Shown here piece after piece: positions 1 to 64,000 of a stretch of DNA of 64,000 nt. The notes beneath the pieces were generated by a model that saw only the letters and a list, made by a program, of their open reading frames with translations, was not told the DNA's origin and did no database searches. Every line of letters begins with the position of its first letter. Positions within the stretch are counted from its first letter, which is position 1. This DNA is from Fictibacillus phosphorivorans (GTDB taxonomy: Bacteria; Bacillota; Bacilli; Bacillales; Fictibacillaceae), in the NCBI RefSeq assembly GCF_001629705.1, contig NZ_CP015378.1, positions 744,001 to 808,000 on the forward strand, in the 5' to 3' direction. Made by a program: the position numbers and the translations under genes.

Positions 1-119
1 TAAATTCAATCTTCTCGTTCGTTCCCACTTTAAATGGTGGATGGGGAATCATTCTATCTACTTTAATCGCTGCCGTTTCAATCGAGTTTTTTATGAAGGG
101 GGATGAGAGGGATGAGTGA
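1..119 (+). CDS. azlC: AzlC-type branched-chain amino acid exporter, C-terminal end (partial)
   Basis: The window opens inside a reading frame (frame 3) whose last 38 codons are hydrophobic and end in a charged tail, stopping at TGA 117-119. The downstream gene is clearly azlD and the two overlap by 8 bases, the arrangement of the two-subunit AzlCD exporter of branched-chain amino acids. Assignment comes mostly from this neighbour, because too little of the protein is visible to show family motifs. Confidence 0.7.
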   Translation, partial: NSIFSFVPTLNGGWGIILSTLIAAVSIEFFMKGDERDE

Positions 120-417
120 ACAATTAATATGGGTAATTGTCGGGATGGGAATCGTAACCTATATTCCTAGGATGTTGCCGCTCGTTCTCTTTCATACGAA
201 CCATCTCCATCCAAGGATACAAGGGATATTGAAGAATGTTCCTTTTGCTATACTAGGTGCACTCATTTTTCCAGGTGTATTTACCATCAATCCAGAAAAT
301 TATCTATATGGGGGAATAGGTGCTGCTGCAGCATTTATCGCGGCTTGGTTGAACTTAAATGTGATCGTGGTCGTGCTATCTTCAATCTTCGTTTTGTACG
401 GTTATACGTTTTTGTAG
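112..417 (+). CDS. azlD: AzlD small subunit of branched-chain amino acid exporter
   Basis: Small hydrophobic protein of 101 residues with about three to four membrane segments and the early conserved stretch TYIPRMLPL typical of AzlD. It partners AzlC in exporting leucine, isoleucine, valine and analogues. An in-frame ATG exists at 103, but GAAGGGGG (95-102) touches it directly; the ATG at 112 has a normal 9-base spacing, so it is preferred. It overlaps the azlC stop, indicating translational coupling. Confidence 0.85.
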   Translation: MSEQLIWVIVGMGIVTYIPRMLPLVLFHTNHLHPRIQGILKNVPFAILGALIFPGVFTINPENYLYGGIGAAAAFIAAWLNLNVIVVVLSSIFVLYGYTFL

Positions 418-459
418 GATATTGTCATAATTTACTTTGTAAATATTACACCTTATGAA

Positions 460-488
460 TTGATTTGTTGAAAAGGTGGGCGTATAAT
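460..488 (+). promoter_or_regulatory. SigA-type promoter of the 43-codon gene
   Basis: TTGATT (460-465), a 17-base spacer and TATAAT (483-488) form a near-consensus vegetative promoter. It ends 25 bases before the start codon of the small gene at 514, giving that gene its own transcription unit. Confidence 0.7.
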
Positions 489-513
489 CACAATTAAAAG
501 GAGGAGATACAAG

Positions 514-645
514 ATGCCTCATTTAGTTCGTTTTGTACTAATTGGTTTGTTTTCCGTTTCAGCTTTATCTGTACTCTCTTTTCAAGCCGTTGAGATTTTT
601 CATGCTGTAACGGACGTTGTACAATCTTTTATCTATAAAGATTAA
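514..645 (+). CDS. Small single-pass membrane protein, unknown function
   Basis: A 43-codon gene between azlD and the Cof phosphatase. It has AAAGGAGG eleven bases before ATG, its own SigA-type promoter and a terminator 17 bases after the stop, so it looks like a complete one-gene unit. The product begins MPHLVRFVLIGLFSVSALSV, one hydrophobic helix (about residues 5-24) followed by an amphipathic tail ending IYKD. I do not recognise the family. A peptide toxin, a small membrane regulator or an uncharacterised sporulation peptide are all possible. Confidence 0.65.
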   Translation: MPHLVRFVLIGLFSVSALSVLSFQAVEIFHAVTDVVQSFIYKD

Positions 646-661
646 TAATTTGTAAAATCGG

Positions 662-686
662 AGAGCTATCTATAGCTCTTTTTTTT
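662..686 (+). terminator. Rho-independent terminator
   Basis: AGAGCTA/TAGCTCT stem with a 4-base loop followed by seven or more T residues, ending the 43-codon gene. Confidence 0.85.
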
Positions 687-773
687 GTTACCTGATAAGC
701 TTCAAATAATGATTAACAAGCTTTCAATTATGGGTACACTTACTAATGGACTAAGCAATAAAGGATGATTTAG

Positions 774-1634
774 ATGAAATTAATCGCAATTGATATGGAT
801 GGAACTCTAGTTAATAGACAGTTAAAAGTCACAAAAGAGAACAGTGAAACCATTAAAGAAGCTGTAAACGATGGCCATCATGTTGTAATCGCTACAGGTC
901 GCTCTTATGATGAAGCCAAACACACGCTAGAAGATGCAGATCTTCATCTGCCGCTTATTTGCGTGAATGGTGCAGAGATACGATCAGAAGGATGGGAGAT
1001 TCTATCATCGATCCCGTTAACGTTTGAGCAATACGAAGATATAAAAAAAATTCTGGACGATGAAGATATTTATTATGAACTCTACACGAGCAAAGGAACG
1101 TTTACAGACAATCGTGAAAAAGCATACGAAGTAATGAAAGATATCGTATTAACTTCCAATCCAGAAGCAACAGATGACGATATACAAAAAGCGGCCCTTC
1201 GTCGTTTTCGCCTAGGATTAGTAAGCGTTGTGGGAGATTTTGATAAACTTCTGAGTGAGGAAGGAATTGAAGTTTATAAATTTCTTGCTTTTTCTAGTGA
1301 TGCTGAAAAGCTTCAGCGTGCCTTTCAACATTTAAAAGGTGTTGAATCTCTAGCGGTCAGTGCTTCTGCTGATAACAACTTAGAGATCACGAACAGTGAA
1401 GCACAGAAAGGGGTAGCGGTTCAGCGATATGCTGAACTGAAAGGAATCTCTTTACAAGATACGATGGCAATCGGTGATAACTACAATGATATTTCCATGT
1501 TAGAAGTGGCTGGTTTTCCTGTAGCGATGGGAAATGCAGTGGATGAGGTAAAAGAGATGGCCGCATTTGTTACAAAAGAGAACGACGAGAGCGGTGTCTC
1601 GTTTGCGATCAAAAAATTTTTAGAACAAAAATAA
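774..1634 (+). CDS. Cof-type HAD phosphatase
   Basis: Cytosolic HAD-superfamily hydrolase of 286 residues. Motif I is IDMDGTLVN at residues 5-13 with both catalytic aspartates. The 'IATGRSYDEA' segment is the second Cof signature and 'AIGDNYNDISML' near residue 235 is the Mg-binding motif IV. Length and the C2B-type cap (about 80-210) match the YwpJ/YxeH group, which dephosphorylates sugar phosphates, FMN or PLP with broad specificity. The substrate cannot be read from sequence. Single gene with an AAGGATGA ribosome site and a terminator after it. Confidence 0.88.
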   Translation: MKLIAIDMDGTLVNRQLKVTKENSETIKEAVNDGHHVVIATGRSYDEAKHTLEDADLHLPLICVNGAEIRSEGWEILSSIPLTFEQYEDIKKILDDEDIYYELYTSKGTFTDNREKAYEVMKDIVLTSNPEATDDDIQKAALRRFRLGLVSVVGDFDKLLSEEGIEVYKFLAFSSDAEKLQRAFQHLKGVESLAVSASADNNLEITNSEAQKGVAVQRYAELKGISLQDTMAIGDNYNDISMLEVAGFPVAMGNAVDEVKEMAAFVTKENDESGVSFAIKKFLEQK

Positions 1635-1642
1635 GTACTTAC

Positions 1643-1678
1643 AAAAGCTGGTTCGAACATTTCGGACGAGCTTTTTTT
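1643..1678 (+). terminator. Rho-independent terminator
   Basis: AAAAGCT...AGCTTTT stem with one internal mismatch and a T run, nine bases after the Cof phosphatase stop. Confidence 0.75.
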
Positions 1679-1690
1679 GTATACATAAAC

Positions 1691-1742
1691 TTCACATGTG
1701 ATTTACAGAAATGCAAAAGCAGCTTCACATTCCCTTGTTACA
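1691..1742 (+). promoter_or_regulatory. Candidate PhoP (Pho box) repeats upstream of glpQ
   Basis: TTCACA (1691), TTTACA (1702) and TTCACA (1724) lie on an 11-base phase (1691, 1702, 1713, 1724, 1735), as PhoP-binding TT(A/T/C)ACA repeats do. The 1713 position is degenerate and 1735 reads TTGTTA. Phosphate-starvation control of glpQ is known in Bacillus; the assignment here is inference from the phase. Confidence 0.5.
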
Positions 1743-1785
1743 GTGACAAAGTAGTTCACTTACAACAAAGGGAGAGTGCAACAGG

Positions 1786-2643
1786 ATGAAGAAATTATTA
1801 AAAACGGGTATAGGAGCTTTAGCACTAAGTCTTACATTGATGGGGGCTGATAGTTCAGTGGTTGATGCAAAAGAAAAACATAAAGACATCTTAAATGTTG
1901 CGCATCGAGGAGCTTCTGGTTATGCGCCAGAACACACGATCACTTCTTATAAGATGGGTGAAAAAATGCATGGAGATTACATTGAAGTCGATCTTCAGAT
2001 GACAAAAGATGGCGAGTTGATCGCTATGCACGATGAGACGTTAGACCGTACAACGAATGGAACAGGGCAAGTAAAAGATTATACACTTGAAGAGATCAAA
2101 CAGCTTGATGCAGGAAGCTGGTTTAATGAGAAATATCCAGAACGTGCACAAGCAGATTATGAAGGCCTTCAAGTACCAACATTGAAAGAAGTATTCGAGA
2201 CATTTGGTAAGAATGCGAACTATTATATTGAAACAAAATCACCTGAAGTATATCCGGGAATGGAACAAAAGCTTCTTGATGAAGTAAATGAATATGGAAT
2301 TAATAAAGATAAACTGTTGGTTCAATCGTTCAGCTCTGAAAGTCTTTTAAAGATGAATGAGCTCGATCCGTCCGTGAAACTTGTTCAGCTTTTAGAGTAT
2401 ACAAGTCCTGCTGAGTTAACGGATGCTGAAGTGCAAACCATCAAAGAATATGCGATGGGAATCGGGCCGAACAGCGATATGATCGACCGCGAGTATGTAC
2501 AAAAAGCGGTGCAGAACGGTCTCGAGATCCATCCGTATACGGTAAACGAAAAAGAAGAGATGCAGAAACTGATCGACTGGGGTGTAACAGGTATTTTCAC
2601 CAACTTCCCAGATCTGCTTCATGAAGTGAAAAAAGGGAAATAA
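1786..2643 (+). CDS. glpQ: Secreted glycerophosphodiester phosphodiesterase
   Basis: Hydrolyses glycerophosphodiesters to glycerol-3-phosphate and alcohol; the Bacillus enzyme also degrades wall teichoic acid under phosphate starvation. The 285-residue product starts with a Sec signal peptide (MKK..., hydrophobic 8-20, likely cleaved after VVDA near residue 28). The GDPD core follows: HRGASGYAPEHT near 40, EVDLQMTKDG near 67 and MHDETLDRTTNGTG near 84, supplying the catalytic His pair and metal-binding Glu/Asp. The ribosome site is AAGGGAGAG, and phased Pho-box-like repeats lie upstream. It converges on the DUF421 gene and shares a terminator with it. Confidence 0.92.
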   Translation: MKKLLKTGIGALALSLTLMGADSSVVDAKEKHKDILNVAHRGASGYAPEHTITSYKMGEKMHGDYIEVDLQMTKDGELIAMHDETLDRTTNGTGQVKDYTLEEIKQLDAGSWFNEKYPERAQADYEGLQVPTLKEVFETFGKNANYYIETKSPEVYPGMEQKLLDEVNEYGINKDKLLVQSFSSESLLKMNELDPSVKLVQLLEYTSPAELTDAEVQTIKEYAMGIGPNSDMIDREYVQKAVQNGLEIHPYTVNEKEEMQKLIDWGVTGIFTNFPDLLHEVKKGK

Positions 2644-2649
2644 GAAAGA

Positions 2650-2682
2650 AAAGCAGCTGATACGCGTGTCAGCTGCTTTTTT
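2650..2682. terminator. Strong terminator after glpQ, also at the end of the convergent gene
   Basis: Perfect 10-bp stem AAGCAGCTGA/TCAGCTGCTT and T run. It lies between glpQ and the converging DUF421 gene, whose stop codon falls in the right arm. Confidence 0.9.
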
Positions 2683-3367
2683 CTTTTTTTACAAAAAATA
2701 CTTCGCCATCATCTTGTAGCTGTGCAAAAAAAACTTCTTTAACATCTTGATAGCCTGCACTCTTTAATTGCTTATCCAACCATTCGTCTGACAAGCTATA
2801 TTCCTTAAAGGGCTGATCTATTTTCTCTCCGTTTGAGATCAACATGGTTGGTAAATATTGTGGAGCTTCTGGTGGTATGTTTAAATCTTCTTTTGTGACA
2901 GAATCTTTGAGTGGTTTCTTTAATACACTGAGTTGACCATTCGGCTCCATGACCGCATATTCTACTTCCGTAATATCAAAGACGGCACCGATTCTGAGCA
3001 ACATCAAAAGGTCATCCATCGACATCTGCATCCGCTTCAGCTCTTTTTGCATGATCTGCCCTTTTTTTATAACGATCGTAGGCTGACTCTTCGTGAGTTT
3101 TGTAAGCAGGGGAGAATGGCGATTTAGAAACTCTATGCTAAATACGGCTATTGCCCAGAAGGTCAGAGACGCCAAACTCTCCCAAACCGTTATCTCTTTA
3201 TGAACGACCATGTCTCCGATGATATTACCCATTGCGATGCCTGTTGCATAGTTAAAAAAAGTCAGTTCACCAAGTTGTTTTTTTCCGAGTAACCTCATGA
3301 GCATCAACAAAAAGGCAAAGCCTAGAACCGTTCTATAGATCGTGATTAAGATTCCATCCATTGTCAT
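2669..3367 (-). CDS. DUF421 membrane protein (YetF/YrbG family)
   Basis: A 232-residue protein with three N-terminal membrane segments (about 5-25, 35-55 and 60-80) and a soluble C-terminal DUF421 domain. The signature RLLGKKQLGELTFFNYATGI lies in the membrane part. B. subtilis has several paralogues; some are linked to sporulation (germinant receptor stability) but the biochemical role is unknown. It ends in charged residues inside the shared terminator with glpQ. No operon partner. Confidence 0.85.
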   Translation of the reverse strand: MTMDGILITIYRTVLGFAFLLMLMRLLGKKQLGELTFFNYATGIAMGNIIGDMVVHKEITVWESLASLTFWAIAVFSIEFLNRHSPLLTKLTKSQPTIVIKKGQIMQKELKRMQMSMDDLLMLLRIGAVFDITEVEYAVMEPNGQLSVLKKPLKDSVTKEDLNIPPEAPQYLPTMLISNGEKIDQPFKEYSLSDEWLDKQLKSAGYQDVKEVFFAQLQDDGEVFFVKKEKSS

Positions 3368-3423
3368 CCCTCATTTACAAGTGCTGTTATTGTTATCAGG
3401 ATGCCCAAACAAAAATAAGGCAA

Positions 3424-3454
3424 ACAAAAAAGAGCGAACATGTTGTCCGCTCTT
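3424..3454 (-). terminator. Terminator of the GntR/ABC operon
   Basis: AAGAGCG/CGCTCTT stem extended by GACA/TGTT pairs, with the T run on the minus strand (A run 3424-3430), five bases after the permease stop. Confidence 0.85.
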
Positions 3455-3458
3455 CTCT

Positions 3459-4508
3459 TTATTTTCCAAACTGCATACGGAAATGAATCAATTTTTTTAA
3501 CATGAAGAATGCTAATACGCCACCTATTGTTGCAGATAGGTAATAGCCTATAAGCGATCTAGAATCATAGTCGCCAAATATACTGCCACCTAACATTCCG
3601 AACGTTAGAGCAAAGCACAATATAACGCCAAAGGTAAAGAATCCTCTTCCTTTTTCAAATACAAGTAATCTACCGTTGTTCTCGTTCTTAGTTCTGCTAA
3701 AGAGCCATGTTCCAGAGACTACGGATAGAATGGTGTAGGCGAGTGGAATGAATAACATAACATAAGGAATATGTGAAAAATCAGTAAAAGAATTATCTGA
3801 GAGATCTACATAATAACGAAATTCTATAATAGGAATTGGCAGTGTGAAACTGTTGATCAAATTGTTAAATAATACAGTAGATGGTGCATTATGATTGATA
3901 GAAATCCCATGATATTCTAAAAATGAAACTACAAGAGATATAAAACCGAGTGGAAAGATTAAAAAGATCCCACTCAATACTAGTTGAGAAATTAAACTTC
4001 CTGCAATTGTACCAATAAATAAACTAAAAGAGAAAATAGCGATTGAAAACGGGATAACGATCATCATAAATTTGAAAAGAAATGCAGCATCTGTAACTTC
4101 TGAAAGAATAGTAAACTTGACAATTAGCATACATAATAGCAAGTTAATTAACAGACCTGTTATGATATGACCTACTCCGAAAATCCATTTTGATAGAAAG
4201 ATATCTTTACGCTTAAACGGGAGTGAGAACGTTAAGTCAGTTGCATGAGTCGTTCTTTCACTGCCGACTAGAAGGGCAGCTAATCCTACTATTAAAAAGA
4301 GAAACAATACGATATCTGCACCAGTAAAATGAAAGTTCATGTAATAGTTTTCAGGTGCATCCGCATAAGGATCATTTTTTTGAGTTAACATGGTTTGGGC
4401 TTTTCCAAAGAAAGAATACGGTAAAAACAAGAACAAGGAAATATAGATTCCCCACACGGCAGGGCTTCCAAGTTTTTGGTTTCTCATCCACAATGCTTTA
4501 TGAAACAT
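3459..4508 (-). CDS. ABC transporter permease of a GntR-controlled exporter
   Basis: Integral membrane protein of 349 residues with six or more hydrophobic segments, encoded third in the gntR-ATPase-permease operon. The frame is open to 4547, but GGAGGTGAATCCC sits directly before the ATG at 4508 (MFHKALWMRN), a far better start. It overlaps the ATPase stop by 11 bases. The layout resembles the ytr operon of B. subtilis, which responds to cell-wall antibiotics. The cargo is unknown. Confidence 0.8.
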   Translation of the reverse strand: MFHKALWMRNQKLGSPAVWGIYISLFLFLPYSFFGKAQTMLTQKNDPYADAPENYYMNFHFTGADIVLFLFLIVGLAALLVGSERTTHATDLTFSLPFKRKDIFLSKWIFGVGHIITGLLINLLLCMLIVKFTILSEVTDAAFLFKFMMIVIPFSIAIFSFSLFIGTIAGSLISQLVLSGIFLIFPLGFISLVVSFLEYHGISINHNAPSTVLFNNLINSFTLPIPIIEFRYYVDLSDNSFTDFSHIPYVMLFIPLAYTILSVVSGTWLFSRTKNENNGRLLVFEKGRGFFTFGVILCFALTFGMLGGSIFGDYDSRSLIGYYLSATIGGVLAFFMLKKLIHFRMQFGK

Positions 4509-5382
4509 GGGATTCACCTCCAAGTGTTGAAATGAAAATATCTTCAAGTGTCATAGGCAGTTCTTCAAGTAACAATGGGTTCTCCTGGTTCAACTTCTCA
4601 AGTGTTGCATCAATGTTTCCTTTGAGCATCAATGTATAGACCCGTCCGGTTTGATTTATAATGTTCACGTTACTTAGTTGCGCGATCTTCTCAGGCAGGG
4701 AATGTTTGTAAACGACCTGTACTTTTCGGAACGATGATTTTGCATCCTCGATTGAAGTGGTAGATTCGATTCGTCCTTCTTTGATCATGATGAGCACGTC
4801 TGCCATCTTCTCAACTTCCTCTAGATGATGAGTAGAGATGAGAACACATAACTGTCGCTCGCTCACTTCCTCAATGATAAATTGTAAGATATTTCTCTTC
4901 ACGATCGGATCGAGACCGTTTGTTGGTTCATCTAAAATAATCAGATCTGATTTCGTTGAAAAAGAAAGAATCATTAAGAAAAGAGCCTTCATTCCTTTAG
5001 AGTATGTTCTGATCTTTTTATTCTTAGGAAGCTTAAAACGGTCCAGAAGAGAGTAAAAATATACAATATCAAAATCTTCATAGATTGCATCATAGAGCTT
5101 TACGATTTCTTTAACGCTATAACTCTTTAAAATCTCGGTCGAGTCAGGTACATACGTAATCTTTTGCTTAACCTGAGGCTCTTGATGAATATCTGTATCG
5201 TTAAATAAAACTTGGCCTTCATCAGGGTCTAAAATACCAGCGATCACGCGGAGCAACGTGGACTTTCCAACACCATTTCTTCCGACCAAACCTGCAATCA
5301 TACCTGGTTCCAGTGTGATGTTCACATGGTCTAATACTTGAGATCCTTCAATTGTTTTACAAATATTATTCACTTTCAGCAT
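4498..5382 (-). CDS. ABC transporter ATP-binding protein
   Basis: A 294-residue ATPase with Walker A GLVGRNGVGKST near residue 38, a signature-like TYSKGMKALFLMIL near 133, Walker B LIILDEPTNGLD near 155 and the switch histidine in STHHLEE. The signature is YSKGM rather than LSGGQ, common in the YtrB/EcsA-like subgroup. A TTG at 5400 would add six residues, but the ATG at 5382 has GGGGGT ten bases upstream. It overlaps the GntR gene by 17 bases and the permease by 11. Confidence 0.88.
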   Translation of the reverse strand: MLKVNNICKTIEGSQVLDHVNITLEPGMIAGLVGRNGVGKSTLLRVIAGILDPDEGQVLFNDTDIHQEPQVKQKITYVPDSTEILKSYSVKEIVKLYDAIYEDFDIVYFYSLLDRFKLPKNKKIRTYSKGMKALFLMILSFSTKSDLIILDEPTNGLDPIVKRNILQFIIEEVSERQLCVLISTHHLEEVEKMADVLIMIKEGRIESTTSIEDAKSSFRKVQVVYKHSLPEKIAQLSNVNIINQTGRVYTLMLKGNIDATLEKLNQENPLLLEELPMTLEDIFISTLGGESHVS

Positions 5383-5770
5383 GACTGTTCTTACCCCCAA
5401 GCTCTTCTGAATAGTTTTTCAACCATTTTGATATGGTTTGGTGATCGATACCAAGATAGGAAGCTTCAATAATGAGCTTTTTCAGCTGTTGTTTAAGTTC
5501 TGTAATCTTCTGATCATCTGCTTTTGGAATGATAGAAGCGGATACGAACGTTCCTTTGCCTCTTAGGGTTTCGATGATTCCTTGCCGCTCTAATTCTTGA
5601 TAAGCCTTACTCACTGTATTTGGATTGATCAGTAATGTTCCTGATAGTTCGCGTACCGAAGGCAATTTTTCTTCTGGCAACAGAATTTCCTTCAAGATCA
5701 GTTCCTTGATCTGATGAACAACTTGTTCCCATATCGGTGTATTGCTTCGGGGATCTAAATTCAATATCAT
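5366..5770 (-). CDS. GntR-family repressor, YtrA subfamily
   Basis: A 134-residue transcription factor with an N-terminal winged helix (IWEQVVHQIKELILKEILLP ... LPSVRELSGTLLINPNTVSKAY) and only a short C-terminal dimer region, the hallmark of the YtrA subfamily. It is first in an operon with the ABC ATPase and permease. A TACTATA/TATAGTA inverted repeat lies just downstream of its promoter, so autoregulation is likely. The ligand is unknown; in the B. subtilis ytr case the inducers are lipid II-binding antibiotics. Confidence 0.88.
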   Translation of the reverse strand: MILNLDPRSNTPIWEQVVHQIKELILKEILLPEEKLPSVRELSGTLLINPNTVSKAYQELERQGIIETLRGKGTFVSASIIPKADDQKITELKQQLKKLIIEASYLGIDHQTISKWLKNYSEELGGKNSHAESE

Positions 5771-5788
5771 GTTATCCCACCTTTATAT

Positions 5789-5853
5789 ACTATATGTGTG
5801 TATTACTATGTATAGTACACTTATAACATACAAGATTAGTAAATTTATGTCAA
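5789..5853 (-). promoter_or_regulatory. SigA promoter and GntR operator of the ABC operon
   Basis: On the minus strand TTGACA (5848-5853), 17 bases, TATGTT (5825-5830). Seven-base inverted arms TACTATA (5789-5795) and TATAGTA (5812-5818) lie at about +10 to +40, well placed for repression by the YtrA-type regulator. Confidence 0.65.
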
Positions 5854-5913
5854 CGTGCTTTTCTTTACTTTTTTTGAGTAGGATTACTACAATGTAAGAA
5901 GGAGGGATGAGAC

Positions 5914-6741
5914 GTGAAATCAATTATTGATGATGCAAAGTTACTTATTTTTGACTTGGACGGAACGCTATATGAAGATACTGACCACTTTGATTATTAC
6001 TGCCGCTTGTTACAAAAAAGAGTGTCTGATGAGAAACAGAAACCTTTTTGGGATACATATGAAAGTATGAAGAAAGGAACACATCCGGTTGCTATCGGCA
6101 AAGTGTATGATATCAAGAATGATGCAAGTGTTACCGTCGATCCAATGACACTGCAAGTAACAAAAGTAACATCCTTTGATGGGGTTGAGTGGTCAGAGGA
6201 CAAAGTGAAAGCAGAATTTTCGGGTGAGCTTGTATATGACTTTGAAAGATTGATCGCGATCGGTGATGGATGGTGGCTGCCGTATGCTACAGCTATGCAT
6301 TTCGGTGTGAAGCAAGCAGATACGTGGGAATGCTATAACGCTACAAAAGAGTATATGGTAACCGATCAGTTTCAGCTGTCGAAAACACCAGGCCTTAAAC
6401 AGGCTTTGCAACGTTTAAAGGAGAAGAAAAAGGTAGTCCTTTTAACGAACAGTGAAAGAGAAGACGTAAAACGATTGTTAAATGAGTTGGAGCTCCATGA
6501 TCTGTTTGACGCTCTTTATACCGAAAGTGAAAAGCCGTTAAAAACGAAAGAAAAACTTCAGACAATATTGAATGAATATGGAATAAAGCCTCATGAAGCA
6601 GTATCGATTGGTGATAATTTTATAAATGAAATCGCACCAGCACTTCTAATGGGATTAAAAGCGGTTTACATCCAGCCTAATTCTATAGAAGTAGAGCATG
6701 AAAACCTTCATGTCGTACCAACGTTAGCCAATGCTCTTTAA
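5914..6741 (+). CDS. HAD-superfamily hydrolase
   Basis: A 275-residue cytosolic hydrolase. Motif I is IFDLDGTLYED at residues 12-22, motif II LLTNSERED near 175, and the C-terminal SIGDNFINEI near 230 carries the metal-binding aspartate. A long insert between residues 40 and 150 would be the cap. It starts with GTG, placed by GAAGGAGGG (5899-5907). It is a single gene; the phosphatase substrate is unknown. Confidence 0.82.
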   Translation: MKSIIDDAKLLIFDLDGTLYEDTDHFDYYCRLLQKRVSDEKQKPFWDTYESMKKGTHPVAIGKVYDIKNDASVTVDPMTLQVTKVTSFDGVEWSEDKVKAEFSGELVYDFERLIAIGDGWWLPYATAMHFGVKQADTWECYNATKEYMVTDQFQLSKTPGLKQALQRLKEKKKVVLLTNSEREDVKRLLNELELHDLFDALYTESEKPLKTKEKLQTILNEYGIKPHEAVSIGDNFINEIAPALLMGLKAVYIQPNSIEVEHENLHVVPTLANAL

Positions 6742-6828
6742 TATTTTATAAGTATTTTATGAAAGCTTGTTCTAATTTGGACAAATCGCCCTACACTTTA
6801 TAGTAGGTAATAAAGGGGGGCACATGTT

Positions 6829-8094
6829 TTGAAAAAATCGTTATGGTTTGTAATCGGTTTTGCGATATACGCGGGTTTGATGTGGTTTTACTTGTTTCAA
6901 GGAGCGGACGCAAACTTGCCTGTTGATCTAAAAGGCTCAGCTGCGGATCCTAAAGTCTTTATGACTGACCGTGAACTAGAACTTAGCACTGATTTTTCAA
7001 GGATCAAAGATTTTATTTACTTCATCTCTGTGCCGCTCGAATGGTTGATCTACCTGTTTGTTCTAGGATTCGGGCTATCTAAATGGTTTCGAAAAACATC
7101 TAGTGGGTTAACAAAGTTTTCTATCGTACACACCGGACTATACGTATTATTGCTTTCGTTTGCTAGTTGGGTGTTAACATTTCCACTCCGCTACTACAGC
7201 TTTACTGTTTCGAAAAGTTACAATATCTCTGTTCAATCCTTCCACAGCTGGATGAGAGATGGACTTGTGGATTTCTGGATCAACTGGCTGTTAACAACTG
7301 TGATGGTCGCTGTTATGTATTGGTTGATCAAGAAATACGAAAAAAGATGGTGGCTTTACGCGTGGCTACTTTCTGTGCCATTTACATTGTTTTTATACTT
7401 TATTCAGCCCGTTGTGATCGATCCATTGTATAACAAGTTTTACCCGCTGCAGGATGAAGTGCTGAAGGGCAAGATTTTAGATATTGCAGAAAGAGCGGAC
7501 ATTCCAGCAGAAAATGTATATGAAGTAAATATGTCTGAAAAAACAAATGCACTGAATGCATATGTAAACGGGATCGGATCGAACCTACGAATCGTCCTAT
7601 GGGATACAACACTAAATAAATTGAGTGATAATCAAGTCTTGTTCGTAATGGCACATGAGATTGGGCATTATGTGATGAACCATCTGTATTGGAACTTGAT
7701 TTCATCTGTTGTCCTATCGTTCTTAGGATTATGGCTCGGAAATATCATCTATCGGAAATGGGTCGAGAAGTACGGAAAGTCATGGGGTATAAAGGGAATC
7801 GGAGACTTAGCAGCACTTCCCGCACTGCTATTGATCTTTTCTCTATTAAGTTTCGCTGTATCTCCAGTTGAAAATGCAGTTTCGAGAAAAGCAGAACGTG
7901 ACGCTGATCTATATGCGATTCAGATGACAAACAATCCAAAAGCTGCAGTAGGAGCATTCCAAGAACTCGCGACCGTTTCTCTAAGCGAAGTGAACCCGCC
8001 AAAGCTTGTAAAATGGTTCTTATACGGTCATCCGACCATGCTGGAGCGCATTCATTTCTTGGATAGCTATAAAACGAGTAAAAAGATGGAATAA
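6829..8094 (+). CDS. M48 family zinc metalloprotease, Ste24-like
   Basis: A 421-residue integral membrane protease, the usual full length of Ste24/CAAX prenyl protease homologues. Several N-terminal membrane segments are followed by the cytosolic catalytic motif HEIGHYVMNH near residue 275 (HExxH) and a second-glutamate region ENAVSRKAERDADLYA near 350. The start is TTG: the ATG five bases upstream runs into a stop at once, while AAAGGGGGG gives 8-base spacing to the TTG. In bacteria these enzymes are thought to take part in membrane-protein quality control. Confidence 0.9.
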   Translation: MKKSLWFVIGFAIYAGLMWFYLFQGADANLPVDLKGSAADPKVFMTDRELELSTDFSRIKDFIYFISVPLEWLIYLFVLGFGLSKWFRKTSSGLTKFSIVHTGLYVLLLSFASWVLTFPLRYYSFTVSKSYNISVQSFHSWMRDGLVDFWINWLLTTVMVAVMYWLIKKYEKRWWLYAWLLSVPFTLFLYFIQPVVIDPLYNKFYPLQDEVLKGKILDIAERADIPAENVYEVNMSEKTNALNAYVNGIGSNLRIVLWDTTLNKLSDNQVLFVMAHEIGHYVMNHLYWNLISSVVLSFLGLWLGNIIYRKWVEKYGKSWGIKGIGDLAALPALLLIFSLLSFAVSPVENAVSRKAERDADLYAIQMTNNPKAAVGAFQELATVSLSEVNPPKLVKWFLYGHPTMLERIHFLDSYKTSKKME

Positions 8095-8098
8095 TAAT

Positions 8099-8147
8099 AA
8101 AAACTGGCTCATTGATCGTGGAAATACCACTTCAAGAGCCAGTTTTT
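8099..8147. terminator. Large bidirectional terminator
   Basis: AAACTGGCTC (8101-8110) pairs with GAGCCAGTTT (8136-8145); an inner GTGG/CCAC hairpin sits in the loop. A and T runs flank both sides, so it can end the protease gene and, from the other strand, the motAB transcript after the 20-bp repeat array. Confidence 0.88.
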
Positions 8148-8200
8148 TGTGGAAGTATTTGATGAGGTGTGAAGAAAGTGTCGTGTGAAAGGTGTATGTG

Positions 8201-8400
8201 AGCGATTCCCGAGGTTTGTGAGCGATTCTCGAGATTTATGAGCGATTCTCGAGGTTTGTGAGCGATTCTCGAGATTTGTGAGCGATTCTCGGGATTTATG
8301 AGCGATTCTCGAGATTTGTGAGCGATTCTCGAGATTTGTGAGCGATTCTCAAGATTTATGAGCGATTCTCGAGATTTATGAGCGATTCCCAAGATTCATC
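8201..8400. repeat. Ten tandem 20-bp units
   Basis: Exactly ten 20-bp units of consensus AGCGATTCTCGAGATTTATG, each differing from it at only a few positions (CC/TC, GAG/GGG/AAG, A/G before TG). The core TCTCGAGA is palindromic. The period is not a multiple of three, so the open frame across it is an artefact. It lies between the motB stop and a bidirectional terminator, so it would be in the motAB 3' UTR. Two related units occur at 55251-55290. Confidence 0.95.
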
Positions 8401-8439
8401 ATTTTCACTCCAGGTTACACAACCCTCAGACTTAATTCA

Positions 8440-9213
8440 TCACTGCACAGATTTCAAACTAACATTCGGAAGAACGAGCACTTCAACGCGACGGTTTTTT
8501 GCCCGTCCTTCAGGTGTTTTGTTCTCTGACTTCGGACGATACTCTCCATAGCCGCTTGCGCTGACCTGATTCGGTTTCAACGCAGGATTCTCGAGAAGAA
8601 CGCGCATAAAGTTAATGCCTCTTAACGCGCTCAGTTCCCAGTTGGATTGAAAGTTTGCCGTGCTGATCGGTACGTTATCCGTATGACCGGCGATGACAAT
8701 ATTTCGGGGTGGCGTAGTAACAAGCAGATCAGATAGTTTTTTGCCGATCTCTACAGAACCTGGTTTTACTGTAGCACTTCCAGAATCGAACAGAGCATTA
8801 TCTAAGATCGTGATCAACAAGCCGTTCTCCGTCAGCTTTGTTTGCAGACTAGAATCTAGTTTGTTGGTTTCAATATAGGCATTGATCTTTCTTTCCATCT
8901 CTTCTAATTGTTCAAGTTCTTTCTTTGCTGCTTCTAGACGTTCTTTCTCTTCCTTAGAGATGACTTCTTTTTGCGCATCAGGAATAGGAGTGGAGTCAGG
9001 AGAAGGAATAGGAACCTGTTCTTCCATAACACCTGTTCCGCCTGTGAATTCGTTTCGAAAGGCACTGGCCATCTGTTTAAATTTTTGAGCATCGATCTCA
9101 CTCATAGCAAACAAGACGATGAACAAAGCCAACAAAAGGGTGAGCATGTCTGCATAAGGAATGAGCCAAGATTCATCCACATGTTCATCATGATGCTTTT
9201 TCTTTTTAGCCAA
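8440..9213 (-). CDS. motB: Flagellar motor stator protein MotB
   Basis: Stator subunit of the proton-driven flagellar motor, 257 residues. It has a basic N-terminus (MAKKKKHHDEH), one membrane helix with the proton-carrying Asp in PYADMLTLLLALFIVLF (Asp22), a linker, and a C-terminal OmpA/peptidoglycan-binding domain (VIAGHTDNVP, SGYGEYRP, NRRVEVLVLPN). The frame opens at a GTG at 9222, but AGGTGG lies 5 bases before TTG 9213 and B. subtilis MotB begins MARKKKK, so TTG is chosen. It overlaps the motA end by 8 bases. Confidence 0.92.
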   Translation of the reverse strand: MAKKKKHHDEHVDESWLIPYADMLTLLLALFIVLFAMSEIDAQKFKQMASAFRNEFTGGTGVMEEQVPIPSPDSTPIPDAQKEVISKEEKERLEAAKKELEQLEEMERKINAYIETNKLDSSLQTKLTENGLLITILDNALFDSGSATVKPGSVEIGKKLSDLLVTTPPRNIVIAGHTDNVPISTANFQSNWELSALRGINFMRVLLENPALKPNQVSASGYGEYRPKSENKTPEGRAKNRRVEVLVLPNVSLKSVQ

Positions 9214-9991
9214 CAGAACCACCTGCTTTGTATTGATCGCGTTCGCTAGTTGGAATATACGTTAACAGTTTTTCTTCTAATATTTTTGGTGAAGTTCCGT
9301 CTTGAATAGATAAAAGTCCTTCTATCATAATCTCTTTGATCATGATTTCTTTTTTCGATTTGCGCTTTAACTTGTTGGCAAAAGGATGCCACAATACATA
9401 TCCAGAGAAAATACCAAACAGCGTAGCGATAAAAGCTGCAGATATCGCTTTTCCTAAAGCGGTGATGTCTGCCATATTTCCTAGTGCTGCGACTAATCCA
9501 ACTACTGCCCCTAAAACGCCAAGAGTAGGCGCATATGTACCAGCTTGAGTAAAGATCGTAGCGTTGCTTGCATGACGTTCTTCCATCGTTTCTAAATCTT
9601 TCATCAAGACATCTTTGATGAATTCAGGAGGCTGACCGTCTACAATCATCTTGATTCCTTGTTGAAGGAAGGGATCATCCACTTCTTCTGCTTTAGGTTC
9701 TAGCGCGAGCAATCCTTCTTTACGAGCGACTGTTGCCCATTCAATAAAAATCGTTACAAGCTCTTTCATATCGATGAGTTTTTGTTCTTTAAATAAAATT
9801 TTGAAAAGAGCAGGAATCTTTTTAATTTCATTCATTGGAAATGCGATGAGGATAGCTGCTCCCGTTCCGGCAAATATAATAAGCAATGCTGCTGGGTTCA
9901 ATAAGGCAGTTGGACTTGCGCCTTTTAAAAACATTCCGACACCCACAGCCAGTATGCCGAGAATGACTCCGATTAATGTTGTGCGATCCAT
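9206..9991 (-). CDS. motA: Flagellar motor stator protein MotA
   Basis: A 261-residue partner of MotB with four membrane segments (near 3-22, 30-50, 145-170 and 180-200) and the cytoplasmic loop holding charged residues that contact the rotor. TYAPTLGVLGAVVGLVAALG is the typical third segment. The ATG at 9991 has GAGG nine bases upstream; a GTG 15 bases further out is less well placed. It is co-transcribed with motB, and a SigD-like promoter lies about 60 bases upstream. Confidence 0.92.
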   Translation of the reverse strand: MDRTTLIGVILGILAVGVGMFLKGASPTALLNPAALLIIFAGTGAAILIAFPMNEIKKIPALFKILFKEQKLIDMKELVTIFIEWATVARKEGLLALEPKAEEVDDPFLQQGIKMIVDGQPPEFIKDVLMKDLETMEERHASNATIFTQAGTYAPTLGVLGAVVGLVAALGNMADITALGKAISAAFIATLFGIFSGYVLWHPFANKLKRKSKKEIMIKEIMIEGLLSIQDGTSPKILEEKLLTYIPTSERDQYKAGGSVG

Positions 9992-10050
9992 AATGATGTT
10001 CCTCACTTTATCTTTAAATTCTGTATCTTTTACTTGAGCTATATTCTTTT

Positions 10051-10076
10051 ATATCGGAAAGATAAAGGGAAACTTA
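10051..10076 (-). promoter_or_regulatory. SigD-like promoter of motAB
   Basis: On the minus strand TAAG (10073-10076), 14 bases, TCCGATAT (10051-10058), close to the flagellar sigma consensus TAAA-N15-GCCGATAT. Position and target gene support it. Confidence 0.6.
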
Positions 10077-10212
10077 ATGATAAAAGTTGGAAAAAATGTG
10101 ATCCAAACTGCTTTATTTAACGTTATCTTTATACATCCATCGTAAAAAAAGACAAATACTGCCTCATTTTGATATGATAGATTTATTCTGTGTGCAGTAA
10201 AGGAGACAAAAG

Positions 10213-10785
10213 ATGGGTAGAACTTCTGATTACGAACTTTATTTAAAAGTTCAAGAAGAAAATAAAGAAGCCCTTGAAATGCTATATGATCGATATGAAA
10301 AGCTATTGTTTTCTTTTTCATTTAAAATGTTGAGGCAAAAAGAGTTAGCTGAAGAGGCAGTTCAAGACGTTTTTATGAAACTGTGGCGAAAAAAGGGACT
10401 CTATTCAGATGATAAAGGGAAATTTTCTTCATGGCTTTTAACCGTTACAAGAAATGCCTGTATTGATTTAATACGAAAGCAACAAAAGAATGAAGTTGAG
10501 ATTCTTGAAAAAGATATAGATTACGAACGAACTGAGAGTGTTGAAGAGACTGTTACGTGGAACGAGGAAAGAGAGAGTCTGAAGGAGGCTGTTTCTTCTT
10601 TAACAGAAGAACAGCAAGATATCGTAGAGATGTTTTATTTTAAAGGCTATTCCCAATCAGACATCGCAGAGCAAAAGAACATTCCTCTTGGTACGGTAAA
10701 AGGAAGGATACGTTTAGCTCTGAAACATTTAAAAAAGATCTATCAAGAGAGGGGGGATAAGTATGGAGCCGAAAACTTGCGATAA
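10213..10785 (+). CDS. ECF RNA polymerase sigma factor
   Basis: A 190-residue sigma-70 family factor with only regions 2 and 4. Region 2 is ELAEEAVQDVFMKLWRK ... WLLTVTRNACIDLIRK (about 45-95). Region 4 is LTEEQQDIVEMFYFKGYSQS followed by a helix-turn-helix (about 130-180). The gene overlaps the next by 23 bases, and that gene encodes a zinc-finger anti-sigma factor, so the pair is a switch for an envelope or redox stress regulon. It is not assignable to a named Bacillus ECF factor. Confidence 0.88.
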   Translation: MGRTSDYELYLKVQEENKEALEMLYDRYEKLLFSFSFKMLRQKELAEEAVQDVFMKLWRKKGLYSDDKGKFSSWLLTVTRNACIDLIRKQQKNEVEILEKDIDYERTESVEETVTWNEERESLKEAVSSLTEEQQDIVEMFYFKGYSQSDIAEQKNIPLGTVKGRIRLALKHLKKIYQERGDKYGAENLR

Positions 10786-11518
10786 TTTGCTTGAATATTA
10801 TAATGGCCTGCTAGAAGGTAAAGAAAAAGATGCCTTCGAAAAACATTTAAAGCAATGCGACGCCTGCCAAGAAGAATGGGCAGAATGGCAAGACCTTACA
10901 GCTGATCTTCCATATTTATCAGAAGAGGCAGAACCTCCGGTTGGAATGAAAGAACGTATTTTAACGAATGTAACGGCTTCTCATTCAAGCCTTAAGCATC
11001 ACAAAGCACAGCCTGTTAATCAAACAGACGAAATCAGGACAAAGGTTTCTCCAATATCGCAACGTAAATCCAAATCATGGGTGCAAGGCTTACTTGCAGC
11101 TGGCCTGTTGTTATCTTTAGGAACGAACGCATACCTATTTACTGAAAACAACAAAAATGAACAGGTTATCCAAGAACAGATCAACAAAACGTTCAAGACG
11201 GTCCAACTGGCTTCAGAAGAGACAGAATCGACAGGGATAGCCTCGATGGTACAAGAAAATGATACGATGAACCTTGTTGTTCAAACGAATAATTTAACTC
11301 AAGTTAAAGGAACAGAGACCTATCAGGTTTGGCTGATCGAAGGAGATAAACCTTATCGAGCGGGCACATTTACTCCAGACGAAAATGGAAATGGTGCAGT
11401 GGTTTTCCCCGTCAAATTTGAAGGCGATCACCAATGGGATGCTGTTGCAATCTCGCATGAACCGACACCAAACAGTAAAAAACCAGTGGGCACGATAGTT
11501 ATGGCCTCTAATTTATAA
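10763..11518 (+). CDS. Zinc-binding membrane anti-sigma factor with RskA domain
   Basis: A 251-residue protein. The N-terminal ZAS finger contains HLKQCDACQEEW (H-x3-C-x2-C, about residues 28-39). One membrane helix spans about 110-127, and an outside C-terminal RskA-like domain (from VVQTNNLTQ to the end) carries the conserved YQVWLIEGDKP. The start ATG follows GGGGGAT inside the sigma gene. It would hold the ECF factor inactive until an external signal triggers release or proteolysis. Confidence 0.85.
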   Translation: MEPKTCDNLLEYYNGLLEGKEKDAFEKHLKQCDACQEEWAEWQDLTADLPYLSEEAEPPVGMKERILTNVTASHSSLKHHKAQPVNQTDEIRTKVSPISQRKSKSWVQGLLAAGLLLSLGTNAYLFTENNKNEQVIQEQINKTFKTVQLASEETESTGIASMVQENDTMNLVVQTNNLTQVKGTETYQVWLIEGDKPYRAGTFTPDENGNGAVVFPVKFEGDHQWDAVAISHEPTPNSKKPVGTIVMASNL

Positions 11519-11527
11519 GTACCCGGC

Positions 11528-11562
11528 AGACAACAGCTTAAACATGAGTTGTTGTCTTTTCT
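11528..11562 (+). terminator. Terminator after the sigma/anti-sigma pair
   Basis: AGACAACA/TGTTGTCT stem with a 14-base loop and TTTT tail. Confidence 0.8.
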
Positions 11563-11696
11563 ATTTTTCAGGACAATTGATCTATTCCCAACGTACACCA
11601 TTCTTTACTGGTGTGACGAATAGATGGAACTTTGCAGTTACAAGACAAAATCCTCTATAATGAATGCAGTGAAACAACTAGAAAAGAGGAATGGTA

Positions 11697-12248
11697 ATGA
11701 GAATAAAGTCGATCGTTATCCTTCTGCTATTTGCTGGCTTGATTGGTCTAGCGTTTTATACGGCTATGGATGAGAAGGAAGAGCAACAAACAGAAGTTAA
11801 GGAAGAAGAGAATACCGGATTGAAACGTGGAAGTAAAGCACCCACCTTTTCATTACGAACGTTAGATGGAAAGCAAGTTGACTTAAAAGACTATCGTGGA
11901 AAAAAAGTGATCGTAAACTTTTGGGCTACGTGGTGTCCGCCATGTAGGGAGGAGATGCCCGAGATGGAGAAGTTCTATAATGAATATAGAAACAAAGATA
12001 TAGAAATATTAGCAGTTAACCTTGAATACTCTGAATCCAATACAGAGAAAGTTCGCAAGTTTGTTCAAGAATATAAGCTTTCTTTTCCAATTCCTCTCGA
12101 TGAAAAGAACACGATCGGAAAACAGTTTAGAGCCGTGTCGATTCCTACTAGTTATTTTATAGATGAAAAAGGAATAATTAAAAATTCGCACATAGGTCCA
12201 ATGGATTATGATTTTATGAAGAGTGAAATTGACAAGATGAATAGGTAA
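11697..12248 (+). CDS. Membrane-anchored thioredoxin (ResA/TlpA-like)
   Basis: A 183-residue extracytoplasmic thiol-disulfide oxidoreductase. An N-terminal anchor (about 4-23) is followed by an acidic linker and a thioredoxin fold with FWATWCPPCREEMPEME near 80, active site C-P-P-C. The cis-proline region is SIPTSYFIDEKG. ResA reduces apocytochrome c, StoA acts in spore cortex formation; this sequence cannot be split between them. AGAGGA abuts the first ATG (11691) but is six bases from the ATG at 11697, which is chosen. Confidence 0.87.
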   Translation: MRIKSIVILLLFAGLIGLAFYTAMDEKEEQQTEVKEEENTGLKRGSKAPTFSLRTLDGKQVDLKDYRGKKVIVNFWATWCPPCREEMPEMEKFYNEYRNKDIEILAVNLEYSESNTEKVRKFVQEYKLSFPIPLDEKNTIGKQFRAVSIPTSYFIDEKGIIKNSHIGPMDYDFMKSEIDKMNR

Positions 12249-12258
12249 GTAATGTTTT

Positions 12259-12293
12259 AAAGCCTTTGACCAATTTTTTCAAGGGCTTTTTTT
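12259..12293 (+). terminator. Terminator after thioredoxin gene
   Basis: AAAGCC...GGCTTT stem with inner TTTG/CAAG pairs and seven T residues. Confidence 0.8.
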
Positions 12294-12500
12294 ATTCTTT
12301 TCTTTTAAGTTGAAATTATTAATTTTTGAAAACACTTCAAAAGACCTGTATATCCGATTGTAAAAAATGGGAAAGTTGTCCAATAGGGAAAATGATAATT
12401 TTGTCGAATTAAAAAGTTTAGTGAAAATAAAAATGGTTAAATCTCATAATAGCCCGAGCAACAGATCAGGAAATTCTGTAAATAAGAAGGGGACTAATTA

Positions 12501-13922
12501 ATGAACAAGCAATATGAAGAAGTCGAAATTAAACGTATTGCCGATTTTCACCATTCTCTTAACCATTGTCCTATCCATCTTTTCGGTCTGCGAAGAGATG
12601 CTGAGGGTGAATATAAGTTCACATATTCTGTAGGTTCTATGCTCGATGAACTTGGTGTATCCATAAAACCTTCTCCAGGAACAAACCTCCATGACCTTTA
12701 TAACAAAGAGTTGATCGCAGAATGGACCAAACCATTAGAAAGAGCATTTTCGGGTTCGATACAAACCGCAGATATTCAATTAGGAGTTAGACGGATCCGA
12801 ACAACCATTTATCCGGTTACGGGAAACCATCGCGATGTTTTAGAGGTTGTAGGAACATCCTATCTAATGTCCAGTAGAGACGAAGAACAGACAAATGTTC
12901 AAGACTTGAAAAAATTTAAACAGTTGTTTAACCATGCACTAGAGGCTATTGTTCTATGCCGTTCAAATATGGAGATTGTCGAAGTGAACGACCGTGCATG
13001 CGATCTATTAGAACTTTCTAAAGAAGCGCTAATAGGAAGCAGTGCAGACCAATTTTTTGTAGGGAACGGGAAGGAACGAATCCTTAAGAAGTGGCAAGAA
13101 GTCTTAAATGGAAAAAAGATCGAAGGAGAGTTTCGCTACAAGACTCCAGATGGATTAGTGAAAGAGATTGAATACTCTTGTGAGAAAGATATTGTAGATG
13201 ATTTACATGTTACGGTTTTGAGAGATGTAACGGATCAAAAGCTTACCGAACAAAAATTGTTAAAGGCAGAAGCTTTAAACGTGGTAGGGGAACTTGCAGC
13301 AGGTGTAGCGCATGAAATACGCAATCCATTAACATCATTAAAAGGATTTGTTCAACTGATTCAGAATCAAACCGATGAATTTGATCAATATCTTTCGATT
13401 ATTCTTACTGAGGTAGATCGAATCGAACATATCATCAAAGAATTTTTGGTTTTATCAAAAAGTAACTCACAAAATTTTATGATGTCTTGTGTGACCGACA
13501 TTATTAACGACACAGTAGACTTATTGAACACACAGGCGATTATCAAAAATATCGAAATCAAAAAAGACTTAGATGACCACGTCCCCCTTATCTTTTGTGA
13601 TCCGTTGCAACTTAAACAAGTGTTTATCAACTTTTTGAAGAACGCGATTGAAGCTTCTGCTGTAGGGGATTGTGTAGAAATTAACATGAAGTTATCCAGG
13701 AAAAAAGATTTTCTTCAAGTTCAGATTCGAGATTATGGGTGCGGTATGGATGAAACAGTCATGAAGAAGATCGGAAAACCCTTTTTTACCACAAAGAATG
13801 AAGGTACTGGCTTAGGATTGATGGTAAGTACAAACATCATCAAACACCATAATGGAAGGTTAGATGTGAAAAGTAAAAAAGGTAGTGGCACTATGTTTAC
13901 CATCACGATTCCTATTCAATAA
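12501..13922 (+). CDS. PAS-domain sensor histidine kinase, sporulation-kinase type
   Basis: A 473-residue soluble kinase without membrane segments. An N-terminal sensing region (1-130) is followed by a PAS domain (about 135-245, starting FKQLFNHALEAIVLCRSN), then HisKA with GVAHEIRNPLTSLKGF (phospho-accepting His near 272). The HATPase part has N-box FINFLKNAIEAS, G1 DYGCGMDE, F-box KPFFTTK and G2 GTGLGLMVS. No response regulator is adjacent. Orphan kinases of this layout (KinA/KinE type) feed the Spo0F/Spo0A phosphorelay, which would fit a spore former; direct proof is lacking. Confidence 0.87.
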   Translation: MNKQYEEVEIKRIADFHHSLNHCPIHLFGLRRDAEGEYKFTYSVGSMLDELGVSIKPSPGTNLHDLYNKELIAEWTKPLERAFSGSIQTADIQLGVRRIRTTIYPVTGNHRDVLEVVGTSYLMSSRDEEQTNVQDLKKFKQLFNHALEAIVLCRSNMEIVEVNDRACDLLELSKEALIGSSADQFFVGNGKERILKKWQEVLNGKKIEGEFRYKTPDGLVKEIEYSCEKDIVDDLHVTVLRDVTDQKLTEQKLLKAEALNVVGELAAGVAHEIRNPLTSLKGFVQLIQNQTDEFDQYLSIILTEVDRIEHIIKEFLVLSKSNSQNFMMSCVTDIINDTVDLLNTQAIIKNIEIKKDLDDHVPLIFCDPLQLKQVFINFLKNAIEASAVGDCVEINMKLSRKKDFLQVQIRDYGCGMDETVMKKIGKPFFTTKNEGTGLGLMVSTNIIKHHNGRLDVKSKKGSGTMFTITIPIQ

Positions 13923-13933
13923 ACGTGGAACGA

Positions 13934-13964
13934 AAAAAGCTTTCCCAGAGCGGGAAAGCTTTTT
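13934..13964. terminator. Bidirectional terminator
   Basis: Perfect 13-bp stem AAAAAGCTTTCCC/GGGAAAGCTTTTT between converging kinase and CAP-protein genes. Confidence 0.93.
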
Positions 13965-13973
13965 GATGTTTCA

Positions 13974-14585
13974 TTATCCTTTGAACATTTGAACGAACAT
14001 TTTACCGTATTGCCCACCGTCAACTACACCGATACCAACGCTAGTGTATTCAGACTTAAGGATGTTTTCACGGTGACCTTGAGAGTTCATTAGGCTAGTG
14101 TGAGCGCCTTCTACAGAAGAGTTACCTGCAAGGTTTTCACCAGCTGTATTATAATCAACACCAAACTTCTTCATCATGTCAAATGGTGAACCGTAAGTTG
14201 GTGAATTGTGGTCGAAATAGTTGTTGTCGATCATGTCTTTTGCTTTAACGCGAGCCACTTTTGTTAACTCAGGATCAGCTTTAAGTGCTGGTAGTCCTTG
14301 TTTTTCACGCTCTTGGTTTACAAGGTTTAACATTTGTTGCTCTTGTGCAGTAAGTTCTGCACCTGCTTCAGCTTTTGGTGCTGCTGGAGCTTTTGCTTGC
14401 TCTTGTTGTGGAGCTGGTGCTGGAGCAGCTTGTTGTTGCTGTTGTGGAGCTGGAGCTGCTTGAGCTTGTTGAGTTTGATTATTATTTAAAGAAGCGAACG
14501 GGCATGAAGATGCCGCTTCTGAGATTCCTGCGTTTGCGCCGAATAGGGAAGCGCCTAATACTGATGCTACTACTAATTTTTTCAT
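13974..14585 (-). CDS. Secreted CAP (SCP/YkwD) domain protein
   Basis: A 203-residue exported protein. The signal peptide runs to about residue 25 (AGISEAAS). A low-complexity Gln/Ala/Pro linker (about 38-75) follows, then a CAP domain: MLNLVNQEREKQGLPALK, DNNYFDHNSP, NTAGENLAGN and SQGHRENILKSEYTSVGIG. These are the four CAP signatures with the conserved His and Glu. Bacillus YkwD and YlbC are relatives, associated with spores or the wall, function unsettled. GGAGG precedes the ATG. Confidence 0.9.
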   Translation of the reverse strand: MKKLVVASVLGASLFGANAGISEAASSCPFASLNNNQTQQAQAAPAPQQQQQAAPAPAPQQEQAKAPAAPKAEAGAELTAQEQQMLNLVNQEREKQGLPALKADPELTKVARVKAKDMIDNNYFDHNSPTYGSPFDMMKKFGVDYNTAGENLAGNSSVEGAHTSLMNSQGHRENILKSEYTSVGIGVVDGGQYGKMFVQMFKG

Positions 14586-14673
14586 AAGATGTTTCCCTCC
14601 TAATAATTTATCTTACGTGTACAGGTTTCGGGATTTTATGAGGAGGGTTGGGGGTCTGGAATTATGTACCAGT

Positions 14674-15207
14674 TTAAGACGCCCACAGCTTGGATACATC
14701 TTTTAGAGAAACATCAATAAGATAGACATCTGGATTGGAGAGAAGCTCCCATTCCTTAAAACCGAATGATGGATCAAACAAATTAATCATCAAGCTAAGC
14801 AGATTTCCATGGGTAACGATGAGAACGGATTGATAGGATTCTTTTTGCAACTCTTTAATGAAGGAAGAGATTCTTTGCTTTGCTTCAAATGTGGACTCAC
14901 CACCAGGAAACTTTAAATGTTCTTCTGTATATGTACGTTCTAAATTATCTCTCCAATTCGGGTCGTTATCAGCAGAAAGAATACGTTCAGATAATCGATC
15001 ATCTATCAATATGGAGTGTTTATTTAACTCTACAAAAGGTTTAATGCTGTCGATGGCTCTCTTGAATGGACTCGAGATCACACAATCAAAATGTTGCCCC
15101 TCTAAAAAGTCAGCCAGTTCTATGGCTTGCTGATCTCCTTCAGCAGTGAGAGCAGCATGACTTTCCTGACCGTCCGCTTTACAATGTCTAATAGCAGTAA
15201 TCTTCAT
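14674..15207 (-). CDS. Histidine phosphatase family protein
   Basis: A 177-residue cytosolic phosphatase of the phosphoglycerate mutase-like fold. The N-terminal catalytic motif is IRHCKADG, where Cys stands in place of the usual Gly of RHG. The second motif is LIVTHGNLLSL near 135 and the acid residue lies in FPGGES. ISSPFKRAIDS is the typical second helix. Substrate unknown; single gene. Confidence 0.85.
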   Translation of the reverse strand: MKITAIRHCKADGQESHAALTAEGDQQAIELADFLEGQHFDCVISSPFKRAIDSIKPFVELNKHSILIDDRLSERILSADNDPNWRDNLERTYTEEHLKFPGGESTFEAKQRISSFIKELQKESYQSVLIVTHGNLLSLMINLFDPSFGFKEWELLSNPDVYLIDVSLKDVSKLWAS

Positions 15208-15280
15208 GAATTCATCCTTCTTTCTAATAGGTATTACTAAATAAGGTGTTGATGTTAAGTATCCTAGGCTTCATTGATAA

Positions 15281-15407
15281 GTTGATTGGAGTGTAAGGTG
15301 CGAGACTCCTGCGGGACAGGTGGGCAGGTGAGACACTTAAGAGTGAAACGAATGAATGTGGCTCACCGCCGCCCCGCGGAAAGCGAGCACCTGTAACGGA
15401 AATCAAC
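15281..15407 (+). repeat. 127-bp GC-richer dispersed repeat, copy 1
   Basis: Begins GTTGATTGGAGTG and ends AACGGAAATCAAC, so the tips are inverted (GTTGATT/AATCAAC). The inside includes GAGACTCCTGCGGGACAGGTG and GCTCACCG...GAAAGCGAGCACCTG. A reversed copy lies at 29024-29152. From memory, similar sequences are scattered between genes in many Bacillaceae genomes. Marked base-composition contrast with flanks. Confidence 0.85.
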
Positions 15408-15442
15408 ATCTTGCGAATACAACCTGAATACTCATTACTTAA

Positions 15443-15460
15443 TTTAAACAGTTGTTTAAA
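15443..15460. repeat. 18-bp palindrome upstream of the coiled-coil gene
   Basis: TTTAAACA-GT-TGTTTAAA, 8-bp perfect arms, 68 bases before the ATG of the next gene. It could be an operator. A similar TTAAACAGATGTTTAA occurs at 38673 and 39599. Confidence 0.4.
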
Positions 15461-15527
15461 CTTTCGAGACGTTAAACCGAAAACCCTCCCGAATACTATG
15501 ATTGTTGAAAAACGAAGGGAGATTGTT

Positions 15528-16157
15528 ATGTATCCTGAATTAAACCATTTTAAGCAAATGAAAAAAGAATACGATATCGATATTGCTCGCGCTCAAGAAA
15601 AGTGGCAGCAACTACATAAACAAAAAGAATGGTCTTCAAATGAGTATGAAGAGTTATTAAATTCATACGGTGTTAGAAACTCAAAAATCACGATGGATGA
15701 TTTAACAGAAGTAAAGAATAAATACTTGTTAGCGATGGAGAAAGAACGTAATGCCATGGAACAGCTGGATGAATTAAAAGAAAACCGAGATGATCGGTTG
15801 TCCGAGTATTTAAAAACGGTTTATTCTTCACGCGACAGAGAGCTAGACACGGCTAAGAATAGTATGGAAAAGAAAATACATCAGCTTGAACGTTTAAAAG
15901 CAGAGTACTTGATGATGGTCAAACAGATACAAGAGATTCATGCGTATCGTCAATCTGTTGAAAAAGAGACGAATGAAGCGATCACGAGTTATCAGCAATC
16001 TTATGAACCAAAAGAAATTCTTCCGTTGTATCCCTCATTGGCACGTTTAGAGATTCCGCTCTCTGATATTCAACATGTTTTTCAAAAAGGGGAACTGCCT
16101 GATCATCTAAAAAAATATATCCATTTTCATGATGATCCTAAGCGATTTCCAAGATAA
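15528..16157 (+). CDS. Coiled-coil protein of unknown function
   Basis: A 209-residue charged protein without signal or membrane segments. Long helical stretches (about 10-65 and 70-160) are rich in Glu, Lys and Leu with heptad character, and the end is more globular (YPSLARLEIPLSDIQHVFQKG). The frame is open far upstream, through the edge of the 127-bp repeat, but AAGGGAGA lies seven bases before ATG 15528. I do not recognise the family. Confidence 0.7.
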   Translation: MYPELNHFKQMKKEYDIDIARAQEKWQQLHKQKEWSSNEYEELLNSYGVRNSKITMDDLTEVKNKYLLAMEKERNAMEQLDELKENRDDRLSEYLKTVYSSRDRELDTAKNSMEKKIHQLERLKAEYLMMVKQIQEIHAYRQSVEKETNEAITSYQQSYEPKEILPLYPSLARLEIPLSDIQHVFQKGELPDHLKKYIHFHDDPKRFPR

Positions 16158-16172
16158 AAAATCTGTGTTTTA

Positions 16173-16204
16173 AAAGGGAGTGAGTTAAATAAACTCCCTT
16201 TTTA
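16173..16204 (+). terminator. Terminator of the coiled-coil gene
   Basis: AAAGGGAGT/ACTCCCTTT stem and T run, 15 bases after the stop. Confidence 0.88.
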
Positions 16205-16210
16205 TCTATA

Positions 16211-16244
16211 AAAAAAAGCCATAATCCTTAAAAAAGGATTATGG
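16211..16244 (-). terminator. Terminator of the ArsR/MFS/epimerase operon
   Basis: Perfect 11-bp stem CCATAATCCTT/AAGGATTATGG; on the minus strand it is followed by GGC and eight T residues. It stands 180 bases beyond the epimerase stop, leaving a long untranslated tail. Confidence 0.85.
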
Positions 16245-16423
16245 TAAAGAAAACCGAACGCATGATGAAGAAATGGGGGGTAGGGAATTGCTCTGCCGGC
16301 CTCTTGCCAACAGGAGAGATTTTGTATCTCACAATCATACTATATGTCCTGAGGAGTCAAATGGTATGGACAAGTGCCATGGGCATTCATGTATTTTTGA
16401 AAAATAGAAGAAATTATTTCTCT
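16245..16423 (-). other. Unassigned 180-base tail of the ArsR operon
   Basis: Region between the epimerase stop and the operon terminator. It holds a CCGGC-rich patch and several short hairpins. A possible 36-codon minus-strand frame (16338 to 16228, MIVRYKISPVGKRPAEQFP...) runs into the terminator stem, but only a weak AGGA precedes it. The plus-strand 63-codon frame here has no ribosome site. A small RNA or a long 3' UTR is possible; I cannot identify it. Confidence 0.35.
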
Positions 16424-17422
16424 TTAGCTTAACTTTACACTTTCGTTCCATTTTTTTAGAAGCTGCTTTTCTTTATCAGGATGTAAGCCTGCTTTCCAGT
16501 CATCTGGTTTTAAGTTTCGGCTTTGAGACCAATCTGCAGTATCTTTTATCGTTTCTTCTATCGGTCGAAAAATCAATCCTTTGTTTATCGCTTTAGAATC
16601 ATCCGCATAATCAAGACCACGATAATCTTCACTTGATATCCAGAGTGGCAACTCAACCCATTCGCCGACGTTCTCCTTTAACAAGAAGGATTCGGCCACA
16701 GGAACGATTGTCGAGTGTTCTTGACTTTGCAAACATTTTTGAACAACCTCATTGAAGTCATACACACCTCCAACTGCTTGATAGATCCCGTTCTCCTTAT
16801 TCTCAGCCATCCTTACGATCCAATTCGCTAGATCACGAACATCAATGAATCGAACGGTCGGATCTTTCATCTCAGGGATTAAAATTTCTCCGCCTCGAAC
16901 ACCCCTGTCTGGCCAATAAGTGAAACGATCTGTGTAATCATGGGGGCCAACAATCAAACCTGGACGCACGATCAAAGCATTCTCACCGAATATCTCTAAG
17001 ACCTCTTGTTCACAAGCTGCTTTAAGGGCACCGTAATGTTCACCGATCTCAGTAATGGTTGAATCAATAAGGTCAGCGGTTTGCGCTTCCTCCGTAATGT
17101 TTCGAACGGACTGATCTTCATAAACAGATACTGAAGAAATAAAGATATAGAAAGTTCCTTCTTTCTGGAGTGCTTCAGCTGATTTACGGACCTGCCTCGG
17201 AAAATAACCACACGTATCCACTACAATGTCCCAAGATTCACTCTTAAGTGAAGACAGATCAAGATCTCTGTCACCAATAATCTCATGAACGTTTTCTGTT
17301 AACCCTTTCTTTGATGTTTTCCCTCTATGAAACAAAGTCACTTCATGATGATTGTTGTTAAAAGAATCTGCTACATGTTTTCCTAAAAAACGAGTGCCGC
17401 CAATAAGTAATACTTTCATCAT
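16424..17422 (-). CDS. NAD-dependent epimerase/dehydratase family protein
   Basis: Rossmann-fold extended short-chain dehydrogenase-like protein of 332 residues. The N-terminal dinucleotide motif is VLLIGGTRFLGKHVA (G-G-T-x-F-L-G). The SSVSVYED stretch lies where catalytic Ser normally sits, but the usual YxxxK tyrosine motif is not obvious (HYGALKAACEQ near 130 is the candidate). It is last in an operon, nine bases after the MFS gene. The product could modify a compound that the transporter exports, but no substrate can be named. Confidence 0.8.
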   Translation of the reverse strand: MMKVLLIGGTRFLGKHVADSFNNNHHEVTLFHRGKTSKKGLTENVHEIIGDRDLDLSSLKSESWDIVVDTCGYFPRQVRKSAEALQKEGTFYIFISSVSVYEDQSVRNITEEAQTADLIDSTITEIGEHYGALKAACEQEVLEIFGENALIVRPGLIVGPHDYTDRFTYWPDRGVRGGEILIPEMKDPTVRFIDVRDLANWIVRMAENKENGIYQAVGGVYDFNEVVQKCLQSQEHSTIVPVAESFLLKENVGEWVELPLWISSEDYRGLDYADDSKAINKGLIFRPIEETIKDTADWSQSRNLKPDDWKAGLHPDKEKQLLKKWNESVKLS

Positions 17423-17431
17423 CTACACCAC

Positions 17432-18679
17432 CTATTCCATTTTTCTTAAAGCAGGAAGTTTCCACATGATCAAAAGATTAACAACAATTAAAGAGAGTGC
17501 ACCTAGAGACATAATGTTTTCAATAGAAAAGCCATAAGAGATCAACATGGACGTTGCTGCAAGTGATAAAGGAGCAAGCCCCATACTTGCCATGGTTAGC
17601 AAACCCATCAATCTTCCTAGAAGGTTTTTATCAACGGAAGATTGTACCGCTGAAATAAGCGGTATATTCGTTGCGGGAAACGTAATGCCAATGAAGAAAA
17701 TCGTTAACATACAAGCAAAAAGGGTGGAACTTTGACTAAATAAGAAAAAGAATATGTTCATGGTGAATAAAGAGACTGTCACCATCAGTCCGCGTCTTTT
17801 CTTAACGTTTAAGATACCTATAATAACGGAGCTAATGAGCATGCCTAGAGCCATAGCACCTTCAATAAAGCTAAAATCAAGTGCGCTTCCGTCGAGCACG
17901 TTTTTCACGAAGATCGGCAATCCCATCATCAACGGTCCGATAACGAAAACATTCAGAAAGATCGTACTAAGAAAGAGTGCTTTTAAAAAAGCGGATTGTC
18001 TTACTACATCGATACCTTCTTTTATAGATAGCCACATGCCAGGTTTTGCTGTACTTGAACTCGTGGTAGCTGGGATATTTAACATATAAGCAAGAATGGC
18101 AGAGATTAGAAGCATCACAGCGGGTACACCAAACGAGAGTATGTATCCTCCGCTACTTGCCACAAGAAGACCTCCAATCATCGGTCCAAGTATTAACGAG
18201 CTTTGTTGGGTGGTCTGAATGACTGAATTTGCCCGTGTTAATTGAGATTGGTCGACAACATTAGGCAGAAGAGAGCCGTTTGCTGGCCATACGAAAGCAT
18301 CAAGGGCCCCGAAAAATAAACCAAAAATGATAAAAGACAGAAGGGAGAGATGTCCTGTTGCAAGCATGATCAACAACCCGACTAACAAAAGGGTTCTTAA
18401 CAAGTTAGCGAGAAACAAGATTTTCGTACGGCTGACTCGATCCGCTAGAACGCCGCCAATAGCCATGAATAAAATACGAGGAACGTTGGCTGCAATAAAT
18501 ACAATGCCGAGTGAGGCTTCTTTATCTAGAGTCTTCACAACATACCAGCTCTGTGAGAATTGAAAGATGGCGATTGAAAAAGAAGAGCAGATCGTTATCG
18601 CCCATATGAATAGAAAGGAGCGCTTTTTGAATAGAGACTCTGTTTCACTTTTCTGGAGTACAGCTGTTATTTCAGCCAT
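17432..18679 (-). CDS. MFS efflux transporter
   Basis: A 415-residue permease with about 12 membrane segments and the MFS loop motif GGVLADRVSRTK near 77-88, placing it with macrolide-efflux/enterobactin-exporter-like (MFS_3) drug exporters. It starts one base after the ArsR-type regulator stop and is followed nine bases later by the epimerase, so all three are one operon. Efflux of a toxic compound sensed by the regulator is the likely role. Confidence 0.87.
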   Translation of the reverse strand: MAEITAVLQKSETESLFKKRSFLFIWAITICSSFSIAIFQFSQSWYVVKTLDKEASLGIVFIAANVPRILFMAIGGVLADRVSRTKILFLANLLRTLLLVGLLIMLATGHLSLLSFIIFGLFFGALDAFVWPANGSLLPNVVDQSQLTRANSVIQTTQQSSLILGPMIGGLLVASSGGYILSFGVPAVMLLISAILAYMLNIPATTSSSTAKPGMWLSIKEGIDVVRQSAFLKALFLSTIFLNVFVIGPLMMGLPIFVKNVLDGSALDFSFIEGAMALGMLISSVIIGILNVKKRRGLMVTVSLFTMNIFFFLFSQSSTLFACMLTIFFIGITFPATNIPLISAVQSSVDKNLLGRLMGLLTMASMGLAPLSLAATSMLISYGFSIENIMSLGALSLIVVNLLIMWKLPALRKME

Positions 18680-18680
18680 C

Positions 18681-19277
18681 TTACTCTAGCTCCTCTTCAG
18701 GATAAGGTGTTTCTTTCAAAGGAAAAGAGAGCATAAAGTAGTGATAGATCTCACCATCGTCACTTTCATTCTTTTTGAATTCTGAGATTAAGTCAGATAT
18801 TTCTTTTGCTTTGTCATGTAACAGTTTTACTTGATCGGAAGAAAGTTTTACATGTCTATAACCAAATTTAAGAGGAGAATCTGAATAAGCTAGTATTTCA
18901 GGATCTAATTTACGAACCATAGATTTTGTCTTTTCAAGAGAAACTAATATATTTTCTTTAAGTGCATCTGAAAGTTCATCTCTTACAGCATGCCTTTGAT
19001 CAGGCAATATTTCGGCAATCGAAAATGAGTGGGCTACAGGTCTGTAGAACTTTTGTACAATGCCATTCTTTTCTTCTGTTCTCTCAACGTTAATTAAACC
19101 TACACGTTCAAGTTCTTTTAGATGATAATGAATCTTTGGTGCTGGAACTTCTAATAGGTCTGATAAGATCTTTCCTGTCTTAGCTTCATCTAATATCTCC
19201 CATAGGATTTTGATTCGCAAGGGGTCAGAGATAACCTTTAACTGCTCAACTTCGCGTATATGATATATTTCCTGCAT
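18681..19277 (-). CDS. ArsR-like winged-helix repressor
   Basis: A 198-residue regulator. The winged helix covers about 5-85 (LKVISDPLRIKILWEILDEA ... PAPKIHYHLKELERVGLINV). The C-terminal half (90-198) is an all-alpha region typical of the HTH_20 group rather than the metal-sensing small ArsR proteins. The frame extends to 19379, but AGGAG stands before ATG 19277. A 22-bp perfect palindrome lies just upstream, so it probably represses its own operon. Confidence 0.85.
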   Translation of the reverse strand: MQEIYHIREVEQLKVISDPLRIKILWEILDEAKTGKILSDLLEVPAPKIHYHLKELERVGLINVERTEEKNGIVQKFYRPVAHSFSIAEILPDQRHAVRDELSDALKENILVSLEKTKSMVRKLDPEILAYSDSPLKFGYRHVKLSSDQVKLLHDKAKEISDLISEFKKNESDDGEIYHYFMLSFPLKETPYPEEELE

Positions 19278-19293
19278 GTTCAACACTCCTAAA

Positions 19294-19315
19294 ACGTTCA
19301 AATATATTTGAACGT
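19294..19315. promoter_or_regulatory. 22-bp perfect palindromic operator
   Basis: ACGTTCAAATA followed by its exact reverse complement TATTTGAACGT, 17 bases upstream of the ArsR-like start codon. A further half site GTTCAAAT occurs at about 19373, near the divergent MarR gene promoter. Confidence 0.7.
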
Positions 19316-19450
19316 AATATATCCTATTTATATGCTGGTCGTCAACACTTTTACACATTATTTGTAAATAATAGTTCAAATGTTATGAAAATTCTTGTAT
19401 AATGTTAGTATAATACTCGCATTACAACTTAGAGGCTGGAGGTTCATAGT

Positions 19451-19918
19451 ATGGGGAATAAGGATTTGAAGTCCTATGTGGAGAGATTGGAGAAAGTGCA
19501 TTACATTGTGTCAAAGCGTTTACACCCAGAGATTGCTATAGAAAAGGAGTTAACGAAAACACAGTTTGTACTTTTGAAGACGTTGTGTATTAGAAATAAA
19601 TGGACCGTTTCAAAATTGGCTGACTATATGGGTGTAAAACCAAGTGCGATAACTGTTGGTGCAGATCGTTTGTACAAGCGTGGATTTGTAAGTCGTTACC
19701 GTAGTGACCTAGACCGTAGGATCGTCTATTTGGAGATTACCGACGAAGGACACGAAATCTTAAGAGAAGCTGAAAATGAAAGAGTTAATTCTATAAGTAG
19801 TTATCTTAATCATTTATCTCAAGAAGAATTAGGTATTTTTATTGATATTTACGAAAAGCTTGCAAGTGGCAATCATTCAAACCCAGACGAGATCGTCTTT
19901 ACCACACAAACCAGTTGA
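19451..19918 (+). CDS. MarR-family transcriptional regulator
   Basis: A 155-residue winged-helix protein: helices LTKTQFVLLKTLCIRNKWTV, recognition helix SKLADYMGVKPSAITVGADRLYKRG and the wing RYRSDLDRRIVYLEITDEG, with the conserved D-x-R. It is divergent from the ArsR/MFS operon across 173 bases. TATAAT (19398-19403) and GGAGG precede it. The target is unknown; control of itself or the neighbouring efflux operon is plausible. Confidence 0.88.
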   Translation: MGNKDLKSYVERLEKVHYIVSKRLHPEIAIEKELTKTQFVLLKTLCIRNKWTVSKLADYMGVKPSAITVGADRLYKRGFVSRYRSDLDRRIVYLEITDEGHEILREAENERVNSISSYLNHLSQEELGIFIDIYEKLASGNHSNPDEIVFTTQTS

Positions 19919-19932
19919 GGAACTGGTTTTTT
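19908..19932 (+). terminator. Terminator overlapping the marR stop
   Basis: AAACCAGTT/AACTGGTTT stem with GAGG loop and T run; the TGA stop lies in the stem/loop junction. Confidence 0.9.
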
Positions 19933-20064
19933 TTGTGCTTTAAAAAAGTAATAGTGAATGAGTCGCAGAAAAGTTCTCTATTATTTTTTCATAGATTGGA
20001 TTCTATTTAAATTCTTCACTGCATAGGATGTGATAGAAACGTTAACAGAAGTGGAGGGCTATAC

Positions 20065-21216
20065 ATGTTCACCCCGCAATTGAATATGAAGCGTTTACCC
20101 TTATTACTTGCCGGAGCCATGCTATTTATCGTCGTAGCCACAAGCTTTATCACATCCTTTGAACACAAATATCGATTGAGTTCATCAACCATGCATAAGT
20201 GGCTAACGGAATTTTCTGGTGAAGCACTTGTTTATTTTATAGGATGGGAAAATCGATATTTTACACAAGAGCTTCCAAAAGAGAGTGAACCCCCGGCTTT
20301 ATCAAGTGTTCTGTTTGAATTAACGACAAGCATAAAGCCTGGGGATATCCGTAGTCTATTAGGAAACGAACTTCCCGGATTTGCGCTCTATGATTCAACG
20401 ATCATTGTTGCCGGAGAAGGAACGGATTACACAAACCTAGCGTATGAATCACCGCCACCGATGGAACTGCTGTTAAGTGGTGAAGAGGCAGAAGTTCAAG
20501 ATATCGAGCGATTGGAAGATCCAGATCCTTCTGATTCAGAGAATCCTCCGGGCCAAACGACGAGTGGAAAGAAGATCGCTTATATCTATCATTCGCACAG
20601 TTGGGAATCCTTCTTACCTCACTTAAAAGGTGTAACGAATCCTGATCATGCCATCCATTCTAAAGTAAACATCACGATGGTAGGAAAAAAACTCGGTGAG
20701 GAATTAGAGGCTAGAGGGATTGGGACAACCGTTGACATGACAAACATGACAGAGCTTTTACGAAAGAACAATACGGATTATCGTAAGAGTTACCCAATGT
20801 CACGTACACTCGTCCAAAGTGCGATGTCGAGTAACCAGGATATTGATTTGATTTTTGACCTGCATCGAGACTCGATGAGAGGAAAGTCTACCACTACAGA
20901 AATTAATGGGAAGTCTTACGCACGTACTTTATTCGTGATCGGTAAAGCGAATCCTAATTTTGAAAATAACCAAAAAGCAGCACAAGAGATCAATGCGATC
21001 TTAGATAAAAAATACCCTGGTTTAAGCCGAGGGGTTATCGGAAAAAACAAAACACAAGGAAATGGTGTGTATAATCAAGACCTTTCTGACCACGCTTTAC
21101 TTATTGAATTTGGCGGTGTGGATAACAATATGGATGAGCTTTACAGAAGTGCAGAAGCAGTGGCTGAAGCAGTTGCAGAGTACTATTGGAAAGAAAATGG
21201 AGCGAAAAAAGAATAA
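20065..21216 (+). CDS. SpoIIP-family cell-wall hydrolase
   Basis: A 383-residue protein with an N-terminal membrane anchor (about 11-30), a low-complexity acidic linker (about 145-168) and a C-terminal SpoIIP domain: IAYIYHSHSWESFLPHL, DLIFDLHRDSMRG, FVIGKANPNFENN and HALLIEFGGVDNNMDELYRS. The His and Glu positions match the amidase/endopeptidase that, with SpoIID and SpoIIM, thins septal peptidoglycan for engulfment. The canonical spoIIP follows gpr, which is absent here, so this may be a paralogue. GTGGAGG-type ribosome site. Confidence 0.88.
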   Translation: MFTPQLNMKRLPLLLAGAMLFIVVATSFITSFEHKYRLSSSTMHKWLTEFSGEALVYFIGWENRYFTQELPKESEPPALSSVLFELTTSIKPGDIRSLLGNELPGFALYDSTIIVAGEGTDYTNLAYESPPPMELLLSGEEAEVQDIERLEDPDPSDSENPPGQTTSGKKIAYIYHSHSWESFLPHLKGVTNPDHAIHSKVNITMVGKKLGEELEARGIGTTVDMTNMTELLRKNNTDYRKSYPMSRTLVQSAMSSNQDIDLIFDLHRDSMRGKSTTTEINGKSYARTLFVIGKANPNFENNQKAAQEINAILDKKYPGLSRGVIGKNKTQGNGVYNQDLSDHALLIEFGGVDNNMDELYRSAEAVAEAVAEYYWKENGAKKE

Positions 21217-21225
21217 TGTTTAAAG

Positions 21226-21261
21226 GCTCTAGAGGTGGTGATAACCTCTGGAGCTTTTTTT
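21226..21261 (+). terminator. Terminator of the SpoIIP-like gene
   Basis: Eleven-pair stem GCTCTAGAGGT/ACCTCTGGAGC (one wobble) with T run. Confidence 0.92.
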
Positions 21262-21288
21262 ATGTTTCTATTTTTGCGGAAAATTAAA

Positions 21289-21393
21289 GTGGATAGTAAA
21301 AATAGCAGAGTGGACAGTAAATTGATAAAAGTGGACAGTAAAACTCAAAAATTGGACAGTATTTTCTTAAAAGTCGACAGTAAGTACCATATA
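21289..21393 (+). repeat. 21-bp period array A (five units)
   Basis: Five units starting at 21289, 21310, 21331, 21352 and 21373, each beginning GTGGACAGTAA-like (GTGGATAGTAA, GTGGACAGTAA twice, TTGGACAGTAT, GTCGACAGTAA) followed by ten variable A/T-rich bases. The period is exactly 21. It lies after the SpoIIP-like terminator. Confidence 0.9.
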
Positions 21394-21434
21394 GAAGTCT
21401 GTGCATAGGCGCCGTTTTTTTGTTAATGGCGGTA

Positions 21435-21518
21435 ATTTGTCCAATTGACTAGTGAATCTGTCCGATTTGAACATTAATCTGTCGGATTGGTCACATCATC
21501 TGTCCAATTTTGGCGCCG
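21435..21518 (-). repeat. 21-bp period array B (four units, inverted)
   Basis: Four units at 21435, 21456, 21477 and 21498 with core ATCTGTCCAATT, the reverse complement of AATTGGACAGAT, so the same motif family as array A in opposite orientation. A GGCGCC occurs before (21408) and at the end (21512). Between the arrays are 41 bases with no other feature. Confidence 0.88.
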
Positions 21519-21725
21519 CAAATTTCCGAAGCGTCTGTATAACAACTCAATGCGGACACAAAAAAACCGTTTTGAATGATTGAAACAATACCTAATTTCA
21601 TAACAGTCGTCATATCTGCAAATCCTATAAAAAAATGGTATAAAAAGAGAGAAGTCACTTGTTTTAATTACTAAGGGAAGGGAATAAAAGAGAGAAAGAG
21701 AAGATTGGTAAAAAGGAGCACGTGC

Positions 21726-23228
21726 ATGAAACGAATATGGGAATTTTTCCTCACACTATTGTTACTCGTCTGTTTATACATCGTTTTCTTTGCAGAAGGA
21801 TATGTAATAATCAAAACAGTATTTGGGCTCCTTTACATCGCAGTGATTCTGTATACGATCTATTCGTTAATGCTCGAGAACAGAACAGCTCAGCATACAC
21901 TTCTATGGATATATGTATTGATTTTATTTCCGTTTATCGGATATATGTTCTACCTGTATTCGGGCCAACTTTATTTAAAAGGGCATCTTTTCAAATCGAA
22001 AAGAAAGAAAGACAGGGACGAATGGATCAGAGTATCTAAACAAGAAGAAAAGCCTGATTTTAGTGACTTAAAAAGGCATCAACAGTGTTTTGCGACACAC
22101 GCTCATCATATTACTCTTACACGTTTGAACAGAAAAACAAGTTCAAAAATACTAAAGAATGGCCAAGAGACGTTTCCTGAAATTTTTGCAAGATTAGAAG
22201 AAGCCAAGGAATATATACATATTCAGTATTACATCTTTCGCTCAGATCGCCTTGGTAAAGATATTATTGATCTGTTAATAAGAAAAGCAGATGAAGGTGT
22301 AAAAGTTAGGTTTTTATACGATGGGATAGGAAGTCTTTCTCTTCAGCAGTATGACATCGACAGAATGAAAAAGGCAGGAATTTTAGTTGAAGCTTTCCTA
22401 CCCGTACGATATGGCTTCTTTAACCAAAAACTTAATTTCAGAAACCATCGTAAGATCATCATTATCGATGGAAAGGTTGGTTTTGTTGGAGGTCTAAATG
22501 TAGGAGTCGAATATTTAGGAGAAGATCCTGAGATTGGTTTCTGGCGCGATACTCACATGGTAATGGAAGGAGAAGGTGTTCAAGTTCTTCATGCGATCTT
22601 CTTAATGGATTGGGAATATGTTTGTGGAGAAGATCTGTTGGAAGATAATCACCTTACTACATCATACCCTGCTGAAGGAGACGGAACTGTTCATGTTGTT
22701 GCTAGTGGTCCAGACACCCAGCTAGGAATCATGAGTGATCTTTTCTATTCGCTGATCTCATGTGCAGAGAAATCAATCTGGATCGCAACGCCATACTTCG
22801 TACCTAATGAAGCAATTCGAACAGCATTAAGAGTGGCAGCAAAAAAAGGAGTTCAGGTACGATTATTGGTTCCCGAAATCAATGATGGCTTCTTAACACA
22901 ATATGCAACGCGCTCTTATTTTCCAGAGCTTTTACGTTCGGGAATTGAGATCTACTCTTACAAAAAAGGATTCCTTCATCAAAAAGTTATCATTATCGAT
23001 GGTGATACAGCTTCAATCGGTACAGCCAATATGGACATGAGAAGTTTTCACCTTAATTTCGAAGTGAACGTGTTCTTACTGAATACATCATCAGTCCGTC
23101 ATCTCGTAGAACAATACGAAGAAGACATGGTGGAATCGGTAAGAGTAAAACCTGTCGAGTTTTATAAAAGAGGTCTATGGGAACGGACAAAAGAATCCTT
23201 TGCACGCCTTTTCTCAGGGGTTCTCTAA
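21726..23228 (+). CDS. cls: Cardiolipin synthase
   Basis: A 500-residue membrane enzyme joining two phosphatidylglycerols into cardiolipin. Two N-terminal membrane helices (about 5-25 and 30-60) precede two phospholipase D domains with HKD motifs: NHRKIIIIDGKVGFVGG near 240 and LHQKVIIIDGDTASIGT near 420. Length is normal for Bacillus ClsA/YwnE. A TTG at 21705 would add seven residues, but AAAAGGAGC is placed for ATG 21726. Confidence 0.93.
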   Translation: MKRIWEFFLTLLLLVCLYIVFFAEGYVIIKTVFGLLYIAVILYTIYSLMLENRTAQHTLLWIYVLILFPFIGYMFYLYSGQLYLKGHLFKSKRKKDRDEWIRVSKQEEKPDFSDLKRHQQCFATHAHHITLTRLNRKTSSKILKNGQETFPEIFARLEEAKEYIHIQYYIFRSDRLGKDIIDLLIRKADEGVKVRFLYDGIGSLSLQQYDIDRMKKAGILVEAFLPVRYGFFNQKLNFRNHRKIIIIDGKVGFVGGLNVGVEYLGEDPEIGFWRDTHMVMEGEGVQVLHAIFLMDWEYVCGEDLLEDNHLTTSYPAEGDGTVHVVASGPDTQLGIMSDLFYSLISCAEKSIWIATPYFVPNEAIRTALRVAAKKGVQVRLLVPEINDGFLTQYATRSYFPELLRSGIEIYSYKKGFLHQKVIIIDGDTASIGTANMDMRSFHLNFEVNVFLLNTSSVRHLVEQYEEDMVESVRVKPVEFYKRGLWERTKESFARLFSGVL

Positions 23229-23281
23229 AGCTTCATATACAGTAACATAACTACTCAGATTAAAAAACAAGAATAGAAAAT

Positions 23282-23333
23282 CCTCCTCAGGAATAGGTTG
23301 TACGAGACCGTGTAAGTTGAGGGGGTTTTTTTT
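23282..23333 (+). promoter_or_regulatory. Hairpin covering the uppP ribosome binding site
   Basis: CCTCCTC (23282-23288) can pair along its whole length with GAGGGGG (23319-23325), the Shine-Dalgarno sequence of uppP; eight T residues and then the ATG follow. It resembles both a terminator for cls and an RBS-occluding stem. The 30-base loop shows no known riboswitch core. Confidence 0.5.
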
Positions 23334-24116
23334 ATGGATTGGCTCGAGGCCTTAATATTGGGCGTTGTACAAGGTGTGACTGAATTTTTACCCGTAAGTT
23401 CAACAGGACATCTGCTCCTTGGCAGGCAAATGTTCCAGTTAGAGGAAGCCGGTTTATTTCTTGATAGCATGCTTCATATCGGAACACTTATTGCCGTGAT
23501 GACGGTGTATTGGAGAGAAATTCTAAAAGTGATAAAAAGCCCCTTCAGCAAAACGGGCATTCTGCTTATTGCAGGTACGATACCGACTGCTGTTATTGGA
23601 CTGGCGTTTAAAGATTTTTTTGAGGAGATCTCAAAAACGGGAATCACTGTAGGTTGGGAGTTTCTGATTACAGGTTTCTTGCTTTGGTGGGCTGACTCTT
23701 ATAAACGCAATGGATACAAAGGAATCGATGATATTTCTATACGTGATGCTCTTGTGATCGGCACGTTTCAAGGTGCTGCGATTCTTCCTGCTATTTCACG
23801 TTCCGGCCTGACGATCGCAGCCGCGCTCTTCTGTAAGATCGATAAAAAAGCTGCTGCTTATTTTTCATTTTTACTATCTATCCCATCTATCGCTGGGGGA
23901 GTAGTTTTACAATCTAAAGATCTATTTGTTGGTGCACATCCACCGATCTCTTATTCAGCATTATTGATCGGTACTTTAGCGTCAGCTCTATTTGGATATG
24001 TGGCAGTAAAATGGATGATTAAACTCCTTCAAACCGGTACGTTAAAAGGGTTTGCGATTTATGTTTGGTTGATCGGAATCGTTGTATTGATCCTTCAATT
24101 TTCAGGTAAAATGTAA
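23334..24116 (+). CDS. uppP: Undecaprenyl-diphosphatase
   Basis: A 260-residue integral membrane phosphatase (BacA/UppP) recycling the C55 lipid carrier for peptidoglycan and teichoic acids and giving bacitracin resistance. Signature 1 is VQGVTEFLPVSSTGHLLL near 12-30, signature 2 is AILPAISRSGLTIAAALF near 145-162, with the conserved Glu, His and Arg. Eight or so membrane segments, full length. Its GAGGGGG ribosome site can be sequestered by an upstream hairpin. Confidence 0.94.
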   Translation: MDWLEALILGVVQGVTEFLPVSSTGHLLLGRQMFQLEEAGLFLDSMLHIGTLIAVMTVYWREILKVIKSPFSKTGILLIAGTIPTAVIGLAFKDFFEEISKTGITVGWEFLITGFLLWWADSYKRNGYKGIDDISIRDALVIGTFQGAAILPAISRSGLTIAAALFCKIDKKAAAYFSFLLSIPSIAGGVVLQSKDLFVGAHPPISYSALLIGTLASALFGYVAVKWMIKLLQTGTLKGFAIYVWLIGIVVLILQFSGKM

Positions 24117-24202
24117 AGTATTTGTTAACACGCAAAAAATGGATTGACATTTAAAAGAGAGAGGATTACAGTATATGTAATTCGAAATTTAGCAGGCTTT
24201 AG

Positions 24203-24404
24203 ATCGCTGAATTTACAGTTATTTTTATAGTTAAACTATAAACTACTGTAAAACGGGGGAACCAATCTTTTGGGGTGAATTTTGCTCTATTGCAAAAAGG
24301 GATACTCCAATCCCTAATCCGACAGCTAACCCCGTAAGCGTCATGTCACTGGAGAGGTCAATTTGGTGGAAAACCGGACCCGCTTTTTTGTGTGGTCTTT
24401 TTTT
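24203..24404 (+). ncRNA. c-di-AMP (ydaO-yuaA) riboswitch with terminator
   Basis: Core elements of the ydaO class appear in order: ATCGCTGAATTT (24203), ACGGGGGAACCA (24253), TTTGGGGTGAA, AGGGATACTCC and TCCGACAGCTAACCCCGTAA (24318-24337). An expression platform follows: GACC (24377-24380) can pair with GGTC at 24356-24359 (antiterminator) or 24394-24397 (terminator, then seven T). This class shuts off potassium uptake genes when c-di-AMP is high; the next gene is ktrA, the original yuaA context. Confidence 0.93.
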
Positions 24405-24495
24405 GCGTTTTTTTACTTAAATTTTTAAGCCTCTTAACCAGCAAGGCTAGAGAACAACGAAGTAAAAACTTCATGGATTTTAAGGGGAGACCATA

Positions 24496-25152
24496 ATGAA
24501 AAAACAATTTGCAGTTATTGGGCTAGGACGTTTTGGTGGCAGCATCTGTAGAGAATTTGCAACGATGGGCTATGATGTTCTAGCTATAGATAAAGACATG
24601 GAAAGAGTAAATGAGTTTGCTACCATAGCGACTCAAGCCGTTCAAGCAAATTCTACTGATGAGAACGTCATGAAGTCGTTAGGAATTCGTAATTTTACTC
24701 AAGTCATCGTATCAATCGGTGAAGACATCCAATCAAGTATTTTAACAACACTACTTTTAAAAGAAGCAGGCGTTCAAAAAGTTTGGGTTAAAGCACAAAA
24801 TGACTATCATCATAAAGTGTTGGAAAAGCTAGGAGCAGACCGTATTATCCATCCAGAACGTGATATGGCGCTGCGCGTTGCTCAACTTATTTCTTCTGAA
24901 AAGATTATAGATTTTATTGAACTATCACATGAACACAGTATTGTAGAGATAGGTGTAACAGATAAGCTTGTTAACCAGACTTTAACAGATCTTGATGTAC
25001 GTGCACGCTATGGATGTAATATCGTGGCTATCAAACGTGGAGATGAGATTCTCGTTTCACCAATCGCTGATGTATCTCTTCAATATGGAGATATACTCGT
25101 TGTGATCGGTCGTAACGAAGATCTAAACCGATTTGAGGATGAGGAAGTGTAA
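24496..25152 (+). CDS. ktrA: KtrA, regulatory subunit of potassium uptake system
   Basis: A 218-residue cytosolic RCK protein. The N-terminal Rossmann domain has FAVIGLGRFGGSICREF (GxGxxG) and binds ATP/ADP; the C-terminal TrkA-C domain (about 135-218) binds c-di-AMP in known homologues. It forms the octameric ring gating KtrB. It sits directly after the riboswitch terminator and three bases before ktrB. Confidence 0.94.
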   Translation: MKKQFAVIGLGRFGGSICREFATMGYDVLAIDKDMERVNEFATIATQAVQANSTDENVMKSLGIRNFTQVIVSIGEDIQSSILTTLLLKEAGVQKVWVKAQNDYHHKVLEKLGADRIIHPERDMALRVAQLISSEKIIDFIELSHEHSIVEIGVTDKLVNQTLTDLDVRARYGCNIVAIKRGDEILVSPIADVSLQYGDILVVIGRNEDLNRFEDEEV

Positions 25153-25155
25153 GCA

Positions 25156-26508
25156 TTGGCCCTACATGTCAGAAAGCATAAACGTTTTTTGCATAACCCA
25201 ATTAAATTGAACCCTCCTCAATTTTTAGCGTTGCTATTTTTATTTCTCATTTTTGTTGGCATGTGTATGTTAAAGCTACCTGTCGCTCATGAAGAAACGT
25301 TATCTTGGGTAGATGCATTTTTTATTGCCACATCAGCTGCAACAGTAACAGGCTTAGCTACAGTTGATCCTGGCTCAACGTTTACCTTGTTTGGGGAGAT
25401 CGTCATCTTGTTTTTAATCCAAGTCGGAGGGCTCGGAGTCATGTCATTTGCGTCACTCGTCGTTATTATGATGGGGAGAAAGATTTCCATCAAACAACGT
25501 GTATTGATGCAAGAAGCACTCAACCAGCCTTCTATTGGCGGTGTAATCCGATTAGTTCGAAATCTGTTTGTATTTTCAATCAGCATCCAGATTATCGCCA
25601 TCTTTTTTCTGTCATTAAGGCTTGTTCCAGACTTTGGTGTTAGTAAAGGGATCTACTATAGCATTTTTCATGTTATATCGGCATACAACAATGCAGGGTT
25701 CTCGTTGTGGTCTGACGGTCTAATGGGTTATGTAGGAGATCCGATGGTGAACATCGTCATATCGTTTCTGTTTATAACAGGGGGAATTGGGTTTACCGTA
25801 TTGGTTGATATATGGGTGAGCCGAAGCTGGAAAAAACTTTCTCTTCATACAAGAGTGATGTTGCTGTCTACTTTGATTATTAATATTGTGGCAATCTTGT
25901 TCTTCTACTTATTTGAGTTTAATAATCCAAAGACCATTGGAATGCTTTCAGGTGCAGAGCAATTCTGGGCTTCGTATTTCCAAGGTGTAACACCGAGAAC
26001 AGCAGGTTTTAACTCGATTGATATGACAGCTATAAATCCTGATACGTCCTTGTTGATGATTCTTTTAATGTTTGTTGGGGCAGGAAGTACCTCTACTGGT
26101 GGAGGGATAAAACTGACCACGTTTGTAGTTATTATTTTTACGGTTGCAGCTTTCTTAAAAGGGAAAGAAAATACGGTCGTTATGATGCGAACCATTCGAA
26201 ATGCTGTTGTTTATAGAGCTCTTGCTATTACAACCATTTCCATTTTGTTTATTTTTGCAGCATTATTTATTATCACATATGTACAAAAAGATACTTCATT
26301 CATGGTGATCGTGTTTGAAGTCGTGTCTGCGTTCGGTACAGTTGGATTAAGTATGGGCCTGACCCCAGATCTAACAGTAATCGGGAAAATTGTGATCTGT
26401 GTGGTAATGGTTTTCGGTAAATTAGGACCGCTAACGCTGGCGTTCAGTCTTGCTAAACAAACAAAAGATAATATTAGATATCCAGACGGTGAAGTGTTCA
26501 CTGGGTAA
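25156..26508 (+). CDS. ktrB: KtrB, potassium-translocating subunit
   Basis: A 450-residue membrane protein of the Trk/Ktr/HKT superfamily with four pore-loop repeats. Selectivity filter stretches include SAATVTGLATVD, SAYNNAGFSLWSD, TPRTAGFNSIDM and SAFGTVGLSMGL, each with the filter glycine. The start is TTG, three bases after ktrA, supported by GAGGAAG upstream. With KtrA it forms a sodium-stimulated potassium uptake system under c-di-AMP control at RNA and protein level. Confidence 0.94.
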   Translation: MALHVRKHKRFLHNPIKLNPPQFLALLFLFLIFVGMCMLKLPVAHEETLSWVDAFFIATSAATVTGLATVDPGSTFTLFGEIVILFLIQVGGLGVMSFASLVVIMMGRKISIKQRVLMQEALNQPSIGGVIRLVRNLFVFSISIQIIAIFFLSLRLVPDFGVSKGIYYSIFHVISAYNNAGFSLWSDGLMGYVGDPMVNIVISFLFITGGIGFTVLVDIWVSRSWKKLSLHTRVMLLSTLIINIVAILFFYLFEFNNPKTIGMLSGAEQFWASYFQGVTPRTAGFNSIDMTAINPDTSLLMILLMFVGAGSTSTGGGIKLTTFVVIIFTVAAFLKGKENTVVMMRTIRNAVVYRALAITTISILFIFAALFIITYVQKDTSFMVIVFEVVSAFGTVGLSMGLTPDLTVIGKIVICVVMVFGKLGPLTLAFSLAKQTKDNIRYPDGEVFTG

Positions 26509-26514
26509 AAAAGA

Positions 26515-26561
26515 GGCTAATGCAATGAAGGAATCTTCTTCATTCTGCATTAGCTTTTTTT
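26515..26561 (+). terminator. Terminator of ktrAB
   Basis: Long stem GCTAATGCA.../...TGCATTAGC with inner AATGAAG/CTTCATT pairs and a seven-T tail. Confidence 0.93.
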
Positions 26562-26646
26562 GGTTATTTATGGGTTAATTGACTTCCTCTTGGGAAAGCT
26601 AAAACAAGGTTTAATTGCTACTCTAAAGAGAGGAAAAGAGATCGTC

Positions 26647-27759
26647 ATGCAAAAAATAAAAGAAGCTTTTCTCGTTTCTCCCTTTCTTGTTTTTTTCCTC
26701 GTCCATTCTGAGCAAGTAGGGGTAGGGGTTCTTGGGTATCAGCGCATCATAGCTAAATATGCAGGGTATGATTCTTGGATATCCGTTATCATAGCAGCTA
26801 TTTTTGTACATATTCTAATTTGGATGATCTATTACGTGCTTGATAATGGTGATGGAGATATTGTGACCACACATAAAACGTTGTTTGGTGGTTTCCTAGG
26901 TAATCTCTTCAACCTTTCTTTGCTTCTGTATTTTCTGCTTTGGTCGATTACTGTACTTAGAACCTATATTGAAGTCATACAAGTCTGGATGTTTCCTACT
27001 CTGAGTACATGGAAAATCGCGGCAGTGTTCCTTATATTGACGTACTATGTGGTTTCGTCTGGTTTTCGAACAGTAGCAGGTATCTGCTTTTTGGGAGTGG
27101 TCATTCCTTTAGGGTTAATCGTATTACTGGTGTATCCATTGGAATTTACTCATTTTTCTAATCTGCTACCCGTATTTGATGAGAATGTAAAAGACTATTT
27201 ATCAGCCACAAAAAATATGATGCTGAGTTATCTTGGTTTTGAAACACTTCTTGTTTTTTATCCATTTATCAAAAATGCTAAGCGATCTCAAAAGTTTGCG
27301 CATCATGCCAATCTTTTTACATTTATGATGTACCTGCTAGTCACTTTGTTTTCATTTGCATTTTTTAGCGAGGAACAATTGTCTAGAAATATTTGGGCTA
27401 CACTATCTATGGTGAAAATCGTTCAAGTTTCATTTGTAGAACGCTTTGATTTCGTATTTGTCTCCATGTGGTGTTTAGTGATTCTACCTAATATTGCATT
27501 GGCGATTTGGTGTTCGAGCCGAGTAGCGAAATTGATGCTGAACATTCGTCACCATGTCACGCTCATCGTGATGCTAGTCTTAATATTAGCAGCTTGTTAC
27601 TATTTGGACACGCGGCTTAAAATTAATATGCTAAACAACTACACGAACAAGATAGGCTTTTACCTAGCTATAAGCTATATTCCGCTTCTATTTATAATGA
27701 CTTTTATTAAAAAACACTTTAAGAAAAATAAAAAAGAACAGGCATCACCGACTACATGA
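26647..27759 (+). CDS. Spore germination permease, GerAB family (standalone)
   Basis: A 370-residue membrane protein with about ten helices, of the APC-like GerAB family that binds germinants in the GerA-type receptor. Supporting stretches are HSEQVGVGVLGYQRIIAK near 27-44 and GFETLLVFYPFIK near 200. Its usual partners GerAA and GerAC are not next to it. The frame is open to 26560, but GAGAGGAAAAGAG precedes ATG 26647. Role in germination is inferred; orphan paralogues such as YndE-type units exist. Confidence 0.82.
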   Translation: MQKIKEAFLVSPFLVFFLVHSEQVGVGVLGYQRIIAKYAGYDSWISVIIAAIFVHILIWMIYYVLDNGDGDIVTTHKTLFGGFLGNLFNLSLLLYFLLWSITVLRTYIEVIQVWMFPTLSTWKIAAVFLILTYYVVSSGFRTVAGICFLGVVIPLGLIVLLVYPLEFTHFSNLLPVFDENVKDYLSATKNMMLSYLGFETLLVFYPFIKNAKRSQKFAHHANLFTFMMYLLVTLFSFAFFSEEQLSRNIWATLSMVKIVQVSFVERFDFVFVSMWCLVILPNIALAIWCSSRVAKLMLNIRHHVTLIVMLVLILAACYYLDTRLKINMLNNYTNKIGFYLAISYIPLLFIMTFIKKHFKKNKKEQASPTT

Positions 27760-27765
27760 CACAAG

Positions 27766-27831
27766 AAAAAAACTGACCGTTAACTTCCTTCATCTGTTCA
27801 AGAGATAAAGGAATTAACAGTCAGTTTTTTA
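27766..27831. terminator. Bidirectional terminator
   Basis: AAAAACTGAC (27768-27777) pairs with GTCAGTTTTT (27820-27829), with further pairing TTAACTTCC/GGAATTAAC inside, between converging genes. Confidence 0.88.
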
Positions 27832-28290
27832 TTAAGCTTGAAGAAGCATAGTGAGGCGCGTTTTATGTTTTTCACGCTGAGAATCATCTGATGTATTGTG
27901 CCAATTCTGCAGAGTCTCGTTGATTAATTGGGTGACCATATGCTTTGTCCAAACTACATAAGCGCCATACGTATCCCCTTTGAAAAAGGAAGTAAGCATA
28001 TTATTATCAGGCCCGAAGAAGAAACCGAGCTGATCATGAATGAGTGTAGCCTCATCCATCGAGAAGGGCATGATTTTATCTGAAAGGGTAAATTGATAAG
28101 AATTGTTTTCTTTTTTAATGAATGCGATCGCGTATACCTGTCCTTCTGGAAGAAAACCTTTCGTAGTAGGTAAGAGCAGTAACGGGTTATGTCCTTTGTC
28201 ATAAGCGATAAAAAAGTCATTCACATCTTCCTCAAACTGTGGTGTACGTGACATTGAAGCTAGTGCAATTTCTTTTTGTACGTTTAACAT
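27832..28290 (-). CDS. Conserved-looking cytosolic protein of unknown function
   Basis: A 152-residue soluble protein, no signal peptide or membrane segment, moderately acidic, with NPLLLLPTTKGFLPEGQVYA and an aromatic FFFGPDNNMLTSFFKG patch. A ribosome site GGGTTG is weak. It stands alone between the GerAB-type gene and the divergent hut operon. I do not recognise the family. Confidence 0.65.
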   Translation of the reverse strand: MLNVQKEIALASMSRTPQFEEDVNDFFIAYDKGHNPLLLLPTTKGFLPEGQVYAIAFIKKENNSYQFTLSDKIMPFSMDEATLIHDQLGFFFGPDNNMLTSFFKGDTYGAYVVWTKHMVTQLINETLQNWHNTSDDSQREKHKTRLTMLLQA

Positions 28291-28401
28291 GTAACAACCC
28301 TCATTCCGTTATATTTCTTACTATCATTCTTACCGCTAGTTTGCTAGATTATACGTGTCATTTTCTTTACTAAACTGCTGTGATAAGTTGTTGAAAGGGA
28401 A

Positions 28402-28430
28402 TTGACGGACAAATTGTAAACGCATACACT
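28402..28430 (+). promoter_or_regulatory. hut operon SigA promoter overlapped by a cre site
   Basis: TTGACG (28402-28407), 17 bases, TACACT (28425-28430). The sequence TGTAAACGCATACA (28415-28428) fits the CcpA cre consensus TGWAARCGYTWNCW at 13 of 14 positions and covers the spacer and -10. Carbon catabolite repression of hut by CcpA is known in B. subtilis. Confidence 0.75.
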
Positions 28431-28471
28431 AGAGATAGTTATTAGCCGTTAGAGAAAGAGTGATTCATGCA

Positions 28472-28906
28472 ATGGCATTATCAAATGAACGTTTGATCGG
28501 AAAGATGGCCATGTTAGGGGTATTAGATGAAAGTTATCTGCCTGAAATCGAGAAATTGGGCTGGAAGTATTGCGTAGGCAAAGCTGGTTCCATGGATTCA
28601 CAAAAGGTAGTAGCTGCCATTGAAACAGCGGCCAAAAGTGAAAATATCATTCAAACCGGAATTTATCGTGAAACACATTCGTTATATCATGCCATCATGG
28701 AAGCTTTTCATGGGGTGACAAGAGGGCAGGTTCAGCTTGGCACTGTTCTTAGGACTGTAGGGTTACGTTTCATCGTTGTCCGCGGTAACCCGTATGAGAA
28801 GAAAGAAGAAGGTGACTGGATCGCAGTCGCTCTCTATGGAACGATAGGTGCTCCTGTAAAAGGATTAGAGCATGAGGCGATCGGTCTAGGAATCAATCAT
28901 ATTTAA
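28472..28906 (+). CDS. hutP: HutP, histidine-responsive antiterminator
   Basis: A 144-residue RNA-binding protein. With L-histidine and Mg it binds NAG triplets in the hut leader and prevents termination before hutH. Close likeness to B. subtilis HutP is visible: [54 protein letters not shown] and [22 protein letters not shown] at 28460 would add four residues; the ATG at 28472 fits the family N-terminus (MxLxxERxIG). Confidence 0.95.
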
Positions 28907-28916
28907 ATAATGCCCA

Positions 28917-28975
28917 TAGTAACTAGTGATGAGGGGGCGTATTCGAAAGAGTTTTCTTTCGGGTGCGCTCTTTTT
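28917..28975 (+). promoter_or_regulatory. HutP box and histidine-controlled attenuator
   Basis: Three NAG triplets with exact 4-base gaps, TAG-TAAC-TAG-TGAT-GAG (28917-28933), match the HutP recognition pattern. The last triplet is at the foot of a long terminator stem: 28931-28949 pairs with 28956-28974 over 19 consecutive pairs including GU wobbles, six-base loop, and T run. HutP binding would block this stem. Confidence 0.85.
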
Positions 28976-29023
28976 GTATGTGAAAAATGCATTTTTTAGT
29001 GAGACTAGTTGTCTTTGAAAGTA

Positions 29024-29152
29024 GTTGATTTCCGTTCCAGGATGCTCGCTTTCCGGGGGGCGTGCGGTGAGCCTCTTAGCGCTCTGCGCTGTTAAGAGTC
29101 TTACCTGTCCCGCTAGTCCCCCAGGAGTCTCACACCTTGCACTCCAATCAAC
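29024..29152 (-). repeat. 129-bp dispersed repeat, copy 2, in the hut leader
   Basis: Reverse-oriented relative of the copy at 15281-15407: starts GTTGATTTCCGTTCC and ends GGAGTG-complement CACTCCAATCAAC; inner matches are GCTCGCTTTCC, GCGGTGAGCC and CAGGAGTCTC. It lies between the HutP attenuator and hutH. By chance it carries no stop in the hutH frame, making the hutH frame appear 77 codons too long. Confidence 0.85.
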
Positions 29153-29205
29153 TTGTCAAGAAGATAAAAAAGATAACCCAAAGCACCATTTATATGTAGA
29201 ACGCC

Positions 29206-29248
29206 TTAATGAAAAGAACCTTAATGAAAAGAACCTTAATAAAAGAGG
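29206..29248 (+). repeat. Three 15-bp tandem units before hutH
   Basis: CCTTAATGAAAAGAA occurs in three successive, slightly changed copies ending just before and partly including the hutH ribosome site AAGAGGG. Likely recent slippage; a regulatory role is not evident. Confidence 0.7.
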
Positions 29249-29255
29249 GATGAAG

Positions 29256-30782
29256 ATGATTACATTAACTGGTAATACGCTTTCCATGGAAGAAATCAAG
29301 CGGATTCTGCATGAGAACGAACCTGTAGAAGCTTGCCCACTTAGCATGAAGAAAGTAGCAGATAGTCGTAAAGCGGTTGAAAAGATTGTGGCTGAAGGAA
29401 AAGTGGTATACGGGATCACGACTGGCTTCGGAAAGTTTAGTGATGTTCTTATTTCTCGAGATGATGTTGAGACATTGCAGATCAATCTGATCCGTAGCCA
29501 TGCGTGTGGAATCGGAGAACCGTTTCCTGAGATGATCAGTCGTCTTATGCTTATTTTAAGAGCCAATGCTCTGTTAAAAGGATTTTCGGGTATCCGCCCA
29601 GTCGTAATCGAAAGGTTGCTAGAGTTAGTCGAAAAGAACGTGCATCCTGTTGTTCCTCAACAAGGATCACTTGGGGCGAGTGGAGATCTTGCTCCGCTTT
29701 CTCACCTAGCACTTGTATTAGTAGGTGAAGGAGAAGCGTATTACAAAGGAGAACGTGTTCCTGGCCAAGAAGCTTTAAAGAGAGCGGGCATAGCACCTGT
29801 TGTATTGACGGCGAAAGAGGGGCTTGCCTTGATCAATGGAACGCAGGCCATGACAGCTCAAGGAATAGCTGCCTATATAGAAGCAGAACGGATCGGACTC
29901 ATGGCAGATGCGATTGCAGCGCTTACTACAGAAAGTTTACGAGGTATTACAGATGCGTTCGATGAGGACGTACATCTTGCTCGAGGGTATCAAGAGCAGG
30001 TAGATGTTGCCAAACGCTTGAGAGAATATTTAGAAGGCAGCCAGCTTACAACGAAACAAGGAGAGATTAGGGTCCAGGATGCTTACTCCTTAAGGTGTAT
30101 CCCTCAAGTTCATGGTGCCTCATGGCAGGTTCTAGGTTATGTAAAAGAAAAACTTGAGATTGAGATGAATGCTGCAACGGATAACCCACTGATTTTTGAT
30201 GGAGGAAAAAAGATCATCTCAGGTGGGAACTTTCATGGTCAGCCGATCGCTTTTGCTATGGACTTCTTAAAGCTTGCAGCTGCAGAATGGGCAAATATTT
30301 CTGAACGAAGGATCGAACGGATGGTCAATCCTCAGTTGAGCGACTTACCTGGTTTCTTAAGTCCGAATCCAGGGCTAGAGTCAGGTGCGATGATCATGCA
30401 ATATGCAGCCGCATCACTCGTTTCAGAAAATAAAACATTGGCACATCCTGCAAGTGTTGATTCAATTCCTTCATCAGCCAATCAAGAAGATCATGTAAGT
30501 ATGGGAACCATCGCTTCAAGGCATGCCGCTCAGATTATTGCGAATGCTAGGCGGGTTCTTGCTGTTGAATTAATCTGTGCGATGCAAGCAGCAGATTTTA
30601 GAGGTCCGGAAAAATTAGCACCTAAAACAAAGAGAGTATATGAACAAGGAAGAATCGTTTGTCCAACGATACAATGTGACCGCATGTTCCACCGAGATAT
30701 GGAAGCTGTTGCTTCATGGATCCTCGATACTTCATGGAACGACATCTTAATCGGGGCAAAAATTCAAAAGTTAGCACATTAA
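29256..30782 (+). CDS. hutH: Histidine ammonia-lyase
   Basis: First enzyme of histidine breakdown, converting L-histidine to urocanate and ammonia. The product has 508 residues, the same as B. subtilis HutH. The MIO cofactor forms from Ala141-Ser142-Gly143 in [31 protein letters not shown] near 52 holds the catalytic Tyr. The open frame runs back to 29025 through the dispersed repeat; the true start is the ATG at 29256, six bases after AGAGGG, giving the family N-terminus. Confidence 0.96.
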
Positions 30783-30798
30783 AAGGAGGTATTTTTTC

Positions 30799-32460
30799 AT
30801 GTCAAACGTAAAACATTCTATATCAGCGGCAAGAGGTACAAAATTATCGGCAAAAGGGTGGGTTCAAGAAGCAGCCATTCGTATGCTGATGAATAACCTA
30901 GATGGGGAAGTGGCGGAGAATCCCGATGAACTAGTCGTTTATGGTGGTATCGGTAAAGCTGCTCGAAACTGGGACTCCTATCATAAGATCATAGAAACAT
31001 TAGAGCGATTAGAGAATGACGAAACGCTTCTTGTGCAATCTGGAAAGCCGGTTGCTGTCTTTAAATCGCATACAGATGCTCCACGTGTTCTACTTGCGAA
31101 CTCTAACCTTGTACCTGCTTGGGCAAATTGGGATACATTCCGTGATCTTGAAAAAAGAGGGCTGATGATGTATGGCCAGATGACAGCCGGAAGCTGGATT
31201 TATATCGGAACGCAAGGCATCCTGCAAGGGACGTATGAAACATTTGCAGAAGCTGCTCGCAAGCACTTTAACGGATCCTTAAAAGGGACCATCACGCTTA
31301 CAGCGGGTCTTGGAGGAATGGGTGGAGCTCAGCCTCTTGCTGTAACGATGAATGATGGTGTTGTGATCGCGATTGATATCGACGAAACAAGAATTCAACG
31401 CCGCTTAGACACAAGATACTTAGATAAAATGACAAAGAGTTTAGACGAAGCCTTAAGCATGGCTAAAGAATATGCGGCAAAAGGGGAGCCACTCTCGATT
31501 GGTCTTTTAGGAAACGCTGCTGAACTTTTACCAAAGATGATTGAGATGGGAGAGATTCCGGATCTTGTTACGGATCAGACATCTGCTCATGACCCGTTGC
31601 ATGGCTATTTGCCAGTAGGTTTCACGATGGAAGAAGGAGCAGAACTTCGTAAACGCCATCCAGAGCAGTATATCGAAAAGTCAAAGAAATCGATGGCGAT
31701 TCATGTTCAGGCAATGCTTGAGATGCAAAAGAAGGGTTCTGTCGTATTTGATTATGGCAACAACATCAGACAAGTTGCGCTTGATGAAGGAGTTACAAAC
31801 GCATTTGATTTCCCTGGGTTCGTTCCAGCATTTATCCGTCCGTTGTTCTGTGAAGGGAAAGGACCTTTTAGATGGGTAGCGTTATCGGGGGATCCAGAAG
31901 ATATCAGAAAAACAGATGAAGTGATATTACGAGAGTTCAGTGATAACGAGCACCTCTGTAAATGGATCAAGATGGCTCAAGAAAAAGTTCAGTTCCAAGG
32001 TCTTCCGTCACGTATCTGCTGGTTAGGGTATGGAGAGCGCGCGAAGTTTGGAAAAATTATTAACGAAATGGTAGCTAGCGGCGAATTGTCAGCGCCAATC
32101 GTGATCGGGCGTGACCACTTGGATTGTGGTTCAGTTGCATCGCCTAATCGTGAAACAGAAGCAATGCTTGATGGCAGTGATGCAGTTTCGGACTGGCCGA
32201 TTTTAAACGCGATGATCAATGCTGTAAATGGAGCGAGCTGGGTATCTGTGCACCATGGTGGCGGTGTTGGAATGGGTTATTCTCTTCATGCCGGAATGGT
32301 CGTTGTTGCAGATGGAACAGAAGAAGCTGCTCGTCGTCTTGAGCGTGTGCTAACGAGTGATCCTGGAATGGGGATCGTAAGGCATGCTGATGCAGGTTAT
32401 GATCTTGCGATAGAGACGGCAAAAGAAAAAGGCGTAGATCTGCCAATGATCGAGAACTAA
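30799..32460 (+). CDS. hutU: Urocanate hydratase
   Basis: Second step of the Hut pathway, adding water to urocanate to give imidazolonepropionate, with NAD as tightly bound electrophile. A 553-residue protein of normal length, with [19 protein letters not shown] near 170 (NAD-binding), [16 protein letters not shown] near 260 and the signature-like [14 protein letters not shown] near 400. The AAAGGAGG ribosome site is 16 bases after hutH. Confidence 0.96.
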
Positions 32461-32472
32461 AAAGGAGTGTGA

Positions 32473-34687
<2,215 letters not shown>

Positions 34688-34688
34688 A

Positions 34689-34949
34689 ATGAGTGAGTTC
34701 GGAAAATTTATTGAATTGTCTAGAAATCAAAAGGGCTTGAGCAAATCAGAGCTTGCACGACGATTAAGCATCACTCCTCAATACATGGCAGATATCGAAA
34801 AAGGAAGAATGATTCCTTCTGAAGAAAAGATAGAAAAGCTAGTAAAAACGTTAGAGTTAAACGAAAAAGAAGCATTTAAACTGGCGGACAAACTTCCGTT
34901 ACGAGTATTAGCAGAGGCAAAACAACATTATTATAAGCAAGGTTCCTAG
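34689..34949 (+). CDS. XRE-family HTH regulator at the end of the hut operon
   Basis: An 86-residue protein with a single Cro/cI-type helix-turn-helix (IELSRNQKGLSKSELARRLS ... YMADIEKGRMIPSEEKIEKL, residues 7-55) and a short helical tail. GAAAGGGAGG precedes the ATG one base after the hutG stop, so it is translated with the operon. B. subtilis carries the permease gene hutM here instead. Target unknown; a histidine- or nitrogen-linked regulator is a guess from position. Confidence 0.85.
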   Translation: MSEFGKFIELSRNQKGLSKSELARRLSITPQYMADIEKGRMIPSEEKIEKLVKTLELNEKEAFKLADKLPLRVLAEAKQHYYKQGS

Positions 34950-35001
34950 AAGTTTAGTTTCATACGCACTCTTACTCTTTATTACATTTTTCTCTACACG
35001 A

Positions 35002-35040
35002 AAAAACACCGCAAGCTATTTCGGCTTAGCGGTGTTTATT
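35002..35040. terminator. Bidirectional terminator ending the hut operon
   Basis: AAACACCGC/GCGGTGTTT stem with inner AAGC/GCTT, flanked by A and T runs, between converging genes. Confidence 0.9.
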
Positions 35041-35050
35041 ATTATGAACA

Positions 35051-36085
35051 TCAGCTTTCTCTAGGCTGAGAGGGTTTTGGTTTTAATATTTTTTTAAGCT
35101 TAGACCAACGCAACTCAATAAACGGCTGTGCTAGTGCGATAACGGGTTTGCTTGCTAGAAATAGCGTTACGATAACTGCTAGGAAGAGGAGCATAAAGTA
35201 TGCGCCGTTTTCCTCGATAGATGCGAATAGATCTGTAGTAAACAAGTATTTCAAAACGAAACCATGCAACAGATAAATATATAAGGTGCGTTCTCCAAAT
35301 TCAGTGAAGAACATTCGTCTGCGCGGAAGAAGGGCTAAAAAGCTAAAGGTTGCCGCAAACATTACACCGTACATGGCAAGTCTGACAAGACCGCCATACC
35401 AATCGTTGTAGCCAAGGATCTCCGAATAAGAAGATGAAGATAAAAGCCATTCTTTTGTACCGTTTGGAAAAATAAAATGATACGTAATGAACAGTACAAC
35501 TAAGAAAGCTGCTGAAATAATTTTGGCTCTAGGACGTAATATCTTTTTGAAGTCTCTCTTTTCAAGCAGATGTCCAAGCAAGAAGACAGGGAAAAAGACA
35601 AATGTTCGAAGGAGACTCAAAAATGTACCAATGTCATGAATATAACCTACTGCTACTCCTATACCAATGGCAAGGACAAGTGGATATTTCATTTTCACAA
35701 AGACTTTTAAAAGAATATTCCAGAAAACCAAACTTAATAAGAACCATAGTGTCCAATGGGGTGAAAAGAAGTCTAGTTTCACTTCGCTCTTACCGTACAA
35801 ATCATAGTAGAAAAAACTATAGATTAATTGAAAAACCAAATAAGGAATCAGTACTTTTTTAAAGATTTTAGGAAGATAGCCATCACGCCAGACACCTTTT
35901 GTAAAGAACCCTGCTATTAGTATAAATGCAGGCATATGAAAGGTATATATAAAGTTGTAGATCGTGTAAAGCCACTCATTTTGACTTTTTATCGGGGAAA
36001 TAAAGTGCCCGAACACGACGAGAAAAATTAAAATAAACTTAGCGTTGTCGAAATAATAATCGCGTTCTTTTGTAGCAGTACTCAT
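35051..36085 (-). CDS. Acyltransferase 3 family membrane protein
   Basis: A 344-residue protein with about ten membrane helices, of the Acyl_transf_3 family nearest the fucose 4-O-acetylase-like group. The N-terminus YFDNAKFILIFLVVFGHFI contains the conserved catalytic His, followed by FHMPAFILIAGFF. It probably O-acetylates an envelope sugar or polymer; the acceptor is unknown. Monocistronic, between two terminators. Confidence 0.85.
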   Translation of the reverse strand: MSTATKERDYYFDNAKFILIFLVVFGHFISPIKSQNEWLYTIYNFIYTFHMPAFILIAGFFTKGVWRDGYLPKIFKKVLIPYLVFQLIYSFFYYDLYGKSEVKLDFFSPHWTLWFLLSLVFWNILLKVFVKMKYPLVLAIGIGVAVGYIHDIGTFLSLLRTFVFFPVFLLGHLLEKRDFKKILRPRAKIISAAFLVVLFITYHFIFPNGTKEWLLSSSSYSEILGYNDWYGGLVRLAMYGVMFAATFSFLALLPRRRMFFTEFGERTLYIYLLHGFVLKYLFTTDLFASIEENGAYFMLLFLAVIVTLFLASKPVIALAQPFIELRWSKLKKILKPKPSQPRES

Positions 36086-36197
36086 CGATATTCCTCCAAT
36101 AATTATTCACCTTATAAAGTATTCGTATGAATTTCTCATTTTTTTTACTTATTTCTATAATTCCCAACATCGCAGGTGTTTCTAACCTATAAATAGA

Positions 36198-36234
36198 AAA
36201 AAACGTGTTTCCTATTACAGGAAACACGTTTTTC
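36198..36234. terminator. Terminator after the AI-2E family gene
   Basis: Perfect 12-bp stem AAACGTGTTTCC/GGAAACACGTTT with A and T runs on both sides; it ends two bases before the stop codon of the minus-strand AI-2E gene. Confidence 0.9.
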
Positions 36235-36235
36235 G

Positions 36236-37270
36236 TTAGAAATCGATCTTAATTTTGATAAACCCTGCACTTCTCAAAGCTTCATAGATGATGACGATAG
36301 CAGGACCGACGATCAATCCGATAAAGCCTAGAAGCTGGAATCCAATATATAAGGAAACAAGAGCTGCTAGTGCAGATATACCAAGGCTTGACCCGAGTAT
36401 TTTCGGTTCGATAATTCTTCGAACGATCGTGATGACTCCAAACATGATCAGCAGTCCGAATGCAAGATGATCATTGTTATTGATAAAGAAGGAATAAGCC
36501 GCCCATGGGACAAGGAATGATCCTGTTCCGAGGATTGGAAGGATATCTACAATAACGATCAAAAGAGCGAGAATAACTGCGTACTCAACATCTAAAATCA
36601 TGAGTCCGATCAATGCCAATGCGTATGTAACAACACTTAAGATGATCTGAGCTCTAAAGAACCCTACTGTTGCTCTAGACAGTTGACTAAAGACCAATTC
36701 AACCTTTTCGCGGGCTGCTGTTGTAAACAGATTGAGAAACTCAGCGTATAAACGCGGAAGATCTAGTGAAAATAAGAAAACCGCTACTACATAGATAATA
36801 AAGTAGATCAACAATCCTGGTATCGCTGTGATTAGTCCTAATATACCGGATGTTAAGTTCTTTGCTGTTTCAACGCCATAATCCTTTAATCCTACTAATC
36901 CTTCTTCAAGAGTCCTCACAACTTCAGGAGGTAAGCTAGCATAAAAGTTTTCCATTTCATAAAACGTATTCTCTGCTACTTCAAACAGATGAACCGAATA
37001 GGATGGAAGAACGGTAATAAACTCGATGACCTGAATAACAAGTGTTGTTGTAAGCCAGTAAGAGAAGATACCGAGTCCAGCAAGATAAAGGATAAAAGTA
37101 GCAGTGACGGCCAATAATCGTCTACCCTTAAATAGTCTAATAAACAATTTCACTACTGGTTCTAGCATTATAGCAGTTAGCAATGCGAGAAGGAGAGGTA
37201 TACTGTAAAAGACAAAGATGACGATTCCGGCAAGCAAAATGAGTAATAAGATTAAGTTTTTTACAGTCAT
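36236..37270 (-). CDS. AI-2E family transporter (YtvI-like)
   Basis: A 344-residue membrane protein with seven to eight helices and the family pattern PILGTGSFLVPWAAYSF near 245 and IEPKILGSSLGISALAALVSL near 290. Members move autoinducer-2 or, in several cases, act as sodium/proton antiporters, so function cannot be fixed. Similar to sporulation protein YtvI in length and N-terminus. Its neighbour YihY is also a polytopic membrane protein. Confidence 0.83.
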   Translation of the reverse strand: MTVKNLILLLILLAGIVIFVFYSIPLLLALLTAIMLEPVVKLFIRLFKGRRLLAVTATFILYLAGLGIFSYWLTTTLVIQVIEFITVLPSYSVHLFEVAENTFYEMENFYASLPPEVVRTLEEGLVGLKDYGVETAKNLTSGILGLITAIPGLLIYFIIYVVAVFLFSLDLPRLYAEFLNLFTTAAREKVELVFSQLSRATVGFFRAQIILSVVTYALALIGLMILDVEYAVILALLIVIVDILPILGTGSFLVPWAAYSFFINNNDHLAFGLLIMFGVITIVRRIIEPKILGSSLGISALAALVSLYIGFQLLGFIGLIVGPAIVIIYEALRSAGFIKIKIDF

Positions 37271-37427
37271 TTTCCAGCCCCGATCTCCGTAATTTTAGCC
37301 GGTCAGAAATTTTTCGTTACTATCCATTATGACCGGAAAAAAAGATGTTAATTCTTCATATATACACAATGATGTTACGATAATGTGAAAATGTCAATCA
37401 CAGAAACGGAAGTTTTCAAAAATCTTC

Positions 37428-38240
37428 TTATTTTCTTAATTCCCTCTTTAATGCGAGTATCGCATTTAGTTGTCCACCTGCGATTAAGATCATGGCAGAA
37501 AGATAGAACCACACCATTAATGTTAATATTGCGCCTAAATTTCCGTATATCTGTCCGTAGTCAAAAATAAGGACATAAGATGAAAATAAATAAGAGAATA
37601 GATGCCAGCCTGCTGTCGAAAAAATAGCACCTGGCCACACGTTTTTAAACGTTAACCTCACATTTGGCGCAAAACGATATAGTGCTGAGAAGATGGAGAG
37701 AAGCACAGAGAAACCTATAAGATAGCGTGCTGTTTCCCAAATATGCCATACAGGATGAGAGTATCCAGTTCGTTCAAATATGTAGATTCCGATGTTTCTG
37801 CCAAATACCGGCAAAAGGAGAGCGGTAATCACTGCAATCACAAGCCCGAACGTAAGGAACATACCTAAGATGAGCTCTTTTATAAAAGGACGGCTCTCTT
37901 CCACTTGGTAAGCCTGGTTGAAAACGCGAATGATCGCGTGCGTTCCGATTGTCGCTAACCAAATCATGATAATCAATGAAACAGATAATACATCTCCTCT
38001 ATGCTCGTCCAGAACAGCCACTAGATTATACTCTAGTAAAGCATATGCTTCTTCTGGAGCAATAGACTGAAAAAGTGATAGTACATAAGCAGAAGAAATA
38101 GGCAAAAAGCTAAGGATCGTAAAAATGAGAAAAATAAAAGGAAACAGAGAAACTAGAAAATAATAAGCAAGCTGTGCAGAAAGATCGAACACTTTATCTT
38201 GAAAGAAACGGTGAAACCACTGTTTCATAAACCAACGCAC
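37428..38240 (-). CDS. YihY/BrkB family membrane protein
   Basis: A 270-residue inner-membrane protein with six helices. Family pattern: LSAQLAYYFLVSLFPFIFLI near 21-40, WLATIGTHAIIRVFNQAYQV near 94 and PGAIFSTAGWHLFSYLFSSY near 205. Once annotated ribonuclease BN, now considered a membrane protein of unknown role. GTG start, set by GGGGGTG five bases upstream, better than the ATG four codons on. Confidence 0.87.
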   Translation of the reverse strand: MRWFMKQWFHRFFQDKVFDLSAQLAYYFLVSLFPFIFLIFTILSFLPISSAYVLSLFQSIAPEEAYALLEYNLVAVLDEHRGDVLSVSLIIMIWLATIGTHAIIRVFNQAYQVEESRPFIKELILGMFLTFGLVIAVITALLLPVFGRNIGIYIFERTGYSHPVWHIWETARYLIGFSVLLSIFSALYRFAPNVRLTFKNVWPGAIFSTAGWHLFSYLFSSYVLIFDYGQIYGNLGAILTLMVWFYLSAMILIAGGQLNAILALKRELRK

Positions 38241-38383
38241 GAGTTCACCCCCAAATGAATCATAGTCAATCTATCCTGCATTATTCCCTTAATAAAAAAA
38301 AAAAGAACGCTTTTTCTGAAACAAAACGTTCACTCAATCGTATCAGTGATGTGAAGTTACAAGGTAATGCCGTTTGAAGCTAT

Positions 38384-38569
38384 TTATCGATGTCTTATTG
38401 AGCAACGAGGACATCTACAAACAACGATTAAAGGAGAAGTTGTTGGTGTAGGTTGAGGCTGAATGAAAGGAAAACAACAAGGATGAATGTCTCGACAAAA
38501 TAAAGGAACACCACAAAAGTTTACACAGGATTGGCATCTAACTTTACTTCCGCATGAACATGAACGCAT
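38384..38569 (-). CDS. Small cysteine-rich protein, possible spore coat component
   Basis: A 61-residue product with eleven cysteines, in clusters MRSCSCG, CQSC, CC and CRCPRC, around a Pro/Thr segment. AAAGGGGGTG five bases before the ATG is a strong ribosome site, which argues for a real gene. Upstream on the minus strand CATATAATA could be a SigK-type -10 (CATANNNTA) or simply a SigA -10. Cys-rich small proteins are common in coats, but a metal-binding role is equally possible. Not recognised by family. Confidence 0.6.
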   Translation of the reverse strand: MRSCSCGSKVRCQSCVNFCGVPLFCRDIHPCCFPFIQPQPTPTTSPLIVVCRCPRCSIRHR

Positions 38570-38672
38570 AAAAACACCCCCTTTGCTCTTATTATATGTA
38601 GAGATGGATAAGCCTGGCAGGGCATAAAGTGTGCGTAATTACTTAAATTTTTATTTTTTTTTTGGTTTGTGA

Positions 38673-38688
38673 TTAAACAGATGTTTAA
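38673..38688. repeat. 16-bp palindrome TTAAACAGATGTTTAA, copy 1
   Basis: Perfect 7-bp arms TTAAACA/TGTTTAA, directly before the GGGAGG ribosome site of the TerC gene. The identical 16-mer recurs at 39599-39614 across the start codon of the chemoreceptor gene. It could be an operator. Confidence 0.45.
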
Positions 38689-38705
38689 TAGGGAGGATTT
38701 TTTTA

Positions 38706-39407
38706 ATGGATTTTTTAACACCAGATTTTTGGTCGGCCTTATTGGCGATCGTTGTTATCGACTTAGTATTAGCTGGTGATAACGCAATTGTAATCGGCTT
38801 GGCAGCTAGAAACTTGCCGAAAGAGAATCAGAAGAAAGTAATCATCTGGGGAACAGTAGGAGCGATTGTGATTCGAGCAGCAGCTACGCTTGCGGTTGTT
38901 TGGTTATTAAAGATTCCCGGCCTACTTCTGGCAGGTGGATTAATTCTTGTGGTTATCGCTTATAAACTGATGATCGAAGAAAAAGATCATGATATTGAGG
39001 CTCAGAATAGTGTATGGGCAGCCATTAGAACGATTATTATTGCCGACGCGGTAATGGGTCTTGATAACGTTCTTGCTGTTGCAGGTGCAGCACATGGTGA
39101 TTTCTTACTGGTAGTAATCGGTTTATTAATATCAGTGCCGATTGTTGTTTGGGGAAGCACATTGTTCCTAAAGGTCATTGATAAATACCCGTTCATTATC
39201 ACAATTGGAGCAGGTGTTCTGGCTTGGACGGCCTCTAAGATGATCGTAGGAGAAAAATTCATGGCTCCTTATTTCGATAATGGATTTGTGAAGTATGGAT
39301 TTGAAGTTCTCGTAGTTCTTCTTGTTCTAGGATTAGGTACATGGAAGAAAAGAAAAGTCGCTCAAGAGAGAGCATCAGAAAAGGTGCTTGCTAAAAAAGA
39401 AGCATAA
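38706..39407 (+). CDS. TerC-family membrane protein (YjbE-like)
   Basis: A 233-residue protein with seven membrane helices and the acidic TerC motifs VIDLVLAGDNAIVIGLAA near 17-34 and ADAVMGLDNVLAVAGAAHG near 115-133, the metal-conducting aspartates. Bacillus relatives (YceF, YkoY) export manganese or load it onto exported enzymes. No yybP-ykoY manganese riboswitch is present upstream, but a 16-bp palindrome is. Lys/Glu-rich C-terminus, cytosolic. Confidence 0.88.
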   Translation: MDFLTPDFWSALLAIVVIDLVLAGDNAIVIGLAARNLPKENQKKVIIWGTVGAIVIRAAATLAVVWLLKIPGLLLAGGLILVVIAYKLMIEEKDHDIEAQNSVWAAIRTIIIADAVMGLDNVLAVAGAAHGDFLLVVIGLLISVPIVVWGSTLFLKVIDKYPFIITIGAGVLAWTASKMIVGEKFMAPYFDNGFVKYGFEVLVVLLVLGLGTWKKRKVAQERASEKVLAKKEA

Positions 39408-39408
39408 G

Positions 39409-39436
39409 AAAACCGCCACGTGCGGTTTTTTTTTTT
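39409..39436 (+). terminator. Terminator of the TerC gene
   Basis: AAAACCGC/GCGGTTTT stem with a 5-base loop and long T run. Confidence 0.92.
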
Positions 39437-39538
39437 GAATCCATTCCCGATACCATCGCTGAAATTAGGTATAAAGTACTTGTTTTGAATGGTTTTAATA
39501 TAAAAATGATTCTTTTGTACCTGTTTAGACCTATTTCA

Positions 39539-39566
39539 TAAATCATTTATAACTAAATGTCGATAT
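39539..39566 (+). promoter_or_regulatory. SigD promoter of the chemoreceptor gene
   Basis: TAAA (39539-39542), 16 bases, GTCGATAT (39559-39566), one mismatch from the flagellar/chemotaxis sigma consensus TAAA-N15-GCCGATAT, 40 bases before the start codon. Confidence 0.75.
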
Positions 39567-39606
39567 GTATATAAGGGGATTTAGATGATAAATGGGGGTT
39601 AAACAG

Positions 39607-41613
39607 ATGTTTAAAAGAATTCAAACAAAAATCATGCTTTCAGTAAGTATTCTCGTTGCCATTACACTTTTATCTGTATCGCTATTTTCTTATTTTCAAA
39701 CCAAACAGCAACTTGAAAGTAACAGCAATGAACAAGCAACTAGTCTTTCTAGCGAAGTGAAAGCCTCAACAGAGTTGTATCTGAAATCATATGGAGATAC
39801 GATCGATCGATACAGCCAAGACAGCAGGCTAATCAATTATTTAAAAACAGTAAAAACGGATGAAGAAAAAGGGTTGAATGAAGTTTGGCCGGTTGTTGAT
39901 CAAGACTTTAAGCATTTCTTGGACCTTAATAAAAATGTTGCGGTCGTATATGTAGGGGCAGAGACCAAACAGTTTAAAACGACTCCAAAACTTGATCTTC
40001 CAGAAGGGTTTGATCCAACTGAACGTCCTTGGTATCAAACGGCTAAACAAACACCAGAAAAAATAATGTGGACAGAACCCTACGAAGATGCGAGTTCTGG
40101 TGAATATGTTGTAACGGTTACAAAACCGGTGTTAGATCCTGATACTGACGAGGTTCTCGGTGTAGTGGGTCTTGATCTAAATCTTGCTGGACTAACGAGC
40201 ATGATCAACAAAACAAAAGTAGGGTATAAAGGATATCCCGTGCTTTTCGATCCAAAAGGTATGGCACTCGTCCATCCGAAACAACAAGGAAAAGATCTAA
40301 GTAAAGAGACGTTTATTAAAGAGATGTACAAAAATGAAAAAGGAAATGTTTCTTACACCGAACAGAATAAAGACCGTCAGCTTTATTATACGACGATTGC
40401 CGGCACGAACTGGAAGCTTGGGTTTGTCTATGATCAGAAAGAGTTGCTAAAAGATGCAGAAGAGCTCTTAAACATGATACTCATCTTTACGTCGGTCGCA
40501 GTTATCGTTGCTCTAGGTGTAACCTACTTATTGGCAAAGAGTATTTCCAATCCGATTACTAGATTACAAGCACAAGTACAAAAAGTAGCAGATGGCGACC
40601 TTACCGTATCAGTTGAAGCAAAATCCAAAGACGAAGTGGGAACGCTCACTCATCATTTTAACGCTATGGTGGAAAATATGCGGGGATTAATAACATCTGT
40701 CAGTCATTCGGTTGTAACCGTTAATGAGTCAACCTCTAACTTGAGTGCCGTGTCAGAAGAAACGATCGCTGCAAGTGAAGAAGTTTCTAGAGCTGTCAGA
40801 GAGATTGCATCTGGAGCGACTACACAAGCGGAAGATGCCGATGAAACAAACCGTCGAACGATGGACTTATCACTTCAGATTGAAAAAGTAACCGAACAAG
40901 CAGAAGAGATGACCCGACTGTCTTTATTAGCTGAAGCTGCAAATAAAAAAGGAATCTCGCAAATGAATGTTTTGCGTGAAAGGACGGGGGAAAGTAACCA
41001 AGTTCTAATAAACATAGAATCTGTTATTTCAGGACTTGCTGTTAAAGTAGAAGAGATCGAACAAGTGATTCAATCGATTACCGAGATCTCAAATCAGACG
41101 AATCTACTCGCACTGAACGCAAGCATTGAAGCGGCTAGAGCAGGTGAGAGCGGTCGTGGCTTTGCCGTCGTTGCCGATGAAGTTCGAAAGCTAGCGGAAC
41201 AATCAGCTGTTGCTGCAGATAAAGTACGTAAGACCATCTCCGGAATTGGTGAAGAGTCCGAGCGTGCCGTGAAAGAAATGGCATACACAAAAAAAATCGC
41301 TCACGATCAAAATATGACTGTAACAGATACCGAATCTGCATTTAAAGATATCTCAGGAACAATGGCTGATATGGTGAGGTCGATTGAAAAGATTACGAGT
41401 GAAGTAGAGATGATCAATAACTACAAAGAGGAAGTAGTAGCATCCATCCAAAGTATCGCAGCAGTGGCCGAACAATCGGCAGCGGCAAGTGAAGAAGTAA
41501 GCGCGTCCTCTGAGGAGCAAGTTCGTGCACTATCCACGGTTTCTCAGTCTGCCGAAGAATTGAACGATGCTTCCGAAGCACTGACTGAAATGATTAAACA
41601 CTTCAAAATCTAG
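39607..41613 (+). CDS. Methyl-accepting chemotaxis protein
   Basis: A 668-residue transmembrane receptor. N-terminal helix (about 10-30); extracellular double-Cache sensor (about 35-280, with [20 protein letters not shown] and [16 protein letters not shown], the dCache small-ligand signature); second helix (about 286-306); HAMP domain; cytoplasmic signalling domain with hairpin tip [20 protein letters not shown] and [16 protein letters not shown] is placed for ATG 39607, not for the in-frame ATG 39592. Likely amino acid sensing; the ligand is unknown. Confidence 0.93.
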
Positions 41614-41624
41614 TAGAGGTTGCA

Positions 41625-41750
41625 ATTGGACAGATAATGTTGTCGAATGGCTAAATTATCGACTCAACTGGACAGATTATCTTCCGAATTCGACAGATTA
41701 TGGAGTCAATCCGACAGATTAACTGCGAGAACGGACAGATTACCTTAAAA
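41625..41750 (+). repeat. 21-bp period array C (six units)
   Basis: Six units at 41625, 41646, 41667, 41688, 41709 and 41730. Cores: ATTGGACAGATAA, AATGGCTAAATTA (degenerate), ACTGGACAGATTA, ATTCGACAGATTA, ATCCGACAGATTA and AACGGACAGATTA, with variable 8-base tails. Same family as arrays A and B. It starts 12 bases after the chemoreceptor stop and ends before a terminator, hence in its 3' UTR. Confidence 0.92.
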
Positions 41751-41772
41751 AACTAGAAACTTAGTCACATAA

Positions 41773-41802
41773 AAAAGGAAACCGAACTCGGTTTCCTTTC
41801 TT
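41773..41802. terminator. Bidirectional terminator
   Basis: AAGGAAACCGA/TCGGTTTCCTT stem with two-base loop, A and T runs, between the converging chemoreceptor and ABC permease genes. Confidence 0.9.
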
Positions 41803-41812
41803 TTATTCTATT

Positions 41813-42793
41813 TTAATAGATATCTCGCTTAGAAAATGTAACGAAAGCGATGATGAATCCAGCAATTCCCCAAACGGCTAGTACGCTCATCGAAAAGCCT
41901 AATGACATTCCTTCTATCGGGGTTGCCATTCCACTCACATAATTCGTAAGGTTTAGATTTACCATAAAGAAATATTTTGCGCTTTCCCAAGAAGATACCA
42001 TGTTTGCTAGGATGGCTCCTGCAATCAGGGAAGCGAGCATGATTCCCATAACGGCAGCCGTACTTCTTAACAGTACGGACAGCATGAAGGTGAGTGTTCC
42101 GACGATCATACATACATACCAGACGAGTCCAAATTCCATTAAGATATATTGCCATTGTGGAACGATATGAACATTTTCAGTTAAAAGTTCATCTCCAGAG
42201 ACCGTAAAGCCTGTTAATAGAGGCATGTTCCATCCACCATATCCGAAGACTACGCCAGATATTCCATATGATAGAACAGCTACTGATAAAACGATGAAAG
42301 AAATCGAAAGCAACATCGCTAGATATTTACTGAGAAGAATGCGCCATCGTTTAACTGGCCGGGTGAGTAAGAGTTTGATCGTTCCTCCGCTTGATTCAGA
42401 AGAAACAAGGTCTGCCACGATTACCATGACGAGCAACGGAAGAAGTAAATCAATCGAGTTCTCGACGAAAATACGCATGAACGTTGGTGCACCTGGGGCG
42501 CGCGGATCGATATCGTTCTCTAAATAATATTGTTGTTGTGAAAGTCTGATCTTTAGAAATTTCCGCCATTCATCTTGAATGCGGCTTGAGCTTAATCGGT
42601 TTTGTGTGTCAGTGATCTCTTGCTGCAATGTCGTTCGCCAATCTTGGTTACCCAGCTTCTCACGTTGATCTTGAATCTCTTTAAACTGAGCATATGTAAA
42701 GAGAGGGACCAAGAAAGCGATGATCAAGATGATGACATACAAACGTTTTTTTCTTAGAAGCTTTAACATTTCATTCCGGACAAGATTAATCAA
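41813..42793 (-). CDS. ABC-2 type transporter permease
   Basis: A 326-residue membrane protein. The N-terminal helix is followed by a charged extracytoplasmic loop (about 30-95), then five helices, typical of YhaP/NosY-like ABC-2 permeases. VSSESSGGTIKLLLTRPVKRW near 128 is the characteristic cytoplasmic coupling segment. Last gene of the esterase-ATPase-permease operon; it overlaps the ATPase end by eight bases. Cargo unknown. Confidence 0.87.
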   Translation of the reverse strand: MINLVRNEMLKLLRKKRLYVIILIIAFLVPLFTYAQFKEIQDQREKLGNQDWRTTLQQEITDTQNRLSSSRIQDEWRKFLKIRLSQQQYYLENDIDPRAPGAPTFMRIFVENSIDLLLPLLVMVIVADLVSSESSGGTIKLLLTRPVKRWRILLSKYLAMLLSISFIVLSVAVLSYGISGVVFGYGGWNMPLLTGFTVSGDELLTENVHIVPQWQYILMEFGLVWYVCMIVGTLTFMLSVLLRSTAAVMGIMLASLIAGAILANMVSSWESAKYFFMVNLNLTNYVSGMATPIEGMSLGFSMSVLAVWGIAGFIIAFVTFSKRDIY

Positions 42794-43700
42794 TGCTTTC
42801 GCCTCCTGTTACTTCTAAGAACAGATCTTCTAAAGAAGGAAGCTGAGTTCTCATTTCTTTTACCTTCACGCCAGCTTTTACGAGCTTTTCGTTCCAATCT
42901 GGCAGCAGAGGTTCATTATATAACGTTATTAATGTACCGTCTGGACCTTCTGTAACTTCTGTTTCCAGAGAAAGAATCTCTTTAGCGAGTGGAATAGGTT
43001 CAGCACGCCAGATCACACGCTCCTGCTCCGCCAATAGATTATCAACAGAATCTGTGCGTAATACTGTTCCCTTTGATATGATCGCCACTCGATCACACAT
43101 CAGTTGAATTTCACTCAAAAGGTGTGAAGATACAAGAACACTTAAGTTTTCTTCTCTTGCTAATTGCCTTATGAATTCACGCATCTCGCGAATACCTGCA
43201 GGGTCGAGTCCGTTAGTCGGTTCGTCCAATATGAGTACTTTTGGTTTTCCTAAAAGAGCTTGGGCAATTCCTAAACGCTGTCTCATCCCGAGTGAATAAG
43301 TACCCACACGATCGTGAATTCGATTTTGTAATCCAACGAGTTCGATCACTTCATTTAATCTTGTCTTTGGGATGGAAGAATCCATTTTCTGAAAGTGTAC
43401 AAGATTTTCCCATCCTGTTAAGTACGGATACAATTCTGGGTTTTCAACAATACAGCCGAGATGTTTCATCGCTTCTGTAAATTCCGTTCTTACATTCTTA
43501 CCGCCGATTTTAATCGTTCCAGAAGTTGGAGAGATCAAACCAACGATCATTCGAATCGTAGTCGTTTTCCCAGCACCGTTCGGCCCAAGAAAACCAAAGA
43601 CTTCTCCTGGAACAAGTGTGAACGATACACCCTTTATGATCTGCTTGCCTTTAATTTTCTTCGTTAGATTCTCTACTTCTAATGCAGGTGTTTGACTCAT
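42786..43700 (-). CDS. ABC transporter ATP-binding protein
   Basis: A 304-residue ATPase with Walker A GFLGPNGAGKTTTIRM near 36-51, Q-loop, signature YSLGMRQRLGIAQALLG near 138, Walker B KVLILDEPTNGLDPAG near 157 and switch His in SSHLLSE. The C-terminal 80 residues form the extension common to drug/antibiotic exporters of the BcrA type. Two bases follow the SGNH esterase gene; it overlaps the permease. Confidence 0.9.
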   Translation of the reverse strand: MSQTPALEVENLTKKIKGKQIIKGVSFTLVPGEVFGFLGPNGAGKTTTIRMIVGLISPTSGTIKIGGKNVRTEFTEAMKHLGCIVENPELYPYLTGWENLVHFQKMDSSIPKTRLNEVIELVGLQNRIHDRVGTYSLGMRQRLGIAQALLGKPKVLILDEPTNGLDPAGIREMREFIRQLAREENLSVLVSSHLLSEIQLMCDRVAIISKGTVLRTDSVDNLLAEQERVIWRAEPIPLAKEILSLETEVTEGPDGTLITLYNEPLLPDWNEKLVKAGVKVKEMRTQLPSLEDLFLEVTGGESID

Positions 43701-43702
43701 GA

Positions 43703-44563
43703 TTACTTCTCCTCCTGTTCAAAGTTGATCAGTGAGGCTACACGTTCTGCAATCAGCTTGTAACCCTCCGTGTTTGGATGAAATTGATCAGTATATAGAT
43801 AGTTTTCTACTTGAAGCTGAAAGAGATCAAAGGTAGGTACATATACGATGTTATCAAAGTTAGCTGCTGTTTCAGCAGACTGAAAGTTCCAGTCTCTAAC
43901 GATTGAAGAAGTCGTTTTTGAATCAGGCATATTGCTAAAAGGGTTGTACAAACCGACATGATAGATGACGGCCTCTGGATTCAGTTCTCTAAGTTGGGTA
44001 TAGATTTTTTTAACATTACTCAAATAGATCTGCTTTTTACCGTTAATCGCATTAGTATCTAGATTCTCAAGTGCTGCTCCTTGTTGGAACAGATCATTCC
44101 CACCAATCGTCATCACAATGACATCTGCTTGCTTAGCTTGACGCTGGATCTCACTTTGTTGAAGCTGCTTTAGAAGACCTCTGGATGTTTCTCCTTTAAT
44201 AGCGGTATTAAAGAGACTTAAATCTTGATCTGTTTTCTCTTTTAAGCGCTCTGTTAGGTAGCCGGTATAGCCCTTTCCGTCAGCGTCACCCGTGCCGCGA
44301 GTAAGTGAATCTCCTAATGCGAAAATCGTAAGGGTGTCATCTTGCTTTTTTGTTGAAGTTGATTCGGTTTTTTCTTTGAGCTGTGAAACTTTTTTATTAG
44401 CGGAAAATTGGTCTTGTAACGTCCAGCCAAGACCAAACAGCCATAATACTGTAGCTGCAATGGATACAATTGAAACGACCATTAAGGTATATTTTTTCAA
44501 AACCGCTTTCATCCTTCCCAAATCCTTGATCTGTTCTTTATAGAATAGCAAATATTGATTCAT
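43703..44563 (-). CDS. Membrane-anchored SGNH/GDSL esterase
   Basis: A 286-residue protein with one N-terminal helix (about 27-47) and an extracytoplasmic SGNH hydrolase domain. Block I is FALGDSLTRGTGDADGKG near 80 (catalytic Ser), block III is VMTIGGNDLF near 150 (Gly, Asn) and block V is TDQFHPNTEGYKLIAE near 260 (Asp, His). Similar to Bacillus YpmR. The start is uncertain: the first ATG has a poor ribosome site, and an inner ATG 17 codons on abuts GGAAGG. It is co-transcribed with an ABC exporter, suggesting linked envelope work. Confidence 0.83.
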   Translation of the reverse strand: MNQYLLFYKEQIKDLGRMKAVLKKYTLMVVSIVSIAATVLWLFGLGWTLQDQFSANKKVSQLKEKTESTSTKKQDDTLTIFALGDSLTRGTGDADGKGYTGYLTERLKEKTDQDLSLFNTAIKGETSRGLLKQLQQSEIQRQAKQADVIVMTIGGNDLFQQGAALENLDTNAINGKKQIYLSNVKKIYTQLRELNPEAVIYHVGLYNPFSNMPDSKTTSSIVRDWNFQSAETAANFDNIVYVPTFDLFQLQVENYLYTDQFHPNTEGYKLIAERVASLINFEQEEK

Positions 44564-44644
44564 ATTCTAACTTTTTTGCCTATTTGAGGTAAAATAAACC
44601 AAAGGGAGTGCAATCATGCAAAAAAATATTAAGTGGGGTCTATC

Positions 44645-45856
44645 ATGAAGTTGAAACCAGTAGGAGATCAAGGGCGGATTCAATCGTTAGATATTATGCG
44701 CGGCATAGCCATTTTTGGCATATTACTCGTAAATATGAAGTCGTTCTCAGGACCAGATTCACCGATTCGTGCGTTGAGTTACGAATATTTTGATGAGCCG
44801 TATAACGTCTGGACAAATGTGTTATTAGAGTTTTTTGTTCAAGGAAACTTTATAACCATGTTTTCCTTTTTATTTGGATTTGGTATCGTGTTGATGGCAG
44901 AAAGAGCCAAGTCCAAAAATACAAAGTTTGTTCCTGTTTTTCTTAGACGTCAGTTTGTTCTGCTTCTCTTTGGAATTCTTCATGTTTTGTTTTTTTGGTA
45001 CGGTGACATATTGATCATGTACTCGGTAGTTGGTTTGTTCATGTTAATCTTCTATCGATTGAATAAGAAAGTGTTAATCATCACTGGTTTCCTGTTAATA
45101 ACAGTTTACAGTTTATTTATGACAACATTAACGTACGATTATTGGAGTAGTGGAGCGGCGATAACCTATCAAAGTTCACAGAATGAGCTGTATGAACAAG
45201 AGATCGCTCAATCTGTTCAAATATACAGCAGTGGTACATACCTTGAAATCATGAAGGAAAGAATTCATGAATGGGGAGATCTGAACCGTTACTTTCTCTT
45301 TTTTATAGCAGGCCTTTTGCCGATGTTTCTATTCGGTGCCTATGCTGCTAAAAAAAGAACGTTCAGAAACCGTGGCTTATGGAAACTGTGGTTGTTGACA
45401 TTGATTCTAGGACCCGGCAGTAAAATATTCGCTGTTATTTTCTTTCCTTTTAAAGGAGAAGATTGGCGTTATGAAACTGCGATGTCATGGGGATACGAAT
45501 TTGGTGGCGCAATGATGAGCATCTTCTACATCTCTAGCATCGTTCTTCTTTATCGAAGTGGAAAATGTAAACGTTTGTTTAACTACTTTCAATTTACAGG
45601 TCGGATGGCTTTTACGAACTACTTAACTCAATCGGTCATCGCAACAACGATCTTCTATAGTTATGGGTTAGGTCTGTATGGTGAGTTTGGACCACTCGTT
45701 GGTGTGATCTTGGCGTGTGTTATTTTTTCTATTCAAGTTATTTTTTCAAAGTGGTGGATGAAAAGGTATTACATGGGACCGCTTGAGTGGGTGTGGCGCT
45801 CACTGACATATGGCCGAAAACAGCGATTTAAAAGAAACGAAATAAGCAATGGATAA
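44645..45856 (+). CDS. DUF418 (YeiB-like) membrane protein
   Basis: A 403-residue protein with about ten helices. The N-terminal RIQSLDIMRGIAIFGILLVN and C-terminal FQFTGRMAFTNYLTQSVIAT plus GPLEWVWRSLTYG are the two ends of the DUF418 family, distantly related to acyltransferases. Function unknown. GTGGGG serves ATG 44645; the GTG at 44633 is part of that site. Confidence 0.88.
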   Translation: MKLKPVGDQGRIQSLDIMRGIAIFGILLVNMKSFSGPDSPIRALSYEYFDEPYNVWTNVLLEFFVQGNFITMFSFLFGFGIVLMAERAKSKNTKFVPVFLRRQFVLLLFGILHVLFFWYGDILIMYSVVGLFMLIFYRLNKKVLIITGFLLITVYSLFMTTLTYDYWSSGAAITYQSSQNELYEQEIAQSVQIYSSGTYLEIMKERIHEWGDLNRYFLFFIAGLLPMFLFGAYAAKKRTFRNRGLWKLWLLTLILGPGSKIFAVIFFPFKGEDWRYETAMSWGYEFGGAMMSIFYISSIVLLYRSGKCKRLFNYFQFTGRMAFTNYLTQSVIATTIFYSYGLGLYGEFGPLVGVILACVIFSIQVIFSKWWMKRYYMGPLEWVWRSLTYGRKQRFKRNEISNG

Positions 45857-45884
45857 AGAAGCAGAGAATTCTCGCTTCTTTTTG
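45856..45884 (+). terminator. Terminator of the DUF418 gene
   Basis: AAGAAGC...GCTTCTT stem enclosing GAGAATTCTC, followed by a T run. Confidence 0.85.
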
Positions 45885-45925
45885 TTTTGCACATTTTTTT
45901 AATTTTAGGTACACTCTAAGTAACA

Positions 45926-45949
45926 TATATGAGCATATGTTCATATAAT
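45926..45949. promoter_or_regulatory. CzrA/SmtB-type operator on the -10 of the metal-efflux operon
   Basis: TATATGAGCAT (45926-45936) and ATGTTCATATA (45937-45947) form an inverted repeat with one mismatch, the typical ATATGAACATATGTTCATAT-like site of zinc/cadmium-sensing ArsR repressors. It overlaps TATAAT at 45944-45949. Confidence 0.8.
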
Positions 45950-45981
45950 AAACAAAGCAGAAATCTAGGGAGCTGTTATTC

Positions 45982-46296
45982 ATGTCTGATCAACAAAACA
46001 AATATGAACACCTCGATGAGGAAACACTATTTATCGTATCTCAAACATTTAAAGCACTTTCCGATCCGACTCGAATTCGAATTCTGCATCTATTAGGTGA
46101 GAGAGAATGCAATGTTTCTGAAATTGCTGAAGAACTATCACTCATGCAATCAACGGTATCCCATCAGTTACGCTTTCTAAAAAATTTAAGACTTGTTAAA
46201 TTTAGACGCGCAGGCACAACACTATTCTACTCGATAGATGACGAGCATGTGATGACCCTTCTGCATCAATCCATCCATCATGCTAGACACGACTAG
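45982..46296 (+). CDS. CzrA-like metal-sensing ArsR repressor
   Basis: A 104-residue winged helix: [20 protein letters not shown] and recognition helix [19 protein letters not shown]. The last helix carries Asp87-x-His89-(10)-His100-xx-His103, exactly the alpha5 zinc/cobalt site of CzrA and SmtB. The alpha3 CxC of cadmium sensors is absent (only one Cys, ERECNVSE), so zinc or cobalt is the likely signal. 16 bases before the P-type ATPase, with an operator upstream. Confidence 0.92.
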
Positions 46297-46312
46297 AAAG
46301 GAGGGACATTAA

Positions 46313-48367
46313 ATGAAAGAGCATAAGATCACCGGATTATCGTGTGGGCATTGTGCATTAAAGCTGGAAGAACAGATTCAACAGCTTCCAGGTGGAGAGC
46401 GAGCGAAAGTACAGTTTAACTCAAGTAAGATTGTTTTAGATGAACAAATGGATATGGACAGCGTACGTTCTATTCTTTCAACGGAAAATGTCCGACTTGA
46501 ATCAGATGGAGAGCCTACTGGACCAAATTGGCTCATGATCGGTTTGTATGTATCTGTTGCATCCTTTATTGCCGCGCTGGTAACAGAACATATGTTGAAC
46601 TCAACGTATGTTTCCATAGCATTCTTTGCGGTTGCGACGATTTCTTCTGGGTACTCAACATTTTTAAAAGGTCTCCGAAATCTAACGAAGTTGAAATTTG
46701 ATATAAATACTTTAATGACAGTTGCCTTAGTTGGGGCCGTAGCGATTGGAGAATGGAAAGAAGCTGCACTTGTTGCTATTCTTTTTGGAATTAACGAATT
46801 GCTTGAATCTTACGGAATGGAAAAAGCACGTCGTTCGATGGAATCTCTACTAAAGGTTGCACCGAAAGAAGCGCTGCTGTTAAGAGACGGGAAGACAGAA
46901 GTGATCTCGATCGAAGAACTTGCAATAGACGATGTTGTACTCGTAAAGACGGGGCAAAAGATCCCATCAGACGGCGTCGTAGTCTATGGAAAGAGTTCTG
47001 TGAACGAAGCTGCGATCACGGGTGAATCACTTCCTGTGGAAAAAGAATGTGGAGAGCCCGTGTTTGGTGGGAGCATCAATAATGAAGGTTTACTTCATGT
47101 GAAAATAACGAAGACCTATAACCAATCAGCACTTTCTAAAATTTTGGCTCTCGTACAGGAAGCACAAGAATCCAAAACGCCAACTGAGCTTTTCATTAAT
47201 CGGTTTGCAAACTATTACACACCGATCATCATGATTGTTTCTGCACTTGTGATGTTAGTTCCACCACTTTTGTTCAATGGTCAGTGGGGTGAATGGTTCT
47301 ACCAAGGACTTGCGGTGTTGATTGTTGGCTGTCCTTGTGCGCTTATTCTATCTTCACCGATTGCAATTCTTTCTGGAATTACCGTTAACGCAAGAAACGG
47401 AATTCTGATTAAAGGTGGAGCGTATCTTGAACAACTCGGCAAGATTGATGTTATCGCTTTTGATAAAACAGGGACACTAACACTCGGAGAACCGCATGTT
47501 GTGGCAGATCAAGCGTTTCATCCTGACTTTTACAAAGTAGCTTATGCAATCGAGAAGTCATCATCTCATCCGCTAGCAAAAGCAGTTGTCGCAAAGTGCC
47601 GCGAGATGGAAACAGAAGAGATTGAAGCCGATGAAATCACAACTGTTAGTGGTCAAGGTATTACAGCTGTAGTCGATCAGAAAGTGTTTAGGCTAGGAAA
47701 CGAGAAGATCATCGGAAAAACACATACGAGTGAGGATGTAAAAGGGGTTATCGATCGCTTTAAAGAAGAAGGCAATACGATCGTTCTCGTTGCAAGTGAA
47801 ACGGAAATTCTCGGTGTGTTTGCAATTGCTGATGAAATTCGAAAAGAAAGCCATCACATCATCTCTATGCTTCATAAAAAAGGGATAAAAGAAACCGTCA
47901 TGCTGACTGGAGATCACCCAACGGTTGCTGAAAAAGTGGCTAAGATGACGGGAGTTTCATCATTCTTTGGCGGGTTGTTGCCGGAGGATAAAGTGAATCA
48001 AGTTAAATCACTTAAGAAGCATGGGAAAGTGGCTATGATTGGGGACGGAATCAATGACGCTCCTGCACTGGCTACGGCGGATCTCGGCATTGCAATGGGA
48101 AAAGGAACGGATAGTGCCATCGAAACAGCAGACATTGTGCTCATGCAAGATCACTTAGGGAAGCTTCCGGATGCTGTGCAAGTTTCTAGAAATGTAAATC
48201 GAATCATCAAGTGGAACATCGGATTATCTCTTGGATTGAAGCTTTTAGCACTTCTCCTAACGATTCCTGGATGGCTTACACTATGGATTGCGATTCTTTC
48301 TGACATGGGTGCTACCATACTTGTCACATTGATCAGTCTAACGGTATTGCTTCATAATAGAAAATAA
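46313..48367 (+). CDS. cadA: Zinc/cadmium P1B-type ATPase
   Basis: A 684-residue efflux pump. One heavy-metal domain at the N-terminus (GLSCGHCALKL, Cys11 and Cys14), then membrane helices with the ion motif IVGCPCALILSSP near 345, phosphorylation site DKTGTLT near 383, TGDHPT and hinge [10 protein letters not shown] near 580. CPC plus the CadA/ZntA-like terminal helices indicates divalent Zn, Cd, Co or Pb rather than Cu. In an operon with the CzrA-like sensor. Confidence 0.92.
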   Translation: MKEHKITGLSCGHCALKLEEQIQQLPGGERAKVQFNSSKIVLDEQMDMDSVRSILSTENVRLESDGEPTGPNWLMIGLYVSVASFIAALVTEHMLNSTYVSIAFFAVATISSGYSTFLKGLRNLTKLKFDINTLMTVALVGAVAIGEWKEAALVAILFGINELLESYGMEKARRSMESLLKVAPKEALLLRDGKTEVISIEELAIDDVVLVKTGQKIPSDGVVVYGKSSVNEAAITGESLPVEKECGEPVFGGSINNEGLLHVKITKTYNQSALSKILALVQEAQESKTPTELFINRFANYYTPIIMIVSALVMLVPPLLFNGQWGEWFYQGLAVLIVGCPCALILSSPIAILSGITVNARNGILIKGGAYLEQLGKIDVIAFDKTGTLTLGEPHVVADQAFHPDFYKVAYAIEKSSSHPLAKAVVAKCREMETEEIEADEITTVSGQGITAVVDQKVFRLGNEKIIGKTHTSEDVKGVIDRFKEEGNTIVLVASETEILGVFAIADEIRKESHHIISMLHKKGIKETVMLTGDHPTVAEKVAKMTGVSSFFGGLLPEDKVNQVKSLKKHGKVAMIGDGINDAPALATADLGIAMGKGTDSAIETADIVLMQDHLGKLPDAVQVSRNVNRIIKWNIGLSLGLKLLALLLTIPGWLTLWIAILSDMGATILVTLISLTVLLHNRK

Positions 48368-48374
48368 TGAACGT

Positions 48375-48403
48375 AAAAAGCCATGCAGTAGCATGGCTTT
48401 TTT
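48375..48403 (+). terminator. Terminator of the cadA operon
   Basis: AAAGCCATGC/GCATGGCTTT stem with a 4-base loop and T tail. Confidence 0.92.
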
Positions 48404-48453
48404 AGTACGATGAATAGGGAAGAATGTAGAAGGATTAAGGAGGAAGTCACCTC

Positions 48454-48999
48454 ATGTCGGAAACAGTTATTCACTTTTTTAAAGAGTATGGCGAATGGGC
48501 GATTATCATCTCGCTCGTTCTAAATATCGTGATTGGTATTTTAGGAGTCGTTCCTACGGTGTTTATAACAGCTGCAAATATCATGTTCTTTGGATTCTGG
48601 AATGGAACCATTCTTTCATTTATCGGAGAGGCACTTGGAGCGATAGCTGCTTTCCTTTTATATAGAAAAGGGTTTAGACAAGTTTCTAGAGATAAGCTTA
48701 AAGGGTACCCCGGGGTGGTAAGATTGTTAGAAGCAAGAGGGCAAGAAGCATTCCTTTTAATTTTGTCCCTTCGGTTGTTACCCTTTGTGCCCTCAGGATT
48801 TGTTACGTTTGCTAGTGCGATCGGGGCTGTCTCAGTAGGAACTTTTGTTATAGCGAGCTCTATCGGAAAGTTACCAGCATTAATCTTAGAGGCTTCTTCT
48901 GTTTATAACGTAACGGAATGGAATACAGAAGGAAAGGTCATCTTAGGGATTGTTGCGGTAGTAGGAATCTCTATTTTTGTAACAAAGCGAAAAAAATAA
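48454..48999 (+). CDS. TVP38/TMEM64 (VTT/DedA superfamily) membrane protein
   Basis: A 181-residue protein with four to five helices. The VTT core includes FWNGTILSFIGEALGAIAAFL near 47-67, GQEAFLLILSLRLLPFVPSG near 95-114 and the final ASSIGKLPALILEAS. DedA-type relatives flip lipid carriers or support membrane energetics. It has its own AAGGAGGAAG ribosome site and sits between the cad and cop operons. Link to metals is by position only. Confidence 0.85.
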   Translation: MSETVIHFFKEYGEWAIIISLVLNIVIGILGVVPTVFITAANIMFFGFWNGTILSFIGEALGAIAAFLLYRKGFRQVSRDKLKGYPGVVRLLEARGQEAFLLILSLRLLPFVPSGFVTFASAIGAVSVGTFVIASSIGKLPALILEASSVYNVTEWNTEGKVILGIVAVVGISIFVTKRKK

Positions 49000-49008
49000 T
49001 CATACTAT

Positions 49009-49038
49009 TTGATACTATAGGGGGGTATAGTATATACT
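49009..49038 (+). promoter_or_regulatory. cop operon promoter with CsoR operator in the spacer
   Basis: TTGATA (49009-49014), 18 bases, TATACT (49033-49038). The spacer holds ATACTATA-GGGGGG-TATAGTAT (49012-49033), the A/T palindrome with central G tract bound by CsoR copper sensors. Confidence 0.85.
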
Positions 49039-49074
49039 TTCTATAGAACATCCAAAACGAAGGGATGAAAGTTG

Positions 49075-49362
49075 ATGGAACAAAAAACACATCGCTGTGA
49101 GAGTGATAAACAAGATTTAAACAACCGATTAAAAAAGATCGAGGGTCAAGTACGCGGCCTTCAAAAAATGATTGAAGATGATCGTTATTGCATAGATGTT
49201 CTTGTTCAGATTTCAGCGGTAACAGCAGGTTTAAAAAGAGTAGGTTTTCAATTGATGGAAAGCCACACTCAGCATTGTGTTGCTGATGCGATTAAATCAG
49301 GTGATGGGGAAGACTCTATAGAAGAGTTGATGCGAGTCATTAAGCAGTTCTCTAAATCTTAA
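49075..49362 (+). CDS. csoR: Copper-sensing repressor CsoR
   Basis: A 95-residue all-helical repressor that releases DNA on binding Cu(I). The Cu ligands Cys39, His64 and Cys68 keep the C-x24-H-x3-C spacing of CsoR; RLKKIEGQVRGLQKMIEDDRYC is the family signature. ATG 49075 is one codon after a TTG; GAAGGGATG precedes. First in csoR-copA-copZ. Confidence 0.94.
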   Translation: MEQKTHRCESDKQDLNNRLKKIEGQVRGLQKMIEDDRYCIDVLVQISAVTAGLKRVGFQLMESHTQHCVADAIKSGDGEDSIEELMRVIKQFSKS

Positions 49363-49377
49363 AAGAAGGTGAAGACC

Positions 49378-51771
49378 ATGAGCCAAAAGAAAGTGAACCT
49401 TGGAATCACGGGCATGACATGCTCCGCTTGTGCAACACGCATTGAAAAAGTGTTGAACAAAATCGAACATGTCAATGTTAACGTCAACTTAGCCATGGAA
49501 AAAGCTTCTGTAACGTTTGATCCTGAGACGATCAGCCTTCAAGAGATCGAACAAAGAATCGAAAAGCTAGGATACGGAGTCGCAAAAGAAAAGGTAGATC
49601 TTGATATTTCAGGTATGACATGTGCAGCATGTTCTACACGCATCGAAAAAAGTTTAAACCGTATGGAAGGAATATCTAGTGCTACCGTTAACTTAACGGG
49701 CGAAACGGGGTCCATAGAATATAATCCGTCTATTGTTTCTGTAGACGATGTTTTAAACAAGATACAAAAACTCGGGTATCATGCGTCTACTCAACAAGAT
49801 CGTGAAACGAAAAAGACGAAGAAGGAAGAAGAGATTACTGCTAAGAAGAGAAAGTTAGTTCTTTCTATCGTCCTGTCTCTTCCACTGTTATATACCATGC
49901 TTGCTCATATGCCTTGGGATGTTGGTTTGCCGATGCCATCATTGTTCATGAACCCTTGGTTTCAACTTCTTCTCGCTTCAGTTGTTCAATTTTATATTGG
50001 AGGTCCGTTTTATGTAGGGGCATATCGAGCTCTTCGAAATAAGAGTGCGAACATGGATGTTCTTGTTGCCGTCGGAACCTCTGCTGCCTTTTTTTACAGC
50101 GTGTTTGAAACCATAAAAACGATCAGCAATCCAGAATATATGCCACAACTATATTTTGAGACGAGTGCTGTACTCATTACACTGATCTTAGTAGGAAAAT
50201 ATTTTGAGACGCTTGCAAAGGGTAGAACAACAGAAGCCATCTCTAAACTATTGAATCTGCAGGCAAAAGAAGCAACTGTCATTCGAGCTGGACAGGAAGA
50301 GAAGATTTCAATCGATGAAGTGAAGGTGGGAGATACCCTTCTTATTAAACCGGGTGAAAAAATACCGGTCGATGGTACCGTACTTTCAGGAAATTCGTCT
50401 ATCGATGAAAGTATGATTACAGGCGAAGCGATTCCTGTTGAAAAAGCAGAAGGTGATTTCGTTATTGGAGCTACACTCAACAAGAACGGAACCCTTCGGA
50501 TGAAAGCTGAAAAAGTAGGAAGAGAAACGGCTCTTGCAGGAATCATAAAGATTGTAGAAGACGCTCAAGGATCAAAAGCACCTATACAACGTATGGCTGA
50601 TTATATCTCTGGGATTTTCGTGCCGATTGTAGTAGGGATTGCACTACTTGCCTTTATAGCTTGGTATTTCCTTGTTGATCCAGGAAACCTGCCTCAAGCT
50701 CTGGAAGTCAGCATTGCTATTTTAGTGATCGCCTGCCCATGCGCACTGGGTCTTGCAACACCGACATCCATCATGGTTGGAACGGGCAAAGGAGCAGAGC
50801 AGGGAATCTTGTTCAAAGGTGGAGAGTATCTAGAAGGTGCTCAAAGAATTGATGCGGTACTACTTGATAAAACAGGAACGGTTACAAAAGGAAAACCAGA
50901 AGTGACAGATCTCACAGAGTTAAAAGATGGATTCCTACCTCATGTGATTTCTGCAGAAAAAAGCTCTGAACACCCTTTAGCGGAAGCCATTGTTGAATAC
51001 GGTAAAAAGCAGAATATACCATCCATTGAAACGGAGTCTTTTCATGCTATTCCGGGTCACGGTATTGAAGCCGTCGTGAATGGAAAAACCGTACTCGTAG
51101 GCACGAGAAAGCTTATGAAAGAAAAAGCTGTGGAATATCAAGAGCACGAATCACTGCTTGAAGCATATGAGAACGAAGGGAAAACAGCCATGCTTGGATC
51201 GGTAGATGGAGAGCTCATTCTAATTGTAGCTGTAGCTGATACGGTAAAAGAAACATCAAAAAATGCGATTAATTCGTTAACTGATCAGGGTATTGATGTG
51301 TATATGATCACAGGTGATAACAAAAGAACAGCACTTGCAATCGCACACGAAGTAGGTATTAAAGAGGTATTTGCTGAAGTATTGCCGGAAGATAAAGCGC
51401 GTATCGTGAAAGAACTTCAAGATAAGGGAAAGACAGTGGCGATGGTAGGTGATGGGATCAATGATGCTCCAGCACTTGCGACTGCTAATATCGGTATGGC
51501 GATCGGAACAGGAACAGATGTAGCGATTGAAGCCGCAGATGTTACACTTGTTGGTGGGAATCTCAATCATATTCCAAAAGCGATAGAGTTAAGCAGAAAG
51601 ACGATGCGGAACATTAGGCAAAACTTATTTTGGGCATTGTTTTACAATACAGCAGGTATTCCGATTGCAGCATTTGGTCTCCTTGAACCTTGGGTTGCCG
51701 GAGCGGCTATGGCTTTTAGCTCTGTATCTGTTGTAACGAACGCATTGCGTTTAAAACGAATCAACTTATAA
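49378..51771 (+). CDS. copA: Copper-exporting P1B-type ATPase
   Basis: A 797-residue Cu(I) efflux pump. Two N-terminal heavy-metal domains with GMTCSAC (Cys15, Cys18) and GMTCAAC (Cys82, Cys85), eight helices with the Cu motif [12 protein letters not shown] near 448, [11 protein letters not shown] near 493, HP locus [18 protein letters not shown] and [13 protein letters not shown] near 690. Length and double domain match B. subtilis CopA. GAAGGTG serves ATG 49378 rather than the upstream in-frame ATG. Confidence 0.96.
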
Positions 51772-51792
51772 AATATTTAGGAGGAAAAGATG

Positions 51793-51999
51793 ATGGAAAC
51801 AAAAACACTAAATGTAGAAGGTATGACGTGTGGACATTGTAAAGCAGCAGTAACGAATGCACTGAATGAACTAGATGGAGTGAAAAACGTTGTGGTTCAC
51901 TTAGAAACAGGAAAAGTCGAAGTTGAAGTAGATGCCTCAAAAGTTACAGATGCCAAAATGCGTGAAGCGATTGAAGAGCAAGGATATGACGTGAAGTAA
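51793..51999 (+). CDS. copZ: Copper chaperone CopZ
   Basis: A 68-residue ferredoxin-fold heavy-metal domain protein with MTCGHC (Cys13, Cys16), delivering Cu(I) to CopA. The ribosome site is AGGAGGAAAAG; two ATGs lie side by side, the second gives the usual N-terminus. Third gene of the csoR operon, 18 bases after copA. Confidence 0.95.
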   Translation: METKTLNVEGMTCGHCKAAVTNALNELDGVKNVVVHLETGKVEVEVDASKVTDAKMREAIEEQGYDVK

Positions 52000-52212
52000 T
52001 GTAAAAGCCTTTTAGATTTGGGGCGGTGATCTCCGCTCCAGGGTACATGCTTGTAACTTTAATTCAGAGTCTTTATAGGGCACTTTATGGTTTTTCTTGA
52101 GACAATGACTTTTTGTAGGACTGGTTAGCATGAAGATGAAAAATACAGTTACATGATTGCGGTAAATTTAAAGAGAACCATGAAGAAATTAGTTAAAAAG
52201 ATAAGGCAATAT

Positions 52213-52261
52213 AAAAAAACATGAGTTTCGCATGTGATTTCATGCAAGCTCATGTTTTTTA
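52213..52261. terminator. Bidirectional terminator
   Basis: AAAAAACATGAG/CTCATGTTTTTT stem enclosing GCATG...CATGC. Confidence 0.88.
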
Positions 52262-52305
52262 TTGAGAAAAAGGATAAACCGGTAAAGATCACTCAGTTTT
52301 ACAGT

Positions 52306-52333
52306 AACCTCTCCTTGGTGAAGAGGCTTTTTA
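52306..52333 (+). terminator. Second plus-strand terminator
   Basis: CCTCT/AGAGG short stem with CTTTTT tail, nine bases before the end of the converging gene. Confidence 0.6.
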
Positions 52334-52341
52334 TATTGGTA

Positions 52342-52968
52342 CTATAAATTTCCTTTAAGAGCTTTTGCGACTTTTGCCACGCGTTTTCCTAAACGAGATG
52401 CCATTGTTCTTTCTGCATCTTGTGGCTGCTGACTACCATCTGCTCCAGCTACAGTCGAAGCTGCGTACGGAGAACCACCGATGCTATCTGATGTCATCTG
52501 TTCTGGATTTTCTCCATATGGAAGACCTACATAAATCATTCCAAAGTGCATGAGTGGAACGAAAGAAGTGATCGCAGTAGATTCTTGTCCACCATGAATC
52601 GTATTTGAACTTGTGATTACCGCCGTCGGTTTGCCTTCTAGATCACCATTCGCCCAAAGACTGCCTGCAGAATCAAGCAATTGTTTGATTTGTGCTGGCA
52701 TCATCCCATATCGTGTCGGGATTCCCCAAAGTATACCATCTGCCCATTTTAAATCATCAAGTGTAACTTCAGGAATATCAGCCTGTGCTTCTTGGGCTTT
52801 TACATAGGCGTCTTGTTGAGACATATATTTTTTTGTTACTTCAAATTCAGGAACCTTAACCACTTTAACTTCTGTACCATCCACTTGCTTTACACCTTCA
52901 GCAGCTGCTAGTGCCATCTCATGGATATGCCCATAAGAACTATAATAAACAACCAAAATGTTAGCCAT
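52342..52968 (-). CDS. wrbA: NAD(P)H:quinone oxidoreductase, WrbA type
   Basis: A 208-residue flavodoxin-fold enzyme reducing quinones by two electrons to avoid semiquinone radicals. FMN phosphate loop VYYSSYGHIHEMA near 7-19, PTRYGMMPAQIKQLLD near 80 and TSSNTIHGGQESTAITSFVP near 117 are the WrbA signatures. GGAGG precedes the ATG. Monocistronic; further redox genes (azoR, nitroreductase) lie 5 kb away. Confidence 0.92.
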   Translation of the reverse strand: MANILVVYYSSYGHIHEMALAAAEGVKQVDGTEVKVVKVPEFEVTKKYMSQQDAYVKAQEAQADIPEVTLDDLKWADGILWGIPTRYGMMPAQIKQLLDSAGSLWANGDLEGKPTAVITSSNTIHGGQESTAITSFVPLMHFGMIYVGLPYGENPEQMTSDSIGGSPYAASTVAGADGSQQPQDAERTMASRLGKRVAKVAKALKGNL

Positions 52969-53029
52969 TTTATTACCTCCTTAATTGATATGACTTATGT
53001 ACACTTCCCGTTTTTACCCAATTGAAATC

Positions 53030-53062
53030 ATAAAAAAATCCGCCTGTCTGTTTCAGGCGGTT
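53030..53062 (-). terminator. Terminator of the Pro/Tyr-rich protein gene
   Basis: CCGCCTG/CAGGCGG stem, T run on the minus strand (A run 53031-53037). Confidence 0.88.
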
Positions 53063-53064
53063 TT

Positions 53065-53496
53065 CTAATAATAAGGGTATGGATAGGGTGGATAATATGG
53101 ATACGGATAAGGTGGATAGGGCGGATAATAAGGATATAAGGACAAAGCAGCTAATGATGCTAACGGGAAAATCTGACGATAAAATCTTCGATAATAAGGG
53201 TTACCATACCATTGTCTCTGATTTCTTTGAGAACCCTGTTGAACTTGCTGAGACTGTTGTTGAGGATTTGCAGTCTGTTGTGGAGATTGTGGACTTTCTT
53301 GTTCTTCTTCTACAGGCATCATGTTCTGTGGAACCATCATATACACATTTTTCTTGTCTAGATCGGTAATAATTCCTTCAACTTCTTGCCCGTCTCGGGT
53401 TTTGATCGTTACATGATAATACATATGTTGTTTGCACATCTGATGCATGTTATCAGCCCGTAGCTGGTCCTTCGAATTCAATTGATCATCACTCAT
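53065..53496 (-). CDS. Protein with Pro/Tyr-rich tail, possible spore or surface protein
   Basis: A 143-residue protein in three parts. A short LSm-like N-terminal region (about 20-62) contains HVTIKTRDGQEVEGIITDLD. A Gln/Pro/Ser-rich linker covers about 64-95. The extreme C-terminal tail of PYPPYPYPYY repeats makes up the last 30 residues. Such tails occur in coat or surface proteins, but I do not recognise the exact family. GGAGTG six bases before ATG 53496 sets the start; the frame is open nine codons further. Confidence 0.72.
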   Translation of the reverse strand: MSDDQLNSKDQLRADNMHQMCKQHMYYHVTIKTRDGQEVEGIITDLDKKNVYMMVPQNMMPVEEEQESPQSPQQTANPQQQSQQVQQGSQRNQRQWYGNPYYRRFYRQIFPLASLAALSLYPYYPPYPPYPYPYYPPYPYPYY

Positions 53497-53585
53497 CTTT
53501 TCACTCCTTCCCATGTTATTCATATTTCAATCCAATCAAAGTTATGTCTGTACATGTTAATCAGTTATCCATTCGTTTTAAGTTA

Positions 53586-53619
53586 CAAAAAAAGAACCGC
53601 TTAATAAAAGCAGTTCTTC
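53586..53619 (-). terminator. Terminator of the PAP2 gene
   Basis: AGAACTGC/GCGGTTCT stem (minus strand, one wobble) followed by seven T residues. Confidence 0.8.
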
Positions 53620-53622
53620 TCT

Positions 53623-54288
53623 TTAACTTTTTTCTGTGCTTTGAAGTTTTGTTTTAAACATTCGTTTGAAAAAGCTGAATACCGATTCCGCCTCAAGATA
53701 ATAAAACAATTTGAAAAGCAGACTGCTTAATAAAATTCCAGCAACTACGTCCAATACAACATGTTGTTTAACGAAAAGTGTGGACAGGATAATGCTGTAA
53801 GCGATCGTTGAAACAATGATATCTTTTTTGATCGTCCACATCTTACTATGACGAATCCCTAAAATCATAAGATAACTACTCAAAACATGAATACTTGGAA
53901 AACAGTTGAACGGTTGATCAGCACCATAAACATACTGAACCATCTTGGTGAGTATGCCACCTTCAACTAATTCGGGACGAGGAACAGTGGTTTGAAAAAA
54001 GAAGTAAATCACATAACATACCAGCATTCCCACACAAAAACTTAGTAAAGTTCGATAATAAATGGCTCTGTCATAAACACAAAAGTAAACAAACATTAGA
54101 AAAATAAAAGCATACCAAAGGATATAAGGTACAATAAAAATTTCCGCAAATGGGATTTGGTGATCCACTGCTGTAATAAGTTGCCTCGCCCCGCGTTCCC
54201 CATGATTTAATACTTGATAAATAATATTCAGTAAAGGGATAGAGAGGAGAAGACATAATGCTAAAATATTCTCTTTTATAATACGCAA
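53623..54288 (-). CDS. PAP2 family phosphatase
   Basis: A 221-residue membrane phosphatase with six helices. The three active-site segments are short but present: TTVPRPELV near 112, CFPSIHVLSSYL near 138 (Ser and His of motif 2) and KQHVVLDVVAG near 180 (His nucleophile and Asp). It resembles the inositol phosphotransferase-like PAP2 subgroup. A lipid phosphate phosphatase role at the outer face of the membrane is likely; the substrate is unknown. Confidence 0.86.
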   Translation of the reverse strand: MRIIKENILALCLLLSIPLLNIIYQVLNHGERGARQLITAVDHQIPFAEIFIVPYILWYAFIFLMFVYFCVYDRAIYYRTLLSFCVGMLVCYVIYFFFQTTVPRPELVEGGILTKMVQYVYGADQPFNCFPSIHVLSSYLMILGIRHSKMWTIKKDIIVSTIAYSIILSTLFVKQHVVLDVVAGILLSSLLFKLFYYLEAESVFSFFKRMFKTKLQSTEKS

Positions 54289-54634
54289 TACGAACTACTC
54301 CTTTATCTATATCATCAGCTTAATAACATATTCCCGTTTTTTAAGGTTTTACTCGTTTTAAATACACCCTATTGAGGTTACCATATTATGGTTTATTTGT
54401 CATAGGTCATGAGACGTATTCTACTTTTAAATTTTATCTTAATTTATGGTTATGTCTAGTCTTCCCAAGTAGGGTTACAAATTCTTTGCCACTATTTGCG
54501 TCAAGTAGTAAATGTACCCGTATATGATATATGCAGACTATTCTTTTTTTGACTTTTCTGATAAAAGGAATATAATGGAGGTACAAACGTAAGACCTAAT
54601 GCATAATTAACCTCTTTGAAAGGGAGTGTTATGG
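54289..54634. other. Divergent intergenic region with a SigA promoter
   Basis: 346 A/T-rich bases between the PAP2 gene and the next small gene. TTGACT, 16 bases and TATAAT at about 54549-54576 form a good promoter for the plus-strand gene. Nothing else is recognisable, although TATATGATATATG near 54524 is a small dyad. Confidence 0.6.
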
Positions 54635-54859
54635 ATGTATGTAGGCAATACCATAAAAGTTGATCGTTATAATGGTGAGTATGTTAGAATCAGTCAAAAA
54701 TGGCTGATGGAAGTAGTCTGGAACAAATACAACATGCCATTGCACGAGTTTTTATTAGCGTATGACAAATCAGACAGTGACTACATCATGTCACTTGCTG
54801 AAGGGCAAAGCATTCAATATGAAATCGAACATGATGAAGACTACCTGTACATTGGGTAG
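54635..54859 (+). CDS. Small acidic protein of unknown function
   Basis: A 74-residue soluble protein starting MYVGNTIKVDRYNGEYVRIS and ending in a very acidic YEIEHDEDYLYIG. AAAGGGAG lies eight bases before ATG 54635, and a clear SigA promoter is upstream. An overlapping ATG at 54631 is in another frame. I do not recognise the family. Confidence 0.68.
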   Translation: MYVGNTIKVDRYNGEYVRISQKWLMEVVWNKYNMPLHEFLLAYDKSDSDYIMSLAEGQSIQYEIEHDEDYLYIG

Positions 54860-54936
54860 TTTTTTTATTTTTATGTATGTCAAAAGCCCCTCTTCCTACA
54901 TACACTGGGTTTAGGATTCAGGGGGAGGGCACATAC

Positions 54937-55152
54937 ATGGCAAAAAAAAATGCAAAGAAAACAACAAAAAATAAATATGATAGTCAGGTTAATAAATATC
55001 AGCATACACAAAAGATGGTTACGAGTGAAACTTGCATCGCCTGTAAAACGCAATGCGTAAGAGGTTTGGCTTACATGGAGCGTATGTCACAGCCAGGAGC
55101 CATAGGAAAAGGTGTGCCATGCCATCTGACAAAAGGAAGAGGGCATAAATAA
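54937..55152 (+). CDS. Small basic protein with cysteine motif
   Basis: A 71-residue protein with a Lys-rich N-terminus (MAKKNAKKTTKNKYDSQ) and four cysteines: TCIACKTQC in the middle and a later VPCHL, giving C-x2-C-x3-C. This could bind zinc. GGGGGAGGG seven bases before ATG 54937 is a strong ribosome site. It is 77 bases after the previous small gene, possibly in the same transcript. Not recognised. Confidence 0.7.
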   Translation: MAKKNAKKTTKNKYDSQVNKYQHTQKMVTSETCIACKTQCVRGLAYMERMSQPGAIGKGVPCHLTKGRGHK

Positions 55153-55165
55153 TGTAATCGTGTTC

Positions 55166-55192
55166 GCTGGCCTATTTCTAGGCCAGCTTTTT
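55166..55192 (+). terminator. Terminator of the small-gene pair
   Basis: GCTGGCCT/AGGCCAGC stem with a 6-base loop and TTTTT. Confidence 0.92.
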
Positions 55193-55250
55193 AAGGTAGA
55201 GAAGTGAAGAGAGGGCTTTATAGAAAAATTCTACTACGGCGGGATATATG

Positions 55251-55290
55251 ATCGATTCTCGGGATTTATGATCGTTTCCTGAAAATTTCA
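55251..55290. repeat. Two units related to the 20-bp array
   Basis: ATCGATTCTCGGGATTTATG followed by ATCGTTTCCTGAAAATTTCA. The first differs at only one or two positions from units at 8201-8400 (one of those reads AGCGATTCTCGGGATTTATG); the second is degenerate. Also placed after a terminator between genes. Confidence 0.8.
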
Positions 55291-55408
55291 CCCACCCCAA
55301 GAATTCTAAATCAACAACCTCATCATCCACTCAAACACCGTCAAAGACGTAATCACCTTTCATATGGTACACTTTGTTTGGTTTATATTACCATAAAAAG
55401 GATGGAGC

Positions 55409-56656
55409 ATGTTTATGATTAAAGCTAATCGCTATTTTCATTTTTTGTGGAGTGGACAGACGCTTGGGAATTTAGGAGATATTCTCTATATTATTTGTTT
55501 GATTACACTTGTATATAATGAAACGGGATCTGTTCTCCACATGGCTCTTATTCCATTTGCGAAGACGATGTCATTACTCGTATCAGGTTTTATTGCCCCT
55601 CTATTCATCGAAAAGTACAAGCGCACCAGTTTATTGAGCCATACACTCATCCTCAAAACAGCCTTGTTGCTCTGTTTATGTTTATTGGTCTTATATGGCT
55701 TACATACCGCTATAACGTTTACCCTTTTATATGTATTGATCGTGATCATCTCTTTTCTCGAGGGTCTCGGAAACCCTGCACGAAGATCGTTAGTTCCTGA
55801 TCTTGTAGAAAGCGCTGAGCTTGTAAAAGCAAATAGTTTCATTAGTATTGCCAACCAGACTTCTATGCTCTTATCCTGGCCGCTTGGCAGTGTGTTTTTA
55901 GTAATATGGGGTGAACAAAACATGCTATGGGTCACTTTTGGCTTATTTGTCGTTGCTACAATTCTTACAACACAAATTAAGGTTAATGAAACCGAGAACG
56001 TTCCGAAGCAAGAATCAAAATGGAAAGCGATGAAAGAAGGATGGCAACTGATCTTTTCATCGAAAAAACTAACCACTTTAACGGTTATGGATGTGCTAGA
56101 AAACTTCGGTCATGGGGTCTGGATTGCAGCAATCCTTTACGTCTATGTTGAAACCGCGATAGGAAAAGGAGAAGCTTGGTGGGGTTACATCAATGCGTCT
56201 TTTTTTGCAGGAATGATGATAGCAGGCCTCGTAGTATATCGGTTCTCTAAAAAAATGGAATCACATCTGGGCTTTGTCATTATGGCATCAACCGTTTGTT
56301 TGATGTTGCTTAACGTTTGGTTCGGCTTGACTTCATCAGCCTGGATTGCCTTATTTGTGTCATTCATCTTTGGGTTTCCACAGATGGCGAGAGATGTTTC
56401 ACAAAATACGTTGATTCAAGAATCCTATAGAGATAAACAGCTAGCTAAAGTGTATGCATCTCATGGAACACTCGTATATGGGACATTTGGAATAGCGACA
56501 TTATTACTTGGTTGGTTCGCAGAAGAATTCGGAGTCCGGGAGACATATGTATTAGTATGTTTTCTGTTTCTGGTTTCTTTTTCGATCGCATTCATGAATC
56601 GTAAAGTCCTACATTCTGACCAGACAAGAGTCTCTTTAGAACAAGATCTTGTATAG
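55409..56656 (+). CDS. MFS transporter
   Basis: A 415-residue permease with about twelve helices of the MFS_3-like group (WSGQTLGNLGDILYIICL at the first helix, GNPARRSLVPDLVESAELVK after helix 4, a strongly conserved stretch of drug exporters). AAAAGGATGGAG precedes the ATG. Substrate unknown. Monocistronic; no regulator adjacent. Confidence 0.86.
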   Translation: MFMIKANRYFHFLWSGQTLGNLGDILYIICLITLVYNETGSVLHMALIPFAKTMSLLVSGFIAPLFIEKYKRTSLLSHTLILKTALLLCLCLLVLYGLHTAITFTLLYVLIVIISFLEGLGNPARRSLVPDLVESAELVKANSFISIANQTSMLLSWPLGSVFLVIWGEQNMLWVTFGLFVVATILTTQIKVNETENVPKQESKWKAMKEGWQLIFSSKKLTTLTVMDVLENFGHGVWIAAILYVYVETAIGKGEAWWGYINASFFAGMMIAGLVVYRFSKKMESHLGFVIMASTVCLMLLNVWFGLTSSAWIALFVSFIFGFPQMARDVSQNTLIQESYRDKQLAKVYASHGTLVYGTFGIATLLLGWFAEEFGVRETYVLVCFLFLVSFSIAFMNRKVLHSDQTRVSLEQDLV

Positions 56657-56832
56657 ATAACCTATCAATTCTATCTAATAAGTTGGGAAAACTGCTTGTA
56701 TTTTACTAAAAAGAAAGCACATGTTCTCCTTCAATTTTCCCAATACAAAGCAAGTCGGCATCCTGTTACAATAAATATACACCCTCTTCCCTGCAAGACG
56801 GGTAGAAAAGTAACAGGAACGGGTGAATACCA

Positions 56833-57390
56833 ATGAAAAAGAAAGTACTTGTCTATTTGTATCCACAATTTAGAGAAGTTGAAGTAATGACGACTTTATC
56901 TATTATCGGTAAGAAATATGAAGTGCTGCCTTTCTCTCTGTTGCCAGGAACTGTTACTAGTGAATGTGGCTTACTGATGCAGCCTACGATCAAGATGAAG
57001 AATATCAGTCCTATTGATTATGAGATGCTCATTATTCCTGGTGGAAAACAAGCATTCACACAAGGAAATCCAAGGCTTTTGCATCTGTTGCAAGTGTTCA
57101 ACAGAGAAAATATTAAAATTGCAGCTATTGGAAACGGAGCAGTGATTTTAGGACGAGCGGGTATATTGAATGGCAGATCATATACAGTTTCTTTACGTGA
57201 AGATGAGTTTGCTAAAACAAACAGTTGGTTGAATGGAACGTATCAATCCAAACAGATCGTGGAAGATAAGAATTTGTTAACAGCAAAGAGCCATGCGTAT
57301 ATTGATTTTGGTTTAACAATCGGGGACCGTTTGCAATGTTTTGACGGCCTTGAAGAATATAATTTCTATAAAGGTACAAGTTCCTTTTAA
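56833..57390 (+). CDS. DJ-1/PfpI-fold protein lacking the usual nucleophile
   Basis: A 185-residue class I glutamine amidotransferase-like protein. YLYPQFREVEVMTTLSII is the N-terminal signature and EMLIIPGG the strand with the conserved acid region. The nucleophile elbow, normally A-x-C-x-G/A, reads IAAIGNGAVILGRAG, so the catalytic Cys is absent. It is related to the YdeA/YoaZ type. A ligand-binding rather than enzymatic role is possible. Single gene with its own terminator. Confidence 0.82.
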   Translation: MKKKVLVYLYPQFREVEVMTTLSIIGKKYEVLPFSLLPGTVTSECGLLMQPTIKMKNISPIDYEMLIIPGGKQAFTQGNPRLLHLLQVFNRENIKIAAIGNGAVILGRAGILNGRSYTVSLREDEFAKTNSWLNGTYQSKQIVEDKNLLTAKSHAYIDFGLTIGDRLQCFDGLEEYNFYKGTSSF

Positions 57391-57418
57391 CGGAACACTG
57401 ATCTTAGCTCCCCCTTTT

Positions 57419-57451
57419 CGCTTTCTGGCTTTTAGCTAGAAAGCGTTTTTT
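57419..57451 (+). terminator. Terminator of the DJ-1-like gene
   Basis: CGCTTTCT/AGAAAGCG stem with inner AGCT pairing and T run. Confidence 0.88.
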
Positions 57452-57502
57452 AATGGAAAAAATCACTAAAATAAATCATGATAATAATTAAAAGTTTAAT
57501 GC

Positions 57503-57550
57503 TTGACAAAAGTAAGTTATGGAATTATGATGTAAAGGAATCAACTTACT
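57503..57550 (+). promoter_or_regulatory. azoR promoter with flanking inverted repeat
   Basis: TTGACA (57503-57508), 17 bases, TATGAT (57526-57531). AGTAAGTT (57511-57518) and AACTTACT (57543-57550) are perfect inverted arms on both sides of the -10, a likely repressor site. Azoreductase genes in Bacillus are controlled by quinone-sensing MarR/DUF24 repressors. Confidence 0.65.
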
Positions 57551-57602
57551 AAAGAGAAGTTAATCACTAATTACAACAGACATAAAAGGAGAGAAACAAA
57601 AA

Positions 57603-58247
57603 ATGAAAGTACTTTACATTAACTCTAACCCAAAACCAATGGATCAATCGTTCGGACTTCGCCTAGGACGTCACTTTTTAAACGAACTTTCTAATCAAAA
57701 CGAAAACGTAGAAATTGAAACAGTAAATCTTTATGAAGAGAACATTCCATTCATCGATGCAGATGTTCTAGATGCTTGGGGCAAATTAGCTGCAGGACAA
57801 GAGCTTTCTCCATCGCAAGTTGAAAAAACGAGCCGTATGGGCGAAATTTTAGATCAATTCCTTTCAGCAGATATGTATGTTTTTAACACACCAATGTGGA
57901 ACTTGAGCTATCCTCCAATGCTTAAAGCTTATATCGATAATGTCGTGATGGCAGGTAAGACGTTTAAATACACAGAAAACGGTCCAGCTGGATTATTAGG
58001 TGGGAAGACTGCTGTTCACGTTCAATCTCGTGGTGGTGTATATTCTGAAGGTCCTGCTCAAGCTTTTGAGTTCACGAATGGATACCTTCAAGGTGTGATG
58101 GCATTCATCGGAATTACTGATTATCATCATGTATTTACAGAAGGTATGGCAGCAGCTCCAGACCGAGCAGAAGAAATTTTGGCTGATGCAAGAGAGCGAG
58201 CAACAGAATTAGCTAAGGAATTAGTAACAGCGAAGCGCAATGCATAA
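57603..58247 (+). CDS. azoR: FMN-dependent NADH-azoreductase
   Basis: A 214-residue flavodoxin-like enzyme reducing azo compounds and quinones. FMN-binding motif LYINSNPKPMDQSFGLRLG near 4-22, FNTPMWNLSYPPMLKAYIDN near 98-117 and VQSRGGVYSEGPA near 145. AAAGGAG precedes the ATG. In Bacillus such enzymes detoxify quinones and aldehyde stress; a nitroreductase gene follows 119 bases later. Confidence 0.94.
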   Translation: MKVLYINSNPKPMDQSFGLRLGRHFLNELSNQNENVEIETVNLYEENIPFIDADVLDAWGKLAAGQELSPSQVEKTSRMGEILDQFLSADMYVFNTPMWNLSYPPMLKAYIDNVVMAGKTFKYTENGPAGLLGGKTAVHVQSRGGVYSEGPAQAFEFTNGYLQGVMAFIGITDYHHVFTEGMAAAPDRAEEILADARERATELAKELVTAKRNA

Positions 58248-58290
58248 TTTTTGACTTCAACTGATAACCCACTATAATTGGTGGCATAGT

Positions 58291-58322
58291 AACGAGGTGT
58301 CAACGAAAAGTGGCACCTCGTT
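58291..58322 (+). terminator. Terminator of azoR
   Basis: AACGAGGTG/CACCTCGTT stem; T tail is weak (TTATTTAT). Confidence 0.78.
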
Positions 58323-58366
58323 ATTTATAGAGAAATTAAAGAATGCGGAATAGGGAGTGGAAGAGA

Positions 58367-58975
58367 ATGAACGAAACATTTAAAGTCATGGAAGAACGAT
58401 CTTCTGTCCGTTTGTATCAGAAAGATAAAGAAATTCCGACCGAAACACTTCACAAGATTTTCGAGATGGCAGGGAAAGCTCCATCTGCATGGAATCTGCA
58501 ACACTGGCGTTTTATCGTAGTAACGTCTCAAGAACAAAAAGAGAAACTTTTCCCGATTGCTTATAATCAAAAGCATGTGCTAGATGCATCTGCTGTTGTT
58601 GTAGTCTTAGGAGATACCGAAGCAGATAAAGTAGCTGCAGAAGTATTTGAAAAAGCGCCAGAAGAAGCAAGAAATACGTTACTAAAAAATATTAACTCTG
58701 CCTATTCACAAGGTCGTGCGATGGGTGAGAGAGAAGCGCTTAGGAATGCCTCACTCGGTGCGATGCAGCTCATGCTTGCTGCTAAAGCTGTTGGGATTGA
58801 TTCATGCCCTATGACAGGATTCGATCATACAGCCATTGTGCCTGCTCTTGGAATTCCAGAACGATTCATTCCTGTTATGATGATTACATTGGGATATGCA
58901 GATGGACCTGCAAAGCCTACAGAACGTTTTGATGTTAATCGCATTGTCATGCATGAAAAATTTGAAGAAAAATAG
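58367..58975 (+). CDS. Nitroreductase family protein
   Basis: A 202-residue FMN enzyme. MEERSSVRLYQKDKEIP near 8 is the FMN phosphate-binding start (RxSxR), KAPSAWNLQHWRFIVV near 37 and MGEREALRNASLGAMQLMLA near 120 are family signatures, and the C-terminal GYADGPAKPTERF completes the fold. It resembles YodC/YfhC-type quinone and nitro reductases. GGGAGTGG serves ATG 58367; the frame is open eight codons upstream. Confidence 0.9.
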   Translation: MNETFKVMEERSSVRLYQKDKEIPTETLHKIFEMAGKAPSAWNLQHWRFIVVTSQEQKEKLFPIAYNQKHVLDASAVVVVLGDTEADKVAAEVFEKAPEEARNTLLKNINSAYSQGRAMGEREALRNASLGAMQLMLAAKAVGIDSCPMTGFDHTAIVPALGIPERFIPVMMITLGYADGPAKPTERFDVNRIVMHEKFEEK

Positions 58976-58988
58976 ATAAAACTTTTTT

Positions 58989-59025
58989 AAGCAGCTATGC
59001 CTACTATCGGCATAGCTGCTTTTTT
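58989..59025 (+). terminator. Terminator of the nitroreductase gene
   Basis: GCAGCTATGC/GCATAGCTGC stem with a 9-base loop and T run. Confidence 0.93.
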
Positions 59026-59112
59026 CATCTTACTAACACGAAGAGTACTAAGTTTGCTTCATGGAAAAATGTGCTATCATACAAGTAAAATCCGTTTTCT
59101 TAAGGAGTCAGT

Positions 59113-59298
59113 ATGAGCACATTAACCATTTCAATTTTAATTACACTCGTCATCATTCTCTTTGTCATCATTATATTCGCTGCTGCCATTACAAAAGGGT
59201 ATTCTTATAAACATACAATCGATCAGTTGGACGACAATCCATACTTAAAAAATGAAGACAAAGATAAAGAACGAGAAGAAGGTAAGAAGCGTTCATAG
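59113..59298 (+). CDS. YtzI-like small membrane protein
   Basis: A 61-residue protein with one membrane helix (about 4-27) followed by ITKGYSYKHTIDQLDDNPYL, the stretch recognised from Bacillus YtzI, and a charged tail ending DKEREEGKKRS. Function unknown. AAGGAGTC ribosome site. It ends 16 bases before the DNA glycosylase gene. Confidence 0.75.
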   Translation: MSTLTISILITLVIILFVIIIFAAAITKGYSYKHTIDQLDDNPYLKNEDKDKEREEGKKRS

Positions 59299-59314
59299 AA
59301 AAGGATGTGTAAGG

Positions 59315-60238
59315 ATGAAGTTTGATATAAAACCGAAACCACCGTTCGATTTTCAAAAGATGATGCAACGACTCACAGTCACAGGAAAAACGCATGTCTT
59401 GAAACTCAATGAACAATTCACAGAATATGAAAAAATTATCAGGATAGAAAGAGTTTCTTGCTTTGTAAAAGTAGTATCGAGTGGAACGGTTACAGCCCCT
59501 ATTCTAAACTGTCAGGCAATACCTTTAAATGGGCAAGTATCTGAAGCGGCCGTCAAGAAAAAAGTAAAACAATTATTCTCAACAGAAGTCGATCTCTCAC
59601 CTCTTTATGAACACTTTGCCGAACACGACAAATTGGTTCACGTACTACAACGTTTTAAAGGATTAAAACTTCTTACAGACACGGACCTGTTTGAATCTAT
59701 TGTGAAAATTATTATCGGTCAACAAGTAAATTTAACTTTTGCTGGAACCTTAACCGAACGCCTGATCGAGCTTGCTGGCGAAAAAGTGGAGGTAGAGGGA
59801 AGTGCATTTCAAATCTTTCCAACTTCAACAGCTGTTGCAAAGCTCAAGTATGAAGACCTTCGCGCGCTTCAATTCAGTCAGAGGAAAGCAGAATATATCA
59901 TCGATCTGGCAAAGCTGATCTCCGAAGGAACCGTAGATTTTGAGAGCTTATGGGAGATGTCGGATGAAGAAGTGATACAAACGCTGTTGCCAATTAGAGG
60001 AATAGGAAAATGGACGATCGAATGCCTTTTAATCTTTGGTATGGGAAGAACAGATGTACTTCCTGCTGCAGATATTGGATTAAGAAATGCCATACGTCAA
60101 GTTTGGACGCTAGCAGAGCAACCATCAGAAGAAGAAGTAAGGAAGCTTGCTATGGATTGGACACCATGGCGTACATATATCACATATTATCTATGGGAGA
60201 GTTTAAATCAGACTCCAGCTGTCGTCGATCATACTTAA
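59315..60238 (+). CDS. alkA: DNA-3-methyladenine glycosylase II
   Basis: A 307-residue base-excision repair enzyme removing alkylated purines. An AlkA_N-like domain (1-115) is followed by the HhH-GPD domain: QQVNLTFAGTLTERLIEL near 137, helix-hairpin-helix LPIRGIGKWTIECLLIFGMG near 220, and PAADIGLRNA with the catalytic Asp near 244. The frame is open 21 codons upstream inside the ytzI-like gene; GTGTAAGG precedes ATG 59315. No Ada-type methyltransferase is adjacent. Confidence 0.9.
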   Translation: MKFDIKPKPPFDFQKMMQRLTVTGKTHVLKLNEQFTEYEKIIRIERVSCFVKVVSSGTVTAPILNCQAIPLNGQVSEAAVKKKVKQLFSTEVDLSPLYEHFAEHDKLVHVLQRFKGLKLLTDTDLFESIVKIIIGQQVNLTFAGTLTERLIELAGEKVEVEGSAFQIFPTSTAVAKLKYEDLRALQFSQRKAEYIIDLAKLISEGTVDFESLWEMSDEEVIQTLLPIRGIGKWTIECLLIFGMGRTDVLPAADIGLRNAIRQVWTLAEQPSEEEVRKLAMDWTPWRTYITYYLWESLNQTPAVVDHT

Positions 60239-60243
60239 TAAAG

Positions 60244-60279
60244 AAGGTGAGGGGCACTCTGTAAGTGACCCTCACCTTT
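60244..60279. terminator. Bidirectional terminator
   Basis: AAGGTGAGGG/CCCTCACCTT stem extended by CACT/AGTG between converging genes; short T tails. Confidence 0.82.
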
Positions 60280-60285
60280 AATGAT

Positions 60286-61215
60286 TTATAATTCTTTACC
60301 AAGAAACTCCGCGATCGCCTTCATGCCATATATATTTGCTTCTACTTCAGCATCACGGTTATAGTTCGTATTCGTATTTACATCGTAGGCATATACGTTT
60401 CCACTTTTGTCCGTAATGATCTCAATGCCGGCAAACGTAATCCCGTTTGCGTCTAAGAACGCTTCATAACTTTCTTGTTGAGGTAGAACAAAGTCTTTAA
60501 GAATCTTAAACTTTGGTGTTGGAGTCCCTGGTTGGTCTGTAATCGGACAGAACTGATCACCAATCTGGCAAGCATCAGCCGGACACAGTTCAAATCCATC
60601 AGAAGTATTCACTTGAACCGCATATAGAAACTTGCCACCAATAAATTCGCAACGCACGATATATGGTTCTGGAGCTTCTATATAATCTTGTAGAAGTGTG
60701 ATTCCGTCAATGGATTCATCAAAATTTTCCGAATGTACATAAGACTCTAGTGCAGTCTGCGTTTGAAACAATTGAACACCTAGACCTTTACCCGCCCGAT
60801 TGTGTTTCGTGATGAAAGGGCCGTTAAATTTCGTAGCAGCGTGTAGCAGTTCATCTTTTCCGTAAGCTGCAACCGTTCGGGGAACAGGTATATGAAATGC
60901 TTTTAATGCGCTGTATTGTTTAACTTTACTGATCTCGAGCTGAAGCGCTCTTGAGTCGTTAAATACTTTTCGATCATAACTCTCAAGCCAGGACAGTACT
61001 GCTGACGTATATTCAGGCGCATATCTGTGTCCTCTCGTATGAGACGAGGCACTCATTCTATTATAGAAGATGCCTTGTGGTGGAGCCTCTGTCAGATCTA
61101 TGTGTCCTTTTTTCATGTGCCAATCTTCATAAGGGAGACCAAGCTCTTCAAAACGTTGGAATAACGGTGCCGTCCATTCGCTATTTTCGTGAATCACATA
61201 TATTTTTTTTGTCAT
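60286..61215 (-). CDS. ATP-grasp (RimK-like) ligase family protein
   Basis: A 309-residue protein with an ATP-grasp fold: KQYSALKAFHIPVPRTVAA near 110, nucleotide-binding FITKHNRAGKGLGVQLF near 150, EFIGGKFLYAVQVNTSDGFE near 205, and metal site GIEIITDKSGNVYAYDVNTNTNYN near 270. Such enzymes join an amino acid to a carboxylate with ATP; substrates cannot be read. GGAGG precedes the ATG; monocistronic. Confidence 0.83.
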   Translation of the reverse strand: MTKKIYVIHENSEWTAPLFQRFEELGLPYEDWHMKKGHIDLTEAPPQGIFYNRMSASSHTRGHRYAPEYTSAVLSWLESYDRKVFNDSRALQLEISKVKQYSALKAFHIPVPRTVAAYGKDELLHAATKFNGPFITKHNRAGKGLGVQLFQTQTALESYVHSENFDESIDGITLLQDYIEAPEPYIVRCEFIGGKFLYAVQVNTSDGFELCPADACQIGDQFCPITDQPGTPTPKFKILKDFVLPQQESYEAFLDANGITFAGIEIITDKSGNVYAYDVNTNTNYNRDAEVEANIYGMKAIAEFLGKEL

Positions 61216-61289
61216 AATATCCTCCTTGTATGCAAATATTCCGACTAAGTATATATTCTTAGTCTATATTAAATAGAGATTTCTGAACA

Positions 61290-61321
61290 GAAAAAAGAAG
61301 CCGTTTTACTTTGGCTTCTTC
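61290..61321 (-). terminator. Terminator of the MoxR/DUF58 operon
   Basis: AAGAAGCC/GGCTTCTT stem, T run on the minus strand; it overlaps the last codons of the preceding gene. Confidence 0.87.
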
Positions 61322-62511
61322 AAGTGCTCTGACTTCTCGAAATTTTTTAATGCATCTACATACTGTTTGTACTCAGTATCTGAAATACTCTCTTCACCGT
61401 AACGTACTTTTTCATAAGCGTCTAAAACAGAATCTGCCTCTTTTCCGAATAGATCAAGTCTCATAAACCAATTCGATGCGGATTCACCGGGTTCTCTTCC
61501 AAATCCCTTTTTATCCATTAGTTTTTCAAATTGTAAAAATTTCTTTCTCGTTCTGTCTTTTGATTGCAGCCATCTTTTTTTTCCGACCGATTGTTGGTTA
61601 GCAAAAGAATCGTCGAGAACTGAAATGTTTCCGTTTAGCAATAAGTTGGACTGATTGTTGAAAACATTCCTCTTTTTCCAAAGAAAGAAGACGACGATGA
61701 TGATAAGAATCGCGATTGTTGTGTATAGAAGCACCGGAGATTCCGCGAGCGTTTCAGGACGCTGTTCTAATACTTCCTCTGTCTTATTACCCAGTTTCAC
61801 CTTTCCGCCTTCTTGTATGTTGAACAATTTTTTAATCCATTGGATCAACGGAGGCAGAAGGGAAACTAACTTCCAAAGAGGAACCGCCAAAACATAATAC
61901 AGGATAAAGAATACACCGTCTAAAATCCAATAAAGTAGCAGCTTTAAGGGTCCTAATATGGCAAGGATCACTCCGCTTAATCCAACTAAGGTTAAGGGAA
62001 CAGCGAAATCCTTCATAACGATACGCATAGACGTGTTCTTACAATAATGTAAAGTCATTTTAATGAGTAACATAAGCAAGAATTGTGTCCAGACAGCTCC
62101 ATATATGACCGTGTAGCCATCTTTAAAAAAGAGCGAAAGAATCAATGTCAAAACGGCGCCAATCCCAAAGATTAGTTCTAGATCCGTCTTGAAAGGATCA
62201 TTCCAATTTTCTGCACTTCTCCACATAAGTACGATCGAGACTAGTATGGATAATATGATAGAAGAAGTCATATACCAAAACAGAACAGAAGATAGAATCA
62301 CAAAACAGACAAGTGTGATCTTACTTAAGTTAGGTTTGAAAAGGTATAAAGCCCCGCTAATTGCGATAAGTGGTAATAGGTTTACAACGAACCATACGAA
62401 ATCAAGCCAAGTTGCCCCGGCTGTAAAAATAGTCATGATCATAAAAACAAGCATAGCATCAAAGGTTAGGTTCAATCCATAAAGAGAAAACTGCTGATTT
62501 TTCTTTAACAT
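61306..62511 (-). CDS. Large membrane protein of the MoxR/DUF58 operon
   Basis: A 401-residue protein with seven or more membrane helices in the first 220 residues, another at about 260-280, and a cytosolic C-terminal helical domain (300-401) resembling DUF4129 (FLQFEKLMDKKGFGREPGES, ASNWFMRLD). In related operons this place is held by a transglutaminase-core protein of the TgpA type; no transglutaminase catalytic triad is visible here, so it may encode only the membrane and DUF4129 parts. It overlaps the DUF58 gene by seven bases. Confidence 0.68.
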   Translation of the reverse strand: MLKKNQQFSLYGLNLTFDAMLVFMIMTIFTAGATWLDFVWFVVNLLPLIAISGALYLFKPNLSKITLVCFVILSSVLFWYMTSSIILSILVSIVLMWRSAENWNDPFKTDLELIFGIGAVLTLILSLFFKDGYTVIYGAVWTQFLLMLLIKMTLHYCKNTSMRIVMKDFAVPLTLVGLSGVILAILGPLKLLLYWILDGVFFILYYVLAVPLWKLVSLLPPLIQWIKKLFNIQEGGKVKLGNKTEEVLEQRPETLAESPVLLYTTIAILIIIVVFFLWKKRNVFNNQSNLLLNGNISVLDDSFANQQSVGKKRWLQSKDRTRKKFLQFEKLMDKKGFGREPGESASNWFMRLDLFGKEADSVLDAYEKVRYGEESISDTEYKQYVDALKNFEKSEHLKKPK

Positions 62512-63722
62512 GAAGCAACCTCCGATGAAAGATATGGCATCAAAATGGCATGCTCTTCGTTATGCTCGATATAAAAGGTTCTTCCACCTGATCTAGACCA
62601 TTTCTTAATCAAGATTTGAGAGTTCGGATCGATAGGGATATGACCTAAAAAGATGACGAACGGACTCGTCCCAATAAAATTGCGATCCATCTTATTCCAC
62701 ATGATCTGAGGTTTTACGATTACATTAGAACGATCTATCCTTGCCAAACCTTCAAGGATGCTGCTCAGGTGGATGGGTCCACTTCCAGTTGGCACATGGT
62801 ACATTCCCATCGGGCCAGGAACTTTAAAATTAATGAATACTTCAAAAGGTATACCTTTTTCAGCTGCAAACTGACACATGTATGCCAAGTGACTGATTTC
62901 GTTCTCCATATCCTCTAAAGATTTCATCTCTTTATGGTCAGGAAGTATCGTATAAACAAATGTCCAATGAAAGACCACTGTTTTTTCAAAAACCTTCGTT
63001 TGAAGTGAGCCCGATCGCGCTGTAGCTTTCCAATGTATTTTATGAAAAGAATCTCCAGGAGAATAATCTCGGTTACCTGCAGGAAGAGATACGTTCTCAA
63101 ATAAAGCAAAAGGTCTTACAGCTTCACCGCTACCTTGAGAAAACAGATGCTCAATGCGTTGAACAGGGAGTGGTCTTGGATAAACCACAATTTCAGTCGG
63201 GAAGATACCCGTATAAGCCAAGGCTTGACCACTCAGAGAGAGAGGATCATTTACCTGGAGTGTCAGGTTAGAAATTCGTGTTGTTCCCCTTCTTGTAGCA
63301 GTAAAAGGTACGGTTTGTGTGAAAGCTGTTTGACGATAGAGTGCAAATTGACGCTTAACTTCAATTCTTCCTTTTGCAGTAGGGTTAGACTCACCATTTC
63401 CGATCACCTCTATCGGTGTTCGGTGTGTAAAGATGAGTTCTCCTCTATAAGAAGGCCACCTACCATTATGAAGAAGTTTTACGTAGAACTGATCTGTATC
63501 CCCAGGAAACAACCGATGAACTTGTTTAGTAGTATCTAATACAATTTCATTGAGTGCTGACCGGGATTGCAGTAATACCGTTCCGTATAAAAAAATGATG
63601 GCAAGCCCTAATAAAAATAAGAATGATATATTTCGATAAAATCCAATCAAAAGAATTAAGGGGCTGAAAATAACTAAAGCCCGAAAGATGGATTTAATCC
63701 ATACCTCGCTGTTCCATTGCAT
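62505..63722 (-). CDS. DUF58 domain protein
   Basis: A 405-residue protein with two N-terminal helices (about 12-48), a beta-rich extracytoplasmic part and the DUF58 core RDYSPGDSFHKIHWKATARSG near 218-238 (the family signature R-D-Y-x-x-G-D-x-x-x-x-I-H-W-K). DUF58 proteins have a VWA-like fold and pair with MoxR ATPases, probably as assembly or chaperone factors. It starts one base after the MoxR stop. Confidence 0.9.
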   Translation of the reverse strand: MQWNSEVWIKSIFRALVIFSPLILLIGFYRNISFLFLLGLAIIFLYGTVLLQSRSALNEIVLDTTKQVHRLFPGDTDQFYVKLLHNGRWPSYRGELIFTHRTPIEVIGNGESNPTAKGRIEVKRQFALYRQTAFTQTVPFTATRRGTTRISNLTLQVNDPLSLSGQALAYTGIFPTEIVVYPRPLPVQRIEHLFSQGSGEAVRPFALFENVSLPAGNRDYSPGDSFHKIHWKATARSGSLQTKVFEKTVVFHWTFVYTILPDHKEMKSLEDMENEISHLAYMCQFAAEKGIPFEVFINFKVPGPMGMYHVPTGSGPIHLSSILEGLARIDRSNVIVKPQIMWNKMDRNFIGTSPFVIFLGHIPIDPNSQILIKKWSRSGGRTFYIEHNEEHAILMPYLSSEVASC

Positions 63723-63723
63723 G

Positions 63724-64000
63724 TTATCTACCTGCCTCAGACTCTACTGGCACAATTATGGCTTCTAGGATCTCTTTTAACACTTGGTCTTTCGTCTTTC
63801 TCATCGTTCCTTCCATCGTCAATACGAGTCGATGAGTTAATACATAAGGTGCTACGAATTGAACATCGTCTGGGGTAACGAACGTTCTTCCTTGAACATA
63901 AGCTGCGCCTTGAGCAGCTCTCATGAAAGCAAGGGTGCCACGGGGAGACACGCCGTTCTCAATAAATTCATGACTGCGGGTTGCATGAACAATGGATAGT
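63724..64000 (-). CDS. MoxR-family AAA+ ATPase, C-terminal part (partial)
   Basis: The frame is open to the window edge. The visible 91 residues include SHEFIENGVSPRGTLAFMRA, AAYVQGRTFVTPDDVQFVAP and YVLTHRLVLT, the conserved C-terminal lid of MoxR/RavA ATPases with the sensor-2 region SPRG. The ATPase core lies outside the window. Immediately followed by the DUF58 gene, the standard MoxR operon order. Confidence 0.9.
   Translation of the reverse strand, partial: LSIVHATRSHEFIENGVSPRGTLAFMRAAQGAAYVQGRTFVTPDDVQFVAPYVLTHRLVLTMEGTMRKTKDQVLKEILEAIIVPVESEAGR

Follow-up and report, generated by a model that had tools for sequence, protein, structure and literature searches.

Recurrent intergenic arrays of 20-21-bp repeats with many different cores and a helical G+C phase in Fictibacillus phosphorivorans and relatives

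Results

Facing arrays between a SpoIIP-family gene and a phospholipase-D superfamily gene

The window, a stretch of 64,000 bp (positions 744001-808000 of the single 4,230,665-bp contig of the Fictibacillus phosphorivorans genome, G000), holds two facing arrays of short repeats, termed A and B, between a SpoIIP-family gene and a gene of the phospholipase-D superfamily (Table 1). The A array begins about 28 bp past a hairpin with a T-run, a terminator candidate that was read by eye here and in the orthologues. The first-pass annotation had described five plus-oriented and four inverted units with an exact 21-bp period, and this is borne out by the unit register and by Tandem Repeats Finder, which detects both arrays; our B register, counted from the start of TTGGACAG, equals the 21435-21518 given there. 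In G000, a two-unit pattern gave 72 matches with at most one mismatch, compared with none for a backwards control, and 94 compared with 12 with at most two mismatches, so the arrays of the window are not chance occurrences.

Table 1. Features of the window (positions count from its first base) and a transposase gene elsewhere in the genome.
Feature	Position	Strand	Description
Other-family array	8197..8396	+	ten near-identical 20-bp units, TGTGAGCGATTCTCGAGATT; behind a terminator-like hairpin (by eye)
SpoIIP-family gene, upstream	20065..21216	+	PF07454, E 2.9e-80
Terminator candidate	21225..21261	+	hairpin and T-run behind the SpoIIP-family gene, read by eye
A-type array	21289..21393	+	five 21-bp units, GTGGACAGTAWWnnnnnnnAA; final unit GTCGACAGTAAG
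Middle between the arrays	21394..21434	.	holds GGCGCC at 21408; length and sequence differ between species
B-type array	21424..21507	-	four 21-bp units, TTGGACAGATTAnnnnnnnAA; faces the A array
Phospholipase-D superfamily gene, downstream	21705..23228	+	PLDc, PLDc_2, PLDc_N
Second B-type array	41626..41751	+	six units (one degenerate); convergent intergenic region by simple ORF calls
Y1-transposase (RAYT-like) gene	L483:1625-1954 = G000:C1:3852625-3852954		

Other parts of the initial description had to be revised. Instead of a single motif shared by both arrays, there are two related types, A (GTGGACAGTAWW) and B (TTGGACAGATTA), with 30 and 46 distinct units, respectively. The core is conserved as described, but of the 9-10 bases thought to vary freely only about 5-7 truly do; these positions are G+C-rich (27-63% by position), and the positions next to them are A/T only. 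Of the two GGCGCC sites placed near the ends of the middle, the first does lie inside it, but the second (21512) lies beyond the B array. Since the 41-base middle thus contains only one such site and neither is retained in all orthologues, GGCGCC looks incidental.

Two familiar kinds of repeat could be set aside. A period of 21 bp corresponds to seven codons, and by eye the B units read L-D-R-L-x-x-E/R/Q; peptide coding is nevertheless ruled out by stops in the free codons and by the 20-bp period of other families, likewise read by eye. CRISPR arrays have long exact repeats and spacers of around 30 bp, and they are ruled out by the 21-bp period, the small number of free bases and the degenerate cores. 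Elsewhere in the window, a c-di-AMP riboswitch (24219-24356; Rfam RF00379, 83 bits) lies upstream of two genes that we take to resemble a K+ uptake pair, and a short GGATA-rich tandem repeat, possibly coding, occupies 53068-53136.

The TGGACAG family in the genome and in relatives

The arrays are not confined to the focal locus. Chaining units in fetched loci yielded 23 arrays of the TGGACAG family at 19 G000 loci, all with a strict 21-bp period; type A (GTGGACAGTAAATnnnnnAAA) accounts for 10 and type B for 13. An isolated match at 1266729 proved on inspection not to form an array, and six others (246971, 309631, 1114158, 1613793, 2078021 and 4168825) were taken as chance and kept outside the chaining. 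Judged from position and GC skew, whose sign change we place between the 1.9- and 2.0-Mb stretches of G000, nine of the 10 A arrays read with replication, while B arrays have no constant orientation. The facing layout that had drawn attention to the locus is not essential: A and B are paired at 4 of the 19 loci (every pair facing), and one relative (G016) has no B array at the focal locus. Across six species the distance between A and B ranges from 67 to 72 bp, so the two facing arrays are not phase-locked.

Relatives keep the 21-bp period; the random spacing that would have spoken against a conserved period was not seen. Two-unit TGGACAG matches number 26-78 in nine of 17 other Fictibacillus genomes, 12 in a tenth (G010) and 0 or 1 in the remaining seven. 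A units with a 21-bp period and divergent spacers also occur, among the matches listed, in Planococcus, Planomicrobium, Metabacillus kandeliae and Alkalihalobacillus macyae, and again in Bacillus OV166. A genome of another family, G057, has A units too, with some arrays much longer; its 122 two-unit matches include many-unit arrays, some with a 40-bp higher-order period. In a scan of a contig collection that gave at least 120 stretches, 18 loci were inspected; those from outside Bacillales look like coding or near-perfect repeats and were not counted as members. A three-unit pattern gave 10 stretches in a viral collection, by eye mostly coding-like or near-perfect and none clearly with the divergent-spacer architecture. 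Two viral contigs (L368 and L370) carry near-perfect GGTGGACAGATT repeats adjoining GACAAAATTAACT-like sequence, possibly transposon ends.

Cores diverge more slowly than spacers

Core divergence between orthologous arrays is half that of the spacers or lower. Divergence of core, spacer and flank at four orthologous loci was.053/.112/.119,.037/.296/.216,.118/.225/.125 and.173/.366/.313; the flank value is closer to the spacer at three of them and to the core at the fourth, the C locus. At the A-array locus of the window, core and spacer were compared in seven species. Units are gained or lost whole among orthologues. We then separated the differences by whether they preserve the G+C class of the base. 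Differences within a class affect 166 of 7,080 core cells as opposed to 784 of 13,281 flank cells, and S-W differences 648 of 7,080 as opposed to 2,032 of 13,281. The deficit in cores is thus stronger for class-preserving than for class-changing differences, an indication that the cores are read in a base-specific way. Substitutions in the G+C-rich patch of the spacer are weakly composition-preserving, with an S-W share of 0.65 compared with 0.72 in the flank.

Many cores share one architecture

The TGGACAG arrays are one family within a much larger class with many cores. A motif-free lag scan of noncoding DNA, covering 464 kb of G000, gave 26 periodic hits, 22 of them at lags 20, 21, 41 or 42; in 400 kb of G005, a genome with no TGGACAG match, these lags account for 17 of 21 hits. 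Four hits, none at these lags, came from a Markov control (142,664 noncoding bases). The cores found in G000 are GACTTAATT, CACCGGTAA, GGCCTATAA, TTATAAGTCTTCA, ATCCACGAG, TTTCACGG and TGAGCGATT, and those of G005 include TTCGCTCAA, ATCACATAA, TCTCACGA, TATCAGCAA and GGTGAAATT.

A stricter list comprises 25 intergenic arrays in 784 kb of G000 (19% of the genome). Three of these have four units, 12 have five, nine have six and one has 18; the step from unit to unit is 21 bp in 81 cases, 20 in 32 (17 of them from the 18-unit array), 19 in five and 42 in one. By our own grouping they fall into about nine core families (A and B with two arrays each, G and C with five, D, E and H with three, F with one, and the 18-unit TGAGCGATT array). 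The strict filter left out six arrays, namely the window array at 8199, L223:3431, L225:19138, L227:10135, L233:14119 and L241:16831. Isolated single cores exceed the count of the backwards pattern for three of nine cores (TGGACAGAT, 9 vs 3; CACCGGTAA, 6 vs 0; TTTCACGG, 26 vs 14), equal it for one and fall below it for five.

Several families have common array ends, since identical ends accompany different cores. TGTCGA/TCGACA stands at an end of 14 of the 25 G000 arrays, compared with 31 of 610 background pieces (120 nt each); a leader of 36 bp (ACGGTACGTGTT..ACACGTTC, leader II) is found at the end of five, and six have neither signature. Among 20 G005 arrays the corresponding numbers are seven, five and eight. 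Leader II, seen at L241:8885-8930 and at many other loci, is a dispersed sequence with ACGTGT..ACACGT arms that is strongly conserved in the genus and precedes arrays with different cores. Directly in front of leader II, G000 and G002 carry a segment of about 0.9 kb that G009, G003, G004 and G014 lack (L297 and L298 compared with L299-L302), a change of neighbour at the leader boundary. One array-end signature, TTTGTCGAAAA (e.g., L242:11650 and L405:6655), resembles what we take to be a Spo0A box, and the E-family core TTATCCACGA presumably resembles a DnaA box.

Within the order Bacillales the class looks patchy, judging by lag hits from 100 kb per genome. G008, of the same genus, gave three hits, all at lag 20, 21 or 41; G019, of the same family, gave seven, two at lag 20 and the others at 47-52; G028 gave three, one at lag 42; and five further genomes (G037, G039, G042, G044 and G046) together gave 12, among them two weak hits, one at lag 20 and one at lag 42. 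Similar arrays are present in Planococcus, Metabacillus, Alkalihalobacillus and Bacillus OV166. We found no description of such arrays in the literature searched, which was mainly open-access.

G+C content follows the helical repeat

The mean normalised G+C power of the arrays peaks at 10.25-10.5 bp, reaching 7.5 in 24 G000 arrays (the 18-unit array set aside) and 6.4 in 15 G005 arrays (those of 20 candidates that passed a score and spacing filter), compared with 1.14-1.16 in controls. Power exceeds 3 in 23 of the 24 and in all 15 arrays but in only 92 of 737 control noncoding pieces. A 21-bp repeat does not by itself produce this excess: in simulated 21-bp arrays with random cores, power is on average equal at 10.5 and 21 bp, and P10 exceeds P21 in a fraction of 0.49-0.52. 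By contrast, P(10.x) is larger than P(21) in 22 of 24 G000 arrays, 13 of 15 G005 arrays and 20 of 24 arrays from other taxa (mostly loci fetched for holding TGGACAG), that is, in 55 of 63 arrays, those within one family being non-independent observations.

By family, seven of eight in G000 have a mean P10 above P21, in A (5.1 vs 4.7) and D (9.9 vs 9.1) by a narrow margin. The 10-bp excess is absent from the single F array (P10 1.6, P21 5.6), from the ATCACATAA and TCCCACGTT arrays of G005 and, in other taxa, from the 20-bp GATCATAGA array of Planococcus (0.2 vs 4.6), from CCGGATAGT (2.9 vs 9.7) and from two more. At 10.5 bp per turn, the families with a period of about 20 bp (F and K) drift off one face by around 34 degrees per unit. 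The first-pass annotation had supposed that phase and core are maintained and that a protein might read one face of the helix every two turns of B-DNA; the slower divergence of the cores and the 10.25-10.5-bp phasing lend this supposition support from sequence comparison.

Conserved slots with different cores

The SpoIIP/PLD slot was read by eye in 17 of 18 genomes (G017 was left out): seven hold TGGACAG, eight a CGTGGATT-type array, one ATGCTCGTTCG and one (G008) no array. G003, which is 95% identical to G000 over the downstream flank and gene start, carries the CGTGGATT type here. At L226:17901, read in 16 of 18 genomes (G012 and G017 left out), eight have TTATAAGTCTTCA (three units in G001), six have five other cores and two have none, so that this single slot holds, by eye, six different cores in the genus. 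At L242:11661 there are 11 arrays of the GGCCTATAA type, a two-unit remnant in G015 and a ATCACATAA array in G001; none was seen in G013 and G017, and G007, G008 and G009, whose long inserts were read over their first 700 bases, were left unscored. Taken together, sister species often carry an array with a different core in a given slot, so that slot and architecture outlast the core.

Enrichment between convergent genes

The first-pass annotation had suggested comparing array positions with gene ends, and this comparison revealed an enrichment between convergent genes in both G000 and G005. We considered intergenic regions of 150-900 bp and a lag score of at least 14, with genes taken from simple ORF calls, so that single contexts may err. 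In G000, arrays are found in 11 of 30 convergent, 13 of 133 tandem and one of 59 divergent regions (convergent vs divergent, p 1.4e-5; convergent vs tandem, p 7e-4); in G005, in eight of 20, eight of 65 and three of 30, with a convergent excess over divergent and tandem regions at p 0.017 and 0.0098, respectively. Control lags of 17/24 and 18/23 gave 0-2 per region class. Tandem and divergent regions do not differ significantly (p 0.068 in G000, 1.0 in G005), and the convergent excess, seen in both genomes, is the only firm one among the placement contrasts. It could in part reflect sites where insertions are tolerated.

Wherever a terminator is visible by eye, the arrays usually lie behind it. 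The origin half of G000 is denser (18 arrays in 364 kb vs seven in 420 kb, p 0.015, with neighbouring arrays treated as independent), while the 19 A/B loci alone show no significant origin bias (13 of 19, p 0.17).

Discussion

The head-to-tail sites two turns apart, the base-specific cores, the helix-phased alternation of G+C and A/T, the length of about 110 bp and the position at transcription-unit ends together suggest a multimeric protein that wraps or bends DNA. We therefore propose that the arrays may act at the DNA level as multi-unit binding sites for a protein where transcription units end, with bent or wrapped DNA and a boundary role, a reading to which we give roughly an even chance. 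Each 20-21-bp unit would span two helical turns, one with the family-specific core and the other with a loosely specified G+C-rich patch, the two being separated by A/T blocks. Four to six units (about 85-125 bp) would set the cores on nearly one face and let stiff G+C and bendable A/T segments alternate in helix phase. A putative multimeric protein might bind cooperatively and bend or wrap the DNA, and the resulting nucleoprotein body, behind terminators or between convergent genes, could serve as a boundary that absorbs transcription-driven supercoils or stops read-through.

Several known systems share some of these properties. Iterons of theta plasmids and other initiator-site arrays consist of a few direct repeats about two helical turns apart that are read by a multimeric protein. 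The present arrays have the same layout; unlike iterons, they are scattered on the chromosome with many cores per genome. A search of 72,556 plasmids gave one weak hit for the window arrays (Enterococcus, E 0.06) and none for two other families, and no phage match was found for the window arrays; a plasmid or phage iteron origin thus finds no support in the plasmid search with three arrays and the phage search with one. The BIME/REP elements of E. coli and other bacteria, including the gyrase-binding BIME-2, are likewise dispersed intergenic, modular sequences with many copies near gene ends, several families per genome and a possible gyrase link, and the arrays may resemble gyrase-bound BIMEs in function. 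They differ in having no 7-bp hairpin stems, in their strict 20-21-bp head-to-tail period and in cores that differ between species at one slot; moreover, the resident Y1-transposase gene is flanked by a repeat other than the arrays. The TAACTGA repeats of Beggiatoaceae are also abundant intergenic short direct repeats with a proposed protein-binding role, but they consist of one heptamer that, in the genome studied, lies mostly just upstream of start codons (PMC4679880); the arrays described here have numerous cores with a spacing of about 21 bp and are enriched in convergent regions. Functionally, the E. coli gyrase motif comes closest (PMC6379681). Strong gyrase sites such as this motif and the phage Mu SGS are about 100-130 bp long, helix-phased in G+C and A+T and located downstream of transcription units, as the arrays are, whereas the arrays have base-specific cores once per two turns and a phase of 10.25-10.5 rather than 10.75 bp.

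This parallel raises the question of whether gyrase itself could be the binder, reading bendability, wrapping some 130 bp and removing positive supercoils between or behind genes as at E. coli BIME-2. The E. coli sites are described as having a 130-bp motif with a 10.75-bp G+C periodicity; they are overrepresented behind highly transcribed operons and in some of the BIME-2 elements, and they follow an ori-ter gradient (PMC6379681). The length of the arrays (about 85-125 bp), their helical G+C periodicity with its 10.25-10.5-bp peak over roughly 100-130 bp, their excess between convergent genes and their higher density in the origin half (18 in 364 kb vs seven in 420 kb, p 0.015, neighbours counted as independent) would all fit, and a reader of bendability would account for cores that are swapped under a constant architecture. 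However, such a reader would not require cores conserved base by base, and recognition of shape rather than bases does not agree with the stronger suppression of class-preserving differences in cores. In addition, the five Bacillales genomes that are nearly array-free in 5 x 100 kb necessarily have gyrase, the origin bias is not significant for the 19 A/B loci alone (13 of 19, p 0.17), and the E. coli sites downstream of operons are reported not to be hard-wired in sequence (PMC6379681). Because gyrase alone leaves base-specific cores unexplained, we keep it as an unlikely rival and favour a putative sequence-specific wrapper.

The arrays might instead be mobile repeats, that is, non-autonomous elements (REP-like, or ends for a Tn7/Mu- or IS21-type transposase) that spread to safe places behind terminators. 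The families are dispersed, several have common ends (14 of 25 with TGTCGA/TCGACA, five of 25 with leader II), close species differ in the family at one slot, and a Y1-transposase gene is present in all 18 Fictibacillus genomes (the sole match in 16). Nevertheless, a 7-bp stem (loop 3-8) occurs in none of 24 arrays compared with 99 of 736 controls. The Y1 gene of G000 stands between GGGGTCAG.CCCC palindromes, and the 4 kb read there contain no array; the REP/BIME route via RAYT thus finds no support. The array-rich G057 has only broken Y1 pieces (three of three matches), whereas the array-poor G037 and G042 have an intact Y1. Transposon ends of the Tn7/Mu or IS21 kind find no support either, the cognate genes being present in few genomes of the genus (Mu-transpos_C, PF09299, in four of 18; full-length IstB in two of 18) and the nine IstB loci inspected having 24-bp repeats at four, a two-copy 20-bp repeat at one and a 21-bp array at none. 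Neutral relics, moreover, would not hold their cores while spacers drift, and we consider this explanation quite improbable. An element acting in RNA, with facing arrays that fold into a long hairpin or offer serial protein sites in read-through transcripts, would agree with the stable fold of the window pair (-63.7 kcal/mol, z -3.56, none of 200 shuffles as good) and with the strand of the A-type cores, which is the coding strand for the upstream gene at the focal locus and, by eye, at most other A loci, the 3716k locus excepted. It is very unlikely given that 4 of 19 A/B loci are paired, that no 7-bp stems occur inside 24 arrays, that arrays usually lie behind visible terminators (by eye) and that it is hard to see what a G+C phase of 10.3 bp would mean for single-stranded RNA. 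We find it barely credible, finally, that the arrays are functionless slippage products: the TGTGAGCGATT family (10 and 18 near-identical 20-bp units) and the long G057 arrays do look freshly duplicated, but different cores share one 20-21-bp period, cores are conserved where spacers are not, 24 of 25 arrays have 4-6 units, and most arrays show the common helical G+C pattern.

Within the protein-binding reading, it is tempting to speculate that the arrays represent a previously undescribed element, although we advance this only as a tentative possibility. Conserved slots where transcription units end would hold a helix-phased wrapping array of 4-6 units that retains its period, unit number and 10.3-bp G+C phasing when its core is exchanged wholesale; this would imply core-specific, fast-turnover wrapping proteins, analogous to sequence-positioned nucleosomes or insulators, in some Bacillales. 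On the strict count of 25 in 784 kb, G000 is expected to carry about 130 such elements, and around a third of the sampled convergent intergenic regions of at least 150 bp hold an array (11 of 30 in G000, eight of 20 in G005). If the arrays wrap DNA where transcription units end, they would provide defined, portable 110-bp sites at which to test supercoil domains and gene insulation, and fixed slots with changing cores would offer a rare natural experiment on the genome-wide replacement of a binding specificity.
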